Of a stretch of DNA of 64,000 nt, positions 1 through 64,000 are shown piece by piece. Source of the stretch: Acinetobacter sp. WCHA45 (GTDB lineage Bacteria; Pseudomonadota; Gammaproteobacteria; Pseudomonadales; Moraxellaceae). The translations under genes were made by a program, and so were the position numbers. Each line of letters opens with the position of its first letter. Positions within the stretch are counted from its first letter, which is position 1. Where the stretch lies: assembly GCF_002165255.2 (NCBI RefSeq), contig NZ_CP028561.1, positions 2,418,001-2,482,000 of the forward strand, read 5' to 3'. Below the pieces are notes generated by a model, which did no database searches, was not told where the DNA came from, and was given only the letters and a program-made list of their open reading frames with translations.

Positions 1-1
1 C

Positions 2-1216
2 GTTGCCAACTCCATTCGTAATCTCGCCGCAGATGAAGAACAAAAAAACGCAGCACGCAGCCAACTATTTCAAGATATTGGCTTACAGATTGCCAATACA
101 TTGGGTGAAATGAAAGGTGCTGTGATGAAAGTTGGGCAAATTGCCTCACAGTATAAAGATATCTTTCCACCCGAAGTGGCGAAAGCAATTGCTAAGTTAC
201 AACGCCAAGCCCCTGCCATGCCTTTTGCTGCGATCCAGCAGCAAGTCGAAAAAGAGTTAGGCAAACCCTTAAACCAAATTTTTAGCTCTTTTGAAACCGA
301 ACCATTTGCAGCAGCTTCGATTGGTCAAGTACATCGTGCGGTACTTCCAAATGGGCAAGCAGTTGTGGTGAAAGTACAATATCCAGGGGTTGACCAGGCC
401 TGTGAAAGTGACTTAAAGCAAGTCCGCCTCGCATTGCGCTTAATGGGCGTACTTAAGATTGATAAGAAGCTACAAGATCAACTATTTCAAGAAATTCAGG
501 ACAGCCTTTCTGCTGAATTGAACTACGAAATCGAAGCACAAAACCTCGAGGTTTTTAAAATTTTTCATGAGAAGTTGGATGATCAAATCATCATACCAAC
601 CGTCTATAAAGATTATTCGTCTCGCCGCGTACTAACGCTGAGCCTTGAACAAGGTGATTCCATTGAAACTGCCAGTACATGGTCAGTTGAAACCCGTAAT
701 CAAATCGGTCGTCGCCTGATCCGTGCTCTCGGACAGGAAATGTTATTCCTGAAACGTTTTCACTGCGATCCTCACCCAGGCAATTTTGCTTTTCGGGAAG
801 ATGGCAGTGTCATCATCTACGACTATGGCAGTGTCAAAACCCTTTCGCCAGAACTGATTCAGCACTTTAAGGCCTTGGTGAATGCTGCACGTCAGGAGGA
901 TATTGCTCAAGTTGAAGATTTACTGGTTGAACTGCATTCAATTGCTGAGAAACAAAAATTCCCAAGTGAACTTTATGTTCAGTGGATTGAAGTGTTATTG
1001 CGTCCACTCAGTACCCATTATGATTTTGCCGAAAATTCATCTCATCACGATGGCATGAGACTGGTGAAGAAATCATTAAAATATTGGGATGTGTTTAAAC
1101 CATCACCTGATACGCTGATGGTCAACCGTACCATTTCAGGGCATTACTGGAACCTGATCTATCTTAAGGTACATGACAACCTGAATGACCTGTTTGAGGA
1201 GTTGGTTCCCAATTAG
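2..1216 (+). CDS. ABC1/UbiB-family atypical kinase (5' truncated by window edge)
   Basis: The frame is open from base 2 and no start codon is reached, so the N-terminus lies outside the window; the visible part is 404 residues. Family motifs are clear: the KxGQ-type signature in MKVGQIASQ, the alanine-rich nucleotide loop AAASIGQVHRA, the lysine in VVVKVQYPGV, the HPGN catalytic segment in HCDPHPGNFAF and the metal-binding IIYDYGS. ABC1/AarF/UbiB proteins are ATP-binding, protein-kinase-like enzymes linked to ubiquinone or lipid homeostasis. No C-terminal membrane helices of the UbiB type are evident, and a genuine ubiB lies at 54958, so this is a paralogue of unknown substrate. It ends with TAG 145 bases before the L31 gene and is not obviously in an operon with it. 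Confidence 0.85.
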   Translation, partial: VANSIRNLAADEEQKNAARSQLFQDIGLQIANTLGEMKGAVMKVGQIASQYKDIFPPEVAKAIAKLQRQAPAMPFAAIQQQVEKELGKPLNQIFSSFETEPFAAASIGQVHRAVLPNGQAVVVKVQYPGVDQACESDLKQVRLALRLMGVLKIDKKLQDQLFQEIQDSLSAELNYEIEAQNLEVFKIFHEKLDDQIIIPTVYKDYSSRRVLTLSLEQGDSIETASTWSVETRNQIGRRLIRALGQEMLFLKRFHCDPHPGNFAFREDGSVIIYDYGSVKTLSPELIQHFKALVNAARQEDIAQVEDLLVELHSIAEKQKFPSELYVQWIEVLLRPLSTHYDFAENSSHHDGMRLVKKSLKYWDVFKPSPDTLMVNRTISGHYWNLIYLKVHDNLNDLFEELVPN

Positions 1217-1305
1217 CACTTGATACAGGATTTTCATAATCGCCCTGTATGCATAAGGATTCATCAGACCAAAATGATCAGGAACAAAACTTGAAATAGA
1301 TTACA

Positions 1306-1334
1306 TTGACTCCACTTGTTGTTATATTATAACA
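1306..1334 (+). promoter_or_regulatory. Promoter with Zur box ahead of L31
   Basis: The 15-base palindrome TGTTATATTATAACA (1320-1334) fits the core of the gammaproteobacterial zinc-uptake regulator (Zur) operator, TGTTATAnTATAACA, exactly. It covers the -10 element of a candidate sigma-70 promoter: TTGACT at 1306-1311, a 16-base spacer and TATAAC at 1328-1333. Zinc-loaded Zur bound here would block transcription. The promoter assignment is by eye; the operator match is strong and makes sense for the gene that follows. Confidence 0.72.
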
Positions 1335-1361
1335 TATCATAAAACAATGAAGTATTTCACT

Positions 1362-1616
1362 ATGCGTAAAGATATTCATCCTGCTTATCAACAAGTCTTG
1401 TTTCATGATACCAATGCTGATGCCTACTTTTTAATTGGTAGCACACTCCAGACCAAACAAAGCAAAGAATATCAAGGGAAAATCTATCCATACGTTACCC
1501 TAGATATTTCAAGTGCATCGCATCCGTTTTATACAGGTGAAGTACGCCAAGCAAGCAATGAAGGTCGTGTTGCCAGCTTTAACAAACGCTTTGCACGTTT
1601 TAATCGCAAAGGTTAA
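1362..1616 (+). CDS. rpmE2: 50S ribosomal protein L31 type B (zinc-independent paralogue)
   Basis: An 84-residue protein starting MRKDIHPAY and ending in a basic tail (RFARFNRKG), the usual length and signature of type B L31. It contains no cysteine at all, so it is the C-minus form that replaces zinc-binding L31 on the ribosome during zinc starvation and frees zinc. The start at 1362 is preferred over the in-frame ATG at 1347 because GAAG lies 8 bases upstream of 1362, nothing resembling a ribosome site precedes 1347, and family members begin at this methionine. The gene sits directly behind a Zur operator, the expected control, and is followed by a strong terminator. It is monocistronic. 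Confidence 0.93.
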
Positions 1617-1654
1617 TCTTGTTTTAAGTTTCATTCATTAAGCTATTAATATTG

Positions 1655-1697
1655 GAAGTCTAAGGCTATATCTCCTCCGCTTAGACTTCTTTTTTTT
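1655..1697 (+). terminator. Rho-independent terminator of rpmE2
   Basis: A perfect 10-bp stem (GAAGTCTAAG / CTTAGACTTC) with a 15-base loop, followed by a run of eight T. It lies 38 bases after the L31 stop. Confidence 0.9.
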
Positions 1698-1717
1698 ATG
1701 TCTAGATTCTATACATC

Positions 1718-2044
1718 CTAGCGATCAGTTGATTTACCCACCACGCCAAACTCAATCGGTGTTTTCACATAGAATAAAGAAATCTCTTTACGATTCAGAT
1801 AACTCAATAATTCGACTGCTTGTTCAGAGCTTACTGCAAATTGAATTTGTATAGGTCGATCCGCGAATCCAAAGAAACGAGTAGAATGAAATAAACCCTG
1901 ATAATCAACACCTTCCAAACCCGCTCATACTGTCTCCCCACGCAAATTCATTTGACTTGCGACTACCAACAGCCATTCGCTAATCAGTTGCCCCTGAACA
2001 TTATGGTTTTGTGTTGTATAAAAAGTAATTAAAAATCCATTCAT
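1718..2044 (-). pseudogene. DUF190 protein with an in-frame TGA stop
   Basis: Reading from ATG 2044 gives MNGFLITFYTTQNHNVQG, then RGETV, a TGA stop at 1926-1924, then AGLEGVDYQGLFHSTRFFG in the same frame to the end at 1718. Together these make a normal DUF190 protein of about 108 residues interrupted once; the stop falls in the conserved RGxTxxAGLEG segment, where a sense codon such as TCA would be usual. No methionine follows closely after the stop, so a restart is unlikely. DUF190 proteins are often encoded beside the fluoride exporter CrcB; the start here is 15 bases after the crcB stop, with AAGGAG before it, so it was the second gene of the fluoride-responsive unit. A base-call error is the main alternative. 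Confidence 0.75.
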
Positions 2045-2059
2045 TTCATCACTCCTTGG

Positions 2060-2440
2060 CTATGTGGCACTAAGCCATTGATGCAGGCTCATACCTATGA
2101 TGGTAAACAGCAATGATCCAAGTACATGAATCAAAATCGCAGCACAGGCATAACCCAATTTACCACTTTGCAATAAGGTAATAATCTCAGCAGAAAATGT
2201 TGAGAACGTGGTTAATGCACCACAAAAGCCCGTGATCACGAACAGTTTGTAATTGGGGCTGAGAGAGCTTTGAGAAAAATAGGAAATTGCAAAACCAATA
2301 ATAAAGCCACCAACAAAGTTGACGGTGACCGTTCCCAAAGGAATATTGGGGAAAATAGGATTCAGCTTTAAACCCAAAAACCAACGTAACCATGCACCTA
2401 ATACCGAGCCAAGTGCGATTGAGAGTAAAGGATAGTACAT
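2060..2440 (-). CDS. crcB: Fluoride exporter CrcB (Fluc)
   Basis: A 126-residue inner-membrane protein with four hydrophobic segments, the family norm. Fluc signatures are present: GAWLRW near residue 15, the GTVTVNFVGG segment near 36-45 with the conserved Asn, and GFCGALTTFSTFS near 71-83 with the phenylalanine/serine/threonine track of the fluoride pore. Fluc proteins form antiparallel dimers that let fluoride leave the cell. The start is supported by GGAG six bases upstream. The gene lies behind a fluoride riboswitch and before a DUF190 gene, which settles the function. Confidence 0.95.
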   Translation of the reverse strand: MYYPLLSIALGSVLGAWLRWFLGLKLNPIFPNIPLGTVTVNFVGGFIIGFAISYFSQSSLSPNYKLFVITGFCGALTTFSTFSAEIITLLQSGKLGYACAAILIHVLGSLLFTIIGMSLHQWLSAT

Positions 2441-2443
2441 GAT

Positions 2444-2518
2444 TTACTCCACACACTGCGCTGGAGCTAAAATGATATTCAGCATGAGTTTATAGCTAAT
2501 TTTCTGAAAATTTTTCAT
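2444..2518 (-). CDS. Possible 24-residue leader peptide in the crcB leader
   Basis: An ATG at 2518 with GGAG six bases upstream opens a 24-codon frame, MKNFQKISYKLMLNIILA and then PAQCVE, ending with TAA three bases before the crcB ATG. The crcB ribosome site lies inside its last codons, so translation of the two could be coupled. No homologue is recognised. It may simply be fortuitous, but the ribosome site is better than chance. Confidence 0.35.
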   Translation of the reverse strand: MKNFQKISYKLMLNIILAPAQCVE

Positions 2519-2554
2519 TTGCGAACTCCAAAATGGGAACAGAGCACGCACAAA

Positions 2555-2583
2555 CCTACGTCCCCTGTTCAGGGTAACGTAGG
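2555..2583 (-). promoter_or_regulatory. Expression-platform hairpin of the fluoride riboswitch
   Basis: On the minus strand CCTACGT (2583-2577) pairs perfectly with ACGTAGG (2561-2555), with an inner CCCTG/CAGGG stem. The first arm is the conserved CCTAC 3' end of the aptamer, so this hairpin and the ligand-bound aptamer cannot form together. It lacks a U-run, so it may act on pausing, Rho access or downstream translation rather than as a classical terminator. Confidence 0.5.
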
Positions 2584-2630
2584 CATCATTAGCCAAAACA
2601 GCGGTTTGTAATAGGAGGAATGCCATCTCC
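2578..2630 (-). ncRNA. Fluoride riboswitch (crcB motif)
   Basis: The minus-strand leader contains the hallmark blocks of the fluoride aptamer in order: GGAGATGGCATTCCTCC, AAACCGCT and GGCTAATGATGCCTAC. These match the crcB-motif consensus closely. It starts about where transcription from the promoter at 2639-2666 would begin and lies about 140 bases ahead of crcB. Fluoride binding is expected to turn on crcB and the adjoining DUF190 gene. Confidence 0.92.
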
Positions 2631-2638
2631 TTTTCTCT

Positions 2639-2666
2639 AAAATAACATAATTTTTAGACAACTCAA
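2639..2666 (-). promoter_or_regulatory. Candidate promoter of the fluoride unit
   Basis: On the minus strand TTGAGT (2666-2661), a 16-base spacer and TATTTT (2644-2639) place the transcription start a few bases before the first GG of the riboswitch at 2630, as expected for a riboswitch leader. Confidence 0.45.
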
Positions 2667-2698
2667 CTGCTGTGTATAAACACAAAGTTATCCACAAT

Positions 2699-3550
2699 TT
2701 ATTGAGATTCTGGCAATACTTTTTCTCCCACCACATAAAAATCCAGTTTAGGAATCACAAAAGTGAAAACTGCGGCATCATCATCTAAACCAAATTGTTG
2801 CAACAATTGAGGAGCCTGTAATTTATCGATCTCAGCAGCCTGAATTTGTTGAAATTGCACAGGCATGTTGATATCCCCTTGCGACATCCGAGTCGGTTGG
2901 TCAACCCATTCAGCCCACGCATGATCTTGATCTACCAAAAATTGAACGGCCTCCTCCCATGAGGAAAATAAACTTTGCCAAGCCTCAGGTAAACGTTTCT
3001 GCATGGTGATGTGTATATCACTACTAAAAGAATAATCTTCATCCATGCGAATACGAGTATGAATCGTGTTTTCATCTCGTTGATGCTGAAAATTTGGCGC
3101 ACATTGCGCAGGCATCACATCACTGGCGAGGCGACCACCGATCGCATACAAAGCTTGATCAACGATCACTTGTTCAAAGATTACGGTCTTGGGCTTTGAT
3201 TCATTTAAATAAAAGCGCCAATTACTTTGCCGAGGTGAAGGCATTAGCTGGCGTAGTTTTCCAAGAAAAGTAAAGCCAAAATGCTGGTGCTGATAAGTTA
3301 AAATAGTAAAGATAGTTTTGCCCTGCTTTTCCCACAACACAACAGGATCTGGATAACGCTGGCGAACTTGCTCAGCATCCACCAACCAAGACAAATAAAC
3401 CACATTGCTCACCTGACTTTGTAAACGCATAAAAGGAAGTATGCGCATCATCATACGACGGAGTTGCAAAACAAAACGACAATTTAATATCGGCGCGAAA
3501 AATCGCAATGTAGACCATGGCGAGGACCACTTTAAACGGTGTCTATTCAT
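2699..3550 (-). CDS. DUF2071 (YqjF-like) protein
   Basis: A 283-residue soluble protein whose core (NVVYLSWLVDAEQVR, GKTIFTILTYQHQHFG, RQSNWRFYLNE) resembles the DUF2071 family, which adopts an acetoacetate-decarboxylase-like barrel but has no established reaction. The first 45 residues are unusually rich in Arg/Met and several internal methionines (residues 33-35) could be the real start; no convincing ribosome site separates them. The gene is divergent from the HopJ-family gene across about 127 bases. Family assignment is by recognition only. Confidence 0.6.
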   Translation of the reverse strand: MNRHRLKWSSPWSTLRFFAPILNCRFVLQLRRMMMRILPFMRLQSQVSNVVYLSWLVDAEQVRQRYPDPVVLWEKQGKTIFTILTYQHQHFGFTFLGKLRQLMPSPRQSNWRFYLNESKPKTVIFEQVIVDQALYAIGGRLASDVMPAQCAPNFQHQRDENTIHTRIRMDEDYSFSSDIHITMQKRLPEAWQSLFSSWEEAVQFLVDQDHAWAEWVDQPTRMSQGDINMPVQFQQIQAAEIDKLQAPQLLQQFGLDDDAAVFTFVIPKLDFYVVGEKVLPESQ

Positions 3551-3677
3551 TATTATTCAAAAGATTCATGCTCGCTTTGAGCATAAACTGCCAAGATTAC
3601 AACGTCCAGTTCAAATGCGATGCTGTATTTTAAATGTTATGATACGGGCATTACTTCACCAAATATGGAATTTTGAA

Positions 3678-4010
3678 ATGGCTCAAAGCTTATTGGCACA
3701 ACTTAAAGATGGTTCAGCAAAGTTTGCAGACGTATTGGCATTTATTGAAGCGCGTTATCAACATACGCCAACAGCCTTTCAAAATGGCGCACAATCAAAT
3801 GCTGAAACCGAAAACCAAGGCAGCGCAAAAGTACTCAGCTTTGCGCAAATCGAAGGCTTAAATCAAGCGGAGACGCTCAGTTTATTTGCGGAACATTATG
3901 CATCTGTATTGGCGACACCTGAAGCAACAGATCATCAAAATATCCGTCAGTTTATGCAAAATGGCTGGGATGGTGTGAAGTTTGAAGGTAAAGCACTGAC
4001 TGCAAAATAA
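3678..4010 (+). CDS. HopJ-family protein
   Basis: A 110-residue acidic protein (MAQSLLAQLKDGSAKFADV, then FIEARYQHTPTAFQNG and, near the C-terminus, NIRQFMQNGWDGVKFEG) that matches the small HopJ type III effector family. In organisms such as this one, with no sign of a type III secretion system nearby, HopJ homologues are probably cytosolic housekeeping proteins named after a distant plant-pathogen relative. The open frame extends to 3441, but the upstream part overlaps the promoter region of the divergent gene and has no family similarity, so ATG 3678 is chosen. A bidirectional terminator follows. Confidence 0.75.
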   Translation: MAQSLLAQLKDGSAKFADVLAFIEARYQHTPTAFQNGAQSNAETENQGSAKVLSFAQIEGLNQAETLSLFAEHYASVLATPEATDHQNIRQFMQNGWDGVKFEGKALTAK

Positions 4011-4013
4011 GAT

Positions 4014-4040
4014 AAAGGAGGTACTTAACCTCCTTTTTTA
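4014..4040. terminator. Bidirectional terminator between convergent genes
   Basis: AAAGGAGGT and ACCTCCTTT form a 9-bp stem with a 5-base loop, followed by T-runs on both strands. It serves the HopJ-family gene (+) and the flavin reductase (-), whose stop codon lies in the loop. Confidence 0.85.
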
Positions 4041-4663
4041 TCATCATTTTCTATTGTAATGTTGGGTCTAACCAGTTTAGATAAATTTGTTGTTAAACTA
4101 TAAAAATCGCCACCCATTTTCCCAACACTATCGAGTTGCTGTTGATCAATCATCTGCCCATCCCATAACCGATCATCAACATAAATCGATTTGACATCCA
4201 GCAATACGACTGTACCTCCAAATGCTAAGCTACTGAGCTGAATCACCTCTCTTAATTGGCATTCATAACGCACTGATGCATATTTTACTGCCAAGGCTGC
4301 GACCGCATGGCTCGGTTCAGACTCAATCTCAGCAAAATCAAACTCACTTTGCTCTGGTGGCAATAAAGCACAAGATAAATTCATCTGTTCAAGTAGTTGT
4401 GAATTTACAATATGAATCGCACATTGTTGAGTCTCGATTAAATTCCTCAAAGTATCTTTATCTTGCCCATCTCTTGGATTGACTTGTGAATACCAAAGGA
4501 TAGGAGGATTACAACTCGCAACGTTAAAGAATGAATAAGGGGCTATATTGGCTACGCCACCCGCAGAAATGGTACTGATCCATGCGATGGGTCTAGGCGT
4601 AATTCCCCCAACCAACAAACGATAGATCTGATTTGCATCTAACTCAGAGGTTTCAAAAATCAT
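4025..4663 (-). CDS. Flavin reductase-family FMN-binding protein
   Basis: A 212-residue protein with the split-barrel flavin reductase domain: RLLVGGITPRPIAWISTIS at residues 15-33 followed by NIAPYSFFNVASCNPP, the usual FMN phosphate and ring-binding segments. Related proteins bind FMN and use NAD(P)H to reduce flavin or serve as uncharacterised flavoproteins. Start ATG 4663 is the only sensible one. It follows the remains of a GFA gene by 14 bases on the same strand. The C-terminal tail (NDDKKGG) overlaps the terminator. The specific substrate cannot be told from sequence. Confidence 0.82.
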   Translation of the reverse strand: MIFETSELDANQIYRLLVGGITPRPIAWISTISAGGVANIAPYSFFNVASCNPPILWYSQVNPRDGQDKDTLRNLIETQQCAIHIVNSQLLEQMNLSCALLPPEQSEFDFAEIESEPSHAVAALAVKYASVRYECQLREVIQLSSLAFGGTVVLLDVKSIYVDDRLWDGQMIDQQQLDSVGKMGGDFYSLTTNLSKLVRPNITIENDDKKGG

Positions 4664-4677
4664 AATGCTTGCACTAC

Positions 4678-4860
4678 CTACTTATGGGCGTTCGATATAT
4701 TGTGGTAAATCATCTGTAATGCAGTCCCGTTCGCTTTACGGCAACGCTGACAATGGCACTGAACTATCTCACCAATTTCACCCTGAATTTCGTAGCGGAT
4801 GCCCTGACATAAACAACTCCCTTGATATACTGGCGATTGTTCAGACATATCATCATACAT
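4678..4860 (-). pseudogene. GFA/CENP-V-domain protein remnant (internal deletion)
   Basis: The frame gives 60 residues that begin as a normal GFA-family zinc protein: GSCLCQGIRYEIQGE and IVQCHCQRCRKANGTA, with the CxCxG- and CxCxxC-type ligands. After NGTA it departs from the family. In the next frame the same bases (4716-4684) read DDLPQYIERP and stop, which is a typical GFA C-terminus. So the middle of the gene (about 75-80 codons, compared with the usual length of about 130 residues) has been deleted and the two ends are joined out of frame. The start could be ATG 4848 (MSEQSPVYQG). The product cannot have the full zinc site. Confidence 0.8.
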
Positions 4861-4926
4861 CCTATATTTATTGGCTACTCAAAACTAACACTATTCACAT
4901 ATCAAACAAAGTACAAAACAGTGTAT

Positions 4927-6117
4927 TTATCTGCTTAAAAAATGTTGTACGCCTTGCCCTGCTGCTCGCCCTGTGGCAAAACAAGCCGTCAGCAAATATC
5001 CACCTGTCGGTGCATCCCAGTCCAGCATTTCGCCACAGCAAAACACATAAGGATTAGATTTCAATTGCAATTGTGGAGATAAAATATCTTGCTTGACCCC
5101 GCCCGCACAGCTAATCGCTTCTTCGATTGGACGGAAGCCATCTAAAGAAATACTGAGATGCTTGATCTGCTGCACCATTTGCTTGGCATCTGACCATAAG
5201 CTTTTATCAACGATTTCCCGAAGCAGATTAATTTTGACCTGATCCAAGCCTGCTTTACGCCAAAGATTGGTAAGAGACTGCTTCTTATTGCCTTGTAATT
5301 TCTTTTCTAATTGTTCAATACTGAGGTCTGGAAGTAAGTCTAGGTGAAGTTTTAGGTTTTTCTTTTGGCTCAGCTGTGTTCTTAAATCACGTCCCAATTT
5401 ATAAATCACACCACTTTCAAAACCATAGTGCGTAATGATGATATCACCATGTGTCTTTCGCTCAGTTGTAACCCACGCATCAACTCGTTTGAGTGGCTGA
5501 CCAAAACAATCTTGCATAAACGGCGACCATTGTTTCAGCACCCCAGCATTGCTAGCCTGAAATGGTTCAATTTCATCGGTGGAAAGCCATTGCTGCCACG
5601 CGCCATCACTACCTAATTGTGACCATGACACTGCTCCGCAGGCCAAAATAATCGCATCATAAGTTGCACTAAATTGCTGAGTCTGATTCTCTATCGTGAG
5701 CTGATTGTTGGATAAATCCACACAACGATGACGATAATGGAATTTTACACCCTTCTGAATCAATCGCTTTAACCAAGCACGAAGTAACGGTGCTGCTTTC
5801 ATTTCTACTGGAAACACACGCCCTGAACTGCCGACATAGGAATTGATCCCAAGACCTTGCATCCAATTTTGAATCCACTGAGCATCCCATTGTTTCACCC
5901 AAGGGCTCAACCAATCGGTACGATCATAGCGTTGGATAAATACGTCTACAGGCTCAGCATGTGAGATATTTAAACCTGTTTTGCCCGCCATTAAAAACTT
6001 GCGCGCTGCAGAAGGTTTTTGTTCAAACACATCAATTTGATAGTTGTATTGACTCAACACTTCAGCAGCCATCAAGCCCGCTGGACCTGCACCAATAATC
6101 GCAATGCGTTTAGACAT
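4927..6117 (-). CDS. BaiN/HI0933-like NAD(P)/FAD-dependent oxidoreductase
   Basis: A 396-residue flavoprotein from MSKRIAIIGAGPAGLMAAE, with the N-terminal FAD-binding Rossmann motif GAGPAG, AGKTGLNISH near residue 45, a central CAGGVKQD and a C-terminal FAD contact segment (DAPTGGYLLTACFATGRAAG). This is the arrangement of the HI0933/BaiN family (TIGR03862-like), which has no firmly known reaction in this group. ATG 6117 is chosen over the longer frame starting at 6165 because it gives the conserved N-terminus. It overlaps the stop of the upstream methyltransferase gene by 8 bases (ATGTCTAA), so the two are translationally coupled. Confidence 0.85.
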   Translation of the reverse strand: MSKRIAIIGAGPAGLMAAEVLSQYNYQIDVFEQKPSAARKFLMAGKTGLNISHAEPVDVFIQRYDRTDWLSPWVKQWDAQWIQNWMQGLGINSYVGSSGRVFPVEMKAAPLLRAWLKRLIQKGVKFHYRHRCVDLSNNQLTIENQTQQFSATYDAIILACGAVSWSQLGSDGAWQQWLSTDEIEPFQASNAGVLKQWSPFMQDCFGQPLKRVDAWVTTERKTHGDIIITHYGFESGVIYKLGRDLRTQLSQKKNLKLHLDLLPDLSIEQLEKKLQGNKKQSLTNLWRKAGLDQVKINLLREIVDKSLWSDAKQMVQQIKHLSISLDGFRPIEEAISCAGGVKQDILSPQLQLKSNPYVFCCGEMLDWDAPTGGYLLTACFATGRAAGQGVQHFLSR

Positions 6118-6754
6118 CAAGGTTCTCTTGAATATTCTGCCCTTGCAATGGTGCAAAATCATCAAAACGGGTTGTATAGCCTTCTGGTTTTCGAATGATC
6201 AATTGTTGGCACAATTCACCACGTTCTAAGTACTTAATTTCAAAATGAGTACGTGCAGAATCTACTGCAATTTTCTGCTTTTCATATGGCAGTTTCCATA
6301 GCTCAATCAACTGCTGTTCAGCTTCATCAATATATTCAGGAATATTGCTTGCGAGCGTAATCGAGCCATTGGGCTGAAGACGAGAAAGTAGGAACTCAAA
6401 GAATGGCATATTCAGCCAACGTTGTGCAGGATTATGCGGTTCTGGATTTGGATAGAGAATAAAAAATTGTTCGACCTGTGCAGGATATAGGGCATGCACA
6501 ATCCAAGGTAAAGCATCGGCATGAATCGGATTGAGATATTCACGCGGTTGTAGTTGATGCTGTTTTTGCATAGCCAGAAATTTTTCTTTGGTTCGTTCAA
6601 TCGCATACAACGTGGTGTGTGGATTTTGCCCCGTAAACAACAAGGCATGTTTGCCTTTTCCAGCACCAATTTCGACACAAATCGGTGTACTAGGAATGGC
6701 AATAAAATCACGAGGGACTTGCATACGTTGTGCTTGAAATTGACGAATCGACAT
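6110..6754 (-). CDS. TrmB-like SAM-dependent methyltransferase
   Basis: A 214-residue class I methyltransferase of the TrmB fold: motif I CVEIGAGKGKHALLF, acidic AIERTK, and a late THFE that corresponds to the TxxE motif of tRNA m7G46 methyltransferase. The signature FPDPWxKxRHxKRR of true TrmB is replaced by LYPNPEPHNPAQRW, so the tRNA-contacting basic patch is largely missing. It is therefore probably a divergent paralogue rather than the housekeeping TrmB. ATG 6754 is preferred to the GTG two codons earlier. It is coupled to the flavoprotein gene downstream. Confidence 0.72.
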   Translation of the reverse strand: MSIRQFQAQRMQVPRDFIAIPSTPICVEIGAGKGKHALLFTGQNPHTTLYAIERTKEKFLAMQKQHQLQPREYLNPIHADALPWIVHALYPAQVEQFFILYPNPEPHNPAQRWLNMPFFEFLLSRLQPNGSITLASNIPEYIDEAEQQLIELWKLPYEKQKIAVDSARTHFEIKYLERGELCQQLIIRKPEGYTTRFDDFAPLQGQNIQENLDV

Positions 6755-6844
6755 ATTCACATCAAACTATCTAGAAATCGGCATAAGTCTAACAATTCAC
6801 TTTGCTTTTGCCTAATCTATTTGTTTTTGATGTAGGAATTTTCT

Positions 6845-7036
6845 ATGCCACGTACATTCCCCTGCCCACGTTGTGGACAAGACAGCACTTGGGAAGGTAA
6901 TGAATTTCGCCCATTTTGCTCAGAGCGTTGTAAGCTGATTGATTTAGGGGCTTGGGCAAACGATGAATACAAACTGCCTACCCAAGATGCACCTCAGGCA
7001 GGCGATAAACGTCATGAAGATGAATACGAGGATTAG
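6845..7036 (+). CDS. yacG: DNA gyrase inhibitor YacG
   Basis: A 63-residue zinc-binding protein with Cys7/Cys10 and Cys25/Cys29 (CPRCGQ and FCSERCK), the length and layout of YacG, followed by [13 protein letters not shown], the segment that contacts GyrB, and an acidic tail. YacG binds the GyrB C-terminal domain and blocks DNA binding. It is divergent from the TrmB-like gene and overlaps the tail of the convergent MBL gene by 4 bases. Confidence 0.93.
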
Positions 7037-7677
7037 CCAGCTTTACTTGCAACGAATGGGTTGAATTGTTTCTCGTAACCGATTGTGCTGATTGGACCAT
7101 GCCCCGAAATAAACTGAGTTTCATCGGGTAAGCTAAAGCATTCTCTTTTAATCGAATCGAGTAACTGCTGATGATTTCCTTTTGGAAAATCTGTGCGTCC
7201 TATCGAGCCTTTAAACAACACATCACCCGTCCAAAGCAAACCATGCTTTTGATTGTAAAACATCACATGACCAGGCGTATGTCCTGGTGCAAAACGCACC
7301 TCGAATTCGTCTTCACCCAGTTTTAAGGTTTCACCACCTTCTAACCACTGATCGACTTTAACAGGTTGAGGAATTGGGAAACCATAACGTGCTGAGACTT
7401 CTTGAATCATATCTAACCAAAATTGGTCTTCTTTATGTGGACCAATCACAGGAATTTTCCAAGCTTCAGCCAATTCTCCTACAGCACCAGCATGATCAAG
7501 ATGTCCATGCGTCAACCATAGTGCCTTAACGGTTAAACCCAAAGCCTCAACTTCTTTCTTTAGTACTGCTGCATCGCCACCTGCATCAATCAAAACCGCC
7601 TCTTTGCTTTCACTGTCCCATAAAATTGAGCAATTTTGAGCAAATGCGGTAACAGGAACAATTTTGACTTGCAGCAT
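7033..7677 (-). CDS. MBL-fold hydrolase, glyoxalase II-like (YcbL type)
   Basis: A 214-residue metallo-beta-lactamase-fold enzyme. Metal ligands are visible: THGHLDH at residues 56-62 (His57, His59, Asp61, His62), the histidine in GHTPGHVMF, the bridging Asp in IGRTDFPKG and the C-terminal His in SGHGPIST. The short length without the C-terminal substrate domain of GloB, and the SIGRTDFP segment, place it with YcbL-type proteins, which hydrolyse glutathione thioesters such as S-lactoylglutathione in vitro. It lies 29 bases after the hemH start side on the same strand, so hemH and this gene may be cotranscribed. Confidence 0.88.
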
Positions 7678-7706
7678 AAAAACCTCTGGCGTGAAAGAAG
7701 ATCGTC

Positions 7707-8723
7707 TTAACGATGAGCTAAGGTATGAGTAAGAGCATCAAGATTAGCCTGAACCAGACTTGCAAGCAAATCTATATGTGCTTGGTCAGTATTTAATGCA
7801 GGAATATAAGCATATTCTCCACCACCAGCGTGTTGGAAAGTTTCTTTATTTTCAACTGCCAATTCTTCTAATGTTTCCAGACAATCTGCTGAAAAAGCAG
7901 GACTCAGCACTTGTACAGATCGAACCCCTGCTTGTCCCCATTGTTCCAATAAAACATCAGTATAAGGTTTAACCCACTCTTGTTTACCAAAACGAGATTG
8001 GAAACTGATTGCCCATTCATCTTCATTTAAATGCAATGCTTCAGCAACCAGTTTTGCGGTCATACGACAACGATCTGCATAAGGATCACCTTTGTCTGCA
8101 TAAGGCTGAGGAATACCATGAAATGACATCAATAATTTTTCAGGTTTTCCATGCTGCTCTTGATAAGCAAGCACACTATCAACCAAAGCTTGAATGAATA
8201 ATGGATGCTGATAATAATCTTTGATCATGGTTATTCCAGGCAAATGGCGCTGATTTGGAATCCATCGTGCAAAAGCATCATATAAAGGCGCAGTCGATGT
8301 CGCAGAATATTGCGGGAATAATGGTAATAAAATCACATGCTCTTGAGGCACTTTCTCAAGTTGCTCAAATACTGCATAAATGCTTGGTTGGCCATAAGTC
8401 ATGGCAGGCACAACCGTTAAGTCAAATTGATGATTTTCATCCAGCAAACGCTGTTTTATCAATTGTGTTTGTTTGAGAACAATTTCACGCATTGGTGAGT
8501 CAGTTGACCAAACTGAGGCATACGCTTGAGCAACCCGTTTTGGGCGAAATGGAAGAACAAAAGCATGTAGAATCACCCACCAAATAAATTTTGGTATTTC
8601 AATTACTCGCGTGTCAGATAAAAATTGCTTCAAAAAACGACGTACTGCTGGTGCAGTCGCTTCGTCGGGCGTACCTAAATTTGCTAAAATCACAGTGACT
8701 TTTGGTTTTGGTGTCGCTGACAT
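7707..8723 (-). CDS. hemH: Ferrochelatase
   Basis: A 338-residue cytosolic enzyme that inserts Fe2+ into protoporphyrin IX, the last step of protoheme synthesis. It starts with [20 protein letters not shown], typical of the family, and contains [16 protein letters not shown] with the catalytic histidine and [15 protein letters not shown] with the conserved glutamates of the metal path. Length is normal. It is followed at 29 bases by the MBL hydrolase gene. No iron box was seen directly upstream. Confidence 0.95.
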
Positions 8724-8792
8724 AGATCGTTTCCGCTATAGCTGAATTTCTTCAATTACTTTAGCAGCTTTATGATTCTTTTTTAAATTGGT

Positions 8793-9821
8793 TTAATGCA
8801 TTGTTTTAAATTGAAAAACCCGATTACTATCTAGGACATTACTTTCCAATAGCTTTTGAGCTTTATGCGTCAACTGCCATAACATACGTTGGCGATCATC
8901 ACGTCCCGTAGGTACAATCCATTCATTCTGACGCATTTGCATTTTTATCTCATGCAAAGCACGTATATTGATCTGTGCTCTTGAAACGGCGTGTGCTCTT
9001 GGCATCTCTTTACGTGCATCTTCCAAACCTGTTTCATTTAAATATTCATTCATACGTTTTGAAAAATATTCTTCAGGAGTTGGACTAACAAAAGATGAAC
9101 CAAGTACATTGAGCAATTGTGCCCATGTTAATTTACGGAACGTTTTGATGTCTTTAAAATTACCATCTTGGTAGGCATGCATACGATATTCAAAAGAATA
9201 AAGCTCATGCATTGAAACCTTAGGTAACATTGAAATTGGATCTGCTTCACGACTACCCATCTCAGTTTCGAGTTGTTTTAGTTTGGCGCGTAAACTATCG
9301 ATCTCATCTTGTAAAACTTGAGTGTTCTGAGGACGTACCCAACCTACCACAGGATAACGCTCTAACATTTGTGGCATGCTCGAACGAACAGCTAGTTCCA
9401 AATCTCTTAAGGTACGGTATGTAAATATTTGATCAACATCATGCTGTAGCTGTTTTCTAAACTCTTTAAATTTTTCTTTTAATTCAGGTTTATTATCTTG
9501 CAATTGTAAGTCACGCGAGTCGGGATCTTCATGCATAAATACAATCACAGGTTTCTGCTTCGTCATGGCGTAAATATATTCCAGATGCATGTAACCAACA
9601 CCTGAAACGGATTGTTCGCCATACTGGCTACCTAATAAGATTACGACGTAATCACAGTCATCTATTTGACGACGAGCAATAGAGGTACTTAATGGTGTGC
9701 GCTGTTCTAAGCCCCACGAAAAGAAACCCATCCCAACCAAAGTTTGAGTCAAGACTGCTCGCTCTGGTTGCATTTCATTGCCAGACGTAGAAATAAACAC
9801 TTGATAACGGGTATCTTGCAT
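8793..9821 (-). CDS. DUF4062 protein (TIR/SEFIR-like N-terminal domain)
   Basis: A 342-residue protein. Residues 1-115 match DUF4062: YQVFISTSGNEMQPERAVL, QIDDCDYVVILLGSQYG, GYMHLEYIYAM and KPVIVFMHEDPDSR. This domain is a TIR-like flavodoxin fold usually placed at the N-terminus of STAND NTPases and other stress or defence proteins. Here it is followed by a short coiled coil (about residues 168-192, QDEIDSLRAKLKQLETEMG) and a 150-residue C-terminal domain I do not recognise, ending in a region that could be a winged helix (RQRMLWQLTHKAQKLLES). There is no NTPase. It is monocistronic between hemH and murI. Function unknown. Confidence 0.8.
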   Translation of the reverse strand: MQDTRYQVFISTSGNEMQPERAVLTQTLVGMGFFSWGLEQRTPLSTSIARRQIDDCDYVVILLGSQYGEQSVSGVGYMHLEYIYAMTKQKPVIVFMHEDPDSRDLQLQDNKPELKEKFKEFRKQLQHDVDQIFTYRTLRDLELAVRSSMPQMLERYPVVGWVRPQNTQVLQDEIDSLRAKLKQLETEMGSREADPISMLPKVSMHELYSFEYRMHAYQDGNFKDIKTFRKLTWAQLLNVLGSSFVSPTPEEYFSKRMNEYLNETGLEDARKEMPRAHAVSRAQINIRALHEIKMQMRQNEWIVPTGRDDRQRMLWQLTHKAQKLLESNVLDSNRVFQFKTMH

Positions 9822-9925
9822 AGGCTAAGCCTCAATTCACTGATCAATAATTTTAAGCTATTTTGCTTAAATTTTATTAATAGATAACCTAGATCAAACC
9901 ACAAATATGATTAGATTTTAAGCAC

Positions 9926-10804
9926 TTAAGCAGTACTTTCATCCAAATTGCGAATCGTCCATGTTATTTGTTCTGGTACTAGATGTTTGAGCACTAATGA
10001 TAACTCAATCGCATTATTACCACTGACATAACATTCAATACGTGTAATATTATGACTTATTTTGTCACATAATAACCTATTTTTTATTAAAATATATGCT
10101 GTTTGTCGTGCAACCGCTTGCCCAGAGTCAATTAACTTTAACTTTTCACCAAAAACCTGACGAATCGCATCTTTTAGGAAGGGATAATGGGTACAACCTA
10201 ACACTAAAAAGTCCGCACCCTGCTCCACTACAGGCTGTAAAATTTCTTGCAATACATTCAAACAACCTTGACTCATTTGTTGACCTGACTCTACAAAAGG
10301 TACCAGTTTTAAACTGGTTACAGCGAGAACTTTCACCCCAGCAGGTTCAGCAAATTTGAGCATGACATCTTTAATCAATTGACCACGAAAAGTTGCTGGT
10401 GTTGCTAACACTGCTACAACTTTAGATTGGGTTTGGATCACAGCAGGCTTCAACGCAGGAACTAAACCTACGATTGGAAAACGCTCACCATAATAATCTC
10501 GCAAATAATCCAAACTAAAAGCTGAAGCAGTGTTACAAGCGACAACTGCAATTTTGCAACCTTGTCGATACAACCACTCAATTGCTTGAGCAGTAAGCTT
10601 GCGAATCTCTTGATCTGAACGCGCACCATAGGGAACATGCGCTGTATCTGCATAATAAAGAATGCGTTCATTGGGTAAATGAGAGGCAATTTCTTGTGCA
10701 ATCGATAATCCACCAATACCCGAATCAAAAACCCCAATTGGCGCATCAGCAGATGCGTGTGGCATAGGATCCAATAAGAGAGGCATAGGTTGAACAACTG
10801 TCAT
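9926..10804 (-). CDS. murI: Glutamate racemase
   Basis: A racemase that makes D-glutamate for peptidoglycan. The sequence shows IGVFDSGIGGLSIAQEI near residue 23, the catalytic-cysteine motif ACNTASA near residue 92 and the second cysteine motif GCTHYPFL near residue 203. The product is 292 residues, slightly longer than average because of a Met/Pro-rich N-terminal stretch. ATG 10804 is chosen over an earlier GTG (10810); MPLLLDPMPHA at 10786 is also possible. No strong ribosome site helps to decide. Confidence 0.95.
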   Translation of the reverse strand: MTVVQPMPLLLDPMPHASADAPIGVFDSGIGGLSIAQEIASHLPNERILYYADTAHVPYGARSDQEIRKLTAQAIEWLYRQGCKIAVVACNTASAFSLDYLRDYYGERFPIVGLVPALKPAVIQTQSKVVAVLATPATFRGQLIKDVMLKFAEPAGVKVLAVTSLKLVPFVESGQQMSQGCLNVLQEILQPVVEQGADFLVLGCTHYPFLKDAIRQVFGEKLKLIDSGQAVARQTAYILIKNRLLCDKISHNITRIECYVSGNNAIELSLVLKHLVPEQITWTIRNLDESTA

Positions 10805-10847
10805 ACACACGTGAGCACTAATTTATCTAATCTTTTAAGCTTAAACC

Positions 10848-11471
10848 TCAGGTGCTCAAATGCAAGATCAAATCACCACTTTTTAACGTTAAAACAGCCT
10901 CACCTTGAGCATTTTCAGACAAAGAACCATAGTTCAAGAGATGATAAAAACTTTGTCTCTGGATTAAAGCATTGATACCAAAACGTATATGTACATATGG
11001 GCGTAATTCACCTGCATATTCACGCATAAAAATAGGGTGTGTTTCATCCACAATCACGACGTCCTGATTGGTTGTAGAGACTTGCAAATAAGATTTTCCA
11101 TCGATTTCAATTTGATCCACATGATTGATTAATAAAGGCTCATCTTCCACCTCAATTTCAATCTGCTCTACAGGTGTTTTAAGATAAAATTTACCCTCTT
11201 CTTTCCAAAGTACTTTAGTAAACAAATCCAATAGCGCCTGCCGCTTGATCAATTGACCTTCGTGCCACCATTCACCATTGGCTTTTACTTTCAAATCCAT
11301 TTTGCCACAATGTTTTGGATGCCATTGGTCTAAAGGTGGAATTGACCTTTTGTGACTTTGCTGTACATCTTTTAAGTATTGTGAAATGTTCATTAAGTTT
11401 TTATCATCAGAAAACATGATTTTTCCCTGATTTTCTAAAGGGTTTTGTGGAGAATCATTTTCATTTATCAT
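10848..11471 (-). CDS. DUF1285 protein
   Basis: A 207-residue protein with the DUF1285 core: PPLDQWHPKHCGKMDLKVKANGEWW in part, then LIKRQALLDLFTKVLWKEEG, FYLKTPVEQIEIEVEDEPLL and a C-terminal half of beta strands. The family is common in proteobacteria and has no known function. The first 26 residues are polar and may not be translated: an ATG at 11393 (MNISQYLKD) would give a length closer to relatives. Transcribed toward murI, 44 bases away, so the two may form a unit. Confidence 0.82.
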   Translation of the reverse strand: MINENDSPQNPLENQGKIMFSDDKNLMNISQYLKDVQQSHKRSIPPLDQWHPKHCGKMDLKVKANGEWWHEGQLIKRQALLDLFTKVLWKEEGKFYLKTPVEQIEIEVEDEPLLINHVDQIEIDGKSYLQVSTTNQDVVIVDETHPIFMREYAGELRPYVHIRFGINALIQRQSFYHLLNYGSLSENAQGEAVLTLKSGDLILHLST

Positions 11472-11658
11472 AGTTTATGCCTTGCTGACGAGAAAATATG
11501 ACCGCTCAGCCAATTGGCGAGCCCAAGGTTTAAAACTATACTATCCCAAACGTTTGCAAGCACAATAGTAGCATTTGTGTTTGGCAATTCAGAACACTCA
11601 TGGCAGCACCGAATCGCAATATTACGGTTGCCACCCTTAAAAATATGAGGAGTCCTAC

Positions 11659-13371
11659 ATGGAACACATCGAACGTGAAGCGATGGAGTTTGACGTAGTG
11701 ATCGTAGGCGCAGGGCCTGCGGGTTTATCTGCTGCGATTAAAATTCGTCAATTAGCGATTGAAAACAACCTACCTGATCTTTCAGTGTGTGTTGTTGAAA
11801 AAGGCTCTGAAGTAGGTGCGCATATCCTTTCTGGTGCTGTACTTGAACCACGTGCCATGAATGAATTGTTCCCGAACTGGAAAGAAGAAGGTGCGCCACT
11901 CAATGTACCTGTAACGGGCGACGAAACCTATTTCTTATTGTCTGATACCAAAGCACAAAAAATGCCGTATTGGATGGTACCAAAATCAATGCACAACGAA
12001 GGAAACTATGTTATTTCCCTCGGTAATGTTGTGCGTTGGTTAGGTCAAAAAGCTGAAGAGCTTGAAGTTTCTATTTTCCCTGGTTTTGCTGCTTCTGAAG
12101 TGCTTTACCATGAAGATGGTACGGTAAAAGGGATTCAAACAGGTGATATGGGAATTGGCAAAAATGGTGAGCCAACACATAACTTCACGCCTGGTTATGA
12201 ACTCCATGCAAAATATACGCTATTTGCTGAAGGTTGCCGTGGTCACCTCGGTAAGCGCCTAATTGCAAAATATAATCTTGATAAAGATGCTGATCCGCAA
12301 CATTACGGTATTGGTATTAAAGAACTTTGGGAAATTGACCCAGCTAAGCATAAGCCTGGTCTAGTGATGCATGGTGCAGGTTGGCCATTATCTGAAACAG
12401 GTTCTGCGGGTGGTTGGTGGCTATACCACGCTGAAAACAACCAAGTAACTTTGGGTATGATTGTGGATTTATCTTATGAAAATCCAAATATGTATCCATT
12501 TATGGAAATGCAACGTTGGAAAACTCACCCAACCATTAAGCAATTCCTTGAAGGTGGTAAACGCATTTCTTACGGCGCACGTGCAGTTGTAAAAGGTGGC
12601 TTTAACTCTTTACCTAAACTGACTTTCCCAGGCGGTTGCTTGATCGGTGATGATGCTGGTTTCTTGAACTTTTCAAAAATCAAAGGCTCTCACACTGCAA
12701 TGAAGTCAGGTATGTTGTGTGGCGAGGCTGTGTTTGAAGCAATCGCAGCGGGCGTCGAAAAAGGTGGTGATCTTGCAATTGCTCGCGTTCTTGAAGGCGA
12801 CGATCATTTTGTTAAAGAGTTAACGACTTATACAGATAAGTATAATAACTCTTGGTTAAAAGAAGAGTTATATCAAGCACGTAACTTTGGTCCAGCGATG
12901 CACAAGTTTGGTACTTGGATTGGTGGTGCATTTAACTTTATTGATCAAAACATCCTTAAAGTGCCATTTACCTTACATGACTTAAAACAAGACTTTGCTG
13001 CACTTAAAACTGTAGATGCATCGACGTTCAAACCAAACTATCCAAAACCAGATGGTAAGTTGACCTTTGACCGTTTATCTTCAGTATTCGTATCAAATAC
13101 AGTGCATGAAGAGAACCAACCTGCTCACTTAAAGCTAACTGATCCATCAATTCCAGTGAATGTAAACTTACCGAAATGGGATGAGCCTGCTCAACGCTAC
13201 TGCCCTGCTGGTGTTTATGAAATCATGGAAAATGATGATGGTTCTAAGCGCTTCCAGATTAACGCAGCCAACTGTGTACACTGTAAGACTTGTGATATTA
13301 AAGACCCATCACAGAACATTACATGGGTAACGCCAGAAGGTGGCGGTGGTCCAAACTACCCGAATATGTAA
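11659..13371 (+). CDS. Electron transfer flavoprotein-ubiquinone oxidoreductase
   Basis: A 570-residue ETF-QO, which passes electrons from reduced ETF (from fatty-acid and amino-acid dehydrogenases) to ubiquinone at the membrane. Visible are the FAD motif VVIVGAGPAGLSAA at about 10-23, KGSEVGAHILSGAVLEPRA, the GDDAGFLN FAD segment and the C-terminal 4Fe-4S cluster ligands in YCPAGVYE and NCVHCKTCDIKDPSQNI. Start ATG 11659 has GAGGAG upstream. An 11-bp inverted repeat follows the stop, and an IS1-family element now separates the gene from its probable original terminator at 14211. Confidence 0.96.
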   Translation: MEHIEREAMEFDVVIVGAGPAGLSAAIKIRQLAIENNLPDLSVCVVEKGSEVGAHILSGAVLEPRAMNELFPNWKEEGAPLNVPVTGDETYFLLSDTKAQKMPYWMVPKSMHNEGNYVISLGNVVRWLGQKAEELEVSIFPGFAASEVLYHEDGTVKGIQTGDMGIGKNGEPTHNFTPGYELHAKYTLFAEGCRGHLGKRLIAKYNLDKDADPQHYGIGIKELWEIDPAKHKPGLVMHGAGWPLSETGSAGGWWLYHAENNQVTLGMIVDLSYENPNMYPFMEMQRWKTHPTIKQFLEGGKRISYGARAVVKGGFNSLPKLTFPGGCLIGDDAGFLNFSKIKGSHTAMKSGMLCGEAVFEAIAAGVEKGGDLAIARVLEGDDHFVKELTTYTDKYNNSWLKEELYQARNFGPAMHKFGTWIGGAFNFIDQNILKVPFTLHDLKQDFAALKTVDASTFKPNYPKPDGKLTFDRLSSVFVSNTVHEENQPAHLKLTDPSIPVNVNLPKWDEPAQRYCPAGVYEIMENDDGSKRFQINAANCVHCKTCDIKDPSQNITWVTPEGGGGPNYPNM

Positions 13372-13375
13372 TTTT

Positions 13376-13411
13376 TAATTTGTACTGAAACTTAGTTTTT
13401 AGTACAAATTA
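13376..13411 (+). repeat. Perfect 11-bp inverted repeat after the ETF-QO gene
   Basis: TAATTTGTACT (13376-13386) and AGTACAAATTA (13401-13411) are perfect complements with a 14-base loop. There is no T-run after it. The insertion sequence begins at the very next base, and the right arm contains the 7-base target duplication. Confidence 0.6.
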
Positions 13412-14206
13412 GGTGGTGTATCAAAAAGTATGCTAAAAAAAAGCAGGTTGAATTTTGATAAAATAGAGAAATGCAAATAACTCTAGAAATCAAATGTCCA
13501 ACCTGCCTCAGTGACAGTATAAAGAAAAATGGCATCAAAGTAGATGGGAAACAAAACTACCAATGCAAAGACTGCAAACGTCAGTTTATTGGTGACCATG
13601 CTCTGAGCTATCTAGGATGTAATTCTGGCATTACTCGTAAAATATTACAGTTAATGGTCAGAGGCAGCGGTATACGAGATATCGCTGAAGTTGAGCGCAT
13701 TAGTATCGGTAAAGTCTTACGGACTTTAACTGAATCGGCCTATCAAATTCAGCCTAAACAAAGTCATTATGAATCTCTCGAAGTAGATGAATTCTGGACT
13801 TTTGTTGGAAATAAAAATAATAAACAATGGCTTATTTACGCCTACCATCGAGAAACAGGTGAGATTGTTGCTTATGTTTGGGGTAAGAGAGATTTAGCTA
13901 CAGTCCAAAGGTTGAAGACAAAGCTTAAACAATTAGGTATTCACTACACCCGAATTGCAAGTGATCATTGGGACAGTTTCATCACTGCTTTTAAAAACTG
14001 CAAGCAAAGTATTGGTAAGTTGTTTACTGTAGGAATTGAAGGTAATAATTGCAAAATAAGGCATCGAATAAGGCGTGGTTTTAGAAGAAGTTGCAATTTC
14101 TCCAAAAAGCTTGAAAACCATTTTAAAGCCTTCGACTTAACCTTCTTTTACATCAATAATGGCTTCATTTAATGTCAGCATACTTTTTAAAACACCACCC
14201 AAATTA
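13405..14206. mobile_element. IS1-family insertion sequence with target duplication
   Basis: The element runs 13412-14199 (788 bp). Its ends are inverted repeats, GGTGGTG and about 16 more bases to AGTATGCT on the left and the complement on the right, matching at 21 of 23 positions. CAAATTA flanks it at 13405-13411 and 14200-14206 as a direct repeat, so it is a complete element that inserted recently enough to keep its target duplication. The 7-base duplication is short for IS1 relatives, which more often give 8-9. One transposase gene is inside and intact. Confidence 0.93.
13471..14172 (+). CDS. IS1-family transposase (single frame)
   Basis: A 233-residue transposase in one uninterrupted frame, corresponding to fused InsA and InsB without the usual programmed frameshift. 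The N-terminal zinc finger is visible (CPTC near residue 9 and CKDCKRQF near 32), then a helix-turn-helix-like stretch (IRDIAEVERISIGKVLRTL), then the catalytic domain with VDEFWTFVG (first Asp), ASDHWDSF (second Asp) and GIEGNNCKIRHRIRRG (Glu and the basic tail). All key residues appear intact, so it may be active. Confidence 0.93.
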   Translation: MQITLEIKCPTCLSDSIKKNGIKVDGKQNYQCKDCKRQFIGDHALSYLGCNSGITRKILQLMVRGSGIRDIAEVERISIGKVLRTLTESAYQIQPKQSHYESLEVDEFWTFVGNKNNKQWLIYAYHRETGEIVAYVWGKRDLATVQRLKTKLKQLGIHYTRIASDHWDSFITAFKNCKQSIGKLFTVGIEGNNCKIRHRIRRGFRRSCNFSKKLENHFKAFDLTFFYINNGFI

Positions 14207-14210
14207 AACC

Positions 14211-14241
14211 AAGAAAGCCTCATGAAATATGAGGCTTTCTT
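14211..14241. terminator. Bidirectional terminator, original end of the ETF-QO unit
   Basis: A perfect 13-bp stem (AAGAAAGCCTCAT / ATGAGGCTTTCTT) with a 5-base loop and T/A-rich flanks on both sides. It now lies 12 bases outside the insertion sequence. It also ends the anti-sigma gene transcribed from the right, whose stop is at 14245. Confidence 0.85.
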
Positions 14242-14244
14242 ATT

Positions 14245-14436
14245 TTAATCTTTCTGTTTTTCATCAAATTTTTTATATTGTTTTGATAATAAACTTAAGC
14301 TCTTCATCTGCTTGCCAAAACGTCGACACGAACTACACATCACCACATGAAACTGTAAAGCACTCATTTCTTTGAAGTTCAATGCCCGATCTTGTTTTTC
14401 TGAAAGCAATTGGGTCGCTTCTCGGCACGTCAACAT
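14245..14436 (-). CDS. Zinc-finger anti-sigma factor of the RiPP locus
   Basis: A 63-residue soluble protein, MLTCREATQLLSEKQDRAL, followed by FHVVMCSSCRRFGKQM. The HxxxCxxC arrangement is the zinc-binding anti-sigma (ZAS, zf-HC2) motif, and TCREATQLLS with DRAL is the usual N-terminal helix. There is no membrane segment, so it would act in the cytoplasm. ATG 14436 has AGGAGG upstream and overlaps the sigma-factor stop by 7 bases (ATGTTGA), so the two are coupled; an earlier in-frame start inside the sigma gene is less likely. It is probably the metal- or redox-responsive partner of the sigma factor. It is the last gene of the operon. Confidence 0.82.
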   Translation of the reverse strand: MLTCREATQLLSEKQDRALNFKEMSALQFHVVMCSSCRRFGKQMKSLSLLSKQYKKFDEKQKD

Positions 14437-15047
14437 GAACAATCCTCCTGAAGTAACCATTTGTTTTCTAAGCATTCACGTAGTCTGGCTCGACTGCGAT
14501 ACATTAGAACGTTCAAGTTTGAGATACTTAGCTCTAATTTCTCACAGATTTCATCTGAACTAAGTTCTATCATTTCCCGCAACATAAACACTTGTGCATA
14601 CTTTGCTGGTAAATGATTCAAACAGGTATCAAAAATCATCCAAAAATCTTGCTGCTCCATCATTTCCTCAGGATTCAACCATGCTTTTGGTCTTTCTGAT
14701 TTTTGCCAATGCCCTGAAGCATCAAACAACTCATCCACGCTTCGCTCATTTTCTTCCGTATCAAACAATTCAGACATACTGACTAAACGTTGCTTCTGAC
14801 GAATCAGATCAACAATTTTATTTTTTAAAATAGCGAATACCCATGTTTTAAATGCTGATCGACCAGAAAAAGAACCTGAATGTTGTAAAGCACTGACCAA
14901 AGCTTCTTGCACAACATCCTCAGCTTGATGAAATGAAGAAAGTTGCAATACTGCAAATTTCATCATTTGTTGTCGTAGTTCCATCAGAAAATCATCGTTA
15001 TACAATTGCTGCGATGCATTAGCATTCGATGTTGTCATTTCAGGCAT
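14430..15047 (-). CDS. ECF-type RNA polymerase sigma factor of the RiPP locus
   Basis: A 205-residue sigma-70-family protein. Region 2 is visible at about residues 40-90 (QAEDVVQEALVSALQH, then FKTWVFAILKNKIVDLIRQ) and region 4 at about 140-195 (LPAKYAQVFMLREMIELSSD, then ISNLNVLMYRSRARLRE); regions 1 and 3 are absent, as in ECF sigmas. ATG 15047 is preferred to GTG 15059. It lies 16 bases after the DUF2063 gene and overlaps the anti-sigma gene. Sitting at the end of the operon it probably drives, it likely recognises the paired TGTAA-N17-CG(T/A)CTAAT promoters at 17079 and 17129. Confidence 0.88.
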   Translation of the reverse strand: MPEMTTSNANASQQLYNDDFLMELRQQMMKFAVLQLSSFHQAEDVVQEALVSALQHSGSFSGRSAFKTWVFAILKNKIVDLIRQKQRLVSMSELFDTEENERSVDELFDASGHWQKSERPKAWLNPEEMMEQQDFWMIFDTCLNHLPAKYAQVFMLREMIELSSDEICEKLELSISNLNVLMYRSRARLRECLENKWLLQEDCSC

Positions 15048-15063
15048 CGCGTTTCTCACTATG

Positions 15064-15795
15064 CTAGTCAGGTTTGTATAACAATTCTAAGCGGATCAAA
15101 TCTTCTGCAAGTTCATCCAGTTGAGTATTTACTTCACTGAACGATAGATCAGGAATTATTTGCTGGATAAACTCAGCGAGTGCTATTCGCGGCAATGGTT
15201 GTTGTGCTAATTGCTCAATTAGATAAGCGGTTAATGGAGTCAATATTTCAACACAAACCCGATCATGTTTGTTCCGCCAAACCATGATGGCACTTGGAGC
15301 GGGATCTTTGTGAATTTGATTGATTGACCACTGGTAAACAGGATATTGATACACCAAAACCCAAACTTGTGTAGTCAGCTGCCAATTTAATTCGGCATTC
15401 AAAGTGACATCTTCAATTTCAAGTGTATCCAAGTACAGTTCAAGCCATTCGTATTGCAACAGCTCAGTAAGCCACGGATATTCAAATAAAATAGGATGCT
15501 GCTTTTCTGTGAGAAACTCTCTGAATTGCAATGAGATATCGTTATAAAGCGGAGACTGATTCTGAGATTCTCGAAAAAAATCTGCCAGTAACTGTTGCCA
15601 TTGCTGCTCAGGCAATAAAGATCGAGCCACCGGATAAACCAAATTGATAAATGAGCAAACATTGTTGAACAACAGTTCTCGATAAACTTGCATACGATCC
15701 AAAGCAAAAGGCACTGCTTTTACTGAATTTGGATCACGCAGCCAGTTACAAAAATCATGTTGGGTCTGCTGAAAAGTATGCTCATTCATACTCAT
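15064..15795 (-). CDS. hvfC: DUF2063 / HvfC-like RiPP maturation partner
   Basis: A 243-residue protein with the DUF2063 N-terminal domain (FCNWLRDPNS near 15-24, RMQVYRELLFNNVCSFINLV near 35-54, FFRESQNQSPLYNDIS near 85-100) and a C-terminal half resembling a peptide-recognition region (LAYxL-type, EFIQQIIPDLSFSEVNTQL). In Haemophilus HvfBC, gold-induced Cupriavidus GigAB and Caulobacter bufferin loci, the DUF2063 protein works with the DUF692 maturase and helps deliver the precursor. The start overlaps the maturase stop by 4 bases (ATGA), so they are made together. Function is inferred from family and context. Confidence 0.85.
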   Translation of the reverse strand: MSMNEHTFQQTQHDFCNWLRDPNSVKAVPFALDRMQVYRELLFNNVCSFINLVYPVARSLLPEQQWQQLLADFFRESQNQSPLYNDISLQFREFLTEKQHPILFEYPWLTELLQYEWLELYLDTLEIEDVTLNAELNWQLTTQVWVLVYQYPVYQWSINQIHKDPAPSAIMVWRNKHDRVCVEILTPLTAYLIEQLAQQPLPRIALAEFIQQIIPDLSFSEVNTQLDELAEDLIRLELLYKPD

Positions 15796-16658
15796 ACATT
15801 CACCCCATCGACCAAATTCTGGCTCATTGGGATTAGTGTATGTTGATTTGAATATTGATGCTGTAACTGCTGAATCTTATTCAATTCACTCTGAAGTTGC
15901 TGCCATGTTGGGATATTAAAATCGCGCTCTAATAACGTTGGTTTCACACCACATACCTGATAAGTGTATTCCAACAATGCCCACACGGGATCACATACTT
16001 CAGCACCATGAGTATCAATGAGTAAATCTGTACTCAGCTGTTCATGCCCTGCTATATGTAAATAACGAATACGTTGTTTCGGCATAGCTTCAATGAAAGC
16101 ATAAGCATCTGATTGGTGGTTGATACTATTTACATAAACGTTATTCACGTCCAACAATAATTCGCAATCTGCTTGTGTGATGACTTCACGGACAAACTCT
16201 GCCTCGGACATTTCAGCATTCGGCATAAGATAAGTAGAAACATTTTCTAATACTAATCTTCGCCCTAAAATATCTTGAACTTGAGAAATTCGTTCCACTA
16301 CATACTTCACAGCAGCTTCAGTCATTGGGATAGGCAAGAGATCGTATAGATAGCCACCATCATTGGTATAACTCAGATGTTCCGAATAAATCTTGACTTG
16401 ATAAGTATCTAAGAATTTTTTGATTTGATGAATAAAATCAATATTTAAGGGATGAGGACCACCAATCGACAAAGAGAGTCCGTGACAAATTAATGGAGAT
16501 TTTTCTACACACTGAGCTAGAAGTTTCGCATGTCGACCACCAAAGCCCATCCAATTTTCTGGAGCAACTTCAATAAAGTCAGGATGGTGAGTCGCACCTA
16601 AAAATGCCTCGATAAAATCTCGTCTTAGACCAAGACCCACACTTGTGATTGCATCCAT
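15792..16658 (-). CDS. hvfB: MNIO-family (DUF692) RiPP maturase, HvfB-like
   Basis: A 288-residue TIM-barrel protein of the DUF692 family (multinuclear non-heme iron-dependent oxidase). Likely metal ligands are in the expected order: His in ICHGLSLSIG, Glu/His in IYSEHLSY, Glu in LVLENVSTY, Asp/Asn in LLLDVNNVYVN, His in RYLHIAGH, Asp/His in IDTHGAEV and Glu in LLERDFN. Relatives such as MbnB and HvfB oxidise cysteines of a precursor peptide to oxazolone/thioamide groups that bind copper. It starts at ATG 16658 with AAAGGATT upstream, 65 bases after the precursor gene, and overlaps the DUF2063 gene. It acts in the cytosol before export of the peptide. Confidence 0.92.
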   Translation of the reverse strand: MDAITSVGLGLRRDFIEAFLGATHHPDFIEVAPENWMGFGGRHAKLLAQCVEKSPLICHGLSLSIGGPHPLNIDFIHQIKKFLDTYQVKIYSEHLSYTNDGGYLYDLLPIPMTEAAVKYVVERISQVQDILGRRLVLENVSTYLMPNAEMSEAEFVREVITQADCELLLDVNNVYVNSINHQSDAYAFIEAMPKQRIRYLHIAGHEQLSTDLLIDTHGAEVCDPVWALLEYTYQVCGVKPTLLERDFNIPTWQQLQSELNKIQQLQHQYSNQHTLIPMSQNLVDGVNV

Positions 16659-16677
16659 AAAGAATCCTTTTGGTGAA

Positions 16678-16704
16678 TGACAGCCATCTTTTTAGATGCT
16701 GTCA
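16678..16704 (-). promoter_or_regulatory. Intercistronic hairpin between precursor and maturase genes
   Basis: TGACAGC-c-ATC and GATGCTGTCA form a 10-bp stem with one bulged base and a 6-base loop, in the 65-base gap after the precursor gene. No T-run follows in the minus direction, so it looks like a partial attenuator or an RNA-stabilising/processing element that lets the peptide be made in excess over its enzymes. Confidence 0.5.
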
Positions 16705-16723
16705 TCTACCGTCTGCATAAGGC

Positions 16724-17029
16724 TTAATGAGCGCCACACTTCCCATCAGCCACTTTTTTGTCTGCTCCACATTTTGCATCTGCCATCTTTTTGTCTGCAC
16801 CGCATTTAGCATCCGCAGCTTTTTTATCTGCGCCGCATTTTGCATCAGTAGTTTTGTGTTGTTTTTTCGCTTTATTTGAACCACATTTCGCTTCACCACA
16901 TTTTGCATCTGCAGTTTTAGTCACATGTGTTTCAGTCGTCGTCGATGCTGCCGAAACTTGGGTTGCTGCACCAACCATAGATAATGCAACTAAAGCGGCA
17001 ACCGAAGTCATTGAGTTTAATTTATTCAT
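16724..17029 (-). CDS. hvfA: Secreted KCG-repeat RiPP metallophore precursor (HvfA/bufferin-like)
   Basis: A 101-residue precursor. Residues 1-28 are a signal peptide (MNKLNSMTSVAALVALSMVG, cleavage likely after VSAA). The mature part is polar and has six cysteines, every one inside a KCG motif: ADAKCG, EAKCG, TDAKCG, ADAKCG, ADAKCG and ADGKCG. This resembles the EGKCG repeats of HvfA, where each cysteine is converted by the MNIO enzyme to a copper-binding oxazolone/thioamide. The last 33 residues are three 11-residue repeats. Start ATG 17029 has AAGGAA upstream; an upstream in-frame extension to 17098 runs across the promoter and is rejected. First gene of the operon. Confidence 0.88.
   Translation of the reverse strand: MNKLNSMTSVAALVALSMVGAATQVSAASTTTETHVTKTADAKCGEAKCGSNKAKKQHKTTDAKCGADKKAADAKCGADKKMADAKCGADKKVADGKCGAH
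16727..16825 (-). repeat. Three 33-bp tandem repeats in the precursor gene
   Basis: Three units encode KKAADAKCGAD, KKMADAKCGAD and KKVADGKCGAH. Neighbouring copies differ at few positions, so copy number could change by slippage and with it the number of modifiable cysteines. Confidence 0.85.
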
Positions 17030-17078
17030 TGTGAAGTTCCTTTTAAGTAAATATTGCTTTTGTACTAGGTACATAAAA

Positions 17079-17107
17079 TTAGACGTGCGAACAATCAAAT
17101 TATTACA
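17079..17107 (-). promoter_or_regulatory. Candidate ECF promoter for the hvfA operon
   Basis: On the minus strand TGTAAT (17107-17102), a 17-base spacer and GTCTAA (17084-17079, in the context CGTCTAAT). Layout and -10 type fit ECF sigma promoters. It would give a 5' leader of about 40 bases before the precursor start. The same pattern occurs facing the other way at 17129. Confidence 0.62.
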
Positions 17108-17128
17108 GTCAAATTTAGATTTTTTTTG

Positions 17129-17157
17129 TGTAAGAAATCAAAAATTCAAACGACTAA
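17129..17157 (+). promoter_or_regulatory. Candidate ECF promoter for the divergent DoxX gene
   Basis: TGTAAG (17129-17134), a 17-base spacer and GACTAA (17152-17157, in the context CGACTAAT). It matches the opposing promoter at 17079 in both elements and in spacer length, and lies about 33 bases before the DoxX start codon. Confidence 0.6.
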
Positions 17158-17190
17158 TAACTAATAAAACTTATTCGTTGTGAATTTCTC

Positions 17191-17805
17191 ATGAAAAATC
17201 TAATTTATTCTTTACATAAACGCTATCAGAATTTGGGTTCCAACTTAAATTATTTTGATGGAATCGCTTCTTTAGCGCTTCGCCTATATTTAATTCCTAT
17301 TTTTTGGATGGCTGGACACAATAAACTACAACATTTCAATGATACAGTTGAATGGTTTGGCAATAGTGAATGGGGCTTGGGCTTACCCTTCCCATTGGTT
17401 ATGGCTAGCCTTGCAATTTCGGCTGAGTTAGGTGGTGCTGTCTTACTTGCCTTAGGTCTTGCAACGCGACTGATTTGTATTCCATTGATTATCACTATGC
17501 TGGTCGCTATCTTTACTGTACACATTCAAAATGGATGGCAAGCCATTGCTGATCCACATGCTCCTTTTGCAAATATGCAAGTGATTGAATCGGCTGAAAA
17601 ACTAGAGAAAGCGAGAGAGGTTCTGAGCACTTATGGAAATTATGATTGGCTTACATCTAGTGGCTCATTTGTCATATTGAATAATGGTGTTGAGTTTGCA
17701 GTGACCTATTTGGTTATGTTGGGTGCACTACTGGTTCTTGGTGGTGGAAGATATGTAAGTTGTGATTACTGGATCAATAAAAAACTAATTAAATCAGAAA
17801 GATAG
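17191..17805 (+). CDS. hvfX: DoxX-family membrane protein, HvfX-like
   Basis: A 204-residue inner-membrane protein with four hydrophobic segments: about 24-42 (ASLALRLYLIPIFWMAG), 67-88 (LPFPLVMASLAISAELGG), 92-112 and 165-185. The first pair carries the DoxX signature (HNKLQHF after helix 1, AELGGAVLLALGLATR). Between helices 3 and 4 is a 50-residue loop. DoxX proteins accompany MNIO/DUF2063 RiPP operons (HvfX, GigT) and are thought to support maturation or metal handling at the membrane. Here it is divergent from the precursor and shares a matching candidate promoter, so it is likely coregulated. Confidence 0.86.
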   Translation: MKNLIYSLHKRYQNLGSNLNYFDGIASLALRLYLIPIFWMAGHNKLQHFNDTVEWFGNSEWGLGLPFPLVMASLAISAELGGAVLLALGLATRLICIPLIITMLVAIFTVHIQNGWQAIADPHAPFANMQVIESAEKLEKAREVLSTYGNYDWLTSSGSFVILNNGVEFAVTYLVMLGALLVLGGGRYVSCDYWINKKLIKSER

Positions 17806-17818
17806 ATTGAATATACAC

Positions 17819-18415
17819 CTATCTTAATAGTGAAAGTGCAATCAACCACATGATACAGCCAATCAATAGTTCTAAGACTTTCCAAGCTTTAGGATTTGCA
17901 AATACAGGACGCAATAATCTCGCCCCAAATCCTAAACTAAAAAAGAATAAAAATGATGCTGATACTGCCCCACTGGCAAAAGAGATCTTATCCGCATATT
18001 GAGCAGATATTGAACCTAATAATACAACCGTGTCTAAGTAAACATGCGGATTTAACCAAGAGAAACTGAGACATAAAACTATCGTTTGCCAGAAAGTTGT
18101 TGTTTCTTGTTCAGAAGCAATTAAACCTGACTGCGAATTATAAGCATTGTAAAAGCTGCGGGCGCCGTACATAAACAAGAAGAGTGCGCCGAAATACTTC
18201 ATAGCTTGAATCAACCATGCTTGTTGACTCAATATTGAAGCAAATCCAAAAACACCTAAACAAATTAAAAATGCGTCGGATAAAGCACAGATCAGACATA
18301 CCCAAAATACATGCTGTTTGAGCAATCCCTGCTTTAAAACAAAAGCATTTTGTGCACCAATTGCGAGAATTAAAGAGAAACCTAACAATAAACCTGAAAT
18401 ATATGTAGAAACCAA
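17819..18415 (-). CDS. LysE/ArgO-family amino-acid exporter
   Basis: A 198-residue inner-membrane protein with about six transmembrane helices; the N-terminus GLLLGFSLILAIGAQNAFVL contains the GxQNAFVxxQG signature of the ArgO branch (arginine/lysine efflux). The gene appears to start with TTG at 18415, three bases after the tusA stop, with AAGG in the tusA tail as a ribosome site; no closer ATG preserves the conserved N-terminus. Cotranscription with tusA is likely. Substrate is inferred from the subfamily. Confidence 0.87.
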   Translation of the reverse strand: MVSTYISGLLLGFSLILAIGAQNAFVLKQGLLKQHVFWVCLICALSDAFLICLGVFGFASILSQQAWLIQAMKYFGALFLFMYGARSFYNAYNSQSGLIASEQETTTFWQTIVLCLSFSWLNPHVYLDTVVLLGSISAQYADKISFASGAVSASFLFFFSLGFGARLLRPVFANPKAWKVLELLIGCIMWLIALSLLR

Positions 18416-18418
18416 AAC

Positions 18419-18688
18419 TTAGCCTTTTTGCACTAAGTAACGATATTCGGTATGACTATTTGCACCAAGGCTTTCTTCTTTAAGCAGTAACTCATGCCCA
18501 AGATGCATACAAAATTTTGGAATATCCCATGAGGTGGAAGGGTCTGTGGCAAGTACCTCAACAATATCACCTGATTTTGCTTTACGAATCGCTTGATGCA
18601 ACATCATGACTGGCTCAGGGCAACGCAAGCCTCTGGTATTCAGTTGAACCGTAGGAAGTTGAGGTTGTTCAGACATCATCATACTCAT
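18419..18688 (-). CDS. tusA: Sulfurtransferase TusA-family protein
   Basis: A small SirA/TusA-fold protein with the LRCPEPVMMLHQAIR motif, including the catalytic cysteine (Cys23 in the 89-residue form). TusA relays persulfide sulfur from IscS toward tRNA 2-thiouridine synthesis and other pathways. Several methionines at the start (MSMMMSEQ) leave the exact N-terminus uncertain; the product is 85-89 residues. It is upstream of and very close to the ArgO-like gene. Confidence 0.88.
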   Translation of the reverse strand: MSMMMSEQPQLPTVQLNTRGLRCPEPVMMLHQAIRKAKSGDIVEVLATDPSTSWDIPKFCMHLGHELLLKEESLGANSHTEYRYLVQKG

Positions 18689-18851
18689 ATATTTTAAGAT
18701 TCACATTTTAACATAAAGTAAGTCGATAAAAATCATCAACAGCTTTTTGAAAAACTGTACATTTTTCGCATCGTTTTATTGATGCATATCCGCTTTTTCT
18801 TCGGTATGATGAAAATCATCTAATTGATATAGAGAGTCTTTAGGAAAGATC

Positions 18852-19691
18852 ATGGTCGAGGAATCCAGTCCGTCGTGGGGTATGCGTGGCTTAAGAAAAT
18901 GGTTAGGTACTGCACCTGAAACCCGCGATGAATTACTCAGGTTAGTTCAAGACTCACGTCGTTTTTTAGAACCAGATACTGTTGCTATGCTTGAGGGTGT
19001 TCTCGATCTACCAGCAACAAAAATTCGGGAAGTCATGACGCCACGTACAGCAATTATCAGCTTACAAGAAGATGATCAACTGTTAGATATTTTGGATGTC
19101 CTGATTGATTCAGCACATTCGCGTTTCCCTGTGTTTTCAGCAGATCAAAGTGACAATGTAGTGGGTATCCTGTTGGCCAAAGACCTATTGCCTTTCTTAA
19201 CTGAGCGCAATGTCAAAGTCGATATTCGCGCTCTGATGCGCCAACCTTTGTTTGTACCTGAAAGTGCACGTTCAGACCAAGTGTTACGTATGCTCAAAAA
19301 CACCCAAACACATATTGCGATTGTCATCGATGAATATGGTTCAACTTCTGGCCTAGTCACCCTTGAAGACATTCTCGAAGAGATCGTCGGTGAAATTGAA
19401 GACGAACACGATATTGCCGATGAAGAAGCACTATATATCGTACCTGACAATGATCCCACTACAGCCAATACATGGATTGTGCAGGCACTTACACCAATTG
19501 AACATTTCAACACTATTTTAGATGCTGATTTTTCTGATGATGAAGTTGAAACTATGGGCGGTTTGCTGCTGCAAGAGATTGGTTTAGTGAGCGATTTACA
19601 AGGTCAAACCATTGAGCTTGGAGATTGGCAATTTACCATTATTGAAGCAGATGCACGCACTATTCATCTGATTCGAGCTGTACGTCAATGA
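18852..19691 (+). CDS. corC: CorC/HlyC-family CBS-domain protein (YbeX)
   Basis: A 279-residue cytosolic protein: two CBS domains at about residues 60-185 (VMTPRTAIISLQEDD, then HSRFPVFSADQSDNVVGILL, and IDEYGSTSGLVTLEDILEEI) followed by the CorC_HlyC domain at about 195-278. Homologues are linked to magnesium/cobalt resistance and ribosome maturation. RBS TAGGAAAG precedes ATG 18852. It overlaps lnt by 4 bases (ATGA), the widely conserved ybeX-lnt pair. Confidence 0.92.
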   Translation: MVEESSPSWGMRGLRKWLGTAPETRDELLRLVQDSRRFLEPDTVAMLEGVLDLPATKIREVMTPRTAIISLQEDDQLLDILDVLIDSAHSRFPVFSADQSDNVVGILLAKDLLPFLTERNVKVDIRALMRQPLFVPESARSDQVLRMLKNTQTHIAIVIDEYGSTSGLVTLEDILEEIVGEIEDEHDIADEEALYIVPDNDPTTANTWIVQALTPIEHFNTILDADFSDDEVETMGGLLLQEIGLVSDLQGQTIELGDWQFTIIEADARTIHLIRAVRQ

Positions 19692-21247
19692 GAGCCTATT
19701 TTGAAAAGCTGTTAAAAACTTCTCAACCGCAAAAACAGTTACCCTTTATTTTCCCTCTTTTGATTGCACTCATTTCAGGTGCAATCTTTAATTTAGCTTT
19801 AGCACCTTATTATTTTTGGTGGCTGGCGATTCTATCACCAGCTCTATTATATGCTGTATTACGTCAGCGTAACCCACGCCAAGCTTTTGCGCTAGGTTGG
19901 GCCTATGGTTTTGGTTTATGGTTTGTCGGCGCGTTCTGGCTCTTCACCTCTATCCATACTTATGGTGATACCAATGCATTTTTAAGCATTTTGATGATTG
20001 CCTTTATGGCCGCAGCCATGGGTTTATTTACAGCTTTTCAAACATGGCTGTACCGTCGCTTTTTTCCAGAAACACCACTCACCTTTGCACCACTCTGGGT
20101 GCTATTTGAGTGGGCAAAAACTTGGGTATTCACAGGTTTTCCGTGGTTGTTTGCAGGCTATGCCTTCACTGAACGCTTACTCGATGGCTATGCTCCTTTA
20201 TTTGGTGTCTATGCCGTTTCTTTCGTTGTGATTGTCTTGGCTTGTGCCTTGGTCGAAATTTTAAATCGTCGTTGGTTCTGGGCTATTCCTTCTGCACTAC
20301 TGATAGCGGGTGCATGGGGTGCTGGATTCATCCAGTTTGTTCAGCCAAAAGCTGCCAAGCCACTGAGTGTGTCTCTGATTCAGGGCAATATTCCTCAAGA
20401 CCTGAAATGGCTGACTGAGTATCAAATTAAAACCTTAGAAATTTATGCCACTTTAACCCGTGCGGAATGGGGTCGTGATCTTATCGTTTGGCCTGAATCA
20501 TCAATTCCCTTATTTCAAACGGATATTCCAGACTTTTTAAAAGCAATGGATATTCAAGCAAAAAAAGCAGATAGCGCTTGGGTGACTGGCATCCCTTACT
20601 GGGATCTGCCAAAGTCTCAACAAGTGGGTGAACCCTTATATTACAATAGTATTATGGCGTCAGGCAGTGACTCGCATGGCTTGTATAAAAAACAACGTCT
20701 TGTTCCATTTGGCGAATATATTCCTCTTTCAGGAATGCTGAAATGGGTTTTACCTGCGATGCAAAATGATATCAGTATGAGTGGTTTTTCACGTGGAGAA
20801 GCCAACCAAGAGCCCCTAACCATCAAAGGACATGCGCTTGCTGCTGCCATTTGTTATGAAGTAGCTTATCCTAATCTGACCCGTCGTAATGCGATGAATA
20901 GTGACTTTTTAATTACTGTTTCAAATGATGCTTGGTTTACAGGTACAGCAGGTCCTTGGCAACATTTACAAATGGTACAAATGCGCGCCAAAGAAAATGG
21001 TCGCTGGTTTATTCGTGCTACCAATACAGGCGTGACTGCGTTTATTGACCACAATGGCCATATCGTGAAACAAGCACCTCTGGATGAAGAGTTCGTATTA
21101 CGTGGTGATTTACCTGCAATGCAAGGGCAAACGTTATATAATCGTTTGAGTGATTATCCAATCTTGATTTTCTCACTATTATTGTTAGTGATGGGATGGA
21201 TTTATCGCCCACGTAAAGTCGATGTTTCCTTTAAGTCACGGCGGTAA
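19688..21247 (+). CDS. lnt: Apolipoprotein N-acyltransferase
   Basis: A 519-residue inner-membrane enzyme that adds the third acyl chain to lipoproteins. The N-terminal 200 residues carry about six membrane helices, then a periplasmic nitrilase domain with the Glu-Lys-Cys triad: Glu in VWPESSIPLF, Lys in YKKQRLVPFGEYIP and Cys in AAICYEVAYPNL. A last helix is at about 490-508 (ILIFSLLLLVMGWIY). It is coupled to corC and followed by a strong terminator. Confidence 0.96.
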   Translation: MRAYFEKLLKTSQPQKQLPFIFPLLIALISGAIFNLALAPYYFWWLAILSPALLYAVLRQRNPRQAFALGWAYGFGLWFVGAFWLFTSIHTYGDTNAFLSILMIAFMAAAMGLFTAFQTWLYRRFFPETPLTFAPLWVLFEWAKTWVFTGFPWLFAGYAFTERLLDGYAPLFGVYAVSFVVIVLACALVEILNRRWFWAIPSALLIAGAWGAGFIQFVQPKAAKPLSVSLIQGNIPQDLKWLTEYQIKTLEIYATLTRAEWGRDLIVWPESSIPLFQTDIPDFLKAMDIQAKKADSAWVTGIPYWDLPKSQQVGEPLYYNSIMASGSDSHGLYKKQRLVPFGEYIPLSGMLKWVLPAMQNDISMSGFSRGEANQEPLTIKGHALAAAICYEVAYPNLTRRNAMNSDFLITVSNDAWFTGTAGPWQHLQMVQMRAKENGRWFIRATNTGVTAFIDHNGHIVKQAPLDEEFVLRGDLPAMQGQTLYNRLSDYPILIFSLLLLVMGWIYRPRKVDVSFKSRR

Positions 21248-21251
21248 GATG

Positions 21252-21283
21252 AAAAGAGCGTTTGAATCAACGCTCTTTTTTTA
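21252..21283 (+). terminator. Terminator of corC-lnt
   Basis: AAGAGCGTT and AACGCTCTT form a 9-bp stem with a 6-base loop followed by a run of T, directly after the lnt stop. Confidence 0.9.
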
Positions 21284-21303
21284 TAACGGGATTGATCTGT
21301 GAG

Positions 21304-21648
21304 TTACAAGGCCAATGGCAATTGCACGGATAAATATGCAACCAGACTCGATAAAAACAACATCGGAATATAGCGGTAAGCCTTAAACAACAATTGCTCA
21401 TATCTGGAAATCATCTCCTGATTATCCCATACGGTTGTTTTTAAGGCACTTAGAAAACACAGTACAAACCATGCACTCAACATGTTTAATGCAAAAAAAC
21501 CAATCATGATCTGGCTGCTACCTTCTGTAGCATGCCATAAACTTAAAGCCCCTTCTGTAATCGGCAATAACATTAAAATCAGTAAGACAGATTTAAGCAT
21601 TGCCCAATGAAACTGATTCAGTTCATCCAACATAAAAAATGCTTTCAT
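21304..21648 (-). CDS. Small predicted membrane protein
   Basis: A 114-residue protein with three hydrophobic segments (about 15-33 KSVLLILMLLPITEGALSL, 45-68 MIGFFALNMLSAWFVLCFL, and 92-112 YIPMLFLSSLVAYLSVQL). The middle loop is charged (KTTVWDNQEMISRYEQ). I do not recognise a family. ATG 21648 fits; another ATG lies five codons in. It is isolated, between the lnt terminator and an AT-rich gap. It could be a lineage-specific membrane protein. Confidence 0.6.
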   Translation of the reverse strand: MKAFFMLDELNQFHWAMLKSVLLILMLLPITEGALSLWHATEGSSQIMIGFFALNMLSAWFVLCFLSALKTTVWDNQEMISRYEQLLFKAYRYIPMLFLSSLVAYLSVQLPLAL

Positions 21649-21910
21649 TTGCTCACTCCATGCCTGATTTAAATGGTCTGAATTTATTATGCAAAGCTTT
21701 GATTTAAAGGAAAAGTCTATTTACCTACATAATTCATTGTTTCTTGTAACCATTAAGTATGGGAATAATTCTTATTATAAATCTCACATAGTTAATATTT
21801 TATTTTTACATATTTTTCAAAAACTTAAACAAAAATTATTAATCAATAAACATTATCACTTCACTCTTGATTTATTTAATCAAAAAATGAAGTGATATTT
21901 TATTCAAGCA

Positions 21911-22486
21911 TTATGGCTGATAATAAATATCGGCATCATTACCCTCGCCGCCTTCTTTACCATCCGCACCAAACGAATATAAATCAAACGCGCGACCTTC
22001 ACGGCCAGGAATCACATATTGAACATCATTTTCCCAACTGTCTTTTGGATAACCACCTTTAACATAACCACCTGGCAACCAGTTTTTAGCAGCCGCAGGT
22101 TTGTTGACCAAAGCATCTAAACCACCATCTTGCATCGATGGATAACGACCATTATCAAGCTTATATTGATCCAAAGCACCAGCAACACCTTTGAGTGTAA
22201 TATTAGTGGTATCAACTTTGGCTTTTTCTCCACGTCCCATCACATTGGGTACAATCAGCGCAGCCAAAACACCTAGAATTACAATAACAACCATCACCTC
22301 AATAAGGGTAAATCCTGAGGCACGATTCATTCGAGCAACGCTCGACCCTGCCGCAAGGCGAGAAGCTGTGCTTCGAGTGGCTGGATTAAGATTATACTCG
22401 GACTCTGAGTTGCAAGATTCCGCGAGGGTAGAAGTATTCAAGCTACGTCCAACATTGTGTTTATCTATTAAATTATTCATATTCAT
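21911..22486 (-). CDS. gspG: Type II secretion major pseudopilin GspG with an unusual N-terminal insertion
   Basis: The family part is clear: prepilin cleavage motif SG/FTLIEVMVVIVILGVLA at residues 57-58, then VPNVMGRGEKAKVDTTNI and the C-terminal calcium-site region (SFGADGKEGGEGNDADIYY). It is the main subunit of the T2SS pseudopilus. The reading frame starts 58 residues before the cleavage site, whereas GspG normally has 6-20. The extra stretch (about 22330-22445) is rich in small palindromes. If translation began at ATG 22330 (MNRASGFTL) the leader would be normal, but no ribosome site is seen there. It follows gspF by 17 bases. Confidence 0.88.
   Translation of the reverse strand: MNMNNLIDKHNVGRSLNTSTLAESCNSESEYNLNPATRSTASRLAAGSSVARMNRASGFTLIEVMVVIVILGVLAALIVPNVMGRGEKAKVDTTNITLKGVAGALDQYKLDNGRYPSMQDGGLDALVNKPAAAKNWLPGGYVKGGYPKDSWENDVQYVIPGREGRAFDLYSFGADGKEGGEGNDADIYYQP
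22325..22445. repeat. Palindrome-rich in-frame insert at the gspG 5' end
   Basis: This stretch contains close palindromes, TCGAGCaacGCTCGA at 22331-22345 and GAAGC-tgt-GCTTC at 22362-22374, plus other GC-richer inverted segments, in contrast with the AT-rich surroundings. It reads through in the gspG frame with no stop (SLNTSTLAESCNSESEY and on to LAAGSSVAR). It has the look of a small palindromic element that inserted without breaking the frame. Boundaries are approximate. Confidence 0.5.
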
Positions 22487-22503
22487 CTCTTACATCTTAC
22501 TCA

Positions 22504-23709
22504 TCAGATCATATTGTTCATATTAATAATTGGCAACATTACTGCAATCACAATCACCAATACAATTGCCGCCATAAAAATCAGCATCAAGGGTTCAAGC
22601 AAGGCCAGTAATGTAGAAATAAAGGTCGTCACCTCACGATCCTGCATAGTAGATGCACGGTCCAACATGCGATCAAGTTCACCTGACGTTTCACCACTTC
22701 GAATCATTTGTACCATCATGGGTGGAAAATAACCGCAACGCTCTAATTGTGTTGCTAAATTACCACCTTCTGTTACACGCTCCATCGCCACTTCAATCGC
22801 ATCGCGAATCACCCAGTTATTGCTGACTTCCGCGCCAATGCGTAACGCTTCAACCAAAGGTACACCTGAACGGGTCAAAATCGACAGCGTACTAGCAAAA
22901 CGTGCTGCATTGATACCACGCGAGAGTTTACCAAATATTGGCAATCTGAGTGTTAATCGGTCAAATGTATAATGCCCTGCAGTCGTTCTGAGGAAACGAG
23001 TAAACAGAATCATGGCAATAAAAGCGAGAATCAGCATAGCAATCCAAGTATGCCGAATAAAAGCACTGGCTTTCATCAAGGCAACCGTGATCCATGGCAA
23101 GGCTTCTTTACTTTGCTCAAAAGTCTTGACGATTTCAGGCACGACATAGGTCATTAGACCCATCACAATTCCGAAAGACATCAACATCAGTACAATCGGA
23201 TAAATCATCGCGCCCTGAATTTTCTTTTGCATAGCAAAACGATTTTCGGTGTAATCCGAAAGCTGATCTAAAATCAGATCAAGATGGCCTGAACGCTCAC
23301 CTGCCGCAACCGTTGCAATATACAGTTCAGGGAATCGCCCCGACTGCTGCATACTTTTCGCCAGTGAATGTCCTTCCAAAACCTTGGATCGTACGGCAAT
23401 TAATAGGTTTTGCACATGTGATTTTTCACTTTGTTTACTCACTGCACGCAGTGCTTCTTCAAGTGGAATTCCTGCAGCGACCAAGACTGAAAGCTGACGG
23501 GTCATCAACGCCAGATCATAGGCACTAAAGCTTTTTTTAAACCATGAGCGTTGTTGCTGTTTGTCTTTTTGCTCAACGGCATCGACCGCAATGGGTGTCC
23601 ATGCTTTATCGCGTAACTGTTGACGAATTTGGCGTGCAGAATCCCCTTCCAGCACACCTTTATGTTGCTTTCCAGAGGCATCAAGCGCAGTAAATTGATA
23701 AGCAGGCAT
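22504..23709 (-). CDS. gspF: Type II secretion inner-membrane protein GspF
   Basis: A 401-residue protein with two GspF domains (about residues 70-190 and 270-395) and three membrane segments (about 165-190, 215-238, 372-395). Signatures include LALMTRQLSVLVAAGIPLEEAL and the repeat FASTLSILTRSGVPLVEALRI. It is the platform protein that contacts the GspE ATPase and the pseudopilins. Start ATG 23709 gives MPAYQFTALDASGKQHKG, the usual N-terminus. gspG follows immediately, so the two form a unit; other gsp genes are not in the window. Confidence 0.94.
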   Translation of the reverse strand: MPAYQFTALDASGKQHKGVLEGDSARQIRQQLRDKAWTPIAVDAVEQKDKQQQRSWFKKSFSAYDLALMTRQLSVLVAAGIPLEEALRAVSKQSEKSHVQNLLIAVRSKVLEGHSLAKSMQQSGRFPELYIATVAAGERSGHLDLILDQLSDYTENRFAMQKKIQGAMIYPIVLMLMSFGIVMGLMTYVVPEIVKTFEQSKEALPWITVALMKASAFIRHTWIAMLILAFIAMILFTRFLRTTAGHYTFDRLTLRLPIFGKLSRGINAARFASTLSILTRSGVPLVEALRIGAEVSNNWVIRDAIEVAMERVTEGGNLATQLERCGYFPPMMVQMIRSGETSGELDRMLDRASTMQDREVTTFISTLLALLEPLMLIFMAAIVLVIVIAVMLPIINMNNMI

Positions 23710-23870
23710 GGTTCTGTTCTAATTGTCCCAAAATAGTTGTTGTTACAGTTGCATCCGTGTTTGAAATGAAACCTGAGAGTTTCACAAGAAATTCATCGAC
23801 ATAACACTTCGCACTTTAGCATAATTCCATGACATGCAGTCATGCCATTTTACCCATGAATGAAGCCTAT

Positions 23871-26096
23871 ATGCCTACCGAAAATTCTAACGCGATTCTG
23901 TACCGTATTCGAGTTGCAATACCCGTTTATGTTTACGACACGTTTGACTACACGGTCAGCGCTGAACAATACGCACAAGCTCAAATCGGTGCACGTGTCG
24001 CGATTTCTTTTGGACGGCAAAATCTCGTGGGAATCATTACGGAGAAAGTTGATCCAAACGAAGCATTTACAGGGCAATTCAAACTTAAACCCATCACAGA
24101 ATTACTCGATCAGGAATCGATTTTAGACCAACAAGTTTTAACTTTGTTGACATGGTCAGCCCAATATTACCAATTCCCGATTGGTGAAGTGATGCAAAGT
24201 GCCCTGCCTACTTTATTAAGACAAGGTCGCGCCTTAGACATTCTGTTTCATTTATGGAAAATCATCCCTCACAATGACCCGAATGCCTTATTAAAACGCT
24301 CTCAAAAACAGTATGATGCCTATCAGGTGTTAAAACTTCATCCACATGGAGCTACCGAGAATATACTTAACCTGAGTGGTGTAGAAACCTCAACTTTAAA
24401 GGCATTAGAAAAAAAGGGCTTGGTTGAATGCTGCCTAGAACCGCATGATTTCACCCCTACACCTGTACAATTGGCTCAAGTGCCTTTAACACCGAACGAA
24501 GATCAAAAGAAAGCCATTCAACAGATCCTCAAAGCACAACATCACTATCAGGCATTTTTACTCGATGGTTTGACTGGCAGTGGTAAAACTGAAGTTTATT
24601 TGCAAGTCATGCATGAGGTGTTAAAACAAGGCAAACAAGTATTGGTACTGGTGCCTGAAATTGGCCTAACCCCGCAAACGGTCGCTCGTTTTAAGTCACG
24701 GTTTCATTGCGATGTGGCTTTACTGCACTCAGGTTTAAATGACTCAAAACGTTTACAGGCATGGCAACATGCACAAACGGGCAAAGCTTCCATTATTATT
24801 GGCACACGTTCAGCAATCTATACCCCACTGCCGCATTTGGGCTTAATCATTCTAGATGAGGAACATGATCTTTCCTTTAAGCAGCAAGAAGGTTTCCGCT
24901 ATCATACCCGTGATGTCGCGTTGTATCGTGGCCATTTGCAAAACTGCCCTGTCATTCTCGGTTCAGCCACCCCAAGTATTGACAGTTATCACTTGGTGGA
25001 ATCGGGCAAGTTACATTTGCTTGAGTTGAATCAGCGTGCGGGCATCGCTGTACTGCCGAAAATGTATGTGGTGGATTTAAAAGTCGCAAAAAAGAAGCAT
25101 GGTCTCAGCCAAACCTTGATCGAACAGATTAAGCATACTTTAGAGCGTAAAGAGCAGGTGCTGATCTTTTTAAATCGACGTGGTTATGCGCCGATCCTGA
25201 TGTGTGAAAGCTGTGGTTGGCAAGCCAACTGTCCACATTGTGATGCGCATTTTACTTTGCATTCACAGCCCTACCATCATTTGCATTGTCATCATTGCGG
25301 CACCATCAATCGTCTGCCTGATCATTGTCCTGCATGTCAGAAACAAAGCTTAAAAACGATTGGGGCAGGAACAGCAAAACTTGAAGAACATGTACAGGAG
25401 CTTTTTCCACATCATGAAGTGATTCGGGTCGATCGTGACAGCACCAGTCGAGTCGGTAGCTGGCAAAAAATCTATGATCGCATTCAGCAAAATAAACCGA
25501 GCATTTTGTTGGGCACTCAAATGCTGGCCAAAGGCCATCATTTTCCGCATGTTACCCTTGTTGCGATTTTAGATATTGATGCAGGACTGCTCAGTGTTGA
25601 CCCACGTGCACCTGAACGAACTGCACAGCTGATTGTGCAAGTCGCTGGCCGTGCTGGTCGTGGTGAGCATAAAGGCAGTGTTTATTTGCAAAGTTTGCGT
25701 CCAGATCATCCGATGCTGACCACATTGATTGAACATGATTATCGTACTGTCGCCAAACAAATGCTGGCTGATCGCAAAATTGCCCTGCTACCACCTTATC
25801 GTTATGCAGTATTGGTTCGGGTTGAATCTAAAGACAGAGATTATAGCCAACAATTCTTGGCAGATATTGCACAACAATTACGTACAATGGCTGGAGATTT
25901 AGTTGATATTTGGGGGCCCATTCCCGCACCGATGGAACGTAAAGCTGGTCGTTATCGGGCGCATATGGTGATTTTATCCACTGATCGCGCCAAACTGCAC
26001 TTTTATTTACGTCAATGGTGGCAACAAGTGGTACATTTACCGCGTCAGCATCTGCTCAGACTCTCGATTGACGTTGATCCACAAGAGTTTAGTTAA
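23871..26096 (+). CDS. priA: Primosomal protein N' (PriA helicase)
   Basis: A superfamily 2 helicase of about 741 residues that restarts stalled replication forks. The N-terminal DNA-binding domain starts RIRVAIPVYVYDTFDY. Walker A is LTGSGKTEVY, Walker B is LDEEHDLSF, and the zinc-binding insert has eight cysteines in four CxxC-type pairs (CESCGWQANCPHC, CHHCGT, CPAC). Start ATG 23871 (MPTENSNAIL) gives a length near the E. coli protein; the frame stays open to ATG 23829, with 14 extra residues unlikely to be conserved. Divergent from gspF. Confidence 0.94.
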   Translation: MPTENSNAILYRIRVAIPVYVYDTFDYTVSAEQYAQAQIGARVAISFGRQNLVGIITEKVDPNEAFTGQFKLKPITELLDQESILDQQVLTLLTWSAQYYQFPIGEVMQSALPTLLRQGRALDILFHLWKIIPHNDPNALLKRSQKQYDAYQVLKLHPHGATENILNLSGVETSTLKALEKKGLVECCLEPHDFTPTPVQLAQVPLTPNEDQKKAIQQILKAQHHYQAFLLDGLTGSGKTEVYLQVMHEVLKQGKQVLVLVPEIGLTPQTVARFKSRFHCDVALLHSGLNDSKRLQAWQHAQTGKASIIIGTRSAIYTPLPHLGLIILDEEHDLSFKQQEGFRYHTRDVALYRGHLQNCPVILGSATPSIDSYHLVESGKLHLLELNQRAGIAVLPKMYVVDLKVAKKKHGLSQTLIEQIKHTLERKEQVLIFLNRRGYAPILMCESCGWQANCPHCDAHFTLHSQPYHHLHCHHCGTINRLPDHCPACQKQSLKTIGAGTAKLEEHVQELFPHHEVIRVDRDSTSRVGSWQKIYDRIQQNKPSILLGTQMLAKGHHFPHVTLVAILDIDAGLLSVDPRAPERTAQLIVQVAGRAGRGEHKGSVYLQSLRPDHPMLTTLIEHDYRTVAKQMLADRKIALLPPYRYAVLVRVESKDRDYSQQFLADIAQQLRTMAGDLVDIWGPIPAPMERKAGRYRAHMVILSTDRAKLHFYLRQWWQQVVHLPRQHLLRLSIDVDPQEFS

Positions 26097-26187
26097 ATCA
26101 GTGGTTTATTAAATTTTGTGATATTAAAAATCATTTCCAAAAAATAAAGAAATCAAACTATTCGTAATAAACATTAACTTTATAAAT

Positions 26188-26206
26188 GAAAATGATTATA
26201 ATTAGC
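26188..26206 (+). promoter_or_regulatory. Fur box ahead of the TonB-dependent receptor
   Basis: The 19-base segment GAAAATGATTATAATTAGC matches the classical Fur consensus at 15 of 19 positions. It lies 26 bases before the receptor start codon, so iron-loaded Fur would repress the gene. Confidence 0.75.
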
Positions 26207-26231
26207 ATTTCTGCAAGATCATTATTTCACC

Positions 26232-28346
26232 ATGCGATTCCATACATCCTCCCTCGCTTTTTCTATACTTGCTGTCATGGCAACCAATACCTTTGCACAA
26301 TCTGAACAACAGGAAGATACCGCATCTTCTACCTCAACACAGGTCTTGCCGAAGATTAAAGTTCAGGCAGAAAAACAAGAAAAAAATAGCTATGCAGCAA
26401 AGACTGCCACAGCTGTGCTCAGATCAAATGCCCCTTTATTTGAAACAGCCCAATCAATTAGTGTGGTAACCAATCAGCAAATCGAGCAGAAACAAGCAAA
26501 AACCGTTTCCGAAGCTTTAGAAGGCGTGGCTGGTGTTAGTTCTGGACAATATGGTCGTCGTGGTTGGGATGATTTTATTATTCGTGGACAAATTTCAAGC
26601 TCACAAACCTATATTGATGGTTTACGAGTACAGACATCAGACAATGTACTAAGAGCAGAAGATATTTCAGGCTTAGAATCGATCGAGGTCGTCAAAGGTC
26701 CTACTTCTGTTGGCTTCGGTTTTGCTTTACCTGGTGGTTTAGTCAACCTAACCACAAAGCGCCCACAGGCAGAAACCGCTTATCGGGGAACTTTAAGCTA
26801 TGGTAGCTACAATCTCAGAGAAGGCACTTTTGATATTAACTATGCACCGAATAACACAGAGAAAGGTGCTTTCCGTCTCGTTGGTCGAGTCTCTGATCAA
26901 GATGATCCAACCGATTATGTGTATTTCAAAAACTATTACATTGCGCCGTCTTATAACTTTGATTTAGGTGAAAAGGACGATTTATCTGTTATTGCCAGTT
27001 ATCAGCACCGTGAATATGTTCGCCAACAGGGCATTCCACATGGCAATAGTTCAACCTATAAGAGTTATTCACACAATCTTTTCTTTGGTGAACCAGATCA
27101 CGGCTATAACGTTGATGTCTATCGTGCTGGAGCAAACTATGCACATTATTTTGATAATGGTTGGACCTATAAACAAAACTTTGCTGTCACCAAAACAGAT
27201 ACTCAAGGTGATGCCGTTTTAGCTACGAGCAATACCACATTGCCAACCATTAAACGTGCAGTTAACAATCAAGATAAGCAAGATATCAACTATGCGTTGG
27301 ATAGTAATTTGCAGCGCAACTTTAATTTTGGACGAGTCAATTATGATGTCATGGTTGGCTTGGATATGATGAAAGAGCGTAGTGATTATTACCGCCGAAC
27401 AGATACTATTAATTCATTCAATGCGGATAATCCAAGTTATGGTATTACCAGCGTAAAACTGGGTACACCAACTCAAGAGCTGACTTATAGTCAATATGCA
27501 GGTTTATATCTTCGCAATACGATTAAGATTGATGACAACTGGATTATTGGCTTATCTGGACGCCATGACTGGACTCAAGTTGAAATTGACAACATCTTAA
27601 AAAACACCACGACACAGAATTCTGATCAAGCCTTTACAGGTAGTGCCTCTGTCATGTATCGCATCAATGATATGTTTGCGCCTTATATCAGCTATGCGAC
27701 TTCATTTATGCCAGTGACAGATACAGGTGCAAATGGCGAATTACTCGATCCTGAAGAAGGTAAACAAGCAGAAATCGGTATTAAACTTCAAGCCTTAAAT
27801 CAACGCTTGCAAGGTTATGTTGCTTATTATGACCTCACACGTAAAAATGTAACTGAATCAGATGCCAGTGGTGATTATTCCATCCAAACAGGTGAACAAA
27901 AAACCAAAGGCTTTGAAGCTGAAATGGCAGCATCTTTGACGGATCAATGGAATGCATCTGCCACTTATAGTTACATCCCAACTGCGAAAGTGATGGAAAG
28001 TGTAACGGAAAGTGAAATTGGGAAAAGAGCCAACCATGTACCTAAAAATGCGGGAACATTATCGACTCAATATTATTTTAGTCCTGACAAACTAGGCTGG
28101 AATATCGGTGCAGGCATTCGCTATCAAGGTTTACGTACCGCACAACGTGGAACAGCCTATATTGAGTTACCAGGCTATACAGTGTTTGATGTTAATGCAG
28201 GTTATGAGGCAAAACATTGGGGAGCTGGCTTAACTATTAAAAACTTCTTTGACCGAGAATACCTAGCAGGTACGACACCAAATGCGCAATTAGTAAATTG
28301 GGGTGATCCTCGTATGATTCGTTTGAATGTGAAATTTAAATACTAA
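26232..28346 (+). CDS. TonB-dependent siderophore receptor
   Basis: A 704-residue outer-membrane receptor. Signal peptide MRFHTSSLAFSILAVMATNTFA, cleaved near residue 22; then a plug domain at about 60-170 (QSISVVTNQQIEQKQAKTVS, DFIIRGQ, ESIEVVKGPTSVGFG) and a 22-strand barrel ending in the usual aromatic residue (IRLNVKFKY). A conventional N-terminal TonB box is not obvious, and there is no extra N-terminal signalling domain. The family resembles ferrichrome/ferrioxamine-type (TIGR01783) receptors, but the ligand cannot be told. Iron control is supported by the Fur box. Monocistronic; no siderophore genes nearby. Confidence 0.92.
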   Translation: MRFHTSSLAFSILAVMATNTFAQSEQQEDTASSTSTQVLPKIKVQAEKQEKNSYAAKTATAVLRSNAPLFETAQSISVVTNQQIEQKQAKTVSEALEGVAGVSSGQYGRRGWDDFIIRGQISSSQTYIDGLRVQTSDNVLRAEDISGLESIEVVKGPTSVGFGFALPGGLVNLTTKRPQAETAYRGTLSYGSYNLREGTFDINYAPNNTEKGAFRLVGRVSDQDDPTDYVYFKNYYIAPSYNFDLGEKDDLSVIASYQHREYVRQQGIPHGNSSTYKSYSHNLFFGEPDHGYNVDVYRAGANYAHYFDNGWTYKQNFAVTKTDTQGDAVLATSNTTLPTIKRAVNNQDKQDINYALDSNLQRNFNFGRVNYDVMVGLDMMKERSDYYRRTDTINSFNADNPSYGITSVKLGTPTQELTYSQYAGLYLRNTIKIDDNWIIGLSGRHDWTQVEIDNILKNTTTQNSDQAFTGSASVMYRINDMFAPYISYATSFMPVTDTGANGELLDPEEGKQAEIGIKLQALNQRLQGYVAYYDLTRKNVTESDASGDYSIQTGEQKTKGFEAEMAASLTDQWNASATYSYIPTAKVMESVTESEIGKRANHVPKNAGTLSTQYYFSPDKLGWNIGAGIRYQGLRTAQRGTAYIELPGYTVFDVNAGYEAKHWGAGLTIKNFFDREYLAGTTPNAQLVNWGDPRMIRLNVKFKY

Positions 28347-28398
28347 GCCACTGCCTCACATTTATTGTTCTGAGAATAATAAGTGCCTATTTTCATAT

Positions 28399-28431
28399 GA
28401 ATGAGCCATGCATTTTCTGAGTGGCTCATTC
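28399..28431 (+). terminator. Probable terminator after the TonB receptor
   Basis: A perfect 10-bp stem (GAATGAGCCA / TGGCTCATTC) with a 13-base loop, 52 bases after the stop. The T-run is poor, so it may be only partly efficient. The remaining 28347-28654 interval holds one further 8-bp stem (CCTCCATG 28495 / CATGGAGG 28525) and nothing else recognised. Confidence 0.5.
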
Positions 28432-28654
28432 AATTGATGCTTCTGTGAAATGGTTATTGCGCCCAACAACATCATCTACTTTATAAATACTGCACCTCCA
28501 TGAAACTCACGTGATATCGTTTGACATGGAGGCGTACATCTCAAGAGCGTTTAAAAATAAAAATCCAAAAGAAAAATTCATATTTCCCTTACAAACTCAC
28601 CCAATTTTTAAGTTAATGTAACAGCTGAAAGAAATCAGCAGATCAAGGCAGAAC

Positions 28655-30472
28655 ATGTCATTCCTACCACAAGCTATTGTTTTACTGGCAGCAGCTTTAA
28701 TTTTTGCTCCATTAGCGAAGCGTTACACAGGCACGACTGTCTTGGGTTATCTGATTGCAGGGCTTTTGCTGAGTTCTAGTGTTTCTGGTTTGATTGAAGA
28801 TCCTGAATTGATTAATCAACTGCTGCATTTCGGTATGATTGCCGTGATGTTCTTTATTGGCTTTGCTTTTCGCCCGCTAAAACTATGGGGAGAACGCAAA
28901 GGCATCCTAAAAAATAGTGGCCTACAATACTTCATCATCACGATCCTTCTAGTTGGAGCATGTTTCTTACTGCTTGATCAAGTGTGGCACAGTCTGATGC
29001 TCGGATGTGCTTTAGCGCTCTCCGCGTTGATTCTTCCACAACAACTACTCCAACAAAAACAACAAAGCAACCATAAATTAGAACAAGCTACTTTAGCCAC
29101 CTTACAATTGCAGGCTTTTATTACCGTCATTCTAATTGCACTCTTTCCTTTGCTAGAAGACACAGCCTCTACTCGACACGGAATCGCCTATTTTGCAGCG
29201 CTCATCGCTACGATTTCAGGTCTATTTTTAGCCAATCGTTATTTAGTTCGTCCTATATTTCGTTTCTTAGTACATAAAAAAAGTCTCCATCTCATTGCTG
29301 TGCTCAGTTTATTCATCCTGCTTTCAGTCATCCTAATTATGGATATTTTAAATCTTCATATTTTGATTGCTGCTTTTTTAGCTGGACTTTTACTTGCTGA
29401 GACTGAATTTAAAGTTGAAGTTGAGCGTATTCTAGAACCCTTGAAAGATACGGCGACAGGCTTGTTTTTTATGGCGATTGGCTTGGGGCTTTCATTGACA
29501 CCTTTAAGCCAATCTCCACTCTTGATTCTAGGTTCAATCTTTGGATTGGTCTTAATCAAAGCAGTTGTGATCGGTGCGATCAGCTATTATCAACAACGCA
29601 ATGCCAAATTTAGTACCTTATTTGCCGTAAGCTTGGCACAAAGTGGTGAACTCAGTTTAATTCTACTCAAGCTAGCTGAAAGCGAAAATTTACTTAGCAC
29701 AGAATTATTAGCACCGACATTTCTCATTATCTTGGGTTCGATGCTATTCACACCTTTACTTTACGCACTGTTTAATCGGAAAATTTTACCGATGCTGCAA
29801 AAAAATAAAGCCGCTGTGGCTGATGCTGATATCCCACAACATCCAATTCTCATTATTGGATTTGGCCGTTTTGGGCAAGTCATTGCACGTGCTTTACATG
29901 CGCAAGGCAAACACTTTAACGTGATTGATAGCAACCAACCTGATGCTGACTTTATTGAACAATATGGACATCATTTTATTGATGCCGATGTTACACAAAT
30001 CGAAAACCTACGCGCTACAGGTATTGAATACTGTAAGTTACTGATTATTGCGATTGATGATGTCGAGGACAGCATGAATCTAGCACGACATCTGCGTTTA
30101 AATTATCCAGATTTAACCATTTTGGTTCGTGCTCGAGATCGTCATCATGCACGATTACTTCATGATTTAGGTATTTCACAGATTTGGCGTGAAACCTACG
30201 CATCTGCTTTAAGTATGGCGCAGCAAACCTTGGTTGAAACAGGCCTTCCCGAAGATGAAGCACAAAATTTGATGATGCATTTTAAACAAGAAGATGAACG
30301 GCTTATGCAGCAACATTGGAATTCTAATCAACAAGAGATCATTAAAAACCATCCAAGTGCTATTGCCGAGCTTGAGTATTTATTTGCAAATACAAAAACT
30401 TTGATTTTAGATCGTGCGAGCAATGATCAAAACACACAATGTGATGCAAAATCACTCAATGAAACATCTTGA
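28655..30472 (+). CDS. Kef-type monovalent cation:proton antiporter (CPA2)
   Basis: A 605-residue inner-membrane protein. The first 375 residues carry about 12 membrane helices of the Na+/H+ exchanger type (LAKRYTGTTVLGYLIAGLLL near 21-40; AAFLAGLLLAETEFKVEVER near 240). Then a TrkA-N/RCK domain begins ILIIGFGRFGQVIARAL near 400, with an NAD-binding glycine motif, and ends in a C-terminal tail. This is the KefB/KefC layout: potassium efflux gated by glutathione adducts, used in electrophile stress. AAGG precedes ATG 28655. The subtype is not certain. Confidence 0.9.
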   Translation: MSFLPQAIVLLAAALIFAPLAKRYTGTTVLGYLIAGLLLSSSVSGLIEDPELINQLLHFGMIAVMFFIGFAFRPLKLWGERKGILKNSGLQYFIITILLVGACFLLLDQVWHSLMLGCALALSALILPQQLLQQKQQSNHKLEQATLATLQLQAFITVILIALFPLLEDTASTRHGIAYFAALIATISGLFLANRYLVRPIFRFLVHKKSLHLIAVLSLFILLSVILIMDILNLHILIAAFLAGLLLAETEFKVEVERILEPLKDTATGLFFMAIGLGLSLTPLSQSPLLILGSIFGLVLIKAVVIGAISYYQQRNAKFSTLFAVSLAQSGELSLILLKLAESENLLSTELLAPTFLIILGSMLFTPLLYALFNRKILPMLQKNKAAVADADIPQHPILIIGFGRFGQVIARALHAQGKHFNVIDSNQPDADFIEQYGHHFIDADVTQIENLRATGIEYCKLLIIAIDDVEDSMNLARHLRLNYPDLTILVRARDRHHARLLHDLGISQIWRETYASALSMAQQTLVETGLPEDEAQNLMMHFKQEDERLMQQHWNSNQQEIIKNHPSAIAELEYLFANTKTLILDRASNDQNTQCDAKSLNETS

Positions 30473-30591
30473 GTTTTGGCAAACTGACACCATTATTGAC
30501 TGCATAACCATGCACCTCTTTATAAATTCTGAAGTGCGTTACAAAGCAAAGCGTTGCTTTGCGCTCCCTCGAAGGAGCACTGGAGAAAAAT

Positions 30592-31467
30592 ATGTCTGAT
30601 TTACGCCAACGCTTTTTTATTGAAGACTGCCCTGTTCGTGGTGAAGTGGTTCATTTGGAAGAAGCACTACAAACCATTTTGGCGCAACGTGAATATATGC
30701 CTGCGGTACAAAGTCTCTTGGGGGAAATGCTGAGTGCAACCGCCTTACTTGCAAGTACACTCAAGATTCGTGGTCGTATTAGCTTACAAATTCAAGCAAG
30801 CGGAACATTTAAATGGGCTATGGCCGAATGCAATCACTTAGGTGAAGTTCGTGCGCTCGCAGATTACGAAGAAGATCCGCGCTTCGCAGAAGGTAAAGAT
30901 AGTCGTACCGTGCTTGCTGCCCTGAGCAACCCTGTGCTGTTCATCAATATCGAACCTGAACACGGCGAACGCTACCAAGGTATCGTACCATTTGATCAAC
31001 CGACATTAGCAGGTTGTTTAAAGCAGTATTACGATTTGTCTGCACAGATTCCAACACATATCGTACTGGCAACTAATGGTCAACGTTCAGGTGGTTTATT
31101 AATCCAACTACTCCCTCGTAATAATGAAGAAGAACAAAAGTTGGTTGATGAAGACCTGTGGCCCCGTTTGACCATGTTGACTGAAACCCTTAAACCCGAG
31201 GAGTTGACGGATCTTTCAGCCAATGAAATTCTCTATCGTTTGTATAACGAAGAAGAGGTTCGTTTACCTGAAGTTGAGCAGTTAAAGTTCGGTTGTACCT
31301 GTTCAAAGGAACGCTGCGCCCACGCTTTGATTCAAATTGGTGTGGATGCAGTTCATGAAACACTAGAAGCACAAAATCCAATCCAGATGGATTGCCAATT
31401 CTGTAATGCACGTTATGAGTTTAGTGCAGAAGAAGCTTTAGGCTTATTTGGTGAACATTTAAGTTAA
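30592..31467 (+). CDS. hslO: Redox-regulated chaperone Hsp33
   Basis: A 291-residue holdase chaperone activated by oxidation. The N-terminal domain starts MSDLRQRFFIEDCPVRGEVV; the C-terminal zinc switch has four cysteines, in GCTCSKERC and DCQFCNARYEF. ATG 30592 is chosen over the frame opening at 30559 because CTGGAG lies just upstream and the family N-terminus starts here. A short palindrome (GCAAAGC-gtt-GCTTTGC, 30546-30562) precedes it. It is followed by a strong terminator. The Kef antiporter lies upstream on the same strand. Confidence 0.94.
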   Translation: MSDLRQRFFIEDCPVRGEVVHLEEALQTILAQREYMPAVQSLLGEMLSATALLASTLKIRGRISLQIQASGTFKWAMAECNHLGEVRALADYEEDPRFAEGKDSRTVLAALSNPVLFINIEPEHGERYQGIVPFDQPTLAGCLKQYYDLSAQIPTHIVLATNGQRSGGLLIQLLPRNNEEEQKLVDEDLWPRLTMLTETLKPEELTDLSANEILYRLYNEEEVRLPEVEQLKFGCTCSKERCAHALIQIGVDAVHETLEAQNPIQMDCQFCNARYEFSAEEALGLFGEHLS

Positions 31468-31481
31468 TTGAAAAGTAAAAT

Positions 31482-31508
31482 AAAAAAGACGGGCTTCCGT
31501 CTTTTTTT
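31482..31508 (+). terminator. Terminator of hslO
   Basis: GACGG and CCGTC with flanking A-run and T-run (AAAAAAGACGG / CCGTCTTTTTTT), 15 bases after the stop. A classical, probably bidirectional terminator. Confidence 0.88.
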
Positions 31509-31551
31509 ATTTGATATGAATGTCTACTGGATAACACATTTACCCAAAACT

Positions 31552-31630
31552 CTATCTCACTTAAAGTGATAGCTCGATGGACATCATGATCGGTGTCAGC
31601 CAAGCCAGAGGGCTGGCATTTTTTCCAAAA
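31552..31630 (+). ncRNA. Possible small RNA or leader between hslO and cbpA
   Basis: Two stem-loops in sequence: CTATCtCACTT-AAGTGaTAG (31552-31572) and a terminator-like GCCAaGCC...GGgCTGGC followed by ATTTTTT (31600-31626). Together they look like a short transcript with its own end, upstream of cbpA. Promoter evidence is weak. Could equally be leftover terminator sequence. Confidence 0.25.
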
Positions 31631-31721
31631 CAACAAAACAACTCTTATACAATCCAGCCTATTGAAATCTTGCCAATTCGTTTCATAATGAAAGAAACAT
31701 CTCAGTATTATATTTAAGATC

Positions 31722-32687
31722 ATGGCAAAAAATTATTATGAAGAGCTAGGTGTTTCAAGAGATGCCTCAGCAGACGAAATCAAGAAAGCCTATCGTAAAT
31801 TAGCAAAGAAGTATCATCCAGATATTAGTAAAGAAGCAGATGCTGAAGCCAAAATGCAGGCGATTAATGTCGCCTACGATACCTTGGGTGATGCCACTAA
31901 AAAGGCTGAATACGATCAGATGCTGGATCATCCACAGGGCTTTGCAGGCTTTGGCCAGGGTACAGGTGGATTTGGTCAAGGTACGGGTGGTTTTGATGGT
32001 TCCCAGTTCTATCACCAAAGTTCAGGCGATGGGGGTACAGACTTTAGTGGTTTTGAAGACTTATTCGGCCGTTTTGGCGCAGGGTTTGGTGGCGGACAAC
32101 AACGTTCGCAACGTCAACAACGTAGCTATCGGGGTGAAGATCAGCATGCTAGTATTCAAGTCGATTTAGATATTGCCTATCACGGTTCAACCCAACAGAT
32201 TACCTTGCAAATTCCAACTTATAACGTCTATGGTGAACCTGAAGTCCAGCGAAAAACCTTACAGGTTAAGATTCCAAAAGGAATGAAAGAAGGTCAGCAA
32301 ATTCGCTTAAATGGTCAAGGACAAAGTGGTATCAATGGCGGTGAAAATGGTGATCTTTATATTGAAATCCAATACAAAGATACCGACCGCATTCGTATTG
32401 AAGGGGCTGATGTCTATCAAACTATTGATGTGAGTCCGTGGGAAGCAGCTCTAGGACAAAATATTGAAGTCAATACTCCCGCAGGGCAACTCAAAGTCAA
32501 TTTACCTAAAAATGCCAAAAATGGACAACAATTACGTCTCAAAGATAAAGGGATACCAAATAAAACCGCAGGGCATTTATATCTAATTATTAATATTGTT
32601 TTACCACCAGCACACAGTGAGCAAGAACAACAGGCTTATCAACAGTTTGCCGAAGCCTTCTCCACTTTCCGACCTCGTGCCTCATAA
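31722..32687 (+). CDS. cbpA: Curved DNA-binding protein / DnaJ-type co-chaperone CbpA
   Basis: A 321-residue class B J-protein. J domain at 1-65 with [17 protein letters not shown] and the HPD motif; a Gly/Phe-rich linker at about 75-140 ([17 protein letters not shown] repeats); two C-terminal substrate-binding domains ([20 protein letters not shown] and on to [14 protein letters not shown]). There is no zinc-finger, which distinguishes it from DnaJ. The next gene is its partner cbpM, 11 bases away, confirming the assignment. Confidence 0.93.
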
Positions 32688-32698
32688 GGAGTAAGATC

Positions 32699-33025
32699 AT
32701 GACAACTATTCAATACAAAGAAATTCAATATGACGGTCACTGCCAAGTTGAAATTATTGATGAACAATTGGCACTTGATCTCGAACACTTTGCAGAAGCA
32801 TGTGGCCAAAGTACAGATTGGGTTTTAAAACTGATTGATTATGAAATTTTACAAATCCAAGTCGATCCACAAAGTTATCAGTTTATCGGTGAAGATGTCG
32901 CCCGAGCACGTCGAGCTTATCGTTTACAACGTGACTTCGATGCTAGCTTATCAGCAGTTGCGGTGATGCTGGACCTGATTGATGAAGTGCAGCAACTCCG
33001 CAGGCAGTTAAAACATTTTCACTAA
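32699..33025 (+). CDS. cbpM: Chaperone modulator CbpM
   Basis: A 108-residue MerR-like small protein (HFAEACGQSTDWVLKLIDYE near 30-49, DVARARRAYRLQRDFDAS near 68-85). CbpM binds the J domain of CbpA and blocks its work with DnaK. Start ATG 32699 has AAGGAG nine bases upstream. Cotranscribed with cbpA. Confidence 0.9.
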   Translation: MTTIQYKEIQYDGHCQVEIIDEQLALDLEHFAEACGQSTDWVLKLIDYEILQIQVDPQSYQFIGEDVARARRAYRLQRDFDASLSAVAVMLDLIDEVQQLRRQLKHFH

Positions 33026-33054
33026 GGTAACATCCATATATATGACTAAACGCT

Positions 33055-34278
33055 TTATTTAAGTTTAGTCATTTTTTCTACTTCTTTGAGTGTTTGCTTA
33101 ATTGGTTCATAGTCTAAGAACCAAAGTAAATTTAAATTTCGTTGTTTATGCTGTTGCGCCAATAAATCAATTACGCTCCGTTCACCCCGCCCTACTAGAT
33201 GTTGCTGGTAAAAATAGTACAACAGTGCCACCGTGCTCATTAACATGACTGCAAGCATAATCCAAAAACCAACAGGTGACTTTAATCCTGGAATAAACTC
33301 AAAGTTCATTCCGTAAATTCCCGTCAGCAAAGTCAAGGGTGCAAATATTGCCGTAATAATTGCCAAAATCCGCATATTTTCATTGGTTTGATTCGCAATA
33401 GCTGAAAAATGTAAATCAATCGCCGATTGAATCGCATTTCTTAAACGCAAGGTATGTTTTTGAACACGCTCTACATGGCTCATTAAATCATTGAGACGAA
33501 CCAAGAGAATGTCTTGATTCTTATGCTTATGTTCCCCCATCACATGATGATAATTATCCACCAGTTCATCTCGGAACTCCTGCAAGGTCTCTATTTGTTC
33601 CTCACATAAATTTTCAATTTGCTGGAAAGCCATATCTTCATGAAACAATTGATGCCACTGTTTAAAACGGCGGTTGCCCTGCAAAAGTTGCTGTTGCCAA
33701 TATTCAACACGACGGGTCAAGGGCGTACGTAAATTCAAATAGCCATCAATCATGCTGTTCAATAAGCGTAAGCATAAATCGGCAGGTGTACTGGCTAATT
33801 TTCTCGGCTTATTTTGTTCAGCAATCGGACGACCCATAATTACTTGAATACGTTGAATATAGCTTTCGATTGCTTTATTTCCCTGCTCCCTCACACTCAC
33901 CAAAATATTCGGCGTTAGAATAAAACCCATCGGTGTAGTTGCTAGGCCAAAAATACTTTCATGAGATTCTAAAGCATTGTCACTTTCATAAATCTGGTCG
34001 TCTGGGCTAATCAGTTTGCGGAACACCAGCAGGTCATATTCCTCGACACTGTCGAAAGCACAAGGATGTTCAATATTGAGCAAATCGCGCATATGAAATT
34101 CGTTAAGCACCACACCTGTATGCTCATAAATATTTTTTTGCCAAGAATCGGTATGATTAACCAAATCCTGTCTCAAACTATCAACCCATAAAAACTCAAG
34201 CGTATGTTCTGTTTGTTGTTCCACGCTAATAAAAATCGTATTTTCACTGTTATGACGATAAAAATAATAAAGCTGCAT
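33055..34278 (-). CDS. CorA-family divalent cation channel
   Basis: A long cytosolic N-terminal domain with coiled-coil helices (residues about 190-325, REMR-type charged), then two membrane helices near the C-terminus, the first ending in the hallmark YGMNFEFIPG (GMN selectivity motif), the second FWIMLAVMLMSTVALLYYF. This is the CorA fold for Mg2+/Co2+ entry; the extended C-terminal tail (about 35 residues) is longer than usual. ATG 34278 (MQLYYFYRHNS) is preferred over GTG 34326. It is separated from dctA by a terminator. Confidence 0.9.
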   Translation of the reverse strand: MQLYYFYRHNSENTIFISVEQQTEHTLEFLWVDSLRQDLVNHTDSWQKNIYEHTGVVLNEFHMRDLLNIEHPCAFDSVEEYDLLVFRKLISPDDQIYESDNALESHESIFGLATTPMGFILTPNILVSVREQGNKAIESYIQRIQVIMGRPIAEQNKPRKLASTPADLCLRLLNSMIDGYLNLRTPLTRRVEYWQQQLLQGNRRFKQWHQLFHEDMAFQQIENLCEEQIETLQEFRDELVDNYHHVMGEHKHKNQDILLVRLNDLMSHVERVQKHTLRLRNAIQSAIDLHFSAIANQTNENMRILAIITAIFAPLTLLTGIYGMNFEFIPGLKSPVGFWIMLAVMLMSTVALLYYFYQQHLVGRGERSVIDLLAQQHKQRNLNLLWFLDYEPIKQTLKEVEKMTKLK

Positions 34279-34370
34279 AGAGTCGAGATAAGTTTGAAAA
34301 TCTATAGAAATGCTGCCATGAAGCACAATAAAAAGCTATGTTTATTCTATTATCAAAATCAAATGACATG

Positions 34371-34404
34371 AAAAAGCCTCGTATGCGAGGCATCGAGGCT
34401 TTTT
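34371..34404 (-). terminator. Terminator of dctA
   Basis: AAAAAGCCTCG and CGAGGCTTTTT form an 11-bp stem with a 12-base loop that itself holds a repeat of GCGAGGC. T-runs occur on both strands. Confidence 0.88.
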
Positions 34405-34418
34405 CAAATTAAGGGGTA

Positions 34419-35741
34419 TTAAACTTCTTTGTTTAGTACCACACCATGCTTTAAGGCTTGGTCGAGTTGCTCTTTATCTAATGCCTTATCCCATTTTGCA
34501 ACAACAATCGTTGCGCAAGCATTACCAACTAAATTGGTTAAAGCACGGCATTCAGACATAAAGCGATCAATACCAAGGATCAACGCCATTCCCGCAACTG
34601 GAATCGCAGGAACAACAGAAAGCGTTGCAGCCAAAGTGATAAAGCCTGCGCCCGTGATCCCCGCAGCACCTTTAGAACTAAGCATAGCCACCAATAAAAT
34701 TGTCACTTGTTGAGTGAGTGTCAATTCAATATTACATGCTTGTGCAATGAATAATGCCGCCAATGTCATGTAAATATTGGTGCCATCCAAGTTAAATGAA
34801 TATCCTGTCGGAATTACTAAACCTACAACCGATTTTTCACAGCCTGCTTTTTCCATTTTCGCCATCAATGATGGGAGTGCTGCTTCTGATGAACTTGTAC
34901 CAAGAACCAACCAGAGTTCATCTTTGATATAACGGATCAGGTCGATAATCGAAAAACCATTATAACGAGCGACTGCACCCAAGATAACAATGACAAAAAG
35001 TAAAGCAGTGATGTAGAAAGTTGCGATTAATAACATCAAGTTCCCAATTGAACTGATCCCATAAGCGCCAATGGTAAATGCCATCGCACCAAATGCACCA
35101 ATAGGTGCAAACTTCATCAACATACCCACTAAAGTGAATACAGGATTGGTTAATTGTTGTAAGAAGTCAGTAATTGGACGACCCAAATCGCCTGATTTAG
35201 CAAGTGCCAAACCAAATAAGACTGCGACAAACAAAACTTGAAGAATTTGACCTGATACAAATGGACTCACCAATGTATCTGGGATGATATTCATCAAGAA
35301 ACCTGTAATAGTTGATTCATGCGCTTTAGCTGCATATTCATCAACTTTAGTGCTGTGTAACGTACTTGGATCGATATTTAACCCATGACCTGGTTGAATC
35401 ACATTCCCAACAATTAACCCGACGACTAACGCCAATGTTGAAAAGGTCAGGAAGTAAATCATCGCTTTACCCGTGACTCGTCCAACGCTGCCGAGATTTT
35501 TCATCCCAGCAATTCCTGTCACAACAGTCAAGAAAATTACGGGTGCAATAATCATTTTCACCATTTTAATGAAGGCTTCACCAAGCGGTTTTAAGCTTTC
35601 ACCAAATTCAGGAAAAAAATGACCTAACAATATCCCTGCAACAATTGCGAAGATCACTTGTACGTAAAGAATTTGATAAAACTTGGGTTTCTTTGGCGGC
35701 TGCTGGTCATCTTGACCTGTGGCGGCATGATCGATATGCAT
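34419..35741 (-). CDS. dctA: C4-dicarboxylate:cation symporter DctA
   Basis: A 440-residue inner-membrane transporter of the DAACS family, taking up succinate, fumarate and malate. Signatures: [19 protein letters not shown] near 65, [12 protein letters not shown] (the serine-rich re-entrant loop) and [23 protein letters not shown] 35741 ([10 protein letters not shown]) is used because GAAGGAA lies 9 bases upstream; the frame continues to 35771 without family similarity. Its own terminator follows. Confidence 0.92.
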
Positions 35742-35933
35742 GTGCAATATTCCTTCATATTGGGATAACAAATAGACTTCCGACAGTCTATCTAAAACGG
35801 CAGGAGCGGAAATTTGGGGAATTCTACGTTAATTGTAATCCTCACAATTTAAGCACTCGACTAATGTCTAATATAAAATAATTTTATGTTTATTGTTTCG
35901 ACAATTTATATTTATAGTTTTCATCTAGTTAAT

Positions 35934-35968
35934 AAAAAAGCGCATTGTAAAAACAATGCGCTTTTTTT
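35934..35968 (-). terminator. Terminator of pnp
   Basis: AAAAAAGCGCATTGT and ACAATGCGCTTTTTT form a 15-bp stem with an A-only loop, 18 bases after the pnp stop. Symmetrical, so bidirectional in principle. Confidence 0.9.
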
Positions 35969-35985
35969 AATCAAAAGTATTGCTA

Positions 35986-38082
35986 TTATTGAGCTTGCTC
36001 AATATCTTTCATTGTCAACTTGATACGACCACGGTTGTCAACATCCGCAACCTGTACTTTCACATCTTGACCTTCTTTCAATACGTCAGTCACGTTTGCA
36101 ATACGCTCATTTGAGATTTGCGAAATGTGAAGTAAACCATCAGTACCTGGCATGATGTTTACAAACGCACCAAACTCAACGATACGGATTACTTTACCAT
36201 CATAGATCTTACCTGGTTCAACTTCAGCAGTAAGCGCTTGGATTTTTGCAATCGCAGCACGGGCAGCAGCTTTAGTTTCACCAAATACACGAACTGTACC
36301 ATTGTCTTCGATATCAATCGCAGCTTTAGTCTCTTCTGTAATAGCACGAATCGTTGCGCCACCTTTACCAATGACATCACGAATCTTGTCTGGGTTAATG
36401 CTGATCACTTCAAAAGTAGGAGCATGCATTGAAATTTCAGGACGAGCACGTGAAATGACTTTATTCATTTCATTCAGGATATGCATACGACCAGCAAAAG
36501 CTTGGTTTAATGCAACTTCCATGATCTCTTCAGTAATACCTTCGATCTTGATGTCCATTTGAAGCGCAGTAATACCGTTTGCCGAACCTGCTACTTTAAA
36601 GTCCATATCACCAAGGTGGTCTTCGTCACCTAAAATGTCAGAAAGAACTGCGAAACGCTCACCTTCTTTCACTAAGCCCATTGCAATACCAGCAACTGGC
36701 GCTTTAAGTGGAACACCTGCATCCATAAGTGCAAGAGATGCACCACAAACAGACGCCATAGAAGATGAACCATTTGATTCAGTAATATCAGATACGATAC
36801 GAAGTACGTAAGGGAAACGATCAACAGGTGGAAGAACCGCTTGTACACCACGACGAGCTAAACGACCGTGACCAATTTCGCGACGCTTAGGACCTGATTC
36901 ACGACCCGTTTCACCTACAGAGTAAGCTGGGAAGTTATAATGCAACATGAAGTTGTCAGTTTTCGTACCCGCTAAGGTATCAACCATCAATGCATCACGT
37001 GTATTACCTAAAGTTGCAGTTACAAGTGCCTGAGTTTCACCACGGGTAAACAATGCTGAACCGTGGGCACGGTCCAATACGCCTACCTGAACATCGATAC
37101 CACGAACGGTTTTGGTGTCACGACCATCAATACGTGGCTTACCAGACAAGATATTGTCACGTACAGTACGGTATTTAAGGTCTTCAAACAGGAAGTCCAC
37201 TTCGTCAGCGATGCCATCCACATCTTCTTCAGGAACGAATTGCGCTTTCGCTTCTGCATACAGTGCATCCAAAGCTGCATAACGATCTTGTTTCACTGCA
37301 ATGGTATACGCTTCTGAAATTTTTGCTTCAAAAGCTTCTTTTAATTTCGCACGTAATTCTTCGTTGTGTGTTGGAGCAACCCACTCTGATTCTTTCGCAC
37401 CAACTGCAGCAGCAAATTCTTTGATAGCTTGTACAGCAATTTGCATTTCGTCATGACCGAAAAGTACTGCGCCTAACATTTGGTCTTCTGAAAGTTCTTT
37501 CGCTTCAGATTCAACCATTAACACCGCTGATTCTGTACCTGCAACCACAAGGTCAAGATCAGACTGTGCAAGTTGTTCTAACGTTGGGTTAAGAACATAT
37601 TCACCATTGATTAAACCAACACGCGCACCACCGATTGGACCACGGAAAGGTGTGCCCGCAATCGACAAGGCAGCAGATGTACCCAACATTGCAGCAATGT
37701 CAGCATCCATGGTTTTATCAGAAGACACAACTGTTGCTGTGACTTGAATTTCGTTGAAGTAACCTTCTGGGAACAACGGACGAATTGGACGGTCAATCAA
37801 ACGAGAAATTAAAGTTTCAGCTTCAGACGCACGACCTTCGCGCTTGCCATAACCACCAGGGATACGACCTGCAGCATATTGTTTTTCTTGATAGTTAACG
37901 GTCAGTGGGAAGAAATCTTGACCCGCTTTTGCTGTTGGTTGAGCCACAACCGCAACAAGCACAGTGACACCACCCATGGTGATTAAAACTGTATTTGCTT
38001 GACGTGCAACACGACCCGTTTCTAAAACAACTTGGTGCTGACCAAATTGAAATTCTTTACGAACGATATTAAACATTGACAT
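35986..38082 (-). CDS. pnp: Polyribonucleotide nucleotidyltransferase (PNPase)
   Basis: A 698-residue 3'-5' phosphorolytic RNase. Two RNase PH domains ([18 protein letters not shown] near the start and [19 protein letters not shown] near 330), a KH domain with [15 protein letters not shown] near 560 and an S1 domain at the C-terminus ([20 protein letters not shown]). Length is normal. It follows rpsO on the same strand with 263 bases between, as in many proteobacteria. Confidence 0.97.
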
Positions 38083-38230
38083 GTATTATATTTTCCTAGT
38101 TTCTTTTAAAAAGTTATTCTAGTGAGACCCCTAAGGTTTGGCATTCAGACCACAACTCATGTGTGGATAAATGACAAAGCTTAGAAGCCATCGCACCAGA
38201 TCAAAATTTTTAAATAAATTTAAACACAAA

Positions 38231-38282
38231 GAAGGAGCGAACATGCGCCCCTTCTAAAACTCGCCTAACTTAAATCAGGCGA
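38231..38282 (-). terminator. Two stem-loops in the rpsO-pnp gap
   Basis: In the minus direction TCGCCT/AGGCGA (38282-38261) is followed by GAAGG-GGCG and CG-CTCCTTC (38254-38231) ending in a T-rich stretch. They fit a partial terminator or an RNase III-type processing site between rpsO and pnp, known from E. coli. The rest of the 263-base gap (38083-38345) has no gene. Confidence 0.5.
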
Positions 38283-38345
38283 AACTTTGTTTTCAGCGTT
38301 AAAGCATTGCAACATGCGAAATACCGAAAATAAAGCCAAATCGAA

Positions 38346-38615
38346 TTAACGACGTAAACCTAATGCGCCGATCAAAGCAACATAACGACCGTGATCTTTA
38401 CCATTTAAATAGTCAAGTAATTTACGACGTTGGTTAACCATACGAATCAAACCACGACGGCTGTGGTGGTCATGTTTGTGTTCTTTAAAGTGACCTTGCA
38501 AATCATTGATTTGAGCAGTCAATAAAGCAACTTGTACTTCAGGTGAACCAGTGTCGTTTTCTGCACGAGCAAATTTAGCAATGATCTCTGCGCGATCTGC
38601 GTTAGTTAAAGCCAT
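38346..38615 (-). CDS. rpsO: 30S ribosomal protein S15
   Basis: An 89-residue protein with the conserved helices of S15 ([20 protein letters not shown] and [20 protein letters not shown]), normal length. It binds 16S rRNA helices 20-22 early in 30S assembly. RBS CGGAGAA precedes ATG 38615. Located before pnp, the usual order. Confidence 0.97.
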
Positions 38616-38791
38616 TCGATTTCTCCGAGATGCTTAAAAAATAAAATGATAATGATCAGTTGCAAGCAACTGACTGCCGTGCATCACTACAGCAAGTCGC
38701 CTATTTTAAGTGATCTATCACCATATTGCAAAAATGTTTTAACTTTGCTGGCATTTCGGCAGCTGACAGCATTGAACAAAATAGGCACACT

Positions 38792-40153
38792 ATGGGATAT
38801 CTGTTTTCAATTTATGACAGAGATGAAAGAAAACGAAAATATTGCGAGGGAATCGTGAAAATTTTATCAACCAATACTTGTTATGTACCAAATGACTTAA
38901 ATCAAGTGATTCGCTCAAAAGATGAAGTTGCGGCTGAATTGGGTGGAATGACTGAAAAGCAGATTCAAAAGATCTGGAATAGCGTTGAATGCCTGTATAA
39001 AACAGGAAACTATCCACTCGTTACATTATGTTTGCGACGTCAAGGACAAATTTTACTGAACCGCAGTATTGGTTATGCACAGGGTAACTCCCCAGATGGC
39101 TTAGCCGCGGATGCAAAAATTGGTACGCCTGATACGCCTGTATGTTTATTCTCTGCATCAAAAATGATTACAGCAATGCTGATCCATATGTTGGATGAGC
39201 GCGGTGATTTAAATCTGCTCGATCCGATTAGCTACTATATTCCTGAATATGGGGTCAATGGTAAACGTCGTGCGACTATTTTCCATTTGCTTTCTCACCG
39301 TGGCGGGATTCCACGCATTGATACAGAAGTCACACCAGAACTTTTATTTAACCAAGAAGAAATCTTAAAAGTACTTTGCGCAGCTAAACCTGTTTCGCCA
39401 TCAGGGACACACCTTGCTTATCACGCTGTTACCGCGGGTTATATCCTAGGTGAAATCGTTCAGCGTGTAACTGGACAAAGCGTACGTGAGTTTTTAGCTG
39501 AAAATATTGAAAAACCAATGGGGATGGATTATTTCAACTATGGTTTGAAACCACAATATCGAGATAATGTTGCACTAAACTATGCCACAGGAATTCACCC
39601 AAGCTTAGGTACAGACCATTATCTTAATCATGTACTTGGTGGCGGTTTACAACTTGCAGTGGATGTAACCAACGATACTCGTTTCATGGATACCATTTGT
39701 CCTGCTGGAAACATTTATACCAGCGCTGAACAAATCGGTCGTTTTTTTGAAATGTTACTCAGCGGTGGTGAGTATCAGGGTAAAGAGATCATGAGCGCAA
39801 AAACTGTATTTCGCTCAACCCTACCAACATCAGGAACAAGCATAGACCGTACTCTACTCGCCCCAATGCGTTATGCGTTAGGTCCAATGCTTGGTAGTAA
39901 TCCAGTCGGTTTATTTGGTCCAATGACTGGCCAGGCTTTTGGGCACATTGGTTTTTCTAATATTTTATGTTGGGCAGATCCAGAGCGTGATATTAGTGTA
40001 TCGTTGCTTACCACAGGAAAATCTGTCGTTGGGACACACCTCCCTGCTCTTGCCAAAACATTATATCAAATCTCAACAAACTGCTCGAAGATTCCAAAGA
40101 ATCAACGTCGTTCATTATTCGCAACAGATCGACACGAGGCAGACATCGTCTAA
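38792..40153 (+). CDS. Serine hydrolase, beta-lactamase/esterase (class C-like fold)
   Basis: An about 453-residue protein with the serine beta-lactamase-like fold: LFSASKMITAML carries the SxxK motif (Ser codon at 39152), LAYHAVTAGYILGEIV supplies the Tyr-containing second motif and GHIGFSN the third HxG motif. Relatives act as esterases or transesterases. There is no signal peptide, so it is cytosolic. Start choice is uncertain: ATG 38792 (MGYLFSIYDRDERKRK), GTG 38855 with GAGGGA upstream, and the frame back to 38726 are all possible. Monocistronic, with a terminator 20 bases after the stop. Confidence 0.82.
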   Translation: MGYLFSIYDRDERKRKYCEGIVKILSTNTCYVPNDLNQVIRSKDEVAAELGGMTEKQIQKIWNSVECLYKTGNYPLVTLCLRRQGQILLNRSIGYAQGNSPDGLAADAKIGTPDTPVCLFSASKMITAMLIHMLDERGDLNLLDPISYYIPEYGVNGKRRATIFHLLSHRGGIPRIDTEVTPELLFNQEEILKVLCAAKPVSPSGTHLAYHAVTAGYILGEIVQRVTGQSVREFLAENIEKPMGMDYFNYGLKPQYRDNVALNYATGIHPSLGTDHYLNHVLGGGLQLAVDVTNDTRFMDTICPAGNIYTSAEQIGRFFEMLLSGGEYQGKEIMSAKTVFRSTLPTSGTSIDRTLLAPMRYALGPMLGSNPVGLFGPMTGQAFGHIGFSNILCWADPERDISVSLLTTGKSVVGTHLPALAKTLYQISTNCSKIPKNQRRSLFATDRHEADIV

Positions 40154-40178
40154 TTCAATTTGATCGCAGCAAAAAAAG

Positions 40179-40202
40179 AGCCCAAGTCAGACTTGGGCTT
40201 TT
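40179..40202 (+). terminator. Terminator of the serine hydrolase gene
   Basis: AGCCCAAGT and ACTTGGGCT form a 9-bp stem with a 3-base loop, followed by TTTT, 25 bases after the stop. Confidence 0.9.
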
Positions 40203-40603
40203 GCGCGTTATTCAAGGTTCTTTTCATTTTTCTATTATTATTCTTTATGTTTCTTATTAAGCTACTTTCAGCCCCTCTGAACGTATTTTACACATCACTT
40301 CTTATGTTTTGCTTTCAGTGTGTATCTTCTTTATGCCTATTATTCTGTCAGAACCAATTGTGGAGAAAAATAGCATTTTTCTTATCTCTATGTAAGCAAA
40401 TACGTACGGGGCTGTATAACATTTAACTTAATAATACATAAAAATTGTCAAACAATCATATTTTTAATTTAAACTTTTGGTTAAAAATTTTTATAGAAAA
40501 ATTAATGTTTGCTTCACACAGTTAGAGGTAGAGATTCTTCATTAAAATCATTTTGATTAAAATAAATACTATAACCATCATGACATTAGTAAGATTAAAA
40601 ATA
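40203..40603. other. AT-rich gap with no recognised gene
   Basis: About 400 bases of very AT-rich sequence. A short frame rich in Leu/Phe/Cys that crosses the terminator at 40179 is judged accidental. No promoter, repeat or RNA signature was seen here. Confidence 0.6.
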
Positions 40604-40745
40604 AAAAAGCCCTGTAGTCTCTCCCAAAACTACAAGGCTTAGCGGCTGTAAGTTTCCTCTTTTATCACTTACCTCACTGTAAGTTCGCTGTCTCATTGAC
40701 TTTATTATTGTATTTTTGCGATTTACCTAGCTTTCCGTGCTAGGC
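40604..40745 (-). ncRNA. Candidate small RNA or structured 3' end downstream of recD
   Basis: In the minus direction this stretch contains several short complementary segments (CTAGC/GCTAG near 40741-40724; GTAAGT/ACTTAC pairs near 40685-40653) and ends with a Rho-independent terminator, AAGCC-TGTAGT type stem (40641-40608) followed by six T. It lies about 105 bases after the recD stop. It could be an independent sRNA or the processed 3' end of the recD transcript. No convincing promoter was found. Confidence 0.38.
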
Positions 40746-40850
40746 TGTTTGTGTGTACATGATCTCAAAAACATTTATTTCACTCTAGCGACAATATCTC
40801 GAATCTTTGTAAGCTTTTACTTACAGAACAGTGAATTTTAAAGAATAATT

Positions 40851-42662
40851 TCACAATCCCTCTAAATTGATCTTTTGCACTAAACCACTTCGACGAATGG
40901 TTCTAATCATCAATGACTGTTGTAATGCCTTCGGATCAGCCAGAATACTCACTACTTTTTTAGCGCGAGTGACTGCGGTATAGATCAATTCCTGACTCAA
41001 TAGTTTCTCGGCATGTGCATCCAAAACAATCGCGGTATGGGTAAATTCCGAACCTTGTGATTTATGAATGGTTAAAGCAAAAGCGGTTTGCATACTGCGT
41101 GGCAGTCGGTGCGCTGCAATCCATTTATTTAAGCTCGGGAAAAATACTTCAAATTGCTGCACTTGAGTGCGATGTTTAAAACAAATGCCAATATCACCAT
41201 TAGAAATCCCAAGCTGATAGTCATTATAGGTCATCATTACAGGACGTCCGATATACCAGTCTCCAACAGCGATTTGTTTCAATTGCTGATTGAGCCAATG
41301 CCCAGCATAACGATTCAGTTGCTCGATTCCCAACGGGCCATGTCGAACTGCCGTTAAGATTCGATAATCATCAAAGGCTTGAATCACGTTCTGAATCTGT
41401 TCGACAGGTTCATCTGCCTGTATATAATGTTTTAAAGCTTCAATATAAGCTTGAAATCCAGCCATTAGCTTCTGTTGATAAGGTTCAATCTCCACATCCT
41501 GCTGTTCGGGTAGATATTCCAACTGGATCAGATCACGCATATCTTTATTTAAAGAAATCGTTTGCAAAGGTGCAGCCTGAACAATTTCCGTCTCTAATTT
41601 TGATAAGACTAAATCAGGGCTGCTGAGACCTTGCTGGGCCTGAATAAATCGTGCGAATTGACCAATCTTGGCTTCACCAGAGAAACGACGGCTAGTCTGT
41701 AGCTGGACTCGATTTTCAGTCAATGCCTGTACTTGCTGTAAATCAGCCAAAACCGAGCCGACCTCAACCGAAGCCAACTGATTGGCATCACCCAGCAAAA
41801 TAAGTCGACATTGTTCTGGGACTGCCTCGAATAACAGGGTTGCCAAATTCAAATCCAGCATTGAGGCTTCATCCACCACAATCACATCATAGGGCAGAGG
41901 CTGTTTGGGATAAAAGCGTGGTATTTGTCGATTGCCCATACCCAGTAAACGGTGCAAGGTTTGCGTGGTTTGATTACGCAACTCATCGGTGATGAGTCCT
42001 GATTCCAATAATTTTGGATCATTAAAAGAGTTCTGGAACGCTTCCTGCATACGTTGCGCAGCTTTGCCCGTAGGCGCTGCCATTGCAATACGAATATCGG
42101 GAATGGTCTGGTTGAGGGCTGCAATAATACGCGCCAAAGTATAGGTTTTCCCTGTCCCCGGTCCACCGGTAATAATGCTCAGGCCTTGTTGCAAAACCAT
42201 TTTCAGTGCAGCCTGCTGATGTTCATCACTAAGTAAGTTTTGATACTGTTCGGCATCAACAGCCTGAATCGTTTGTCGCTTTAATCGACAAATCTGCTGT
42301 GCGAGGCGTTGCTCTAGGTGCCAATATCGGTATAATGCCAAGCCCTGCTGATCATAGACACAAGGGGCAACCTGCGTGGTTGCGATTTCGCTGGAAACAG
42401 CCAAATCCGCCAATGCCGCAATCTGGCTTGGCTCAACCTCAATACAACTGTCACCTTGTAGGCTGGCTTCAACCAGTTGTTGTAGTACATGTGCAGCGTT
42501 AACGGTTTGAGTAGATTGAGAAAATGGTGCTTGTGAGAGGTAGTTACTCCACATATTTAACCATGTCATTTGTGCTGACTGATCATCAACTTGTTTGTCC
42601 ACAGAGTTATCCTCAAACTTACCCACACGCTTATCCACAAGGTTATAAACACATTTATCCAC
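40851..42662 (-). CDS. recD: Exodeoxyribonuclease V subunit RecD
   Basis: A helicase of up to 603 residues, the 5'-3' motor of RecBCD. Walker A is GGPGTGKTYTLARII near 165, Walker B VVDEASMLDL near 265, and motif VI region ALTIHKSQGSEF near 535. The frame opens at GTG 42662, but neither this codon nor the first in-frame ATG (42569, MTWLNMWSNYL) has a ribosome site. The first 31 residues are a repetitive, polar stretch (VDKR, VGKF, EDNS, VDKQ) that simply translates the DnaA-box array, so the true start is probably ATG 42569. Follows recB. Confidence 0.93.
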   Translation of the reverse strand: MDKCVYNLVDKRVGKFEDNSVDKQVDDQSAQMTWLNMWSNYLSQAPFSQSTQTVNAAHVLQQLVEASLQGDSCIEVEPSQIAALADLAVSSEIATTQVAPCVYDQQGLALYRYWHLEQRLAQQICRLKRQTIQAVDAEQYQNLLSDEHQQAALKMVLQQGLSIITGGPGTGKTYTLARIIAALNQTIPDIRIAMAAPTGKAAQRMQEAFQNSFNDPKLLESGLITDELRNQTTQTLHRLLGMGNRQIPRFYPKQPLPYDVIVVDEASMLDLNLATLLFEAVPEQCRLILLGDANQLASVEVGSVLADLQQVQALTENRVQLQTSRRFSGEAKIGQFARFIQAQQGLSSPDLVLSKLETEIVQAAPLQTISLNKDMRDLIQLEYLPEQQDVEIEPYQQKLMAGFQAYIEALKHYIQADEPVEQIQNVIQAFDDYRILTAVRHGPLGIEQLNRYAGHWLNQQLKQIAVGDWYIGRPVMMTYNDYQLGISNGDIGICFKHRTQVQQFEVFFPSLNKWIAAHRLPRSMQTAFALTIHKSQGSEFTHTAIVLDAHAEKLLSQELIYTAVTRAKKVVSILADPKALQQSLMIRTIRRSGLVQKINLEGL

Positions 42663-42663
42663 A
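42595..42663 (+). repeat. Array of six DnaA-box-like 9-mers with 12-bp period
   Basis: Plus-strand 9-mers at 42595 (TTGTCCACA), 42607 (TTATCCTCA), 42619 (TTACCCACA), 42631 (TTATCCACA), 42643 (TTATAAACA) and 42655 (TTATCCACA). Two match the DnaA consensus exactly, three differ by one base and one by two. All point the same way, spaced exactly 12 bp start to start, while the 3-base spacers are all different. It lies in the short interval between recB and recD, overlapping the probable 5' end of recD. Confidence 0.8.
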
Positions 42664-42701
42664 TGATAAACTGTTGTTTAATCTAAATTCATAACTTTTA
42701 T

Positions 42702-45700
42702 CTACATTGGTTTGCCCATTTTATCCTCAGAGAAATATCCGAGGATGGCATCCAGACGCAAGATAAATTCATCATCAGGTTTCCAATAGTAACAGCCTTG
42801 CTGCGCTTGCCCATTCATGCCGCGCAAATACAGATAAGATGCGCCGCCTAAATGCTGCTGCATATCATAATCCTGCAATTTCACCGACAGATAACGATGT
42901 AGTGCCACAAGATATAACGCTGCTTGTAACCAATAACTCGACAGCGACATACTTTCTGCAATCTGAGGCTGCTGATAATCCAGTTGCTCCGCTCCCAGAT
43001 AATTACTCTTATAATCGGCAATATGGTAACGCTGACCATCGAAGTACACCAAGTCAATAGAGCCATTCAAGTAACGGGCAGATTTAGCCTCAAGTAACTC
43101 TGGCATTTCGATGCCATATTCCTCAAACAGCTGCTGTACACGTTGCATGGCCAGCACACGATCCGACAAGGCCAGATAAAAAGGGCATTCCGACAGATAT
43201 TGTCCTTCCAGCAATTGTTGTAGCTGGAAGCCCTCGTTCAGTGGCGTGGCCAATACCTCACCCAGCCATGCCGCAATCCATTGGTATAGTTGCTGCTCTG
43301 AGTTTTCCTGTGCTGGAAAATGATTCTGGTATTGACCTAGTAAGTCAAACCATAAGCCTTGATAGGTATTCTTAAAACGGCGGCGAATTTCCTCAACCCA
43401 TATTTCAGGTCGCTGAAAATCAATCTGTTCAAAAATCTCATGCAGGAAATTTCCAGCCAGCGTTCCTCTCGGAAAGTGTTGTTTAATCCAGGCAATCGGC
43501 TGAGCTGTGGCTGTATTTTTCGATTCTGTAAGATTCAGCTCATCTTCTGCTTGCTCAAAATCAGTGTTTATATTGGCCAAGCGATCAGCCCGAGTCGCTT
43601 TGTGCTTTAAATGTTGTGCCAGATAACTAAAACTGGTTTTCCCACGCGAATAAAAACGTTGTGTCGGCAGTGTTTGGGCCAACAGTACGCGCTGTTGTTG
43701 AGTTTGTTGCATCTGTAAGGCTTGTGGTCGCGCTAAGATCAGCTCAGCATCGGCACTATAGGGATGTTGAAAGTGATCGCCCTGATTCTTCCAAAAAGCC
43801 AAACCTGAAAATTTATTTTTATCCCCTTTTTCAGGTTCTAACACAGCATAAACACGATGACTAGCACGCGTTAATGCAACATACCATAAACGGTTTTGTT
43901 CGGCTTGAGCGCGTTGTTGATGCTGATTGATTTCTGTATCTTGAAGAAAATTTTTATCAGCGATCGCAACGACACGTTGTGTTCGGATTTGTCCTGTTTC
44001 TGGCAGCTGGATTTCTGTGGTTGAGAAATTTAAAGCCTCTTTTTTTGAGTCTGGTGCTGCTTTATTTGCTCCAAGCAAAAAGACGATTTTAAATTCCAGA
44101 CCCTTGGACTGGTGGATGGTCATCAACTGCACCCCAGCTTCACTGGAAAGCTTATGTTCCAGTTCCCATTCACGGTCACTTGGAGAATTGAGTTGCTTTA
44201 AATACCAGTGATAGAGGTTTTGCGCTCCCTGCACATGCTCACTATGCTGACTCAGAATATCAGTGAGATGGCGCAGATTGACCACTGCCCGTTCATTGTC
44301 CTTGCTTTGCGTTGCAACCAGTTGCTGCCAGATAGCAAACTGGTTCAGACAACGTTGCCATGCCACCAAAAATCCCTGATTCAGCCACATTTCACGGATG
44401 TCATCGAATTGCTGAATATAATGGCTCAAGCCCTCTGGACTTTGTTCTAAGGCCAACAGTCGAGCAAGATCAAAGCCAAATAAACGGCTAAGTAAAGCCC
44501 GTTTGAGCTTGGCTTCATCATAAGGATGCAGCAAGGCCGTGAGTAAAGCACCTATATCCTGTGCAATCTTTGAATCAAACACACTGCGCTTTGAGGGCCG
44601 ATTCACTCGGATTCCCAAGTGTTCCAGTGCATACTGCACCTCGTCCAGTTGGCGATGGCTACGCGAAAGAATGGCAATATCATCTTCACAAATGACTTTG
44701 CGTACCTCACCATCCAGGCATAGCTGCTGCAAATGCGCTTGATTCAATAAGCTTTGAATTTTCCATGCGACTTGAGTAGCTTGCTCATTGCCCTCTTGCA
44801 GTTGCAACCAGCGCAACGGCGCGGGATTGGCCTGTTCATTGTCAATCAGGGCAGGATGTGGACGCGAACCCGCTTGAATCGGGTCATAAATCACCTGCTC
44901 GCCAAAATCCATTTGCCGCTGAAACAGCACATCCACCACTTCAACCAGTTCTTTCACCGAACGGTGGTTATGCACCAACTTATACTCACGCCCCTGTTTG
45001 GCCATAATATCCTGATAGGCATTCAGGAAGGTCAGCATATCGCCGCCACGAAAGCCATAAATCGCCTGTTTACGGTCACCCACCATAATCATGCAGCTCT
45101 TTTGGTAACGTTGCGGATGGCGCCAGATACTGGCCAACATATCATCTTGATCTTGGTTGGTATCCTGAAACTCATCCACCAGAATCAATGGATAGCGTGA
45201 CTGTACAAATACCGCGAAAGATTGTCCTTGCTCACCTTTTAAAGCTTCAGACAGGGTTTTGATTTGCTGAGCAAAGGTGGTCTCGCCTTTTTGCTGCAAC
45301 ACTTGAGGTAAACGCTTTTTGACTTGCTGACAAAGATGAAACTGTAAATAGGTATTGAATTGATCTAAATCATTTTGAATTTTAAGTTTCATCTCCCAAA
45401 TATCTTTTAATAACTGAATCAAAGGATGCTGGTAAAAACAATCCTGAATGCTTTGATCACATTTATTAAAAATACTACTTCGAGCTTGTCCTTTGGAATC
45501 TAAAAATAAAACATCGACGTCTTTGAACGCCTTTTGATCAAAATAAATATCTATACCCTGCTCTTGAATTTGCTGAGCCAGCCGAACTAAGCCTGTTTGA
45601 AAAATGAAATGAAAACGATCTTTTGCAAAAGCCTTTTTATTAATAAATTTATAATATGCACCATCGAGTAGATAATAATCCTGTAACTCTTGTAAATATT

Positions 45701-46427
45701 GTGATGAACTTGCTGCGAACTGATGCAAGCATGATTCAAACTCAACTGTGCTAAACACAGGCAAATCTACTTGTTTCAAATGTGCTGAACTAAAATTTAA
45801 ACTGGATTCTACCAATTGAATATAATGATCAACTGATTTAAGTTGCTGACTCATATATAAAAAATCAATCACTTGCTGTGGTTGGGTCTGAATCCATTCC
45901 CGCAACACATCATGAATTAATTGACGGGTATAGCTTTTGGCATCCTCAGTGATTTCTGCGCGTTCAATTTTGCCACTTTCAAAGGCAAACTCACGCAATA
46001 GCTTTTGACTAAAACTATCCAAGGTTCCAACAAACAATTCATCTAACTGATCAATGATCAATTTTAACCGTTCACAGGCATAGGCAATTCGTGGCGCAAA
46101 GTTTTGTAAGACCTGTTGTTTTAACGGATCAGTTTCTTGTAATGCCTTGACCTGAATATCTTGTTCCAATACATCACGGAAAGGCTCTAAAAACTCAAGG
46201 ATTTCGACCAAACGTAAACGAATACGCGTTTTGAGTTCTGCGGCTGCAGCACGGGTAAAGGTGGTGGCAATCACCTGATTAGGTAGATATTTCTCTAAGA
46301 AAATCCGCACCATCAAACTGGATAGTGTATAGGTTTTACCTGTCCCCGCGGAGGCTTCGATTAAATGCAGCCCTTCAAATTGAATATCACCAATCGGCTG
46401 ATAAGATACGGGATACTTCGAGTTCAT
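42702..46427 (-). CDS. recB: Exodeoxyribonuclease V subunit RecB
   Basis: A 1241-residue UvrD-like helicase-nuclease. Walker A is EASAGTGKTYTLSSLMVR near residue 28, helicase motif II LVDEFQDTNQDQDD near 415, motif VI LWYVALTRASHRVYAVLE near 860, and a C-terminal nuclease domain with LNGSIDLVYFDGQRYHIADYKSNY (the Asp and Lys of the GxxD...DYK motif) near 1140. With RecC and RecD it processes double-strand ends for recombination and degrades linear DNA. It starts 3 bases after the recC stop. Confidence 0.97.
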   Translation of the reverse strand: MNSKYPVSYQPIGDIQFEGLHLIEASAGTGKTYTLSSLMVRIFLEKYLPNQVIATTFTRAAAAELKTRIRLRLVEILEFLEPFRDVLEQDIQVKALQETDPLKQQVLQNFAPRIAYACERLKLIIDQLDELFVGTLDSFSQKLLREFAFESGKIERAEITEDAKSYTRQLIHDVLREWIQTQPQQVIDFLYMSQQLKSVDHYIQLVESSLNFSSAHLKQVDLPVFSTVEFESCLHQFAASSSQYLQELQDYYLLDGAYYKFINKKAFAKDRFHFIFQTGLVRLAQQIQEQGIDIYFDQKAFKDVDVLFLDSKGQARSSIFNKCDQSIQDCFYQHPLIQLLKDIWEMKLKIQNDLDQFNTYLQFHLCQQVKKRLPQVLQQKGETTFAQQIKTLSEALKGEQGQSFAVFVQSRYPLILVDEFQDTNQDQDDMLASIWRHPQRYQKSCMIMVGDRKQAIYGFRGGDMLTFLNAYQDIMAKQGREYKLVHNHRSVKELVEVVDVLFQRQMDFGEQVIYDPIQAGSRPHPALIDNEQANPAPLRWLQLQEGNEQATQVAWKIQSLLNQAHLQQLCLDGEVRKVICEDDIAILSRSHRQLDEVQYALEHLGIRVNRPSKRSVFDSKIAQDIGALLTALLHPYDEAKLKRALLSRLFGFDLARLLALEQSPEGLSHYIQQFDDIREMWLNQGFLVAWQRCLNQFAIWQQLVATQSKDNERAVVNLRHLTDILSQHSEHVQGAQNLYHWYLKQLNSPSDREWELEHKLSSEAGVQLMTIHQSKGLEFKIVFLLGANKAAPDSKKEALNFSTTEIQLPETGQIRTQRVVAIADKNFLQDTEINQHQQRAQAEQNRLWYVALTRASHRVYAVLEPEKGDKNKFSGLAFWKNQGDHFQHPYSADAELILARPQALQMQQTQQQRVLLAQTLPTQRFYSRGKTSFSYLAQHLKHKATRADRLANINTDFEQAEDELNLTESKNTATAQPIAWIKQHFPRGTLAGNFLHEIFEQIDFQRPEIWVEEIRRRFKNTYQGLWFDLLGQYQNHFPAQENSEQQLYQWIAAWLGEVLATPLNEGFQLQQLLEGQYLSECPFYLALSDRVLAMQRVQQLFEEYGIEMPELLEAKSARYLNGSIDLVYFDGQRYHIADYKSNYLGAEQLDYQQPQIAESMSLSSYWLQAALYLVALHRYLSVKLQDYDMQQHLGGASYLYLRGMNGQAQQGCYYWKPDDEFILRLDAILGYFSEDKMGKPM

Positions 46428-46430
46428 GTC

Positions 46431-49400
46431 TTACTCCACCCGTAAAAATTCAAAAATCGGTTGATACAAAGCATAGGAATAATGATCACAGGCATACTGT
46501 AATAAAGCGGTTGCATCTTGCTCTTGCAAAATGAACTGCCAATCGCGGTGCAATTTACAGGCTTCATTCTGGGTCATATCAAAACCCGAGAAATCCCCCG
46601 TATCATTCCAGTCCTTCAATACTTGCTTTTGACTCTCTTCAGTTAAAACCTGCGTTGAATCCAGCTCAATCCACTCATATTGCTTGCCTTTTTCCAAAGG
46701 CTTTAACACTAAGGCAGCAGGCAAGACCACAGGCTGCTGCTGTGCATCGTGCCAAAGCTGTAACCAAGCATTTAAATAATGCTGCGCCTGTTGTGAACTT
46801 AGGCCTTCACAAATCACCGTCTGATCACTAAACACCACAATTCGGCGCTTCTCTGTAGCAGCGTCATTCTTGATTAGCGCCAGCCAAAGCAGATATTCAA
46901 GCCAGACTTTGGCAAAGCGTTTGGCACGTGCACTGGAAGCATCCAAACTGACCCAATCTTGAGTCAGTTGTTTCGGGGTCACACAGGCGATTTGTAATTG
47001 TTTCGAGACCCGCCAAACCCGTTGCGTGGTTTCAGTCGGCGCTGGGGCATACTGCTGCAAGCGCTCCAACAAGCGTTGCTGCTCTAAGCGACTTTGCTGC
47101 CAAGCACTGTGCTGAACTTTGCCAACAGGCAATTGATCTTGCAACAGACTCGGAGAGAGCTGGTCATCCTGCTGCTGTAAAAAATACCGAATGGCATATT
47201 TACCGAGACCATCGAGTAATAACGGTTCAGCTTGATCGGCCAATTCTTTTGCGGTTAAATTTTCCACACCTAAGGTCTTTAAATACAGCCGCGCAGGGAA
47301 ACTGATATCTTGAATCCATTGCTGACTCTCCAAAATGATCATTTCATTTTGTTCAACGGGATAGGCGGTATTGACCCATGCTTGCCGCTCACCTTTCATC
47401 TGCTGAAGCTGTGAAGCGACCTTAAACCATTGATCTTGGAAGCGCACAGGCCGATTCGAAACAAAGCCGAGTGGATCAAAAGGCTGTAACCGATGTAAAT
47501 GATACAGCGGATAAAGCTGTGTAGGGACTTGCAAAGCATCCAATCCGGCTAAATCCGCTTCGGATAAAGGAGGGCCATCTTCGCGGCTCGTCGGTTTTAC
47601 AATCAAAGCCAAATGCTCGCGGAAGCCCTGCAACACACTGGATGGCTCTCTGACTTCGCCATCATTGAGATCAAAGCCATTATAAAACAGCCAAACCTGT
47701 TCTTGTGCCAATAAGATGGCATCCAAAAATGCCCCCTGATCATCTTCCAAACGAGAGCGATCACCCAATTGCTGACGCAGTGCATCCATCAAGTCAAACG
47801 GAATATGACTGTCCCGATTTGGAAATTTACCCGTATCCAAATTCAACAGTACAATCAGCCGATAAGGAATCGGACGAATCTGTCCAATCTGACTAAAGGT
47901 GATCTGTCCTGTCGGTTCAACTTGCGCAGACTGACTTTCCAATGTGCGCTGAATCTCTTCAATAATATAAGGCAAAGGCAAGGAAATTTGACGTAATTGG
48001 GTTTCGGTATCTTCATAATAGCTGGCCAAAGTCAGCATACGTTCTTGCTTCTGAATAATTTCACGGATTGCTTTTAAAGCAACCACATCGGCTTGCTCAA
48101 ACTCCTGTACATCCGCCTTGATTCGCTGTAGCCAAAACTCGACTGGCAAACGTTGGCCTTGTTCATGTGCCACCAACCAATCTCGACGCGCTGCTAAATC
48201 TTGATAGATCTGAATCAGAATACCAATCAGTTCAAAATCACTTGGCTGCACCAAGGCATAACTGAGCATATCCTGCACCATCACATGGGCAGGCACAGCA
48301 ATTCCTAAAGCCAAACGGTCCAAAGCAAATTTAAAACTATAACGGTAGTCTTGATCTTCGTCACTCAGACTTTGCTTTAAGTGTTGTTCGTCTAAACCAC
48401 GTTTAAAACCAGCATCATTGAGCAAGGCTAAAATGCGTTGCACCTGCGTATAATCCAATCCATAACACTGCTGCGTCGCGTAAAGATTAAGCCAATCCGC
48501 AAAATCATCCTGCGTAAAACGACCCTGTGTCAGTTGCAAACGTCCAAGTACAGCACGCCATGCATTTAAGGTATCTAACTGCGCCACCCCTGCAATTTTA
48601 ATGGGTAAAAAGACTTCATGTTCATTGGCAACTGCTGGAAACACACTACGGATCAAAGGCTCTAGTTCAGCTAGGTTCGGGGTCAAAACCAGCACATCAC
48701 TTGGGCGACGCGGTGTCGTATCTGCTTGAGATAACCAATACAGCAACTGTTCTTTTAAGACTTCCAACTGTCGCACACTTGAGTGGCATACATGAATCTG
48801 AATTGACTCGTCCTCAGGCGCAAGTTCATATTGCTGAGGCTGAGGTTCAGCTAAATAGAAAATATCAGACTGAATTTTACCGAGTAGCGTTTCAGGAAAC
48901 TGCTCTACAAAGGCATCGACCCACTTTCCCTCCTCTCCTGTTGCCAGTTGTGATAACAGGGAAAAATGATCACGCGCTTGCTTACCTAACCGTGTCAGTA
49001 AGGGATGCCGAGACTCTCGATTTAAGGCATTAAAGCCCAAACTAAAACTGTCGAAGAATGCGTCAATGTCTGCATCACTGGCATGGGGATGTTTGGCGAT
49101 ATAGCGCTCTTTCACGCCGAGGTCATAACGCTTTTTCCAGAGTGGATCGACACTGTCGGCCCAATATTCTTGCGATGGGTTATAGTGCAAAATTACCACA
49201 TCTAGATATTGCCCCAAACGACGTAAAAATTGCAGTTGGCTCGGTGGTAAATCTAAAATCGTAAATACAATCACCTGACTTGGCAGTTGTGCCAAAGCTC
49301 GGGGTCGTGTGTGCTGATCGTCTAGAAGTTGCCAAAAATCAGCATCAATGCTTTGTATTTCAACAAAATCATCATGAAAGTAGTTTTGCCACAACCAACG

Positions 49401-50069
49401 CTGCCAAGCTTCTAATTGTTCGGTTTGTTGTAGGCTAAAGGCTGAAGTTTGTTGATCTGTTTGAGCAATCAATTGTTCGATATTTAAGGCTTTATTCTGT
49501 CCCCAAGTCGATAGCCAATTCCCCACACAGGTACAATTGCTTTGGCAGCCGCGTTGACAATGACCGCGATAAATCATGTAGTTACTAAACAGCTGCGAAA
49601 CTTGCTCCGCCACCCAATACAGCATACTTTGTTTTTTTAGTTGTTTTTCAGTGCCTTGTTGCAGTTGATCGGCGCTGTCGTAAATCCGTTGCACAATTGA
49701 ATATAAAGGGTGCTCATTCACAACAGTATTCTGTTCGGGTTGAATAAAAGGCTGTAAAGCTTGATGAATACGCCACTTTAAAATCAAACGCGGAATATTG
49801 GCTTTACGCACTTGTTCTTTATTTTCTAATACTTGCTGGTATGCATACCACTGAAAACCACGAATGCGTTGATGAAATTGATAGTTGGCAGTCATGCCTT
49901 GTTGTTCGGCAATTTTCTGCGTCAACCATTGTTCTTGTGCAGGACTGGGAACAATAAAATGCTGAGTTTGAAATACCTGAAATGGAGAAGAACTCGATTG
50001 GGTGATTGATGCCATCACACCTTGTAATAACACTTCAAGGCTTTGACTTTGAATAACATGAATACCCAT
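46431..50069 (-). CDS. recC: Exodeoxyribonuclease V subunit RecC
   Basis: A 1212-residue RecC, the helicase-like subunit that recognises Chi and channels the strands. Recognisable stretches: LQGVMASITQSSSSPFQVFQ near the start, IVPSPAQEQWLTQKIAEQQG, SDVLVLTPNLAELEPLIRSV near 455 and FPNRDSHIPFDLMD near 755. Length fits. It is the first gene of recC-recB-recD, with a 3-base gap to recB. Confidence 0.95.
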   Translation of the reverse strand: MGIHVIQSQSLEVLLQGVMASITQSSSSPFQVFQTQHFIVPSPAQEQWLTQKIAEQQGMTANYQFHQRIRGFQWYAYQQVLENKEQVRKANIPRLILKWRIHQALQPFIQPEQNTVVNEHPLYSIVQRIYDSADQLQQGTEKQLKKQSMLYWVAEQVSQLFSNYMIYRGHCQRGCQSNCTCVGNWLSTWGQNKALNIEQLIAQTDQQTSAFSLQQTEQLEAWQRWLWQNYFHDDFVEIQSIDADFWQLLDDQHTRPRALAQLPSQVIVFTILDLPPSQLQFLRRLGQYLDVVILHYNPSQEYWADSVDPLWKKRYDLGVKERYIAKHPHASDADIDAFFDSFSLGFNALNRESRHPLLTRLGKQARDHFSLLSQLATGEEGKWVDAFVEQFPETLLGKIQSDIFYLAEPQPQQYELAPEDESIQIHVCHSSVRQLEVLKEQLLYWLSQADTTPRRPSDVLVLTPNLAELEPLIRSVFPAVANEHEVFLPIKIAGVAQLDTLNAWRAVLGRLQLTQGRFTQDDFADWLNLYATQQCYGLDYTQVQRILALLNDAGFKRGLDEQHLKQSLSDEDQDYRYSFKFALDRLALGIAVPAHVMVQDMLSYALVQPSDFELIGILIQIYQDLAARRDWLVAHEQGQRLPVEFWLQRIKADVQEFEQADVVALKAIREIIQKQERMLTLASYYEDTETQLRQISLPLPYIIEEIQRTLESQSAQVEPTGQITFSQIGQIRPIPYRLIVLLNLDTGKFPNRDSHIPFDLMDALRQQLGDRSRLEDDQGAFLDAILLAQEQVWLFYNGFDLNDGEVREPSSVLQGFREHLALIVKPTSREDGPPLSEADLAGLDALQVPTQLYPLYHLHRLQPFDPLGFVSNRPVRFQDQWFKVASQLQQMKGERQAWVNTAYPVEQNEMIILESQQWIQDISFPARLYLKTLGVENLTAKELADQAEPLLLDGLGKYAIRYFLQQQDDQLSPSLLQDQLPVGKVQHSAWQQSRLEQQRLLERLQQYAPAPTETTQRVWRVSKQLQIACVTPKQLTQDWVSLDASSARAKRFAKVWLEYLLWLALIKNDAATEKRRIVVFSDQTVICEGLSSQQAQHYLNAWLQLWHDAQQQPVVLPAALVLKPLEKGKQYEWIELDSTQVLTEESQKQVLKDWNDTGDFSGFDMTQNEACKLHRDWQFILQEQDATALLQYACDHYSYALYQPIFEFLRVE

Positions 50070-50251
50070 CTACAAATATGACCTCATCAGGAATGCTTAT
50101 TGTATTGCACGAAAACATACATATTTATCACTATACAACTTCATATAACTATGTCACGTTAAACATACAAGGAAATAAATAAATTGTTTTGAAATTCACC
50201 ACTCAATCCGATTGAATGTACTATCGAGGGATAGACTTTAGGTATAACTTT

Positions 50252-50758
50252 ATGAAAATTGAAAAAATTCCTGATTCGATTGATCCAAACTTAAACTTGG
50301 AGCAAATTCGCGAAGAGTGTTTGGCTCTGACCAAAAATCGTGCATATTGGTCTGCAGGTGCAGCGATTGTACCCATCCCATTTTTTGATGTGGTCGTTGA
50401 TTTGGGCATGCTCACTCAAATTATTCCTTATATTAATACGCGTTTTGGTTTAGCACCTGAACATATCAGTGTCTATGATCCTGAAACCAAAAAAGTACAT
50501 TGGGATGAGCTACGTAAACGTGGTTTTGAATTTTCAGGTTTGGTAGTGGCGCGCACAGCCATGAAAAAGTCTTTTAATGGTTTTTTCACGAAAATTGCCA
50601 CCAAGCAAGTGACCAAGTTTATTCCTTTAGGCGGACAATTGGTTGCTGCGAGCCTCGGTTATTTTATGATGCGTAAAATTACCGAAGCACATATTCAAGA
50701 TTGCTATAACCTTGCTAAACGCATTCAACAAAAAAGTCGTAGTACCATTGTGGCTTAA
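50252..50758 (+). CDS. DUF697-like protein
   Basis: A 168-residue protein from ATG 50252 (MKIEKIPDSIDPNL). A central hydrophobic part, YWSAGAAIVPIPFFDVVVDLGMLTQI near 33-57, and a second stretch near 128-150 (FIPLGGQLVAASLGYFMM) resemble the DUF697/GTPase-associated family, which lies at the membrane face. The preceding 12 codons in frame have no family similarity. Function unknown. It is divergent from recC and convergent with pap. Confidence 0.65.
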   Translation: MKIEKIPDSIDPNLNLEQIREECLALTKNRAYWSAGAAIVPIPFFDVVVDLGMLTQIIPYINTRFGLAPEHISVYDPETKKVHWDELRKRGFEFSGLVVARTAMKKSFNGFFTKIATKQVTKFIPLGGQLVAASLGYFMMRKITEAHIQDCYNLAKRIQQKSRSTIVA

Positions 50759-50777
50759 TCATAATATTTGATGACGA

Positions 50778-50799
50778 CAAGGCGGTTTAATCCGCCTTG
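50778..50799. terminator. Terminator between convergent genes
   Basis: CAAGGCGG and CCGCCTTG form an 8-bp stem with a 6-base loop followed by AGTTGTTTT on the plus strand. The pap stop codon lies in the loop. It probably ends the DUF697-like gene. Confidence 0.6.
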
Positions 50800-52226
50800 A
50801 GTTGTTTTAAAATTGCCTTTAAAACTTCGATCCGTGCTGTATTTTTATCATCTGTCGCGATTACATACCAAGGCGCATAATCTGTGTTGGTTCGTTCGAA
50901 CATGTCTGCAGCGGCTTTTAAATAATCGTCCCATTTATCACGGTTACGCCAATCTTCTTCAGTAATTTTGAAACGCTTATGTGGGGTTTGTTCACGATCT
51001 TTAAATCGAACTTCTTGTTCATCTTTACTGATTGCAAGCCAAATTTTTACAATTACGGTTTGACTATCAACCAAATTTTCCTCAAACCGATTAATTTCAT
51101 TATAAGCACGTTGCCATTCAACGACTGAAGCAAAACCTTCGATCCGCTCAACCAAAACACGACCATACCATGTACGATCAAAGATGGTAATTTTCCCGCC
51201 ATCATTCAGCTTATTCCAAAAACGCCACAAATAAGGACGGCGTAATTCATAACGTTCAGGTGCAGCAATACTATGAATTTCATATTCACGTGGATCTAAT
51301 TTTTTAACAATTCTTTTTATTGCTCCCCCTTTACCTGCGGCATCCATACCTTCAAAAGCAACAATCACTTTTCGTTCGTCATAACGTAATGCATCAGCTA
51401 CTTTTTTGGTTAATTTGTTCAATTCTTCTTTGTAGTCATCTTTATCTAAGCTTTGTTTTGACGGTTCTAACAGTGCTGTGGGAATCTGTGCTTGTTGCCA
51501 TTTTTCGGTGACTTTAGTTTGATGGTCAGGCAACTCTTGCAATGTTTGTAATATGTATTGAGCAAAACATTGATCACGTAGAGCTTCATCTTCACCGTCA
51601 ATCACAAACCAATCATCGGTAAATCTTTGGCTTAACTCCTGCAAAGTATCGTATTGTTTTTTATTGCGCCAATCCAAACCATGTAATTTATGCCAATGCT
51701 GTTCCGAAGCATCAATTTGGTCTAAGCGTTTTTGTAAGGACTTCCACGATAAATCAAACCAAACTTTGACCACATGCACATTATTATGTTGTAAATCATG
51801 TTCAAAAGAACGCATCTGTTCGATATAAGCATCAAACAATGTTTCATCCAATGGTTTTGACACATGCATGGCGGTTGAAAGCAAGTCACTGTACCAATTC
51901 CCAAACATCACCACGATCTGACCTTCGGCAGGAATAAAACGCGTATAAGACTGCCAAAAAGTTTGATAGGTCGTTAATAACCGTGGTGCATCTGCTTTAA
52001 CTCTTAAATAGCGTGGATCTAACCATTCACGTAATTGCTTAACCGCCTCACCTTTCCCTGCTAATTCAATCCCACTTACTAAAATCAGAACACTTTTTGC
52101 ATTTTTTTTATCTTGGCTATCTTTTAAGGCATATTGTGCTTCAATCAAATCTAAAGACAACGCATCTTCATCACGCAATTCAAATTTGGGTTGTTGTATA
52201 CTCATATTCGGCTCTAAATGGCTCAT
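50787..52226 (-). CDS. pap: Polyphosphate:AMP phosphotransferase (class II PPK2)
   Basis: A 479-residue enzyme made of two PPK2 domains. It transfers phosphate from polyphosphate to AMP, making ADP. Domain 1 has a Walker A-like LVSGIELAGKGEAVKQL near residue 48; domain 2, the catalytic half, has AFEGMDAAGKGGAIKRIV near 296 and the lid segment DRTWYGRVLVERIEGFA near 355. The sequence closely resembles the Acinetobacter johnsonii enzyme. The second methionine (52205, MSIQQPKFEL) would give the family length; ATG 52226 has no clear ribosome site. Confidence 0.94.
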   Translation of the reverse strand: MSHLEPNMSIQQPKFELRDEDALSLDLIEAQYALKDSQDKKNAKSVLILVSGIELAGKGEAVKQLREWLDPRYLRVKADAPRLLTTYQTFWQSYTRFIPAEGQIVVMFGNWYSDLLSTAMHVSKPLDETLFDAYIEQMRSFEHDLQHNNVHVVKVWFDLSWKSLQKRLDQIDASEQHWHKLHGLDWRNKKQYDTLQELSQRFTDDWFVIDGEDEALRDQCFAQYILQTLQELPDHQTKVTEKWQQAQIPTALLEPSKQSLDKDDYKEELNKLTKKVADALRYDERKVIVAFEGMDAAGKGGAIKRIVKKLDPREYEIHSIAAPERYELRRPYLWRFWNKLNDGGKITIFDRTWYGRVLVERIEGFASVVEWQRAYNEINRFEENLVDSQTVIVKIWLAISKDEQEVRFKDREQTPHKRFKITEEDWRNRDKWDDYLKAAADMFERTNTDYAPWYVIATDDKNTARIEVLKAILKQLKAD

Positions 52227-52409
52227 TATTAAGAATAAGTATAATGAAATCTATTTCACTGCATGCAAAACCCTTGTACAGTTTCTGTAGAACTCAATCC
52301 GTGTATCAACATAGTGACCGATTGTTAGACATTTAGAGTTTATGCTGTCATGGTTCTTCGTTATGATGCAGCCTATGATTTTCTGGTTTTATTTTATTTG
52401 AGTTCGAAT

Positions 52410-53117
52410 ATGTCAAAACTCGCTGCATTTGATCATCTTTTATTACAATACCAAACTCTGAATTACCACCAAAATCCAGCACTTAAGCAACGTCTGCATG
52501 AAGTACAAGCGTGGATGAAAGCACGCATCGCAGAAACCCATAAAGAATTTTTTGCTCTGCCTGAAAATCAACTGATGGCACAGTATTTTCTTAATCGCTT
52601 GTATGGCGGTCCTGATTTTGAGGCAATTGCACAGCAAATCGAACGCCTGTTGAAATATGCACATAAAGCAGAAAGCTTACTCCCTGAAAATGCAATTAAA
52701 ACAGGAACAAAATCGGTCAGTCTTGCTGTACTTGCCACTCAACTCGATGAACAAGTCGCAGAACAACTACTCAAAGATTATCCTTTGGAAACACCACTCA
52801 CTGATGAAATCATGCGCCAGACCTTAGTCAAACTCGATCAAGGTGATGTACGTTATGAACAATTACAATTACTTGACGAGCTCGGTCTCACATTAGATAA
52901 GTATATGCGCTCTACGATGATGTATGCGGCTTTTAAAATGTGTAAAGGCATTGCAACCAAATATCAATTTGAACCTATGTACGATTTTATCCAAGAAGGT
53001 TTTGCTGCAATGAAACCGATGAAGTCTGCTGCAACGTTTATCAAAACATTTACGGTAAAAGAACGTGAAATCATCGAAAAAGTCCACGCTGGTCACCAAA
53101 ACCCATTTCGTGACTAA
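52410..53117 (+). CDS. FFLEELY-motif-type conserved protein
   Basis: A 235-residue helical protein. FALPENQLMAQYFLNRLYGG near 47-66 fits the FFLEELY-motif family (here YFLNRLY), followed by a helical C-terminal half with MYAAFKMCKGIA near 175. No signal peptide or membrane segment. The function is unknown. ATG 52410 (MSKLAAFDHLLLQYQTLN) is preferred; the 20 codons before it are hydrophobic and not conserved in style. Upstream of the ubi cluster but separated from it by about 195 bases. Confidence 0.68.
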   Translation: MSKLAAFDHLLLQYQTLNYHQNPALKQRLHEVQAWMKARIAETHKEFFALPENQLMAQYFLNRLYGGPDFEAIAQQIERLLKYAHKAESLLPENAIKTGTKSVSLAVLATQLDEQVAEQLLKDYPLETPLTDEIMRQTLVKLDQGDVRYEQLQLLDELGLTLDKYMRSTMMYAAFKMCKGIATKYQFEPMYDFIQEGFAAMKPMKSAATFIKTFTVKEREIIEKVHAGHQNPFRD

Positions 53118-53312
53118 ATTGAATTGATAGCCATCCCTCTTCGTGTTAGGAGGGATTATTGAATTCCAAAACAAAAATTAAAAATGCTTTTGAGCGTGTG
53201 ACTTTCTGTATATTATTCATAACAATGATATGCTAAACCCTGTAAAAAAATACAAAATCTGTCATCATGCTTGCTGATTCGTGCCGCTAGAGCGAAAGTT
53301 TAGGAGAAAACA

Positions 53313-54254
53313 ATGTCTAACGAAAACCAACAGCCTACCCCAGAAGTTGAGCAAAACCCAAGTTCAGACAAAGTCAGTCCTTTCCTCAGTTCTCCACTTC
53401 CTCAAGGAGCGCCTCAAGGTCAACAGCAATCGTTACAACAAGGTTCAACATCAACACCGAATACATCAGTACCAAAATATAATTTGCCACGTGGTGCCAA
53501 CACGGGAAATGTTGGAGCAACCACTCACTTTGGCTATCAAACTGTAAGCAGTGATGATAAAGCACAAAAAGTTGCTGAAGTTTTTCATTCAGTTGCAAGT
53601 AAATACGATATTATGAATGACCTGATGTCATTCGGTATCCATCGTATTTGGAAACGTTTTGCTATTAATATGTCAGGTGTTCGCCGTGGTCAACATGTAC
53701 TGGATATTGCTGGTGGTACAGGTGACTTAGCAAAAGTATTTAGCCGTGAAGTCGGTCCACAAGGTCATGTCGTACTCTCAGACATCAATGAATCCATGCT
53801 AAATGTAGGTCGTGACCGTCTGATTGATGCAGGCTGTACTAACGTTGATTTCGTACTTGCCAATGCTGAAACTTTAGAACCCTTTGCAGATAATAGTTTT
53901 GATTTAGTGACTATCAGTTTTGGTTTACGTAACGTGACGGATAAAGATGCCGCACTACAAGCCATGTATCGCGTACTTAAACCAGGTGGTCGTTTATTGG
54001 TTCTCGAATTCTCTAAACCTGTGTTCGAACCATTCTCTAAGCTTTACGATCTTTATTCATTCACTGCATTACCAATCATGGGTAAACTCGTTGCCAATGA
54101 CTCTGAAAGTTACAAGTATCTTGCAGAATCTATTCGTATGCATCCAGACCAACGTACCCTCAAAGGCATGATGGAAAATGCAGGCTTCCAAAGCTGTGAC
54201 TACCATAACCTCACTGGTGGTATTGTTGCAGTTCACCGCGGATTCAAACTTTAA
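53313..54254 (+). CDS. ubiE: Ubiquinone/menaquinone biosynthesis C-methyltransferase
   Basis: A 313-residue SAM-dependent methyltransferase. The catalytic domain starts near residue 75 ([20 protein letters not shown]) with motif [16 protein letters not shown] and later [15 protein letters not shown] and [13 protein letters not shown], all diagnostic for UbiE. Residues 1-70 are a Gln/Ser/Pro-rich unstructured extension ([16 protein letters not shown]) absent from E. coli UbiE (251 residues). A strong TTAGGAG supports ATG 53313, so the extension is really translated. First gene of ubiE-ubiJ-ubiB. Confidence 0.95.
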
Positions 54255-54264
54255 GGCTTAAGAT

Positions 54265-54945
54265 ATGTGGTCGATTTTAGCACTGGGTGCAGTCGAACGT
54301 ATCATTCATCAGGTGATTGATCTGGATGCGATTACCCGTATTCAGCTCAATCAGCTACAAGGTCAATTGTTGCGGGTTGTGATCGATCATCCACAGCTCT
54401 CGGTTGATGTTTTTTTTGATGAAAATAAAGTTCGTCTGGAACCTACCGTGACTGGACACAGTCAAACCCCATCAATATTTGAACAGCGTCCCTACGATGT
54501 CCAAAATAAAATTACAGATGCCACAGCCACCCTGCATGTCGCCAATGTGGTCGAATTAGTCAAACTCCTGCTCAGTGATATGGACCAGATTGGCAATATC
54601 CCCCTACAAGGCGATTACCATTTATTACAAGATATTCAAAGAATTATGCAGCAAGCAGAGCCTGATCTCGCTGCGCATTTATCGCCTTGGATTGGTCCAC
54701 AACTGGCACATGAATTGGGTAAGATTCAACTTGCACCCAAACAACTCAAGCGTTCATTACAAAGCCATTTGTTCTTTATTGAAGATACTTTAAAAGAGGA
54801 TAGCGGTTTATTTGCACCACGTTGGCAAATGGATGATCTTCATCGCGAAACGCGTCAACTCAATCAAGAATTAGATCGTTTAGAAGCGCAATTTCAACAG
54901 TTACACGCTTCATTTAATCCAGCAAAACATTCCTCACAAGACTAG
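54265..54945 (+). CDS. ubiJ: Ubiquinone biosynthesis accessory factor UbiJ
   Basis: A 226-residue SCP2-domain protein: N-terminal helix WSILALGAVERIIHQVIDLD, the SCP2 lipid-binding fold to about 120, and a C-terminal coiled coil (LHRETRQLNQELDRLEAQFQQ). UbiJ scaffolds the soluble Ubi metabolon. Position between ubiE and ubiB, 10 and 12 bases from each, is decisive. Confidence 0.92.
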   Translation: MWSILALGAVERIIHQVIDLDAITRIQLNQLQGQLLRVVIDHPQLSVDVFFDENKVRLEPTVTGHSQTPSIFEQRPYDVQNKITDATATLHVANVVELVKLLLSDMDQIGNIPLQGDYHLLQDIQRIMQQAEPDLAAHLSPWIGPQLAHELGKIQLAPKQLKRSLQSHLFFIEDTLKEDSGLFAPRWQMDDLHRETRQLNQELDRLEAQFQQLHASFNPAKHSSQD

Positions 54946-54957
54946 GTAAGATTTTAT

Positions 54958-56577
54958 ATGATTCCGCATGTTACACGGTTACTCGAACTCTGGCGTATTG
55001 CAGCACATTATCGCCTTGACACCCTGTTCCCTGCGGAAGAATTACCAGTAAAAGCCCGCCATGCCCTAAACATTATCAAAACCCATCCTGCGGCATGGTC
55101 AAGTCGAGAGAAAAAGAATCCGCTCAAGCTCAAAGAAGCTTTAGAGGATATGGGACCCTTAGCGATTAAACTGGGTCAGTTGCTTTCTACTCGTCGTGAT
55201 TTGATTCCACCAGAAGTATTATCACAATTGGTGTTGTTACAAGACCGTGTCAAACCATATGACACCCAATTGGCAAAACAACGCATCCAAGAATCGCTCA
55301 AGGCTGATGTATCCACACTATTCTCTCGCTTTGATGAGCAACCCCTCGCTGCGGCATCGATTGCACAAGTTCATACTGCTGCTCTGCATGATGGTCGTGA
55401 AGTGGTGGTAAAAGTCACTCGCCCTGATATTCGTAATCAAATTCTGCAAGACTTTGAAATCTTAGCTTGGCTGGGTGATTGGCTTGAAAATCGTTTAGAG
55501 GCTGCTCGCGCCTTACATCTGACTGAAATCATTCAAGACTATCGTCAAATTATCTTGAATGAGCTTGATCTGAGTCTAGAAGCGGACAATACCCGCCGAA
55601 TGCGTCATTACTTTACAGGCTCCAGCATGATGTATGTGCCTGAAGTCTATATGGACAGTAAAGATGTGATGGTGGCTGAACGCATCACGGGTGTGCCTAT
55701 TTCAGATATCGCAACCTTTGATCGTTTGGGTATGGATCGCGCAGACTTGGCTGAAAAAGGTTTAACCATCTTCTTTACCCAAGTATTTCGAGACAACTTT
55801 TTCCATGCCGACATGCATCCGGGCAATGTCTTTGTTGAAACCATTAACCCAAGTAATCCGCGTTTTATTGCTCTAGATTGCGCCATCATGGGTGAACTGT
55901 CCAAACATGACCAAATGACAGTTGCCCGTATGTTGCTTGCAGTAATGAATAGCAACTTTATGCAACTGATTCAGATCGTACATCAAGCAGGTTGGATTCC
56001 ACCAGGCACAGATCAAGATGCCTTGTCACGTGAAATGCGCCGCACTGTTGGTCCAATGGTATCCAAGCCGATGGATCAATTGGATTTCGCAGGAATTTTG
56101 ATTCAGGTGATGGATATTGCACGTCGTTTCCATTTGGAAATTCCGCCGCAATTGATGCTATTACTCAAAACATTGGTACACGTTGAAGGTTTAGGTACTG
56201 ATCTTTACCCACAACTCGATATTTGGAAGCTGGCTAAACCGATTTTGACCGAATGGGTTAAAGCCAATATGAATCCGGTCAAAAATATCAAAGAACTTGG
56301 ACAACAAATCCCAGATCTATTATTAGGTGCTCAAGATATCCCAAGCTTACTGATTGATAGCTTGAATGGTTTGAAAAATCAATCAGCTTGGCAAGATAAG
56401 CAACTCCGTGAAATTCAGCAAATGCGCTTACAAATGCAACAACAGCAACGCCGTAGTTGGATGTTTGGTAGCACTATGCTGATTATGCTCACCATTGCGA
56501 TTATTAGTCCTTGGTTTGTCTCCATCATTTTAATCGTATTAAGTGCACTGATTGCAGTTTGGCGAATTATGAAATAA
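54958..56577 (+). CDS. ubiB: Ubiquinone biosynthesis regulatory protein kinase UbiB
   Basis: A 539-residue ABC1 kinase-like ATPase. Motifs: AIKLGQLLSTRRDLIP near 64 (KxGQ), AAASIAQVHTAALHDG near 138, FFHADMHPGNVFVETI near 280 and FIALDCAIMG (DCG-type metal motif in place of DFG). Two C-terminal membrane helices (about 498-537) anchor it, as in true UbiB. It is required for ubiquinone synthesis. It ends with a strong terminator. Confidence 0.96.
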   Translation: MIPHVTRLLELWRIAAHYRLDTLFPAEELPVKARHALNIIKTHPAAWSSREKKNPLKLKEALEDMGPLAIKLGQLLSTRRDLIPPEVLSQLVLLQDRVKPYDTQLAKQRIQESLKADVSTLFSRFDEQPLAAASIAQVHTAALHDGREVVVKVTRPDIRNQILQDFEILAWLGDWLENRLEAARALHLTEIIQDYRQIILNELDLSLEADNTRRMRHYFTGSSMMYVPEVYMDSKDVMVAERITGVPISDIATFDRLGMDRADLAEKGLTIFFTQVFRDNFFHADMHPGNVFVETINPSNPRFIALDCAIMGELSKHDQMTVARMLLAVMNSNFMQLIQIVHQAGWIPPGTDQDALSREMRRTVGPMVSKPMDQLDFAGILIQVMDIARRFHLEIPPQLMLLLKTLVHVEGLGTDLYPQLDIWKLAKPILTEWVKANMNPVKNIKELGQQIPDLLLGAQDIPSLLIDSLNGLKNQSAWQDKQLREIQQMRLQMQQQQRRSWMFGSTMLIMLTIAIISPWFVSIILIVLSALIAVWRIMK

Positions 56578-56581
56578 GTTC

Positions 56582-56612
56582 AAAAATCCCTTGCTCTGAC
56601 AAGGGATTTTTT
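56582..56612 (+). terminator. Terminator of ubiE-ubiJ-ubiB
   Basis: AAAAATCCCTTG and CAAGGGATTTTT form a 12-bp stem with a 6-base loop followed by T, four bases after the stop. The remaining gap to 56966 is very AT-rich and shows only a possible TTATCA/TATAAC promoter at about 56895-56925. Confidence 0.9.
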
Positions 56613-56966
56613 ATAACGTAAATATTTCATTTTTAAACCCACAAATAATGTATTTAATCATCGTGAGTAAAATAATAAAAATCTCGTGATTTAGCTATGA
56701 GTAAAGCCATTTAAAAATAAAAAAAATGAGATATATGTCACAAAATAAAGCATATCATTTAGATATGAACACTTATTAAACTGATAAATCAAATTTAACT
56801 AAATAATACAAGAAATCTATTTAGATTAAATAAACAAGCTGTTTATTATGTCTTATATTGATACAGTTTTACTTAAAAAATTTAAAAAAGTCATTATCAC
56901 ATCTATAAAACTTTGCTATAACTACGCAGGAATCAATTAAAACACCGATATTCGGGGAATAATATA

Positions 56967-58667
56967 ATGTTTAAATCAAGAAAACTGTCATTAAGCTTGC
57001 TGACTTTATCCGTTTCTTCAGCCCTTTTACTTACAGCTTGTGGTGGAGACAGTGGGGGATCATCTGGAGGTAACCCTCCAGCGGCAGCAACACTGACAGG
57101 ACGTGTGGTAGATGGTCCTATTGCCAATGCAACCGTTACATTTACTGATGAAGCAACTGCATGTAAGAATAAAACTGCGACTACAGATGAAAATGGGGTA
57201 TTTACTTTCCCACAAGGATGTACTGCAAGCGCATTGAAAGTGACAGGTGGACAGGATACGACTACAGGTCTGCCATTTACAGGTACACTACAAGCACCAA
57301 AAATTTCTTTGACAGATACTCAAGGTATCGATGTTGTTGTTACGCCAATCACAACCCTCGTTGCAACGGTAGGTGCAGATAAGGCAGCAGCTATTGCAAC
57401 GGCTTTAGGTTTATCGGGAACAAATTTACTAACTGCTGACCCATTAAACAGTGCTGCATTATTAGCTAAAACCACAGCTGTTCAACAACTGATTGAACAA
57501 ATCACCACAGCGGTTACAACACTAAATACAGATGGTAGTTTAACCAGCACTGTTGCTCAAAAAGCAATCACCGCTGCATTAATCAGCCAATTAACCTCAA
57601 GCACAACCACTGTTGATTTAGGTAATACCAATACAATTAATGCGATTATTCAGGCTACTGTCAAAGATGCTGATGTAAAAGCAAAACTTCCTGCTAGTCT
57701 TCAGAGCAATATTGATAACGTTGCAACTAACCTTGCTGCCTTAACCAGTGCTAGCATTGCAGCCAATGTAAAAACGGTAGAAACCACACTTGCTGCACTT
57801 CCTGCAACACAAATTAGCTCTGCGGCAGCATTAAAAACAGCTGCACAAGAAAAAATTCTGACCGAGAAAAATGACAGTACTACTGTCAATCTGATTCAGG
57901 CATTAAGCCAAGTCTTGGCAACGGATAGTACTGCGATTGAATCTGCTCTCAAAGATATCGCTGAAGCAGCAACAACTGGTGGTGCGGCAACAGATAAATT
58001 AACTGGTGCTCTCGCTGTCATTAAAGATAAAACAGGCATTGTTGTACCGACTGAAACCATTACTGAAGCAAATAAGTTTACAAATTATTTACTATTGAAT
58101 GGTCTTGGTTTACAAGGCACAAGCTATACACTCGACCAATTAGCAGCATCATTAATCACTCCAATTAAAGTCTCAAGCCTGAACAATCTGCTCGTACCTC
58201 TTGTTGCAAGTGATAGTTATAAGTCTTCAAATCAAGCTGTTGCCGCAGCATTAAAAGTTGAAACAGCAACCAAAGCGTTACTCATTTCTGCTAATCAGCT
58301 CAACCTAACATATACCAATGGTACATTGACGGCAGCAACATTACCAAAAGGCTCTACCGTAGGTATTACATCAACTACTTCTGAACTCAATACCAACCTT
58401 ACGTTAGGTACTGATATTGATGTATTGTCCAACGGTCAAATTGCTTTAAATAGCACAACTTTAGGTAAAATCTCTGCTAGCTTAGTCAGCTCACTGAACA
58501 AATTTAACAGTGAAAAAGGCACAGCAACGGTTACAGCTGTGGTAGCACCAAGTGAGGGGCAAATCATTGCAGCGACATCTAAGTCTTTTGCAACAAAATA
58601 TACTGTATCTGTATTGAGTAAATCTATAACAGGTTACGGCACAAGCGCTAAAGTTACAGTTGAATAA
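56967..58667 (+). CDS. Lipoprotein with carboxypeptidase-regulatory-like domain
   Basis: A 566-residue lipoprotein. The signal peptide ends in lipobox LLTAC (Cys25) followed by GGDSGGSSGG, a flexible linker. Residues 42-100 form a beta-sandwich of the carboxypeptidase-regulatory type (LTGRVVDGPIANATVTFTDE, TDENGVFTFPQGC). The remainder is Thr/Ala-rich and helical, with only two cysteines beyond Cys25. RBS GGGGA precedes ATG 56967. No family name is certain. It is paired with the outer-membrane barrel gene downstream. The residue after Cys25 is Gly, not Asp, consistent with outer-membrane sorting. Confidence 0.8.
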   Translation: MFKSRKLSLSLLTLSVSSALLLTACGGDSGGSSGGNPPAAATLTGRVVDGPIANATVTFTDEATACKNKTATTDENGVFTFPQGCTASALKVTGGQDTTTGLPFTGTLQAPKISLTDTQGIDVVVTPITTLVATVGADKAAAIATALGLSGTNLLTADPLNSAALLAKTTAVQQLIEQITTAVTTLNTDGSLTSTVAQKAITAALISQLTSSTTTVDLGNTNTINAIIQATVKDADVKAKLPASLQSNIDNVATNLAALTSASIAANVKTVETTLAALPATQISSAAALKTAAQEKILTEKNDSTTVNLIQALSQVLATDSTAIESALKDIAEAATTGGAATDKLTGALAVIKDKTGIVVPTETITEANKFTNYLLLNGLGLQGTSYTLDQLAASLITPIKVSSLNNLLVPLVASDSYKSSNQAVAAALKVETATKALLISANQLNLTYTNGTLTAATLPKGSTVGITSTTSELNTNLTLGTDIDVLSNGQIALNSTTLGKISASLVSSLNKFNSEKGTATVTAVVAPSEGQIIAATSKSFATKYTVSVLSKSITGYGTSAKVTVE

Positions 58668-58681
58668 CTTTATGATTAAAC

Positions 58682-58715
58682 AAAGAGAGCTGCTTTCATA
58701 GTGGCTCTTTTTTTA
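58682..58715 (+). terminator. Leaky terminator between lipoprotein and barrel genes
   Basis: AAAGAG-AGC and GGCTCTTT form an imperfect stem followed by a run of seven T, 14 bases after the lipoprotein stop. The next gene starts 22 bases later without an obvious promoter, so it could attenuate rather than end transcription. Confidence 0.6.
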
Positions 58716-58737
58716 TTGTCTATTTAATGGGATCATA

Positions 58738-59838
58738 ATGAAACATTTAAATTTACTATCAGCTTCGATACTTCTCCTCTCTCCATCATTGCTCCACGCT
58801 GCACCGAATGATATGTTCCTGCAAGCCAACTCACTTTCAGGAAAAACACAACCCTTGAATGTAGATGTTGCCATTGATGCCGTCAATAAAACCATTGACC
58901 TGTTCGATGTCCGTGCCAAAGAAGGTGCAACTTCAGAAAATGTAGGTGATTATTTAGGTGGACATATCGTTGGTAAATATCAACTTTATCCAAATCTTGA
59001 ACTAGAAGCTGGTTTTTGGCAGCGTGAAATTGATTATTCAAAAGATACCAATAAATTACAAAGTTGGTTGGTTGCCACAACCTATACCCCGAATTTAAAT
59101 CTACAGAAAAACGATTTTCTGGATTTACGTTTTAGCTTATGGGGCAACTACGCAGATCAGCTCAAGAAAACAACACCGACAACCATCAACAACAGAACCT
59201 TTAATTATGTTCGGGTCAATGATCCATCTGATATACAGCTACAGGTTGATGCAATTTTTTCAAGAAAACTGGATCCTATGAATCAACTCAATGCGTATGT
59301 CAGTACAGGCTATAGCAAAGTGAAAGTTGACAGCTTAAAGACCCAAGCCAAATATCAGGGTTGTTTAGTCAACTTGAATATTAATAAAAACAACCATTAC
59401 ACTGGTTCTCTAGCTGAACCGTGTCAGATTGACAATGCGATTATTAATGAACTCAATATTTCAGGTTCAGCATCCGATTTCAATCTGGATGTCGATAAAG
59501 ATTTAAATTACGATGCTTATTACGCCGCTATTGGAGGTTCATGGCATTGGCGCTATCAACAATTTGAAAGTCAGCTTGCTTATCAATATCAGCGTTTATG
59601 GCGTAGTGACATTGATGATCGCGTCAATCATTTTGGCAATAGTGCATTGAAAGATAATCATACTTTTTCCGCACGTTTTAGTTACGACGTTACACCGAAT
59701 ATTACGCCTTTCGTTGAAGGTTATTTATTTAAACGCAATTTTGTAGGTAATATTCCCTTTCTTTATAACGGGGTGACTGCTTCACGTTTAGATCGTAAAT
59801 ATGGCTATGCCTCTCTGGGTGTGAATTTTCATTACTAA
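58738..59838 (+). CDS. Predicted outer-membrane beta-barrel protein
   Basis: A 366-residue protein with a signal peptide (MKHLNLLSASILLLSPSLLHA) and a mature part of alternating amphipathic strands ending in an aromatic residue (YASLGVNFHY), typical of outer-membrane barrels. Aromatic pairs (SWHWRYQQFESQLAYQYQ) support this. It contains only two cysteines (GCLVN and EPCQID), which could pair in an external loop. No family is recognised. The position after the lipoprotein gene and the 1-base overlap (TAATG) with the next gene suggest one unit. Confidence 0.75.
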   Translation: MKHLNLLSASILLLSPSLLHAAPNDMFLQANSLSGKTQPLNVDVAIDAVNKTIDLFDVRAKEGATSENVGDYLGGHIVGKYQLYPNLELEAGFWQREIDYSKDTNKLQSWLVATTYTPNLNLQKNDFLDLRFSLWGNYADQLKKTTPTTINNRTFNYVRVNDPSDIQLQVDAIFSRKLDPMNQLNAYVSTGYSKVKVDSLKTQAKYQGCLVNLNINKNNHYTGSLAEPCQIDNAIINELNISGSASDFNLDVDKDLNYDAYYAAIGGSWHWRYQQFESQLAYQYQRLWRSDIDDRVNHFGNSALKDNHTFSARFSYDVTPNITPFVEGYLFKRNFVGNIPFLYNGVTASRLDRKYGYASLGVNFHY

Positions 59839-60617
59839 TGAAAACACCTCATTTTGCCATTATTGGTGCAGGTACAGCAGGACTTACAACGGCGATTCTT
59901 CTTGTGCGAGAAGGTCATCAGGTTACGATTTTTGAACAAGTTGACAGACTCTCTCCAGTTGGTGCTGGTTTATTACTACAACCTTCGGGTTTAGCTGTTT
60001 TTGAACGTCTTGGCGTATTAGATGAAGCCCTCAAACTGGGTGCAAAAGTGACAGGACTTGAAGGGCAACTCGCCAATAAATAACTTTTGGTCAATAGCCA
60101 TTACCATCAGGCAGCCCCAAATCTGTATGGCTTGGGGATTCACCGCCCTACCCACAGCTTTTATTGGATGAACAAAATCAACCACTGTGGCTCTCGGCAC
60201 AGTATCGTGATGTGGTGATGTCTCGATATGGACAAGGTCGAATCGGTGTAATTGGTGATGCTGCACATGCAATGAGTCCACAATTGGGACAAGGTGCGAA
60301 TATGGCACTTTTAGATGCGTGGGCTTTTTCCCAATCATTACAAACTGCTCAGAAAAATCAGCAAATTGACTGGTCAATATTATGACAATACTATCACCGA
60401 CTACGTCGCTCCTCGACCCAATTCTATCAGTTCCTTAGCCGTTTACTGACCCCACTCTATCAATCAGATCATTTGGTGGGCGGGTAGATTACGTGATCTT
60501 ACTTTTCCGTGGATGTATCAAATCCCTTATTTTCGTAAAGAAATGGCGATTACCATTTCAGGCTTAAAAACGGGTATGTTTCAGCAAATACAATATGATG
60601 AGATTACCAAACAATAA
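59838..60617 (+). pseudogene. FAD-dependent monooxygenase (UbiH-like), decayed
   Basis: The first 81 residues are a good FAD-binding N-terminus (FAIIGAGTAGLTTAILLVRE), then TAA at 60083. Afterwards the protein continues in other frames: LLVNSHYHQAAPNLYGLGIH, then after a gap of missing sequence LWLSAQYRDVVMSRYGQGRI with GDAAHAMSPQLGQGANMA, then two further frame changes (YQFLSRLLTP, DLTFPWMYQIPYFRKEMA) to a stop at 60617. So at least three frameshifts and an internal deletion. The original was an aromatic hydroxylase-type enzyme. Its start overlaps the preceding barrel gene. Confidence 0.85.
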
Positions 60618-60840
60618 TAAGATGCATAGTTCAACCTATATGATTGAGATACAGGCGAACACCGTTCGTCTCTACAATTCCAGATGAGATGTGGGAACCG
60701 AACTATGTTCGCCCATTATAATTTTGGTGATGAGCGGCTAATCCAACCCAGCACCTAAAGCATTTTTTACCCAACAAGCATAGCCAACCCTAGTCACAAA
60801 CGCTACACTAACGGCTTTCCACTCAATGGATTTTTCACTC
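60618..60840. other. Gap between FAD pseudogene and hisIE
   Basis: Contains a 7-bp inverted repeat (GGCGAAC / GTTCGTC, near 60653) and a second related pair (CGAAC / GTTCG, near 60698-60710). No promoter for hisIE was identified with confidence, and no gene is seen. Confidence 0.4.
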
Positions 60841-61608
60841 ATGTCAAACTGGTTAGATGAAGTTAAATTTGATTCCAATGGTCTTATTCCTGCCATTGCA
60901 CAACATCATCAGACTGGTCGAGTGTTAATGGTTGCATGGATGAATCGTGAAGCATTACAACTGACGGCTGAAAAAAATCAAGCCGTGTATTACTCACGTT
61001 CACGTCAAAAATTGTGGCACAAAGGTGAAGAATCAGGGCACTTCCAAACAGTGCATGAAATTCGCTTAGATTGCGACGCCGATGTGATTATTCTGCAAAT
61101 TGAGCAGCACGGCGGAATTGCTTGCCATACGGGTCGTGAGTCTTGTTTTTATCGTAAACTCACGCCACAAGGTTGGGAAATTGTTGATGCTCAACTGAAA
61201 GATCCAACTGCAATTTACGGCGCATCTGCGAAAGTCGAAGCACACGATCATGGTCAGGCTGAGCAAGTTGACGTACTCAGTCACTTAGGTCGTTTGATGC
61301 AAGAACGTAAAAAAGCTGAAGCAGATAATTCTTATGTTGCCAGCCTATACAAAAAAGGCATCAATAAAATTTTAGAAAAAGTCGGCGAAGAAAGTGTCGA
61401 AAGCATTATTGCAGCCAAAGATTATGCAGCACATGCTTCTTTAGAAAATAAGCATGATCTGATTTATGAAGTTGCAGATTTATGGTTCCACAGTATTGTC
61501 ATGCTCGGCTACTTCGACCTTGATCCACAAGAAGTCCTTGATGAACTTGCTCGTCGCCAAGGTCTATCGGGCTTGGTTGAAAAAGCCAATCGTAGTCAAG
61601 AAGCGTAA
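60841..61608 (+). CDS. hisI: Bifunctional HisIE: phosphoribosyl-AMP cyclohydrolase / phosphoribosyl-ATP pyrophosphatase
   Basis: A 255-residue fusion covering two steps of histidine synthesis. HisI domain (residues 1-120) has [18 protein letters not shown], the metal-binding IRLDCDAD and [10 protein letters not shown]; the HisE domain (about 145-245) has [23 protein letters not shown] 60841 ([14 protein letters not shown]) is the family start; an ATG five codons earlier is in frame. It is followed by the helicase gene after 9 bases. Confidence 0.95.
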
Positions 61609-61617
61609 ACCTCGCCT

Positions 61618-63120
61618 GTGTCGAATATCGAGAAACCCAAAGCTACCTATGAGCAAGCGATTGCAATAGATAACGCGCGTTTAGGTCAGTCCTTTAAAGT
61701 AATTGCCTATGCTGGCACAGGTAAAACCACGACTTTACAAATGATCAGTGATGCCATGCCCGAACGGCGTGGTATGTATTTGGCTTTTAACAAAGCCATT
61801 GCATCTGAAGCACAGAGTAAATTTCACGGCAATGTCAATTGTCGTACCTTTCACTCTCTTGCCTTTCGTAGCGTACCCCGTGGCGTAACTGATAAATTAC
61901 GACTACCTCGCTTAAGCCCAAGTTTTATCGCTAAAGAATATCGTTTAGAACCAATCACACTTCGTCGTCTCATGGGCGGACGTTATGAAAAATATGTACT
62001 GATGCCAAGTCGTCTTGCGAGTTTGGTTGCCAATGCTGTCAGCTATTTCTGCTCGACCAGCTCACAATACCCTGCCCCTCGCCATATTCAAGCACCAAGC
62101 TGGTTGCACCAAGATGATATCGAATCGTTACAACAACACTTATATCCAGCAGTTGAACGCCGTTGGTTAGAGTCAATTGATCAAAACCATCAAGCAGGGA
62201 TTGGTCACGATATTTACCTCAAACTTTGGGCATTATCAGAACCCAATATTCCAACAGATTATGTTCTGTTTGATGAAGCACAAGATGCTGACCCACTCAT
62301 GTTGGGTATTTTACTACGTCAAAAAAGCACACAAGTGATTTATGTCGGTGATGCACATCAGCAAATTTATGCGTGGCGTGGTGCAGTCAATGCAATGCAA
62401 CAAATGCCTTTACATGAAAGCCGTTTAACGACCTCTTTCCGTTTTGGTGATGCGATTGCTGATGTTGCCAATAGTCTGCTTGGTGCATTAAACGAAACTG
62501 TTCCACTATTGGGCAATCCAAATGTTAAATCGAGTGTGGTGAATAAACCCCATACCAAAATGCGCGATGCAATTTTGTGTCGTACCAATGCACGTGCAAT
62601 GGAACTCCTACTTTCTGGTTTAGTGCATGGCGACAAAGTCAGCTTACAAGCTGATCATCAGAAACTCAGTCGTTTTGTGGATGCCGCTAGTTTACTCAAA
62701 CAAGGCAAACGAATCACTGATGTGCCCGAACTGGCTTGGTTTAATTCATGGCATGATGTGCATGAATATTGCGAAACCAATGATGGTAGCGACATCAAAC
62801 CTTTAGTCAAACTGGTCGATGATCATGGTACTGAGCCACTCAAGAAAGCACTTGCCAAAATCACACCGATTGAACAAGCAGATTATGTTATTTCAACTGC
62901 ACACAAAGCCAAAGGCTTGGAATGGAATCGTGTGCATATTGAAGATGATTACCAATTTAAAATAAATGGCCTAGAACATAAAATTACAGATGAGGAATTA
63001 AGACTACTTTATGTTGCCTGTACTCGTGCTAAAGTAAGTTTAAATATTCATCATCTTTACGATTTAATACAACAATTAAAACGGGGCGCTCCCTCAAGTC
63101 TTCGCCAGTCCGTAGGTTAA
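61618..63120 (+). CDS. UvrD/Rep-family helicase-like protein
   Basis: A 500-residue superfamily 1 helicase, shorter than UvrD or Rep (about 670-720). Walker A is VIAYAGTGKTTTLQMI near residue 29, motif II LFDEAQDADPLMLGI near 218 (DEAQ), motif III VIYVGDAHQQIYAWRGA near 240, and motif V/VI ISTAHKAKGLEWNRVHIEDD and LRLLYVACTRAKVSLNIHHL. The N-terminal domain 1B insertion is small. The start codon is GTG at 61618; no ribosome site is obvious. It is followed by an AAA ATPase gene after 24 bases. Confidence 0.85.
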   Translation: MSNIEKPKATYEQAIAIDNARLGQSFKVIAYAGTGKTTTLQMISDAMPERRGMYLAFNKAIASEAQSKFHGNVNCRTFHSLAFRSVPRGVTDKLRLPRLSPSFIAKEYRLEPITLRRLMGGRYEKYVLMPSRLASLVANAVSYFCSTSSQYPAPRHIQAPSWLHQDDIESLQQHLYPAVERRWLESIDQNHQAGIGHDIYLKLWALSEPNIPTDYVLFDEAQDADPLMLGILLRQKSTQVIYVGDAHQQIYAWRGAVNAMQQMPLHESRLTTSFRFGDAIADVANSLLGALNETVPLLGNPNVKSSVVNKPHTKMRDAILCRTNARAMELLLSGLVHGDKVSLQADHQKLSRFVDAASLLKQGKRITDVPELAWFNSWHDVHEYCETNDGSDIKPLVKLVDDHGTEPLKKALAKITPIEQADYVISTAHKAKGLEWNRVHIEDDYQFKINGLEHKITDEELRLLYVACTRAKVSLNIHHLYDLIQQLKRGAPSSLRQSVG

Positions 63121-63144
63121 AGCGCTTATGTTCAGGGAGAGCTT

Positions 63145-64000
63145 ATGCAACTTGAATCAGTGCTATTTAAACATGTTGGCATGTTTCGCGACTTAACCAT
63201 TGAATTTCAACCGACTCAACGTCCAATTACACTTATTTTAGGTGAGCAAGCTACAGGCAAAACTACAATTTTAAAAAATATCTATCAAGCCTTAACGTGG
63301 TTCTCCGCACGTTATAAAGATATTCGTACCGCAGGTGTCGTGATTGCTGATCAAGATATTTTGTTGACACGCTTACAAGCCAAAGTTCAAGTCCAAGTTA
63401 GAATGAGCAGTGAATTAACTCATCATCTACCAGAAAGTAGCTCTGCACAAACGACTGACACTCAGAATTGTAGTTGGAAGTTATTTAAAACGTTTAACAG
63501 TCAAGGCGTTGGAATTAGCCAAGTTGAAACGCAGCAACTTGATCAAATGGTATCGCTATACCAAAAAACCAGTCTTCAAGATCCATTATTTGGATTACCG
63601 TTAATTGCGTATTATCCTGCCGAACGCTTTGTACAAGAGGTTAATTTACAAAGCAAGAATGCACCAGGAACACTACAAGATATTGCTGCCTACGATTTAA
63701 CAGCGATTCCATACACAACTTTTGCACGTTTCTTTGAGTGGCTACGGGAAATTAGTGATGTTGAAAATGCTCACTCTGCTCATATCGTCAGACGTCTTAT
63801 TGGCAACGATTTCGGTCAGCAGAATCAATCAGAGATTTTGCAGCAATTACAACAAGAACTGATGAATCATCCTAAACAACTTTCAGCACCTAATTTATAT
63901 GCGCTGAAAAAAAGCTTACATACCATCTTTCCAGAATTGAATGATATCTATATTCAATATATTCCTAAACTTCAATTAATAGTGCGTTACAAAGGTCAGA
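63145..64000 (+). CDS. AAA-family ATPase, RecF/OLD-like (3' cut by window edge)
   Basis: A frame that opens at ATG 63145 with AGGGAGA upstream and is still open at the window end (285 residues visible). It begins MQLESVLFKHVGMFRDLTIE, the RecF/SMC-like strand pattern, then the P-loop LGEQATGKTTILKNI near 33-47. This is the N-terminal half of an ABC-type ATPase such as RecF, AAA_23 or OLD nucleases. Signature and Walker B motifs would lie further on. Cotranscription with the helicase gene is probable. Confidence 0.8.
   Translation, partial: MQLESVLFKHVGMFRDLTIEFQPTQRPITLILGEQATGKTTILKNIYQALTWFSARYKDIRTAGVVIADQDILLTRLQAKVQVQVRMSSELTHHLPESSSAQTTDTQNCSWKLFKTFNSQGVGISQVETQQLDQMVSLYQKTSLQDPLFGLPLIAYYPAERFVQEVNLQSKNAPGTLQDIAAYDLTAIPYTTFARFFEWLREISDVENAHSAHIVRRLIGNDFGQQNQSEILQQLQQELMNHPKQLSAPNLYALKKSLHTIFPELNDIYIQYIPKLQLIVRYKGQ

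Follow-up and report, generated by a model that had tools for sequence, protein, structure and literature searches.

A probable copper-peptide locus of Acinetobacter that encodes its own sigma switch

We analysed a 64,000-nucleotide stretch of DNA from Acinetobacter sp. WCHA45 (hereafter the window) and found, at positions 14245-17805, a six-gene locus in which hvfA-like, hvfB, hvfC, ecf and zas genes lie on the minus strand and hvfX is divergently oriented on the plus strand. The probable product is a peptide that binds copper, and the set includes the switch that would turn it on. It is highly probable that the locus is of the oxazolin/captophorin type, is organised like the Neisseria sigma-E operon and works by the mechanism proposed below. 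Neisseria already provides an example, in part characterised, of an oxazolin/captophorin operon that encodes an ECF/ZAS pair, and the Acinetobacter locus is a well-conserved new relative; what our analysis adds to the known system is a pair of conserved divergent ECF-type promoters.

Gene identities were established directly from the sequence, and curated family matches bear out both the six genes that a preliminary description had placed here and its assignment of the locus to the Hvf-type copper RiPPs. The hvfX gene (17191..17805, plus strand) encodes a DoxX-family membrane protein (Pfam DoxX; NF050144, 233.9 bits for a cut-off of 80). On the minus strand, hvfB (15792..16658) encodes an MNIO (DUF692) maturase matching the HvfB equivalog NF003818 (411.6 bits, cut-off 360) and PDB entry 3BWW (E 3e-67), and overlaps by 4 nt with hvfC (15064..15795), whose product is a DUF2063 partner protein (NF050145, 177.9 bits, cut-off 142; PDB entry 3DEE, E 7e-15). 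HvfB, HvfC and HvfX are thus all three above their curated cut-offs, as befits an Hvf-type cluster. The ECF sigma factor gene follows at about 14430..15047 (NF009196, 333.2 bits, cut-off 287; TIGR02943, 240.7 bits, cut-off 162.2), the first ATG of its frame being at 15047 and a GTG at 15059. It overlaps by 7 nt with zas (14245..14436), directly 3' of which a 13-bp perfect inverted repeat (14211..14241, strand unassigned) may act as a terminator.

The hvfA-like gene (16724..17029, minus strand) encodes a 101-aa precursor with a Sec-type signal peptide, as judged by eye, and six KCG motifs (DAKCG four times, EAKCG once and DGKCG once). The precursor matches the KCGExKCG domain model NF050137 (42.1 bits, cut-off 19.5) but fails the full-length HvfA equivalog NF050188 (23 bits, cut-off 95), and a Pfam search returned no match, DUF2282 included. 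The variant motif (D/E)(A/G)KCG of the preliminary description is indeed present, with the correction that Gly precedes Lys in only one of the six motifs. It is not exceptional, however: FonA, the Lys-Cys repeat precursor of the fontiphorin (fon) cluster, one of the captophorins, natively holds EAKCG, which is modified there, and FonBC also acts to completion on a DGKCG substrate (PMC13097082). The fon cluster also shares the MNIO and its DUF2063 partner with our locus, whereas no sigma/ZAS pair is described for it in the published text available to us. The modified Cys of such relatives is now assigned as 5-thiooxazole; the gonococcal product, gonophorin, contains 5-thiooxazoles and bound Cu (PMC13097082).

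The product of zas is a 63-aa protein above the cut-offs of both Pfam zf-HC2 and NF052368, which supports its earlier reading as a soluble ZAS anti-sigma factor. That a small soluble ZAS gene overlaps ecf is the arrangement of a Neisseria-type sigma-E/MseR pair, and the residues Cys4/His30/Cys34/Cys37 have identical numbering in MseR. We examined 68 ECF loci, L060 and L094 being one and the same stretch, and the signature Cys-x25-His-x3-Cys-x2-Cys occurs in the ZAS of 67; the exception is L053, where zas runs off the contig and no ZAS ORF was picked up. The ECF itself ends in Cys-x-Cys in the window and in all 39 other canonical loci, a feature missing in Neisseria and in most distant relatives. 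We considered this pair as a metal site and set the idea aside, because the overlapping start of zas dictates the last Cys codon.

All six genes are shared with the gonophorin cluster of Neisseria (NMB2140-2145 / NGO1948-1943). In N. gonorrhoeae we found a collinear six-gene homologue with the exact published sigma-E promoter, and protein identities between the window and Neisseria are 47% for HvfB, 39% for ECF, 35% for HvfX, 25% for ZAS and 23% for HvfC. In N. meningitidis, sigma-E autoregulates the operon and the ZAS protein MseR acts as its inhibitor (PMC2893595), with further published support for autoregulation and ZAS function in PMC3240639, so that the earlier proposal that the sigma/ZAS pair distinguishes this organism finds no support. 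The two systems nevertheless differ: hvfX heads a single collinear operon in Neisseria but is divergent in the window, the Neisseria precursor motifs are EGKCG/EGSCG, and sigma-E there also drives msrA/msrB. A second relative, hvfABCX of Haemophilus influenzae (oxazolin), has the same biosynthetic genes, six modified Cys and a similar ECF and ZAS regulator, RpoE2/HrsE, but its motifs are EGKCG, and rpoE2/hrsE are unlinked to hvf and located near msrAB, which they regulate.

Two predicted ECF promoters lie back to back in the intergenic region: GTAAGAA-N14-CGACTAA for hvfX (17130..17157, plus strand) and GTAATAA-N14-CGTCTAA for hvfABC-ecf-zas (17079..17106, minus strand). The latter resembles the published N. 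meningitidis sigma-E consensus and shares the -10 CGTCTAA and 12-nt spacer of Neisseria. The agreement is partial: the strict consensus (GTMAGBWTT, 12-13 nt, CGTCTAAH) has no match within the window, while comparison by eye gives 7/9 and 8/8 positions for the hvfA site and 7/9 and 7/8 for the hvfX site, with a 12-nt spacer in both. With CG(A/T)CTA allowed as the -10, both promoters are present in every one of the 40 canonical Acinetobacter loci, which are related to one another. The hexamers are conserved while the spacer sequence drifts, and in 39 of the 40 loci the -10 is asymmetric, with CGTCTA for the operon and CGACTA for hvfX. These two conserved predicted promoters support the suggestion that the operon is autoregulated.

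The strict motif occurs only twice in the WCHA45 genome, both times between hvfX and hvfA, and we therefore predict a single-locus regulon, in contrast to Neisseria and Haemophilus, whose regulons include msrAB. A larger regulon was sought with the loose motif GTAA-N16 to 18-CGWCTAA and rejected; this motif gave eight sites (six outside the locus) against 22 for the reversed control. Five of the six outside sites coincide at least in part with ORFs of 100 codons or more, and no ORF of that size lies within about 800 nt downstream of the remaining one (L004).

By analogy with the characterised relatives, HvfB and HvfC would convert the precursor Cys into copper-binding 5-thiooxazoles ahead of Sec export, and the exported peptide, assisted by HvfX, would act in the envelope as a buffer against copper (or against damage by other soft metals or oxidants). 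At rest, the ECF sigma factor would be held by the cytosolic ZAS. Release of the sigma factor would follow when an oxidant or a soft metal acts at the Cys4/His30/Cys34/Cys37 site, and the freed factor would then fire the two divergent promoters, resulting in positive feedback with a built-in brake. A more specific version, in which the Acinetobacter pair is a self-contained, plasmid-portable switch with the hvfX and hvfA promoters as its sole targets, the -10 asymmetry determines how much membrane protein is made relative to peptide, and ZAS directly senses copper or hypochlorite in the cytosol, is speculative and, in our view, rather unlikely to hold in full.

As for the inducing signal, published relatives implicate oxidants no less than copper. 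The locus could be primarily an oxidative module (hypochlorite, peroxide, disulfide) like that of H. influenzae RpoE2, in which ZAS senses oxidants, the Cys-rich or thiooxazole peptide and HvfX protect the envelope, and copper binding is secondary; we consider this a serious contender, somewhat short of an even chance. Haemophilus hvf genes are HOCl-induced and need the unlinked RpoE2/HrsE pair (PMC7907618), a response of the gonococcal operon genes to H2O2 has been reported (PMC2893595, discussion), and disulfide stress is sensed by ZAS proteins such as RsrA. On the other hand, H2O2, diamide and singlet oxygen each failed to elicit a response from meningococcal sigma-E (PMC2893595, whose text does not name copper), the thiooxazole peptides of relatives are copper binders encoded by operons that copper or gold often induces (PMC13097082), and the strict motif is found at no msrAB-type repair gene elsewhere in the genome, judging by motif only.

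Elsewhere in Acinetobacter we found the divergent six-gene cassette at another 39 loci (including L053), a recurrence which indicates that the locus is not a chance assembly; two plasmids also carry the cassette. The pairing of hvfB with this ECF family is not general: in a class sample, the ECF lies near HvfB in only three of the 65 genomes with HvfB above cut-off, and most ECF pairs of this family in that sample have no adjacent hvfB. A scan of genome contigs returned 80 loci, mostly distant ECFs only; neighbours were examined for 24 of them (L092-L115), and among the 23 that are not from Acinetobacter, an HvfB-like ORF lies close to the ECF/ZAS pair in five (L099, L100, L102, L113 and L114). 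Paralogues of the pair adjoin unrelated genes in L044 and L046. The rarity of the pairing and these paralogues would both suit a pair that is an operon bystander acting mainly elsewhere, the hvf promoters being driven by another factor. We regard this as improbable, since both promoter motifs are kept with the pair, the hvfA motif is absent from the four hvf loci without ecf, zas and hvfX (which may represent a single evolutionary event), and no further copy of the strict motif exists in this genome.

That the locus is a bufferin (Gig/Buf1-type) is very improbable indeed: although it has the MNIO, DUF2063 and DoxX core in common and ECF genes are described for some Buf1 clusters, it has neither the DUF2282 precursor nor the NrsF anti-sigma factor named for Buf1 (PMC12452194), its MNIO exceeds the HvfB cut-off while falling below that of BufB (NF050167, 295.6 bits for a cut-off of 310), and the Buf1-like locus of relative L046 looks different. 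The earlier grouping with Gig and bufferins therefore stands only loosely, for the enzyme core. SigAb of A. baumannii is a copper-responsive ECF from the same genus, but identity with the window sigma factor was rejected: SigAb belongs to another operon, with AabA (predicted transmembrane) and AabB, and its reported direct targets are sigAb, relA and sabS (PMC12153292), whereas the partner here is a 63-aa ZAS in an hvf operon. A further ECF noted in that paper for non-baumannii species could be that of the window or a different one. Antibiotic-induced DoxX and ECF genes of A. oleivorans (PMC4201530) could not be tied to our locus.

We found no prior report of such an operon in Acinetobacter in the open-licence literature, and the locus described here extends the Neisseria-type sigma/ZAS-controlled captophorin operon to this genus. 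On the signal of these operons, published relatives disagree (HOCl in Haemophilus, a reported H2O2 response in gonococci and no response to the agents tested in meningococci). With two predicted promoters, one sigma factor, one anti-sigma factor and one peptide, the Acinetobacter locus is a small system suited to settling what ZAS-controlled captophorin operons sense.

The window locus is very probably a self-controlled captophorin operon, that is, one encoding a Lys-Cys repeat peptide, when class and regulatory logic are taken jointly. All six genes of the preliminary description are present where it placed them. On the minus strand lie an hvfA-like precursor (17029-16724), the MNIO enzyme HvfB (16658-15792), the DUF2063 protein HvfC (15795-15064), an ECF sigma factor (15047-14430) and a zinc-finger anti-sigma factor (zas, 14436-14245), and on the plus strand the DoxX protein HvfX (17191-17805). 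HvfB, HvfC and HvfX match their NCBIfam models above the curated cut-offs. The precursor reaches 42.1 bits against the KCGExKCG domain model (cut-off 19.5) and 23 bits, under the cut-off of 95, against the full-length HvfA model, and the MNIO scores under the cut-off for bufferin BufB. HvfB retains the LDVNN, DTHG and ERD stretches, aligning with PDB 3BWW, an enzyme reported to be 72.4% identical to Haemophilus HvfB (PMC13419390). The precursor carries four DAKCG, one EAKCG and one DGKCG motifs; EAKCG is reported in native FonA, a DGKCG substrate was fully modified and an AKCGA substrate was modified once (PMC13097082). Among the 39 canonical loci (divergent six-gene cassettes) besides the window, L065 among them, precursors have 4 KCG motifs in 4 loci, 5 in 2, 6 in 31, 7 in 1 and 11 in 1, apparently through repeat gain and loss.

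The central novelty claimed for this locus, its own sigma/ZAS pair, is not borne out, as the Neisseria operon has the same genes. The gonococcal locus L089 contains hvfX, a KCG/SCG precursor, hvfB, hvfC, ECF and ZAS genes, all collinear, and the meningococcal operon is reported to be cotranscribed, to depend on sigma-E and to be under repression by its ZAS protein (PMC2893595). In a meningococcal anti-sigma mutant, expression increased 6- to 36-fold for the five other operon genes and 81-fold for msrA/msrB (PMC3240639). Thus, comparison with the known Neisseria, Haemophilus and captophorin systems removes the novelty and leaves the anatomy standing.

Two divergent predicted ECF promoters lie in the hvfX-hvfA gap, one on the hvfA side (GTAATAATTTGATTGTTCGCACGTCTAA, 17106-17079, minus strand) and one on the hvfX side (GTAAGAAATCAAAAATTCAAACGACTAA, 17130-17157, plus strand). 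Both are found in 40/40 canonical loci (window counted) when the -10 element is read as CG(A/T)CTA, and in 39/40 when its seventh base is required; L050, the sole canonical locus with CGTCTA on both sides, has CGTCTAT as its hvfA-side -10. Mean conservation, computed on distinct sequences from the 39 other loci (18 hvfA, 25 hvfX), is 0.97-1.0 in the -35 and -10 elements versus 0.63-0.66 in the spacer. The motif GTAAKAA-N14-CGWCTAA has two matches in the window's own genome, both at the hvf locus. Across 149 Acinetobacter genomes, 96 matches are listed, of which hand counting places 79 at hvf loci and 17 outside them, against 104 for the reversed control (sum re-added). Meningococcal sigma-E promoters are described as GTMAGBWTT, 12-13 nt, CGTCTAAH (PMC2893595), and the gonococcal locus matches this exactly at a site 62 nt upstream of hvfX. 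This strict consensus has no match in the window; visual comparison gives agreement at 7/9 and 8/8 positions for the hvfA site and at 7/9 and 7/8 for the hvfX site, each with a 12-nt spacer.

The window anti-sigma factor has Cys4, His30, Cys34 and Cys37, numbered identically to those of MseR, the ZAS anti-sigma factor of meningococcal sigma-E, in which the three Cys residues, unlike His30, matter (PMC2893595). The Cys-x25-His-x3-Cys-x2-Cys layout recurs in 67 of the 68 ECF loci examined, two of which (L060 and L094) are one and the same stretch. In the sole exception, L053, the ZAS ORF extends past the contig end and was therefore missed, but its N-terminal part shows the layout. In the class sample, HvfB scores above cut-off in 65 of 185 genomes. 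By visual comparison, three of these 65 (the window's own, G231 and G275) have an ECF matching TIGR02943, at E up to 1e-40, within 5 kb of HvfB, the listing of weaker MNIO matches being incomplete; ECF/ZAS pairs of the window's family usually do not adjoin hvfB there. A decayed second pair is present in the window's genome (L059, 5850-6136; C6, ~2.296 Mb), consisting of a C-terminal ECF fragment of ~42 aa and a ZAS-like ORF of 57 aa. Paralogous pairs, with ECFs 56-57% identical and no hvf genes directly around, occur at L044 (5419-6218) and L046 (10315-11117), near genes judged by eye as HAD phosphatase (L044), AhpD-like, DsbD-like and thioredoxin-like.

HvfB was matched in 45 of the 149 genomes of the genus sample, with an ECF in the same locus in 40 of these 45 (judged by gene positions). 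The divergent hvfX / hvfABC-ecf-zas order occurs in 39 genomes, which give 40 loci because G026 holds two. G076 (L048) has a collinear hvfX-hvfA-hvfA-hvfB-hvfC-ecf-zas order with EGKCG-type precursors. Within the fetched stretch, four genomes (G132, G054, G139 and G091; L040-L043) carry hvfABC without ecf, zas and hvfX; their precursors have SCG or QCG motifs only, two or three apiece, and the promoter motif is absent upstream of hvfA in all four, a relaxed form occurring once, in L041, not before hvfA. Three of these four loci retain the ETF-QO gene on the hvfC side, and all four have tusA on the opposite side. In G031, the contig stops shortly past hvfC, and a search of that genome found no ECF match. 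HvfB of the nearest relatives is 97% identical to that of the window. Pairwise protein identities are correlated between the locus genes (r 0.74 to 0.93; 40 loci, 780 pairs), to which common descent of the hosts contributes. Plasmids carry the cassette too: one from A. ursingii, and one from a Moraxella sp. in which an IS4-family gene separates hvfB from hvfC.

Around the window locus, zas is separated from the ETF-QO gene by an IS1-family element (13396-14215; transposase 13471-14172) with imperfect terminal inverted repeats; the close relative L061 lacks the element and has 79 nt between the two genes. Past hvfX are LysE-type exporter and TusA genes (17819-18688). Among fetched relatives, a LysE match at this place is found only in L061 and L064, and tusA adjoining hvfX is commoner.

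G026 also carries a separate MNIO cluster (L046, 4999-8536), which by eye resembles a Buf1 (bufferin) cluster. Its short precursor contains Cys but differs from the hvf one, and the cluster includes a further ECF and an anti-sigma-like protein of larger size. Buf1 clusters are reported to have sigma and NrsF genes, and EGKCG clusters to contain mostly core genes (PMC12452194).

As to the inducing signal, the same biosynthetic genes in Haemophilus are reported to need RpoE2 during HOCl exposure, and there, unlike in the window, the sigma and ZAS genes lie away from them (PMC7907618). The gonococcal peptide gonophorin and its Haemophilus counterpart oxazolin contain 5-thiooxazoles (PMC13097082; PMC13419390), and gonophorin produced with copper added bound one or two Cu (PMC13097082). 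It is possible, if not quite probable, that the Acinetobacter operon answers first to an oxidant, copper being the alternative signal; this explanation overlaps with that of a self-controlled captophorin operon. For such an operon, the organisation was already known from Neisseria, and the Acinetobacter locus differs from it as follows: hvfX is divergent with its own predicted promoter, the precursor repeats are (D/E)(A/G)KCG, the regulon in the window's genome is apparently single-locus, and the Acinetobacter-type cassette has plasmid copies.
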